From Oscillospiraceae bacterium (GTDB lineage Bacteria; Bacillota_A; Clostridia; Oscillospirales; Ruminococcaceae), in contig JAFSHE010000075.1 of NCBI GenBank assembly GCA_017440445.1, positions 1 through 16,310 of the forward strand: 16,310 nt of DNA, read 5' to 3'. Shown one piece after another: positions 1-16,310 of the stretch. Below the pieces are notes generated by a model. The model was not told the origin of the DNA, searched no databases, and saw only the letters and a list, made by a program, of their open reading frames with translations. A program made the translations under genes and the position numbers. Positions within the stretch are counted from its first letter, which is position 1. Every line of letters begins with the position of its first letter.

Positions 1-636
1 CTGCTTTATCCCGCAGAGCACCCCTACGGTGACTGGGTATCTCCTCAGGTATGGGCTCCTGTTTCCGATAAGCTGCTGTTCTTAGGCATGGAGCCTGAGT
101 GGACATACATCGCAGCAACAGAGCAGATCCAGAATCCCTCCGGTGTTGAGAACGATATTTTTGACACTGTTCCTGATTTCGCATTTGTTCCGTTCCCCCG
201 CGATCCCGAGGCTGACGAGTACTATCAGGGTTCCGGTTCCTTCGGTTATATGATTCCCAAGGGCGCTAAGAACATGAAGGGTGCTGTTGACTTTATCTAC
301 TGCAACCGTCTGTTTGAGATGGATGAGAACATCAAGGCTCAGGTAAGAGATGACCATATCGCTCCTGAGAAGATCACATACACTGCCGGTAAGTACGCAG
401 GCATGCAGAAGTGGAAGATCACATGGGATGCTGACGTATACGATCTCTGGAGAGAGATGTGCGACGATACAAACTTCGCATTTGTAATCGAGGATATGTA
501 TGGCTTCAGCGATGACATGAAGACAACTATCTGTACAGCTACTTACAACTCCACATTCGGTGAGGAGTCCTGGTCTCAGCAGGTTGGCGAGATCGCTCCT
601 GTTGTTCAGGGTATTCTTGACGAGTACGCTAGCTAA
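1..636 (+). CDS. ABC transporter extracellular solute-binding protein, 3' part only
   Basis: The frame is open from base 1 to a TAA at 634-636, giving 211 residues of a C-terminal region; the start and signal peptide lie outside the window. The sequence is rich in Trp, Tyr, Asp and Glu and ends in amphipathic helices. It resembles the C-terminal lobe of family 1 extracellular solute-binding proteins, the lipid-anchored receptors of sugar ABC importers. A PxG segment near residues 75-85, within a stretch giving FGYMIPKGAKN, matches the usual point where the chain returns to the second lobe (family knowledge). The protein would sit outside the membrane and hand a carbohydrate to a permease pair. 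No permease genes lie downstream, because a terminator follows at once. The ligand cannot be told from this fragment. Confidence 0.7.
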   Translation: MLYPAEHPYGDWVSPQVWAPVSDKLLFLGMEPEWTYIAATEQIQNPSGVENDIFDTVPDFAFVPFPRDPEADEYYQGSGSFGYMIPKGAKNMKGAVDFIYCNRLFEMDENIKAQVRDDHIAPEKITYTAGKYAGMQKWKITWDADVYDLWREMCDDTNFAFVIEDMYGFSDDMKTTICTATYNSTFGEESWSQQVGEIAPVVQGILDEYAS

Positions 637-652
637 TTACTGCTAATAATTG

Positions 653-684
653 AAATGCTGCATCGAAAGGTGCAGCATTTTTTT
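653..684 (+). terminator. Intrinsic terminator of the solute-binding protein gene
   Basis: A 10-bp perfect stem (653-662 with 671-680, arm AAATGCTGCA) encloses an 8-base loop and runs into a T tract ending at 684. It starts 16 bases after the stop codon. The A-rich left base gives weaker termination in the other direction. Confidence 0.9.
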
Positions 685-845
685 GCTTATAAAATATACT
701 AAACGTTATAAATGGTAATTAAAATACAGAAAGTTGCATAGTTACAGCTATTCGTCTTGTACTGATGTATAGTGAAAACAGTTGTAAAATACAGATCGGA
801 TGATAGGATATCTGAACGAAAATATGGCGGAAACGATGGGAAGTG

Positions 846-875
846 TTGAATTGCACAGACAAAAAGTATTATAAT
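846..875 (+). promoter_or_regulatory. Candidate distal promoter upstream of spo0A
   Basis: TTGAAT at 846-851 and a perfect TATAAT at 870-875 are 18 bp apart. Transcription would begin near 883, leaving a leader of almost 290 bases before the spo0A start. It could be a second spo0A promoter or drive a non-coding transcript. AT-rich DNA makes such matches fairly common. Confidence 0.4.
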
Positions 876-952
876 GATATAATATAACTAACTGTATATG
901 TATGAGGCGTTGGATATCCCCAAAATAGTATGCAAATTAATTTCCATTTTTT

Positions 953-979
953 AACGACAATAGTGTTAAGAATTCGACA
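953..979. promoter_or_regulatory. Tandem Spo0A-box-like sites
   Basis: TTCGACA at 973-979 is the exact reverse complement of the established Spo0A box TGTCGAA. A second, weaker copy AACGACA (5 of 7) lies at 953-959 in the same orientation. The copies are 20 bp apart, about two helical turns, so they face the same side of the DNA. They lie roughly 190-220 bp upstream of the spo0A start, between the two candidate promoters. Autoregulation of spo0A through 0A boxes is known in Bacillus; here it is inferred from sequence only. Confidence 0.45.
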
Positions 980-1157
980 AGAAAAGCTGGATTACTCCAG
1001 AAATTACAAGACCAGAAAATGCTGCAAACGCTTTTGTTATCGCATTTGTAAGGGTTTTGGCATATAACAACGCAACTGGAAAAATAAAGAAAATATTTCC
1101 AAAAACCTCTTGAAATAAAATCCAGTATATGGTAATATTAGATTGTAAAAAATACAT
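966..1157 (-). pseudogene. Possible VanZ-like membrane protein remnant
   Basis: This 63-codon open frame encodes a hydrophobic peptide with two likely membrane segments. The segments FGNIFFIFPVALL and SGVIQLFLS resemble the VanZ family signature, which has a GNI-x-x-F-x-P turn followed by a helix ending in S-x-x-IE-x-x-Q. The conserved Glu is absent and the frame stops right after the second helix, so only a short piece would remain. No ribosome binding site precedes the ATG, which lies next to the spo0A Shine-Dalgarno sequence on the other strand. A decayed gene is the simplest reading. A chance hydrophobic frame in AT-rich DNA is the alternative. Confidence 0.3.
1110..1138 (+). promoter_or_regulatory. 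Proximal spo0A promoter
   Basis: TTGAAA (1110-1115) and TAATAT (1133-1138) are separated by 17 bp, and a TG one base before the -10 box makes it an extended -10. Transcription would start near 1145, about 26 bases before the ATG at 1171. This is a vegetative-type promoter; I found no clear sigma-H motif. Confidence 0.65.
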
Positions 1158-1170
1158 TGGAGGTCTTAAA

Positions 1171-1947
1171 ATGACGAATCAGATCAAAGTACTTATCGGC
1201 AACGACACAGCAGAATGTGGAATGGCATGGGCAGGGGCGATGAAATCAGCGGGGATGTATGCGATAACCCGCCGCTGCGATGGAAACTCCGTTCTTAACT
1301 CCATAAAGTCCGAAGCACCTGATGTGGCGGTGCTGGAGGAGAAGATGCCCTTCTGCGATGCTATTGAGGTCATCCGCAGACTTAAGGCGGAAAAGAAATA
1401 TGTTCCCGCTGTGATAATCGTCACCAACATCAGCAATCCTCAGCTGGAGCGTGATGCGATGAATGCGGGAGCAGCGTGTGTTCTTGTGAAGCCAGTTGAT
1501 CCGCAATTCCTTGTCAGCAGGATATCACAGCTTTGCGGTTTCGAGAGCGAGCCTACCGCAGTGCCCGATGAAACCGACCTTGAGTGTGCTGTTACCGAGA
1601 TAATCCATCAGGTGGGAATTCCTGCACATATCAAGGGCTACCACTATCTTCGCACAGCGATAATGCTCTCCGTCAACAATGATGAGATGATAAACTGCAT
1701 AACAAAGCTGCTGTATCCCACAGTGGCTAAAAGATATCAGACCACATCCTCACGTGTTGAAAGAGCCATCCGCCATGCGATAGAGATAGCGTGGGACAGG
1801 GGAGATATAGATGTGCTGACAAGAATATTCTCCTACACAGTTCACACCTCCCGCGGAAAGCCTACAAACTCCGAGTTTATTGCACTTATCGCTGACCATC
1901 TGCGCCTGAAGTTCAAGTCGAGGACCGCAGTTCCTGCTTACAGATAA
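1171..1947 (+). CDS. spo0A: Stage 0 sporulation protein A homologue with altered phosphoacceptor site
   Basis: The 258-residue product has the two-domain layout of Spo0A, the master regulator of sporulation entry: a receiver (about 5-122) and the Spo0A-specific DNA-binding domain (about 138-248). The latter keeps GIPAHIKGYHYLR and the recognition-helix region SRVERAIRHAIEIAW, which are diagnostic. The receiver is unusual. Aligned with B. subtilis Spo0A, the phosphorylated Asp56 is Glu56 (codon GAG at 1336-1338), and the first acidic-pocket Asp is Asn11 next to Asp12. Switch Thr85 and Lys107 are kept. The ATG at 1171 follows GGAGG (1159-1163) by 7 bases; an upstream in-frame ATG at 1129 lacks such a site and lies inside the promoter. 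The Glu suggests a protein that is not controlled by the phosphorelay, perhaps constitutively semi-active. Identity as the Spo0A family is near certain; the activity state is inference. Confidence 0.93.
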   Translation: MTNQIKVLIGNDTAECGMAWAGAMKSAGMYAITRRCDGNSVLNSIKSEAPDVAVLEEKMPFCDAIEVIRRLKAEKKYVPAVIIVTNISNPQLERDAMNAGAACVLVKPVDPQFLVSRISQLCGFESEPTAVPDETDLECAVTEIIHQVGIPAHIKGYHYLRTAIMLSVNNDEMINCITKLLYPTVAKRYQTTSSRVERAIRHAIEIAWDRGDIDVLTRIFSYTVHTSRGKPTNSEFIALIADHLRLKFKSRTAVPAYR

Positions 1948-1962
1948 AACACATATAACAAA

Positions 1963-1990
1963 AAGACCCGAAAATCACTTTTCGGGTCTT
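1963..1990. terminator. Shared hairpin terminator between spo0A and the convergent gene
   Basis: A perfect 12-bp stem (1963-1974 with 1979-1990, arm AAGACCCGAAAA) closes a TCAC loop. On the minus strand the stem runs into a T-rich tract (complement of 1957-1964), so it best serves the CofE-like gene ending at 2010. On the plus strand the downstream T run is short, and termination of spo0A there may be partial. Confidence 0.8.
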
Positions 1991-2009
1991 GATCTATTTA
2001 GGTCGTTAA

Positions 2010-3203
2010 TTACTCAGTGGTGTAGTTGTCGAAGTAGCCCTGAATAAATACGATGGGAGTTCCCTTGTCGCCGGAGCCGGAGGTCAGGTCGCACAGGGAG
2101 CCGATAAGGTCAGTAAGACGTCTGGGTGTTGTACCCTCGGATACCATCTGACCAACAAGGTTGCCGTCCTTTTCCTGAATCTTATCCTTGATTGCCTGCT
2201 TGAGTGCGTCACCTGAAAGGTCTGAGAAGTCGTTATCTGCAAGGTACTTCAGCTTAAGCTCGTTGGGAGTACCCTCAAGGCCTGCTGTGTATGCGGGAGA
2301 AACAACGGGGTCAGCAAGCTCCCAGATCTTTCCGACGGGATCCTTGAAAGCACCGTCGCCGTATACCATTACTTCAACGTTCTTGCCTGTTGCAGCCTTC
2401 AGCTTTGCAGCGATAGCGTCAACAACGGGCTGGCAATCTCTGGGGAACAGCTTTACCTGATCCTCTGTTGCCTTGTTGGAGCCTAAAAGACCGTAGTTCT
2501 CGTTGTAGCCGCTGCCGTTGATGGAGGATGTCATTATCTCGTCAAGACCGAGAACGATATCAGCACCTGCAGCCTTCAGGATGCGCTTTGTTCTTGCACG
2601 AGTATGGATGTCACAGCAGAGAACATTCTTTGTATAGTTAAGAACCGCCTTGGGATTGTTTGCGAAGATTATCTCACAATCAGCGCCGCACTCACGGATA
2701 AGACTTTCGTAGTACTCTACATAGTCAACACCTGTGAATGTGTGCTTTTCGTAACCGAAAAGCTCGCGGTACTTTTCAAGTGTAAGAACGTCAGTGTAAG
2801 GATTAACGCCCTTTTCGTCAAGTGCGTCAAGGCTTACAAGGTGGTTGCCTACCTCGTCGGAGGGATAGGAGAGCATAAGAACTATCTTCTTTGCACCCTT
2901 TGCAATACCTCTCAGGCAGATAGCAAAACGGTTACGGCTGAGTATGGGGAAAATAACGCCCACGGTCTCGCCGCCGAACTTTGCTCTTACATCCTGAGCA
3001 ATATCGTCAACAGACGCATAGTTGCCCTGCGCTCTTGCTACGATAGCCTCTGTCATCGCAACGATATCTCTGTCGCGAATTTCAAAGCCATCGTCCTTTG
3101 CAGCCTCAAGTACTGAATTGGTAACTATCTCTACGATGTCGTCACCACTTCTGATAATGGGTGCTCTCACACCTCTGGATACAGTACCGATCATACGGCT
3201 CAT
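2010..3203 (-). CDS. CofE/FbiB-like coenzyme F420-0:L-glutamate ligase family protein
   Basis: The 397-residue product matches the CofE-type ligase fold. An N-terminal segment, DIVAMTEAIVARAQGNY (about 47-62), corresponds to the family's Asp/Ser-Lys-x-x-G region. A motif centred on VYGDGAFKDPVGKIWEL (280-296), followed by a Ser/Ala-rich loop, corresponds to the metal- and nucleotide-binding part. In archaea and actinobacteria CofE adds glutamate to F420-0 using GTP. Many Clostridia carry this longer homologue, although F420 synthesis is not known in them, so the true substrate is uncertain. At about 400 residues it is longer than archaeal CofE (about 250), with a C-terminal extension. The ATG at 3203 has AAGGAG 8 bases upstream; a GTG three codons earlier overlaps that site and is not preferred. 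The gene is single, with its own promoter and terminator. Family call fairly sure, reaction unsure. Confidence 0.75.
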   Translation of the reverse strand: MSRMIGTVSRGVRAPIIRSGDDIVEIVTNSVLEAAKDDGFEIRDRDIVAMTEAIVARAQGNYASVDDIAQDVRAKFGGETVGVIFPILSRNRFAICLRGIAKGAKKIVLMLSYPSDEVGNHLVSLDALDEKGVNPYTDVLTLEKYRELFGYEKHTFTGVDYVEYYESLIRECGADCEIIFANNPKAVLNYTKNVLCCDIHTRARTKRILKAAGADIVLGLDEIMTSSINGSGYNENYGLLGSNKATEDQVKLFPRDCQPVVDAIAAKLKAATGKNVEVMVYGDGAFKDPVGKIWELADPVVSPAYTAGLEGTPNELKLKYLADNDFSDLSGDALKQAIKDKIQEKDGNLVGQMVSEGTTPRRLTDLIGSLCDLTSGSGDKGTPIVFIQGYFDNYTTE

Positions 3204-3256
3204 AATAAACACTCCTTAAAATTAAGTACGACCGACTTCCATCAATCGCAACTAAT

Positions 3257-3285
3257 ATTCTAACACATTTCCGTCTATTTTTCAA
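3257..3285 (-). promoter_or_regulatory. Promoter of the CofE-like gene
   Basis: On the minus strand TTGAAA (complement of 3280-3285) and TAGAAT (complement of 3257-3262) are 17 bp apart. The start point would be near 3250, giving a leader of about 47 bases that contains AAGGAG. Confidence 0.7.
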
Positions 3286-3407
3286 TAGTATTTTACTTTT
3301 TTTTGCTGTTTCATTATTTTTTACATCATGTGCGGTTTCAATTCATCTTCATCTGTAAATTTCTCACAATCTCAGGTCAAAAAAATAGGATTTGTAATAA
3401 AAAGCTA

Positions 3408-3453
3408 TTGAAAAAACAGGCGAATTGTGCGATAATAATACAGGTACTATACT
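3408..3453 (+). promoter_or_regulatory. Promoter region of upp
   Basis: Two overlapping candidates are visible. TTGAAA (3408-3413) with GATAAT (3431-3436) at 17 bp is the better match. TTGTGC (3425-3430) with TATACT (3448-3453), also at 17 bp, has a weak -35 but a better -10. Either gives a short leader before the ATG at 3480. Confidence 0.55.
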
Positions 3454-3479
3454 CATTTCTGAGAATGGAGAGAAAAATA

Positions 3480-4109
3480 ATGTCTAAGATCGTTGTATTC
3501 GACCATCCGCTTATCCAGCACAAAATAACACTGCTGCGTGACTGCACAACAGGAACACGTGATTTCCGCATACTTATCGAGGAGATCGCTACCCTGATGG
3601 GTTACGAGGCACTGCGTGACCTTCCGCTGGAGATGAAGGATATCAAGACCCCCATTGAAAACACCACTGCCCCTGTCATCACAGGAAAGACCATAGCAGT
3701 TGTTCCGATACTTCGTGCAGGTCTTGGCATGGTAAAGGGCATACTTGCACTGGTGCCCACTGCAAAGGTAGGTCATATAGGTCTTTACAGAGACCCCGAA
3801 ACTCACCTTCCCCACGAGTATTACGCAAAGCTTCCCGAGAATATCGAGGAGCGTACAGTAATGCTGCTCGATCCCATGCTTGCCACAGGCGGCTCTGCCG
3901 TTGCTGCTGTGGATTATCTCAAGAAGCAGGGCGTCAGGTCTATTAAGTTCATGTCTATTATCGCTGCTCCCGAGGGGCTTTCCGCACTTATCCAGGCGCA
4001 TCCCGATATCGAGATATACTGCGGTCATCTGGACGAGAAGCTCAACGAGAAGAAATACATCGTTCCCGGTCTTGGCGACGCAGGCGACCGTATTTTTGGT
4101 ACTATCTGA
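3480..4109 (+). CDS. upp: Uracil phosphoribosyltransferase
   Basis: The enzyme converts uracil and PRPP to UMP and pyrophosphate in the cytoplasm, a pyrimidine salvage step. The 209-residue length from the ATG at 3480 is exactly the family norm, and the first residues [15 protein letters not shown] are the typical N-terminus. The PRPP-binding loop is [13 protein letters not shown] (128-140), and the uracil-binding end contains GLGDAGDR (about 197-204). A GGAGAG ribosome site precedes the start. The frame is open about 59 codons further upstream, but that extension covers the promoter and is not used. The next gene, ymdB, starts 3 bases after the stop with no clear site of its own, so translational coupling is likely. 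A uridine kinase-like gene further on fits the same salvage theme. Assignment is very secure. Confidence 0.97.
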
Positions 4110-4112
4110 TAT

Positions 4113-4886
4113 ATGAAGGTACTTTTTATCGGTGACGTTGTCGGAAAGCGTGGCTGTGAGGCTCTGCAGAAGGAGCTTTACAACATAAAGCGTGAGTACG
4201 GAGCGGACATCGTTATAGTAAACGGCGAGAATTCTGCGGAGGGAAACGGCATCACGCCGCACTCTGCGGATATGATATTCAGTGCGGGTGCAGATGTTAT
4301 CACGACGGGTAATCACTGCTTCCGACAGAAGGGTATCGAGGAGGAGCTTGAGCGCAACGAGCGCATCATCCGTCCCGCAAACTACGGGGACGAGGTGTTC
4401 GGCAACGGCGTTTGTGAGCTTGACTGCGGTGCATACAGCGTTGCGGTGGTAAACCTTATGGGAACCACCTATCTTCAGCCGCTGGAAAACCCGTTCAGGT
4501 GTGCCGATAAGCTGTTGGAGGGCATATCCTCCCGTATCGTGATAGTGGATTTCCATGCGGAGGCCACATCCGAAAAGCGGGCTATGGGCTATTATCTCAG
4601 CGGGCGTGTAAGTGCGGTGCTGGGAACACATACTCACGTCACCACTGCGGACGAGCAGGTGATAGACGGCACAGGATACATCACTGATGTGGGCATGACA
4701 GGACCGAAGGAGTCTATCCTCGGCGTAGAAAAAGATATAATTATAGAGCGTTTTCTGACCTATTATCCGAAAAGACATATATTTGCGGGCGGCGACATAG
4801 AGATAAACGGCGTCTGCATGGAGATAGACAGGAAAACAGGCAAGTGCGCATCCATAGAGCGTGTGAGAAAGCTTGTCAATGTGTAA
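4113..4886 (+). CDS. ymdB: YmdB-family metallophosphoesterase (TIGR00282)
   Basis: The 257-residue protein belongs to the YmdB/DR1281 family of two-metal phosphoesterases; B. subtilis YmdB hydrolyses 2',3'-cyclic nucleotides and affects biofilm and stress gene expression. Metal and active-site residues are visible: Asp8 in FIGDVVGKRG, Glu39 and Asn40 in VNGEN, Asn67-His68 in TGNH, His148 in DFHAE, and His173 and His175 in GTHTH. Length is close to the family norm of about 260. It starts 3 bases after the upp stop. spoVS follows, as in B. subtilis, where ymdB and spoVS are also neighbours; this supports both calls. No membrane segment or signal peptide is seen, so it is cytoplasmic. Confidence 0.93.
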   Translation: MKVLFIGDVVGKRGCEALQKELYNIKREYGADIVIVNGENSAEGNGITPHSADMIFSAGADVITTGNHCFRQKGIEEELERNERIIRPANYGDEVFGNGVCELDCGAYSVAVVNLMGTTYLQPLENPFRCADKLLEGISSRIVIVDFHAEATSEKRAMGYYLSGRVSAVLGTHTHVTTADEQVIDGTGYITDVGMTGPKESILGVEKDIIIERFLTYYPKRHIFAGGDIEINGVCMEIDRKTGKCASIERVRKLVNV

Positions 4887-4909
4887 GAAAGAACAAAAGA
4901 GAGAAAGGA

Positions 4910-4938
4910 CCTGCCGTGTTGTGTGTAACACAGGCAGG
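4910..4938 (+). promoter_or_regulatory. Hairpin in the spoVS leader
   Basis: Bases 4910-4920 pair with 4927-4938 in an 11-bp stem with one bulged A and a 6-base loop. No T tract follows, so it is not a standard terminator. A Shine-Dalgarno-like AAAGGA (4904-4909) lies at the base of its left arm and the spoVS start codons lie just after the right arm. It could shape spoVS translation or protect the 5' end of a processed mRNA; both are inference. Confidence 0.55.
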
Positions 4939-4952
4939 CAACGGTGAATACC

Positions 4953-5213
4953 ATGGAAATAGTAAAAGTATCGGCTCATTCTGTTCCGAAGTCGGTTGCG
5001 GGAGCTATTGCGGCGGTAGTACGTGAAAACGGAGAGGTCGAGGTACAGGCAGTGGGCGCAGGCGCAGCTAATCAGGCTGTAAAGTCCATAGCTATTGCAA
5101 GAAGCTACATGGCTCTTGTGGGAGTTGACCTCATCTGTATCCCTGCATTTGCAACGGTGGAGATAGACGGTGACGAGCGCACTGCGATGAAGTTCATCGT
5201 ACAGCCACGCTAA
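4953..5213 (+). CDS. spoVS: Stage V sporulation protein S
   Basis: The 86-residue product is nearly collinear with SpoVS, a small Alba-like protein needed in B. subtilis for progress through spore coat and septation stages. It keeps the hallmark segments VGAGAANQAVKSIAIAR (about 34-50) and DLICIPAF (about 60-67) and the end KFIVQPR. The ATG at 4953 gives the family's MEIVKVSA start. A GTG at 4944 would add three residues and, if the leader hairpin forms, would be better spaced from AAAGGA at 4904. The ribosome site just before the ATG is weak (AACGGTGA). SpoVS also occurs in non-sporulating lineages, so it does not prove sporulation. It is followed by a strong terminator. Confidence 0.95.
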   Translation: MEIVKVSAHSVPKSVAGAIAAVVRENGEVEVQAVGAGAANQAVKSIAIARSYMALVGVDLICIPAFATVEIDGDERTAMKFIVQPR

Positions 5214-5233
5214 AGGTCAGCGGAGAGTTATTG

Positions 5234-5259
5234 GACGGGTACTTTTACCCGTCTTTTTT
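5234..5259 (+). terminator. Intrinsic terminator after spoVS
   Basis: A perfect 8-bp stem GACGGGTA/TACCCGTC (5234-5241 with 5246-5253) with a 4-base loop ends in seven consecutive Ts, counting the base after the stem. Only 18 bases separate its end from the next start codon. Confidence 0.9.
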
Positions 5260-5277
5260 ATATTCAGGAGAAAATAT

Positions 5278-6192
5278 ATGAACTGTATTTCTATAAATCA
5301 GCTTAACAGCGCATCCCTTGATGCGGAGCGCATGATAGCCTCGGGAGAGAATTCCTATGCAAACGGCATTTCTGCGGCAGCGGAGAAGATATTCGCACGC
5401 CGTGAGGAGCGCCCGGTAGTGCTTATCTCGGGACCCTCAGGCTCAGGAAAGACCACAAGCGCACACAGGATAGCCCAGCTGCTTAAGGATAACGGGTGCG
5501 AGGCACATACCATCTCGATGGATAATTACTTCAAGGCTCTCTCTAAGGAGGAGCTGGAGCTTGCTGACCGTGGCGAGTTCGATTTTGAGTCGCCCATGCG
5601 CCTTGATATCGAACTTTTCCGTGAGCATATCGAAAAGCTGTCCCGCTGTGAAAAGATCGACATCCCCGCATTTGATTTCGCAAAGCAGCAGCGGATAAAG
5701 GGCATGCCGCTTCAGATAAAAAAGGGCGATATCGTTATATTAGAGGGCATCCATGCACTAAATCCTTTGGTTACAGGCGACAGCGACAGCTACACAAGCT
5801 GCGTATACGTCAGTGTAAGAACTAGAATTGAGGCGGAAAACGGCGACCTGCTGCATCCCTCCAAGATACGTCTTATGCGCAGGCTTATCCGTGATAAGCT
5901 GTACAGAGGCAGAGATCTGCCCGAAACCTTTGAATTCTTCCGCTCCGTTGAGATAGGCGAGGGTAAGTATATCATGCCCTACAAGGACAGGGCGCATTTT
6001 GATATCGACACCTTTATCCCTTATGAGGCGCTTGTTTACCGTGATATCCTGCTGCCCGAGCTTGCAAAGGCTGCACAGACATATTCCGACTATGAGCGTT
6101 ATGCGGATATCGAGCGCTTTTTAAAGGAGCTTTGCTCAATTGACAGGAGCCTGGTGCCTGAAAATTCACTTGTAAGGGAGTTTATCGGATGA
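5278..6192 (+). CDS. Uridine kinase-like nucleoside kinase
   Basis: The 304-residue product has a P-loop GPSGSGKTT (52-60) followed by the uridine kinase/phosphoribulokinase pattern: MDNYFK after the second strand, a FDFESPMRLDI segment matching the family's D-x-P-x-A-hD substrate region, and the lid RLMRRLIRDKLYRG. Enzymes of this group phosphorylate uridine and cytidine to UMP and CMP. It lacks the TGS/ThrRS-like N-terminal half found in the approximately 550-residue clostridial nucleoside kinases, having only about 45 residues before the P-loop. Its ATG is preceded by AGGAG. The gene begins 18 bases after a terminator and overlaps the next gene by ATGA. Together with upp nearby, pyrimidine salvage is the likely role. 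Substrate choice cannot be read from sequence. Confidence 0.85.
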   Translation: MNCISINQLNSASLDAERMIASGENSYANGISAAAEKIFARREERPVVLISGPSGSGKTTSAHRIAQLLKDNGCEAHTISMDNYFKALSKEELELADRGEFDFESPMRLDIELFREHIEKLSRCEKIDIPAFDFAKQQRIKGMPLQIKKGDIVILEGIHALNPLVTGDSDSYTSCVYVSVRTRIEAENGDLLHPSKIRLMRRLIRDKLYRGRDLPETFEFFRSVEIGEGKYIMPYKDRAHFDIDTFIPYEALVYRDILLPELAKAAQTYSDYERYADIERFLKELCSIDRSLVPENSLVREFIG

Positions 6193-6563
6193 CAGAAGAT
6201 ATCGGACAGAGGTGGCTGGAAGCTTTTACAGAGGGCGTATCAGAGGAACTGCTGAACAAATATGTTATTGAATATGGAAACTACCTTTGGCATATTTTTT
6301 CGTGGGAGCTTGTACCGTGTGTCAGTGGCGATGCGGCGAGAAGCGCATTTGATCTTCTTGAGTATGATCGTGCCATCCGTTTTGAAGGTGGAGGCAGGTC
6401 GGGCAAAAGACTTCTGATGCTTACAAATATCTCGGAAACAGGAAAGCTGTCTGCTTTAGACCTTGAGAGTGTGAATGATGTGTATATAACAGCTGAGGAT
6501 TTTTCGTGGACATACGTCCATACCCATGAAAGCTGTTGTGGTCCATACTTTCTGAAAAAATAA
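6189..6563 (+). CDS. Small DUF4275-like protein
   Basis: The 124-residue acidic, soluble protein overlaps the kinase gene by four bases (ATGA), so the two are translationally coupled. Its layout, a Trp near residue 9, the core YLWHIFSWELVPC (about 33-45), a middle beta region and an end in WTYVHTHESCCGPYF, recalls the DUF4275 family as I remember it. No function is established for that family. The paired Cys at the end and the Cys in the core could bind metal or form a disulphide, which is conjecture. No signal peptide or membrane segment is present. A strong terminator follows, so the kinase and this gene form one two-gene unit. The gene is real; the family call is moderate. Confidence 0.6.
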   Translation: MTEDIGQRWLEAFTEGVSEELLNKYVIEYGNYLWHIFSWELVPCVSGDAARSAFDLLEYDRAIRFEGGGRSGKRLLMLTNISETGKLSALDLESVNDVYITAEDFSWTYVHTHESCCGPYFLKK

Positions 6564-6595
6564 TATCATCACTGCAACCTTTTACCGCTTTACTT

Positions 6596-6632
6596 AGTGT
6601 TACTGTCAGAAAACGACAGTAACACTTTTTTT
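6596..6632 (+). terminator. Intrinsic terminator before the lipoprotein gene
   Basis: A perfect 12-bp stem AGTGTTACTGTC/GACAGTAACACT (6596-6607 with 6615-6626) with a 7-base loop is followed by a T run to 6632. The ribosome site GGAGGA of the next gene starts 8 bases later. Confidence 0.92.
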
Positions 6633-6652
6633 ACATAGAAGGAGGAACAGAC

Positions 6653-8257
6653 ATGAAAAAGATATCCGTGATATGCATAGCGGCCGTATTGCTTCTTTCA
6701 GGCTGCGCAAACAGGGAGCTTTCCTCGCAGGGGACGGCTGCGGGTTCGGAGAATTCCTCAAACGCAATAGCTCAGACTGAGATTGCGTGGGAGCAGGATG
6801 GTACAGTGCCTGACATCGCTTATGAGGGTACATCCCCCGCAGAGCCTGTCGTTCTCACACAGCCGCCCGTGCTTCGCATCGAGGCGGTGGACGAGATGAC
6901 AGCCTCAGTTTCCATGATGACTGTCGGCGGCTACATGTGGGAGTACGATAAGGACGGAAACGGCACCATGACAGCGGTGATAGCTGACAGTATGGGTCCT
7001 GTGGCGGCAGCAGAGAAAGGAATGGTCAAGGTCATTCTTGACCCGTCAAAGCTTATTAAAGACCCGAAGATACTGCTGACAAACGGTAGTAAGATAACAT
7101 CGACAGAGCTTTACGCAGGTGATGAAAAGACCTCCCTTGAATACGGTGAGGATGGCAGTATAAAGCTTCCCGCTGACAGCGAGGGCGTATGCTGCGTCAG
7201 CGTGGGATTTCCTCAGGGTAATTGCGAGTATTACTTCCTTGTAGGCAAGGATACAAATAAGGATACTGCAAGTGGTAGTACGGAGTCCGTGCCTCCCTCT
7301 GAGGGGGAAACAACTCCCGCATACGTCCCGAGCGCAGTAAGCACCTCGGTATGTCATTACCCGACTGCAGAGATGATGACCGAAAGCTACTCCCCCGAGG
7401 AAGCAGAGCCTGTTATGATATGGCGGCATACCAACTACGCATGGGAGCCTGTTGATTTCGGCGTAGTGTATGACAGCAGGGGATATATATACAAGTTTGA
7501 CTTCAGCGGAGAGGATATCTCTGAGGATGAGCTTGTACATCGTGCGGAGGAGCTTATGGACACTGAGCCGGCAGGCTTTGACAGTGAGCTTGTCAGATGT
7601 AACGAGCTTATCCCGCTTGTTGACGAGTCCGCCGAAGTAAAAGAGGAGCATGCAGGATATGATATCGGTCAGGAAACGCTTTATATTATCCGTGACGGAA
7701 AGCTCATTGAGATAAGCTCCGAGGGCGACTGGAATGTTACGCTCCGTGACGAGGCGGCACAGAAGATATACGAGATAGTAAAGTCTGTAATGGTACCGCA
7801 TGATCAGGCAGGTAACGCAGAGCATGAGGTTGTATTTCCCGATGGCGGCAGCGGCACGGTTATGTATACTTATCCCTCCTGCATCTACCGCACTGACGGA
7901 TATGTTGACGGAATGGAGTATCCGCAGACTATTACGATAACAACGGCAGAGCAGCTTGAGGAGTACATCTCCACCATGCGTGAGTATTATCAGGTGGGAA
8001 ACATGAACGTTTCCGATTATGACGATGGCTTCTTTGCGGAAAAGGCGCTTGTCATGGCTGTTATAGAGGAGAGCAGTGGCTCGGTATCACACAAGATAAA
8101 TGGAATTACCGAGGATAATAAGATAATCGTTGAGCGCACAGTGCCTATGGTCGGCACCTGCGACATGGCAGAGTACAACATAGTGGTCGAGATTCCCGCT
8201 GAAAAGGCTTACGAGGATTTTGAAGTAGTATTTTCTACTGTATTCCTCGGTGAATGA
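6653..8257 (+). CDS. Large lipoprotein with PrcB-like C-terminal domain
   Basis: The 534-residue protein starts with a lipoprotein signal peptide (KK, hydrophobic core, lipobox LSGC with Cys18) after a strong GGAGGA. It would be anchored to the outer face of the membrane. Residues 70-200 form a beta-rich region with GGYMWEYDKDGNG (92-104), like a module seen in other clostridial lipoproteins. A Ser/Thr/Pro/Glu linker (about 203-228) follows, then a domain containing WRHTNYAW and GVVYDSRGYIYKFDFSG (about 257-285). The last 110 residues (about 425-534), with DDGFFAEKALVMAVIEESSGS, resemble the PrcB_C domain (protease complex subunit). The combination suggests an envelope sensor or inhibitor, but no function is known. 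It has no co-directional partner downstream. Lipoprotein call is secure; PrcB likeness is moderate. Confidence 0.8.
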   Translation: MKKISVICIAAVLLLSGCANRELSSQGTAAGSENSSNAIAQTEIAWEQDGTVPDIAYEGTSPAEPVVLTQPPVLRIEAVDEMTASVSMMTVGGYMWEYDKDGNGTMTAVIADSMGPVAAAEKGMVKVILDPSKLIKDPKILLTNGSKITSTELYAGDEKTSLEYGEDGSIKLPADSEGVCCVSVGFPQGNCEYYFLVGKDTNKDTASGSTESVPPSEGETTPAYVPSAVSTSVCHYPTAEMMTESYSPEEAEPVMIWRHTNYAWEPVDFGVVYDSRGYIYKFDFSGEDISEDELVHRAEELMDTEPAGFDSELVRCNELIPLVDESAEVKEEHAGYDIGQETLYIIRDGKLIEISSEGDWNVTLRDEAAQKIYEIVKSVMVPHDQAGNAEHEVVFPDGGSGTVMYTYPSCIYRTDGYVDGMEYPQTITITTAEQLEEYISTMREYYQVGNMNVSDYDDGFFAEKALVMAVIEESSGSVSHKINGITEDNKIIVERTVPMVGTCDMAEYNIVVEIPAEKAYEDFEVVFSTVFLGE

Positions 8258-8270
8258 CATATAAAACATA

Positions 8271-8303
8271 AACGGTATCATCGCAAAGGATGATACCGTT
8301 TTT
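8271..8303. terminator. Bidirectional terminator between lipoprotein and sensor kinase genes
   Basis: A perfect 12-bp stem (8271-8282 with 8289-8300, arm AACGGTATCATC) has a 6-base loop. Ts follow on the plus strand (to 8303). On the minus strand the complement of the upstream A-rich DNA gives a T-rich tail. It terminates both converging transcripts; the kinase stop codon lies at 8305-8307. Confidence 0.9.
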
Positions 8304-8304
8304 G

Positions 8305-9777
8305 TTATTGTTTTGGCTTTTTTATTCTGACGGATGTCTTGGTCGGCTCAAGGTCGGGGGCTGCAAGAGGGTCGGGAGCCTCAAACCAGAAGGTGCTTCC
8401 CTTGCCCACCTCGCTGTCTACACCGTACTGAAATCCATGCATCTCCAATACGCTTTTTACGATGGATAGACCTATTCCGCTGCCCATCTTTGCACGCTTG
8501 TGGGTCTTGTTGCGCTCGCTGACCTTGTAGTATCTGTCCCAGATATAGGGAAGATATTCGGGTGCGATACCGTCACCGTGGTCGGTGACCTCAAAACGGA
8601 CAGTCTTGTTTATTGTCCTGTAAAGCCGCACTATCACAGTGTTGTCGTCGCCTGTGTAGGTCACAGCATTGTTGATGAGGTTATACACCACCTGCTCTAG
8701 CTTTACCTTGTCAGCATTTATCAGTATGCTGTCGCCTGCGTGAAGCTCGATGATAACTCCGTCGTTTTCCCGAAGGATATCAAAGCGTGATACCACACCG
8801 CCAAGCCTTTCTCCGAAGTTGAAGGTCTCAAGAGAAAGCTCCGCAACTCCCGCCTGAAGCTTTGACAGGTCGAGGATATCGTTTACCAGTGAGGAAAGAC
8901 GGTCAGTTTCGTCAATAATGACCTTGAGGTGACGTTCACGCTTTTCGGGATTATCGCCCGACAGGTCACGTATCATCTCCGCATAAGCCTTTATCATGGT
9001 AAGTGGCGTGCGCAGGTCGTGGGAGATGTTTGACATAAGCTCCTTACGCAGGTCGTCGGATTTCGCTATCTCCTTTGAAGCTACCTCCAGCGTGCCTGTA
9101 AGCTGTTTTATCTCTGCAAAGTCACGCTCTGACGCCTTGTATTCAAATCTGCCCTGAGGCAGCTCCTTTGCAAAGCGGTTTATCCGTATGATAGGGCTGG
9201 ATATCTTCTGTGAAAACAGCAGCGATACAAAGAAGGTCAGTATTATTATGACTACCGACACGAACAGGAATTGTCGCTGGAATATAGCTACCGTGGTTCC
9301 CAGCGGCTGAAGATATGAGCATATAAAGATGTATGCGTCGGGGTCGTCCCTTGTGCCGCCTGCCATGGAGCAGACCATCAGCACGGAGTTGTTTTCACGC
9401 TCGTCACGGAAGCGGCGGTATACTATGCCTGTATCGGAGTTTCTTATCTCCTCCTGATATCCAAGCTTTGAAACGTTTGTGATTGCAAGGCCGCCGCCCA
9501 TGTTGTTGAAGGTAACGGACCTGTTCATATCAGGGAAATATATCTCGATATACAGCTTGTTGTCAACGGAAACACGGTCTGTTATGGCGAGAGCATCCTT
9601 GTTGTACCAGTTAAGCTGTATCGTCATAAGCGACTGGCTTATCTCCTCTATCTTCATCCATTCGTAGAAGGAGGGGAAAAGCACCACCAGAAACAGGTAA
9701 GTAAACACCAGCATCGCCGCCACGATAGTTTCAAACCTCAGCCATATCTGGAAGGTTATGCTGCGGAAAAGGTTCAT
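8305..9777 (-). CDS. Membrane sensor histidine kinase
   Basis: The 490-residue protein is a classical two-component sensor. A first membrane helix (about 17-36), an extracellular domain (37-168) and a second helix (about 170-188) precede a HAMP-like linker. The HisKA box is NISHDLRTPLTMI with phospho-accepting His253. The ATPase part has the N box (NLINNA, Asn366 and Asn370), the G1 box DHGDGI (399-404) and the G2 box GSGIGL (432-437). All catalytic motifs are intact. The start was set at 9777, where the ATG follows GAGGT and lies one base from the regulator stop; an in-frame ATG ten codons upstream lies inside the regulator gene. The tail of about 25 residues is basic and Pro/Lys-rich. It forms an operon with the preceding regulator, its obvious partner. 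The signal is unknown. Confidence 0.93.
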   Translation of the reverse strand: MNLFRSITFQIWLRFETIVAAMLVFTYLFLVVLFPSFYEWMKIEEISQSLMTIQLNWYNKDALAITDRVSVDNKLYIEIYFPDMNRSVTFNNMGGGLAITNVSKLGYQEEIRNSDTGIVYRRFRDERENNSVLMVCSMAGGTRDDPDAYIFICSYLQPLGTTVAIFQRQFLFVSVVIIILTFFVSLLFSQKISSPIIRINRFAKELPQGRFEYKASERDFAEIKQLTGTLEVASKEIAKSDDLRKELMSNISHDLRTPLTMIKAYAEMIRDLSGDNPEKRERHLKVIIDETDRLSSLVNDILDLSKLQAGVAELSLETFNFGERLGGVVSRFDILRENDGVIIELHAGDSILINADKVKLEQVVYNLINNAVTYTGDDNTVIVRLYRTINKTVRFEVTDHGDGIAPEYLPYIWDRYYKVSERNKTHKRAKMGSGIGLSIVKSVLEMHGFQYGVDSEVGKGSTFWFEAPDPLAAPDLEPTKTSVRIKKPKQ

Positions 9778-9778
9778 C

Positions 9779-10456
9779 TTATACCTCGAACTTGTAGCCC
9801 ATTCCACGCAGGGTCACAACAAATTTGCGATAAGGACCCAGGTTGTTGCGCAGCATCTTGATATGGGTGTCGATAGTGCGGTCGTCACCGAAGAAATCAT
9901 AGCCCCATACCTCCTCGAGAAGGCGGTTTCGTGTAAGGGCGATGTTCTTGTTGCGCACAAGATAGAACAGCAGGTCGTATTCCTTGGGTGTAAGGCTTAC
10001 CTTTTCACCGTCGATGAACACATCCCGTGAGGTGAAGTTTATCTCAAGTCCCTCAAATGTTGCGGTCTCTGCCATGGGCTGTGCCGCAGCGCCTGCGGAA
10101 TTACGCTTGACGATGGCATTTATCCTCGCCATTACCTCCTTGGGTGAGAATGGCTTTACAACGTAGTCGTCTATACCCAGCTCAAACCCGAATAGCTTGT
10201 CGTATTCCTCGCCACGGGCGGAAAGCATCAGCACAGGCACGTTCTTCTGCTTGCGTATCTCCTTGCAGGCGGAGTATCCGTCAAGCTTCGGCATCATCAC
10301 ATCCATGATTATTATGTCGTAGTCGTTTGCTTTGGACATTTCCACTGCCTGCATGCCGTCGCATGCCTCGTCCACCTGGTGACCTTCAAACTCCGCATAT
10401 TCACGTATTACCTCACGGATATGTTCTTCATCGTCCACTACCAGTATTCTATACAT
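9779..10456 (-). CDS. OmpR/PhoB-family response regulator
   Basis: The 225-residue regulator has a receiver domain (about 3-115) with acidic pair Asp8-Asp9, phosphoacceptor Asp52 in IIIMDVMMPKLDGY, Ser/Thr switch in MLSARGE and the KPFSP lysine. A winged-helix DNA-binding domain (about 127-225) follows, with LTPKEYDLL, a recognition-helix region EVWGYDFFGDDRTIDTHI and the wing LRGMGYKF. The ATG at 10456 is preceded by AAGGAG at 7 bases. The kinase starts one base after its stop. Upstream DNA holds a palindrome and a direct repeat that may be its own binding site. All key residues are present, so normal phosphotransfer is expected. Targets are unknown. Confidence 0.95.
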   Translation of the reverse strand: MYRILVVDDEEHIREVIREYAEFEGHQVDEACDGMQAVEMSKANDYDIIIMDVMMPKLDGYSACKEIRKQKNVPVLMLSARGEEYDKLFGFELGIDDYVVKPFSPKEVMARINAIVKRNSAGAAAQPMAETATFEGLEINFTSRDVFIDGEKVSLTPKEYDLLFYLVRNKNIALTRNRLLEEVWGYDFFGDDRTIDTHIKMLRNNLGPYRKFVVTLRGMGYKFEV

Positions 10457-10467
10457 ACATATTCTCC

Positions 10468-10509
10468 TTATACAGTATAATTTTTGTACTGAACTGATTA
10501 TATACAGTA
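10468..10509 (-). promoter_or_regulatory. Palindrome and direct repeat upstream of the response regulator
   Basis: A perfect 13-base palindrome TTATACAGTATAA (10468-10480) overlaps the ribosome site of the regulator gene. Its core TATACAGTA recurs at 10501-10509, exactly 32 bp away or about three helical turns. A TATAAT (complement of 10497-10502) abuts the second copy, but no good -35 box lies upstream, as expected for an activator-dependent promoter. OmpR-type regulators bind direct repeats, so autoregulation is a reasonable inference. Confidence 0.45.
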
Positions 10510-10579
10510 ATTATGATGGCTTTGTGACAGACCACTGAACATTTCGGGCATTATGCAGACGATATCCGCAAGGCAGTTA

Positions 10580-11659
10580 TTACAGCCTGAAGATATCCAC
10601 TACCTCCTGCATCTTCATGTCGATAAGGTCAGGGACGCCTGATTTGTAATAGTAGGTCTTTACGTCCTCAAGGCGGTTGAATTCCAGCAGGTCCTCGTCT
10701 ATTGCGGGGAGCCTCAGTATTGCGGTAAAGCTGTCCTTGTCCGAAATTATGTCAAAGGAGCCACGGCTCTGCTCCGCAAAGCGTCTGATTATCCTTTTTC
10801 CCATTCCTGTACGCTGGTGTGTAAAGTTCGGGTATTCGTCGCTGAAATCTTCCTTGCGGAATAACATGTTGTCGTTACATATCTTTATAACAGCGTAATC
10901 CCTGTTTTCTATCGTTTCCTTATACACTACAAGAGTAGGCTCGGTGTTGTACGGCGAGTACAGCATCGCATTCTGCAATGCATTGGCAAGCGCAAAGGTA
11001 GCATGCCTGCTGTCTGCGCTGACGAATACATAAAGTCCTGCCTCTGTCAGTAGCTGTATACGGCGGTCGCATTTTGCGAGTATCATGTTGCATCTAGTGA
11101 CGATATCGCTGCATAGTCTGCTTATATCAAATACGATAGGAATAACGGGCGAATTAAGCATGTTTGTGTATTCAAACAGATTACTTTCAAGCGATGTTAT
11201 CTTGAACAGCGCATCATGATATCTGTTGAGTAGATCCAGTGCGTCGTATCGGTCGTTTGGCAGCAGCTTTCTGAATTTTTCCTCGCTGCACCACAGCTGA
11301 CCAAGGCAGTATTCCATCGCAGTAAACAGTGCGAAATTGTCAGTGAAGCAGTCAGTCATTTCGTAGATGGAAACGGCATGGTCCGCATTGAAGAATTCAC
11401 ACATATACAGGTCCTGCACGGGAGATACCATTGCACATATATGCTCCCTGTTGATAAAGCAGGGGAGCGTGGTGGGCTTTTCTATTTTGGCGGGAAACGA
11501 GCCGATAAGAAGCTCCTCCATCGAGTTGCCTGCGTTTATCGGAGCTGTTTCGGTCGCCCATAGGCAGCTAAGGTTGTGGTCAAGCAGGGCAAGCTCTCTG
11601 GGGCTGCCTTCAAAAACGTTCTGAAAATTCTGAATGATTTCGTTGGATGTGAGAAGCAT
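10580..11659 (-). CDS. Histidine-kinase-like protein with degenerate catalytic boxes
   Basis: The 359-residue soluble protein ends in a GHKL-type ATPase-like domain (about 215-318). The N box is recognisable as NALQNAMLYS (226-235) and a short G2-like TGMGKRII is at 284-291. The G1 position reads CNDN (261-264) instead of DxGxG. An H-box-like segment NRYHDALFKIT (145-155, His148) keeps His-Asp and the later Thr but not the usual Leu-Arg-x-Pro. Residues 1-120 look like a PAS-type sensory region. No membrane segment is seen. The ATG at 11659 follows GGAG, and the gene lies 13 bases behind pepF, so they are co-transcribed. Degenerate boxes suggest a pseudokinase, a scaffold or a divergent kinase. 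Similar to sensor kinases in layout, but activity is uncertain. Confidence 0.6.
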   Translation of the reverse strand: MLLTSNEIIQNFQNVFEGSPRELALLDHNLSCLWATETAPINAGNSMEELLIGSFPAKIEKPTTLPCFINREHICAMVSPVQDLYMCEFFNADHAVSIYEMTDCFTDNFALFTAMEYCLGQLWCSEEKFRKLLPNDRYDALDLLNRYHDALFKITSLESNLFEYTNMLNSPVIPIVFDISRLCSDIVTRCNMILAKCDRRIQLLTEAGLYVFVSADSRHATFALANALQNAMLYSPYNTEPTLVVYKETIENRDYAVIKICNDNMLFRKEDFSDEYPNFTHQRTGMGKRIIRRFAEQSRGSFDIISDKDSFTAILRLPAIDEDLLEFNRLEDVKTYYYKSGVPDLIDMKMQEVVDIFRL

Positions 11660-11672
11660 TGTGGACTCCGTT

Positions 11673-13469
11673 TTATTTCATCAGTTCTTCCATCTCGTCA
11701 AGCAATGTGCCGAAAAGAGCAAGTGCGTCGTTTACGGGCTTGTCGGAGGTCATATCCACGCCTGCGCCTATCAGCAGAGTGATGGGGTCCGTAGAGCAAC
11801 CACCGCTGAGGAAGCCTATATAATCCTTTACCGCCTGCTCGCCCTCTTTCAGGATACGCTGAGAAAGTGCGATAGCTGCGGAAAATCCCGTAGCATACTG
11901 ATAAACATAGTAGTTGTAGTAGAAGTGAGGAATTCTGGACCATTCAAGGTCAAGCTCGCTGTCGATGACGATATCCTCTCCGTAGTATTTAATGTTAAGC
12001 TCTCTGTACATCTCGCAGAGGACATCGGCGGTGATAGCCTCGCCGTTTTCGCTCTTACGGTTGAGCAGCAGCTCAAACTCTGCGAACATCGTCTGTCTGT
12101 AAAGCGTTGTACGGAACTGCTCTAAGAAATAATTTATGAGATATGCACGGCGCTTTTTGTCGGTGGTGGTCTTTAACAGATGCTGCATCAGCAGGCTCTC
12201 GTTGCAGGTGGAAGCCACCTCCGCAACGAATATGACATAATCCGCATAAACCACGGGCTGCGTCTTGTTCGAGAGGTAGGAGTGTATAGCGTGACCCATC
12301 TCGTGTGCGAGGGTAAACTCGCTGTCGAGGGTATCCTTGTGATTGAGCAGTACGAAGGGATGGACTCTTGCGCCTGCGGAGTATGCGCCGCTGCGCTTGC
12401 CCTCGTTTTCGTATACGTCTATCCAGCCCTCCTCAAAGCCCTTTGTGAGGATAGCACGGTACTCGTCGCCCATAGGTGCGAGGGAGTCGAATACCTCCTG
12501 CTTTGCCTGCTCAAAGGGAATCTTTATATCCACATCTCCTACGATGGGAGTGTACAGGTCGTATGCATGAAGCTCCTCAACACCGAGAAGCTTTTTCCTG
12601 AGCTTTACATAGCGGTGCATCAGCGGAAGATTGGAGTGTACAGCATCGATAAGCTGCTCGTACACCTTTACGGGGACCTCTGTATTGTCAAGCGCAGCCT
12701 CCAGAGAGGATGCGTATTTTCTCGCTCTTGCACGGAATGTAAGGCATTTCGCCTGAGAAGCAAGTATCGCAGCGGAGGTATTTTTGAAATCTCCGTACAC
12801 ATGGTACAGCGACTCGAAAGCGGACTTTCTGAGTGTCCTGTCCTTGCTCTGCATGAGCGGGATAAAGCTGCCGTGAGTTACCTGATGTGTATTTCCCTCG
12901 CTGTCCACAGCGTCGGGGAATTTAAGGTCAGCGTCGTTGAACATGGAGAATATCGTATCGGGAGAACCCATCATCTCGCCCGTAAGCGCCATTATCTTCT
13001 CCTCGTTTTCGGAGAGTACATGCTCCTTCTGGCGGCGGATCCTGTCCAGCGCACGGCGGTAAAGCTCCAGTCCGCTGCACTGCCTGTAAAAGCTGTCCAT
13101 CGTTTCATCGCTGATGGAGAGCAGCTCGGGAGTAACGAAAGCGGCAGCGCCTGCTATCTCCACATATACTGTTTCAACACGGCTCACCATGTCCTGATAT
13201 TCTGACTTTCTTGTGTCCTCGTCGTTCTTTCTCTGTGCGTAGTTTACAAGGCTGTCCAGAAGTACGGACATCTCGCTGTCAAGCTCCAGATATTCCAGCA
13301 GCTTTTCTGCGGAGGTGCTTATCTCGCCCTTGTAGGAGGTTATCCTTTCGGGGAATGACTTTGCTTTTTTGTAGTCCTCCTCCCATGCTGCGTCTGTTGC
13401 GTAGATATCGTTTATGCTCCACTTGTACTCCTGAGGTACTTCAGAGCGTGCGGGTATTCTTTCTGCCAT
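11673..13469 (-). CDS. pepF: Oligoendopeptidase F (M3 family metallopeptidase)
   Basis: The 598-residue zinc peptidase carries HEMGH (389-393), with His389 and His393 as zinc ligands and Glu390 as catalyst. The third ligand Glu417 is in VAEVASTCNE, the usual spacing for M3B enzymes. PepF cleaves short peptides of about 7-17 residues in the cytoplasm. Length is right for the family. The N-terminus MAERIPARSEVPQEYKW is typical, and the ATG at 13469 has AAGGAG at good spacing; an upstream in-frame ATG at 13517 has no such site. It lies 72 bases after the membrane-protein gene and directly before the degenerate sensor gene. No signal peptide. Very secure. Confidence 0.96.
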   Translation of the reverse strand: MAERIPARSEVPQEYKWSINDIYATDAAWEEDYKKAKSFPERITSYKGEISTSAEKLLEYLELDSEMSVLLDSLVNYAQRKNDEDTRKSEYQDMVSRVETVYVEIAGAAAFVTPELLSISDETMDSFYRQCSGLELYRRALDRIRRQKEHVLSENEEKIMALTGEMMGSPDTIFSMFNDADLKFPDAVDSEGNTHQVTHGSFIPLMQSKDRTLRKSAFESLYHVYGDFKNTSAAILASQAKCLTFRARARKYASSLEAALDNTEVPVKVYEQLIDAVHSNLPLMHRYVKLRKKLLGVEELHAYDLYTPIVGDVDIKIPFEQAKQEVFDSLAPMGDEYRAILTKGFEEGWIDVYENEGKRSGAYSAGARVHPFVLLNHKDTLDSEFTLAHEMGHAIHSYLSNKTQPVVYADYVIFVAEVASTCNESLLMQHLLKTTTDKKRRAYLINYFLEQFRTTLYRQTMFAEFELLLNRKSENGEAITADVLCEMYRELNIKYYGEDIVIDSELDLEWSRIPHFYYNYYVYQYATGFSAAIALSQRILKEGEQAVKDYIGFLSGGCSTDPITLLIGAGVDMTSDKPVNDALALFGTLLDEMEELMK

Positions 13470-13541
13470 AGTTGTTCTCCTTTTCTGAGTTGTTTCACAG
13501 ATCCTGTTTGATATCAATATGCCCGACAGGGGCGGCGGTAA

Positions 13542-14099
13542 TCACTTTATGCGTTTGTGTATCTTAGGCTTAAGCACCTTTTCGTAGAAAGGCTCGAATA
13601 GTCCGAGGAATATATCGTACATCACGAATGCCACTGCGCCGAATGCCAGAAGTATCCATGCGCCGTACTGACCGAATTCGCCCATATCCTCCAGCAGATG
13701 CGTCATGCTGAACAGGTTTATCAGCAGCCAGTAGCAGGCAATAGCGGAAACGGAATATACAGCAAGCTTTGCAAGCCACCTGAGAAATGCATTCGGCAGC
13801 TTCATCAGAAACTGACGGATTATGGGATAGTGTCCCAGCAGGAAGATGTACATCATGCTTGCCTCGTAATTCGGTGTGAAGATAAGACAGAGTATTCCCA
13901 CTGCGATGTAGCTGATGATGCCGTATTTTACGCCGAGCCGCTCACGGATGACCCATATCAGCATTCCCGAAACGGCGGGGCTGATGTACTCAAATGCGGG
14001 CAGCATGCTGAGGAAGAACATCATCACCAGCGCAAGACCGCACATTATTCCGCACAGTGAAACTATATAGCTGATATGCGGTTTCTGCTTTTCAGACAT
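13542..14099 (-). CDS. Multi-span membrane protein, ECF S-component-like
   Basis: The 185-residue protein is strongly hydrophobic, with about five to six membrane segments (roughly 12-34, 41-52, 56-76, 108-132 and 146-168, plus a weaker one near 80-98) and a basic tail. Length and the early FFLSMLPAFEYISPAVSG segment recall small integral proteins of Clostridia that are sometimes labelled ECF-type substrate-binding components; I cannot confirm this. Its ATG overlaps the tyrA stop by one base (TAATG), so translation is coupled. If it is a transporter subunit, an aromatic compound related to tyrA is a possible ligand, which is only a guess from context. No energising ATPase genes are nearby. 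Confidence 0.65.
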   Translation of the reverse strand: MSEKQKPHISYIVSLCGIMCGLALVMMFFLSMLPAFEYISPAVSGMLIWVIRERLGVKYGIISYIAVGILCLIFTPNYEASMMYIFLLGHYPIIRQFLMKLPNAFLRWLAKLAVYSVSAIACYWLLINLFSMTHLLEDMGEFGQYGAWILLAFGAVAFVMYDIFLGLFEPFYEKVLKPKIHKRIK

Positions 14100-14953
14100 T
14101 ATTTACGCTCCTGACCGTAGAATTCCATGCTCTTTTCCTTGCGCTCACGACCTATCTTAAGTATCTCTCGCAGGGTGTCGATATCGTCGTTCTCCATAGC
14201 GTCACGGTATTCCGACAGGGAGGAGATTATTATGTTTATCTCGTTAAGCAGTGCCTCCTTGTTGCACAGGAACAGGCTTGACCACATTTCCTCGTTCAGC
14301 TTTGCAACACGTGTGAGGTCCAGGAAGCTTCCCGCAGAGAAGCCGTCTGCACGGAACAGCGCAGGACTCTTTACATAAGCATTTGATACCACATGCGCCA
14401 GCTGCGAGGTATATGCGATGTTAGCGTCATGCTGCTCGGGAGTTGCGATAACCACCTGACCGAAGCCCATACACGCGCCGAGTGTGGAAACAAGGTCGAT
14501 AGCTATCTGCGGAGTACTCTCTGTGGGAGTAAGGATATAGCTTGCCTTGTGGAACAGGTCTGCGGTGGCATAGTCAAAGCCTGAGTTCTCTGTTCCTGCC
14601 ATAGGGTGAGTGCCTATGAAGATAACTCCATGCTCGTCCAGTACAGGCGTACAGTTCTTTACCACATAGCCCTTTACACCGCTCACATCGATAACGATGG
14701 AGCCTTTGCGGAACTTATCTGCGTTGTTTTTTACGAACTCAACTGTGGGTACGGGGTACAGCGCAACGATGGTGAGGTTTGCTTCGCACAGGCGGCTCTC
14801 GTCTATCGCCTCGTCGATAGCGCCCTGCTCCAGTGCCTTTCTGATGGTTTCGGGGTTTGTATCTATTCCCATGATATGATGGAAGGTGTTGGCTTTCAGT
14901 GCTTTACATACTGAACCTCCGATAAGACCAAGACCTACAACTGCAATATTCAT
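14099..14953 (-). CDS. tyrA: Prephenate dehydrogenase
   Basis: The 284-residue enzyme oxidatively decarboxylates prephenate to 4-hydroxyphenylpyruvate with NAD(P), a step in tyrosine synthesis. The Rossmann motif VGLGLIGGSV (6-15) starts the protein and Asp31 at the end of the second strand suggests NAD preference. IDVSGVKG (88-95) and the catalytic-site segment GTHPMAGTENSG (114-125, His116) follow, with SQLAHVVSNA further on. There is no chorismate mutase or ACT domain, so it is the short monofunctional form. The ATG at 14953 has AAGGAAG upstream; an in-frame ATG 14 codons earlier has none. It is the first gene of a minus-strand run. Very secure. Confidence 0.95.
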   Translation of the reverse strand: MNIAVVGLGLIGGSVCKALKANTFHHIMGIDTNPETIRKALEQGAIDEAIDESRLCEANLTIVALYPVPTVEFVKNNADKFRKGSIVIDVSGVKGYVVKNCTPVLDEHGVIFIGTHPMAGTENSGFDYATADLFHKASYILTPTESTPQIAIDLVSTLGACMGFGQVVIATPEQHDANIAYTSQLAHVVSNAYVKSPALFRADGFSAGSFLDLTRVAKLNEEMWSSLFLCNKEALLNEINIIISSLSEYRDAMENDDIDTLREILKIGRERKEKSMEFYGQERK

Positions 14954-15000
14954 GATTTGTGCTTCCTTTCGGTTTAAAGTGTTAAATATATTCAATCTAT

Positions 15001-15029
15001 ATTATACATCATTTTACTTCAAATTGCAA
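15001..15029 (-). promoter_or_regulatory. Promoter of the tyrA operon
   Basis: On the minus strand TTGCAA (complement of 15024-15029) and a perfect TATAAT (complement of 15001-15006) are 17 bp apart. Transcription would begin near 14994, about 40 bases before the tyrA start. No T-box leader is possible in so short a leader. Confidence 0.75.
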
Positions 15030-15113
15030 CACCTTAGTCTTTTTTTGAGGATATTTGTGACGCCGTTGTAATAAGCGGAGGTCGTACTGCATATAAATCC
15101 GTTAAAGACAACT

Positions 15114-15130
15114 GCCGCAGCTTTTGCGGC
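15114..15130 (+). promoter_or_regulatory. Small GC hairpin before the ribosome site
   Basis: A 6-bp perfect stem GCCGCA/TGCGGC (15114-15119 with 15125-15130) with a 5-base loop ends 2 bases before AAAGGAGA (15133-15140). It could stabilise the mRNA 5' end or tune ribosome access. It is too short and lacks Ts to be a terminator. Confidence 0.4.
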
Positions 15131-15145
15131 GGAAAGGAGATCACT

Positions 15146-16135
15146 ATGGACGATATGAAAAAGCTTGTGGAAAAATACAAGCGTGAGCTTATGGAATACA
15201 GCAGGGCGGCGCATCCCGAGCCACCGAAAAAGCTTGAGTTTCCCGAAATGACAGCAGAGCTGAATGAGGTACGGGAAAGCTCAGAGGTCATGGCGGAAGT
15301 CCCGCAGGAGGAGTCGGTGCAGCAGGCTGAAATAAAGTCAGAGGAGCGCCCTCCCGAGGTGATAGGTTATGCGGATAACGGCGATCTTATGAGCGCATTC
15401 AGCGAGATGTTCGTTACAAAGGACAGCCCTGTAAGCGAAGTGCAGACGGAAGAAATTCAGGTGGAGCAGTCAGCACCTGATGAGGTTGTAACGGCAGAGC
15501 CTGATGTTTCGGAGAATGTGGAATATGATGGCGTTTCCACCGTTACTCCAGAGGCTGCAGAGCAGCTTGGGGACATCCCCGAAAGCGGCATTTCTCCCGA
15601 AGAGCAGCTTGGCAAGCGGGATTTTGAGGAGCAGACAGATACCGAAAATCCCCGCAGCGATATACAGCCCCTGCCGCAGAGCGGCGAGGCGCCCGCAGAT
15701 TTCGTTCCGCAGGATTTTGATACGCTCAGGGAGTTTACCGAGGCAAATCCACGTCGTGGGACAGTACGCTTCCGTGCCTATACAGCAAGAGGTGCGCTGC
15801 CCGTACAGGGCGCACGGATAGTGGTATCAAAGCCCATCGGCGGCAAGGATCATGTGTTCTATACCCTTACAACGGATATGAGCGGACAGACCCCGATAAT
15901 AATGCTGCCTGCACCTCCTAAGGAGCTTTCCGAAACCCCGAACGGCACAATTGCGCCGTACTCGGTATACAACGTGCTTGTTACAGCGCAGGGCTTCAAT
16001 GATGTGGTGATAGGAAATCTCCCCGTGTTTGAGGGTGTGACCTCGGTGCAGAGGGTGGCGCTCGTGCCGTCTGTCGGGCAGAATATCCCTGAATTCATCC
16101 CCGAAACGGAGCCTGACCTGAAAGGGGGAGTATAA
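15146..16135 (+). CDS. Acidic low-complexity protein with C-terminal beta-sandwich-like domain
   Basis: The 329-residue protein has no signal peptide. A short charged helix (about 1-20) leads to about 180 residues (25-200) very rich in Glu, Asp, Pro, Ser and Val, probably disordered. A compact domain follows (about 204-312), with RGTVRFRAYTARGALPVQGA, then TTDMSGQTPIIMLPAPP, and VTAQGFNDVVIGNLPVFEG near its end. This pattern resembles carboxypeptidase-regulatory-like domains that occur beside cortex-lytic or SpoIID-like proteins in Clostridia. The ATG at 15146 has a strong AAAGGAGA. The stop overlaps the next ATG by one base (TAATG), so the two proteins are made together and probably interact. 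A spore- or envelope-related role is inferred from the neighbour only. Confidence 0.65.
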   Translation: MDDMKKLVEKYKRELMEYSRAAHPEPPKKLEFPEMTAELNEVRESSEVMAEVPQEESVQQAEIKSEERPPEVIGYADNGDLMSAFSEMFVTKDSPVSEVQTEEIQVEQSAPDEVVTAEPDVSENVEYDGVSTVTPEAAEQLGDIPESGISPEEQLGKRDFEEQTDTENPRSDIQPLPQSGEAPADFVPQDFDTLREFTEANPRRGTVRFRAYTARGALPVQGARIVVSKPIGGKDHVFYTLTTDMSGQTPIIMLPAPPKELSETPNGTIAPYSVYNVLVTAQGFNDVVIGNLPVFEGVTSVQRVALVPSVGQNIPEFIPETEPDLKGGV

Positions 16136-16310
16136 TGCCCGTTTACGATATTCCCACCGTCCCTGAGAATATAACGGTACATCTCGGACCGCCCGACTCC
16201 GATGCTGCCAATGTCACGCTTTCCTTTCCCGATTACATCAAGAATGTCGCATCCAGCGAGATATATCCCACATGGCCTGAAGCGGCGCTGAGGTCAAACA
16301 TCTATGCGCA
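16135..16310 (+). CDS. SpoIID-like/cortex-lytic-type protein, N-terminal part only
   Basis: Only 58 complete codons are inside the window. The peptide includes ITVHLGPPDSDAANVTLSF, then FPDYIKNVASSEIYPTWPE and AALRSNIYA. The pattern, a Tyr followed by Lys/Asn-Val-x-x-Ser-Glu-hydrophobic-x-x-x-Trp-Pro and a helix with Ala-Leu-Arg-x-x-hydrophobic-Tyr-Ala, parallels the start of the SpoIID domain, which remodels peptidoglycan during spore engulfment. Clostridial proteins with this exact layout are often labelled spore cortex-lytic or peptidoglycan-binding; I recall this from family knowledge. No signal peptide precedes the domain. The catalytic part and any C-terminal binding repeats lie beyond the window. 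Confidence 0.65.
   Translation, partial: MPVYDIPTVPENITVHLGPPDSDAANVTLSFPDYIKNVASSEIYPTWPEAALRSNIYA

Follow-up and report, generated by a model that had tools for sequence, protein, structure and literature searches.

Spo0A with an aspartate-less receiver in a Ruminococcaceae lineage that retains sporulation genes

The gene at positions 1171–1947 of the forward strand of the window (the whole analysed stretch of 16,310 nucleotides from an Oscillospiraceae bacterium of the Ruminococcaceae) encodes, to judge from its sequence, an orthologous sporulation regulator Spo0A with an aspartate-less receiver (pseudo-receiver). We lean towards a Spo0A that works independently of phosphorylation and is controlled by its amount and possibly by a new input to the receiver. 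On our best reading, this phosphorylation-independent Spo0A still runs sporulation. Spo0A phosphorylated at a conserved Asp is described as the trigger common to all endospore formers in the available part of PMC11210211. In the titles, abstract openings and accessible passages of the open-access literature searched, no natural aspartate-less Spo0A is described.

Identity and active site of the protein

The protein comprises 258 aa, with a receiver domain at approximately residues 5–124, a linker and a Spo0A_C DNA-binding domain at residues 141–244. The mechanically listed open reading frame opens at ATG 1129. A ribosome-binding site, GGAGG (1159–1163, + strand), precedes ATG 1171, and a start at the latter codon gives the N terminus MTNQIKVLIG..., which is the same as in relatives. 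ATG is the first codon of the gene in 31 relatives, whose genes were trimmed to the nearest Met at this position. In Pfam profile searches the Spo0A_C domain (PF08769) scored 152.4 bits against a curated cut-off of 25 and the receiver domain (PF00072) 51.1 bits, and the full-length equivalog model TIGR02875 gave 248.1 bits (cut-off 200), which confirms the assignment to Spo0A made in an earlier sequence-only reading of this DNA. Among solved structures, the DNA-binding domains of Spo0A in 1lq1 and 1fc3 match it best. An AlphaFold2 model calculated from a 46-row alignment contains a complete receiver fold of five strands and helices (mean pLDDT 85.7) and was matched by Foldseek to Spo0A and other receivers; because of the pTM of 0.49 the domain arrangement in this model is uncertain.

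Alignment with solved Spo0A receivers places Glu56 (codon GAG, 1336–1338, + strand) in the column of the phosphorylated Asp, and the position of the first acidic-pocket Asp is taken by Asn11 (codon AAC, 1201–1203, + strand). Asp12, Thr85 and Lys107 are retained. The same reading had already named Glu56, Asn11 and the retention of Thr85 and Lys107, and the alignment agrees with it in each of these residues. Its proposal that the normal phosphoacceptor is lost also holds, Glu56 being present instead, and no alternative Asp was found at the acceptor position in the alignments with solved receivers and relatives. The complete DD, D, T/S, K set of canonical response regulators is absent from the window protein, which has N11, D12, E56, T85 and K107. 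Absent, too, is the phosphorylatable Asp, a functional hallmark of Spo0A that the curated models do not demand. A receiver fold without phospho-Asp (PF00072 match, modelled fold and Glu56) places the domain among the aspartate-less receivers.

Like canonical Spo0A from B. subtilis and C. difficile, the window protein combines a receiver with Spo0A_C, its gene has an upstream 0A-box-like site, and its DNA-binding domain is 53–58% identical to the solved chains 1lq1 and 1fc3. Unlike canonical Spo0A, it has Glu for the phosphorylated Asp and Asn for one Asp of the acidic pocket. With aspartate-less receivers (RitR, ChxR and others) it shares the exchange of Asp by Glu, which is the commonest change among them, the retained Lys and Ser/Thr and the receiver fold. 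These receivers, however, keep an acidic residue 1 in 65% and have an acidic residue 2 in 29% of cases according to the available part of PMC4395418, whereas the window protein has Asn as residue 1, and all members (127/127) of the clade described below have Asp as residue 2.

With Glu56 and Asn11, the protein lacks both its Asp acceptor and one of the two residues of the Mg2+-binding pair; normal His-Asp transfer should therefore fail. Some active-site chemistry may remain, given that the window protein still has Thr85 and Lys107. The statement in the earlier reading that normal phosphorelay control is removed was loosely worded, as Ruminococcaceae are described without a Bacillus-type phosphorelay in the available text of PMC11210211.

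Residue 56 among relatives and its evolution

The clade comprises 127 distinct full-length relatives with at least 70% identity, genome loci included. Residue 56 is Glu in 118, Asp in seven and Asn in two of these sequences; residue 11 is Asn in 115, Ser in nine and Asp in three (Asn or Ser in 124/127). The protein relatives were taken as the best 120 of 8000 scored: P0001–P0100, all of them roughly 70% identical or better across the query, have Glu in 92, Asp in six and Asn in two cases, and P0101–P0120 have Asp in 14 and Glu in six. Glu56 is a trait of the clade and not a private mutation of the window gene. It is not absolutely fixed, since the closest protein among the matches listed (P0001, 96% identical) has Asp56. 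Seven of the 127 clade members, P0001 included, would be phosphorylatable in principle because of their Asp56.

Codon 56 is GAG in 17, GAA in 14 and GAT in one of 32 clade genes, the window gene included. Hence, the GAG codon of the window and the GAG/GAA codons of the clade speak against a sequencing error. A sequencing or assembly artefact behind Glu56 has a negligible probability, because this residue occurs in most of the 127 distinct sequences, which come from several sources, and is encoded by two synonymous codons in the clade.

Outside the clade, residue 56 is Asp in 97, Glu in 17, Asn in three and Ser, Gly and Pro in one each of 120 distinct sequences, which are a non-random draw since the search that retrieved them started from a Glu56 protein. 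A second set is likewise non-random: 354 family genomes had a match, and a single gene was read from each of 130 that were among the best scorers against the window (L196 was dropped for its wrong frame). Outside the clade, 16 of its 124 usable rows are non-Asp, with Glu in 13, Asn in one and a deleted acceptor in two. Receivers without Asp made up 2.0% of one sample, as far as the available text of PMC12632262 goes, and 4% in an earlier survey that the accessible part of PMC12548384 quotes. Two Spo0A proteins of the family, L210 and L222 (genomes G357 and G316), miss three alignment positions at the phosphoacceptor loop, and a second Spo0A_C is present in both genomes.

The direction of the changes was analysed on a clade tree of 139 rows (clade and outgroups), which was calculated with columns 11 and 56 removed and rooted on an outgroup row. 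A Fitch down-pass assigned Glu to the base of the clade (127 tips), and residue 56 changes seven times over the whole tree. With Glu at the base, some Asp56 forms of the clade are probably returns from Glu, in which Asn11 is still present. For the 12-row subclade of the window the Fitch state is ambiguous (Glu or Asp), and the sister sequence P0001 has Asp. A wider tree was built with FastTree from 343 distinct sequences, leaving out columns 11, 12 and 56. It requires 31 changes between Asp and non-Asp and 24 between Glu and Asp, and its supported branches yield 16 independent Glu/Asp pairs. Therefore, the acceptor was altered many times in the family, possibly in both directions. A coupling of Glu56 to the loss of an acidic-pocket residue was considered (Fisher p = 0.007 for the 205 outgroup sequences carrying either Glu or Asp) and rejected, as independent pairs on the tree gave a median p of 0.5, which is not significant.

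Between the window and clade members, dN/dS was 0.05–0.09 for the receiver (six of eight pairs computable) and 0.01–0.02 for the DNA-binding domain (five of eight pairs computable), values that are rough because dS is near or past saturation. Averaged over alignment columns, the entropy within the clade amounts to 0.62 for the receiver, 0.21 for the DNA-binding domain and 1.66 for the linker, and 35 of 120 receiver positions are invariant among the 127 clade members. The receiver is under purifying selection and is not decaying.

Two further explanations of Glu56 have to be weighed against these data. Glu56 could be a true phosphomimic, which would lock the receiver in a phospho-Asp-like state, render Spo0A constitutively active and leave control wholly to spo0A expression. 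Glu is by far the commonest residue at position 56 in the clade; according to the available part of PMC4395418 it is also the most frequent substitute at this site in aspartate-less receivers (26%) and is able to confer constitutive activity. The accessible text of PMC12548384 points to CmrT of C. difficile (Glu53) as an example: like the window protein, it is a transcriptional response regulator with a natural Glu acceptor, and it is inferred there to be constitutive and phosphate-free. CmrT differs from the window Spo0A by its OmpR-type output, by having no role as a sporulation master regulator and by a partner, CmrR, that keeps Asp. However, some clade members have Asp or Asn as residue 56 and still the same Asn11, and Asn is not a phosphomimic. 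In addition, the 2015 study, in its available part, names Spo0A as a protein in which the exchange of Asp by Glu alone is insufficient, citing Green 1991 (PMC4395418). The residue three positions before Lys107, which is relevant for Y/T coupling, does not fit a phosphomimic either, being Val in the window and in 51/130 clade rows; it is aromatic in 76/130. The alignment columns had hinted at a clade-wide loss of the aromatic residue, and this idea was discarded after the ungapped count from Lys107 gave those 76 aromatic rows. That Asp, Glu and Asn replace one another at residue 56 speaks against a simple phosphomimic, which we consider rather unlikely; a strict phosphomimic is less likely than an amount-controlled, phosphorylation-independent Spo0A.

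Alternatively, Asp56 may be dispensable, with Asp, Glu and Asn nearly interchangeable at this position and the receiver using another input (a ligand, a partner or another modification). This explanation agrees with the seven changes at residue 56, with Asp in the sister sequence P0001, with the purifying selection on the receiver and with its 35 invariant positions. On the other hand, residue 56 stays acidic in 125/127 clade members, and the ligand or partner is a postulate. We regard it as a possibility of somewhat less than even weight.

Copy number of spo0A and sporulation genes

The nearest genus was represented by 43 genomes reached through loci, and the copy counts refer to these genomes of relatives. 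A profile search detected Spo0A_C in 37/43 genomes. The protein query also found 37/43, one gene being split over two contigs. The six genomes without any Spo0A probably have draft gaps. A second canonical spo0A in the genome, which the sequence-only reading had set against its own proposal, was looked for in relatives only, and none of the 43 genomes of the nearest genus has two Spo0A_C domains in the profile search. Among these genomes are G411 and G413, in which Spo0A is 93% identical to that of the window and has Glu56. If the source genome did contain a second canonical Spo0A, the window copy would be an accessory paralogue. Elsewhere in the family more than one Spo0A_C match in a genome is common: at least two were present in 19/32 genomes searched, with a second match over the cut-off in 18/32 (G064 and G275 by weak partial matches only). 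For the source genome a second canonical Spo0A is very improbable, given the result for the nearest genus including G411 and G413. In another lineage, the near-single-contig genome G350 carries spo0A on a 2.94 Mb contig (genome size 2.9 Mb); it has one Spo0A_C domain, Glu56 and SpoIVA.

Four to six Spo0A matches per genome, some of them possibly from duplicate contigs, were observed in G243, G399, G327, G042 and G375, which suggests an expansion of paralogues. Spo0A_C also occurs in short frames of 130–140 aa without space for a receiver (G163:C5, G308:C64 and C138, G154:C38). These frames resemble the receiver-less phage Spo0A described in the available part of PMC10294663. Such truncated, phage-borne Spo0A resembles the window protein in having an output without a phosphorylatable receiver; it lacks the receiver altogether, whereas Spo0A of the window type keeps a constrained one.

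The sequence-only reading had also suggested that the lineage may have lost sporulation and kept Spo0A for other regulation. Spo0A has further roles in clostridia, and these non-sporulation roles are in line with this idea. So are the matches to SpoIIE, which remain under the curated cut-off in all 43 genomes of the genus; in 39/43 they reach E 1e-61 or better, and the weaker matches in the remaining genomes resemble other phosphatases. However, SpoIVA was found in 41/43, SpoIIR in 40/43, GPR in 39/43 (38 over the cut-off), SASP in 41/43 and SpoIVB in 38/43 genomes of the nearest genus. G411 and G413 both contain SpoIVA, SpoIIR, a SpoIIE-like protein, GPR and SASP; SpoIVB was found in G413 and not in G411. 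In 14 control genomes SpoIIR, GPR, SASP and SpoIVB each exceeded the cut-off in B. subtilis only, and SpoIVA matched both B. subtilis and Thermotoga maritima, just one of them over the cut-off. Outside the genus, SpoIVA is present in 15/16 genomes with a non-Asp residue 56 (absent from G001) and in 16/16 genomes with Asp56. Since the five spore-specific families are kept in 38–41/43 genomes, a loss of sporulation is not supported, and we consider it improbable. Thus, the identity and the residue changes given in the earlier reading stand and the proposed loss does not. Gene content argues against it, and these cells presumably do sporulate. A cultured relative on the scale of the family, Ruminococcus bromii, was long called non-sporing and was shown to sporulate, as reported in the available part of PMC5814915. 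The window itself contains, near spo0A, a SpoVS gene (4953–5213; PF04232, 121.8 bits), which adjoins a gene for a YmdB-like phosphoesterase.

Upstream region and proposed control of Spo0A

An exact copy of TTGTCGAA, which we take to be a 0A box, is located on the reverse strand at positions 973–980, 198 bases upstream of the spo0A start codon. The second of the two exact copies in the window falls within a gene, at 2026; when at most one mismatch is allowed, the motif is not more frequent in the window than in shuffles. Upstream of spo0A it is present in 17/32 clade genes, the window included (shuffled mean 0.5, maximum 3), and its 7-mer core in 20/30 clade upstream regions (shuffled mean 1.6, maximum 7); these counts overstate independence because nothing but the base composition was preserved in the shuffles and the genes share ancestry. 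Of the 17 copies, 16 are on the same strand as that of the window, at −198 to −255, and their flanks have diverged. The conserved 0A-box-like site fits, and suggests, an autoregulation of spo0A. Conservation of predicted 0A boxes was noted only for TTGTCGAA upstream of spo0A itself. No exact TTGTCGAA was found in 30 regions upstream of spoIIE, so that no target promoter beyond that of spo0A is supported. In 19/30 of the spoIIE regions TTGTCAAA is present; its interpretation as 0A boxes was rejected, as the context was judged to be a sigma-A promoter on the reverse strand (TTTGACA and TATGATACAAT, some 17 bases apart).

A motif scan revealed a sigma-70-type promoter-like site, TTGAAA-17-TAATAT, at 1110–1138 (+ strand), one of seven such sites in 600–2100 (mean of shuffles 4.4). 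At this site ATATGGTA is common to 20/30 clade upstream regions. A partly palindromic conserved element similar to GCGATTGTTATCGCATTTG lies further upstream, at approximately 1023–1050. It also lies upstream of spo0A in L117, L118, L124, L127, L130, L131, L137, L138 and others. A loose pattern matches 17/30 clade regions, and in 14 of these the match is at −135 to −173 relative to the start codon. The element may serve as an input site through which spo0A expression is controlled.

Unlike canonical Spo0A, that of the five genus loci L282–L286 has no SpoIVB-like match in its vicinity. Many of the outgroup loci (L001–L080) have such a match just upstream of spo0A; it was found in 34/85 loci searched, a rough count since the query set contained unrelated ORFs too. 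In the genus spo0A seems to have left its usual SpoIVB neighbour. Except for solute-binding-protein matches in L284 and L286 and weak kinase/regulator paralogues in L282 (22–30% identity), no other window genes are situated beside spo0A in these five loci. In several members of the genus spoIIR lies within approximately 1.3 kb of spo0A (L285, about 7774–9249; G193, G345, G109, G416, G417 and G418). A histidine kinase and an OmpR/PhoB-type response regulator form a pair at 8305–10456 in the window, with no sign of an action on Spo0A.

For the phosphorylation-independent Spo0A that we favour, the output in the genus would be set without phosphorylation of Asp. The amount of Spo0A would determine it, through a promoter with the upstream 0A-box-like site, and a partner or ligand now acting on the receiver would be a second possible input. 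Spo0A of the window type would then not be phosphorylated, would have an active-like default conformation and would be controlled by dosage. CmrT of C. difficile supports this reading as a natural Glu receiver that probably acts without phosphate (PMC12548384). According to the available part of PMC4689505, constitutively active Spo0A turns on early sporulation genes in B. subtilis, and efficient sporulation needs a second condition; control by amount is thus possible, but in B. subtilis it was insufficient. A rewired control of sporulation in the lineage is plausible. More tentatively, and at slightly below even probability, we propose that the genus enters sporulation via Spo0A without phosphorylation control, with spo0A expression or a new receiver ligand as the input, and that losses of the acceptor are recurrent in the family.

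The presence of spo0A is used as a first sign of sporulation potential, as described in the available text of PMC11536998. Having spo0A does not imply control by kinases, which bears on such studies. If the reading of a lineage with spore genes and a single acceptor-less Spo0A is true, the trigger of sporulation can be moved, and the sporulation signal in uncultured clostridia would become testable with one protein.
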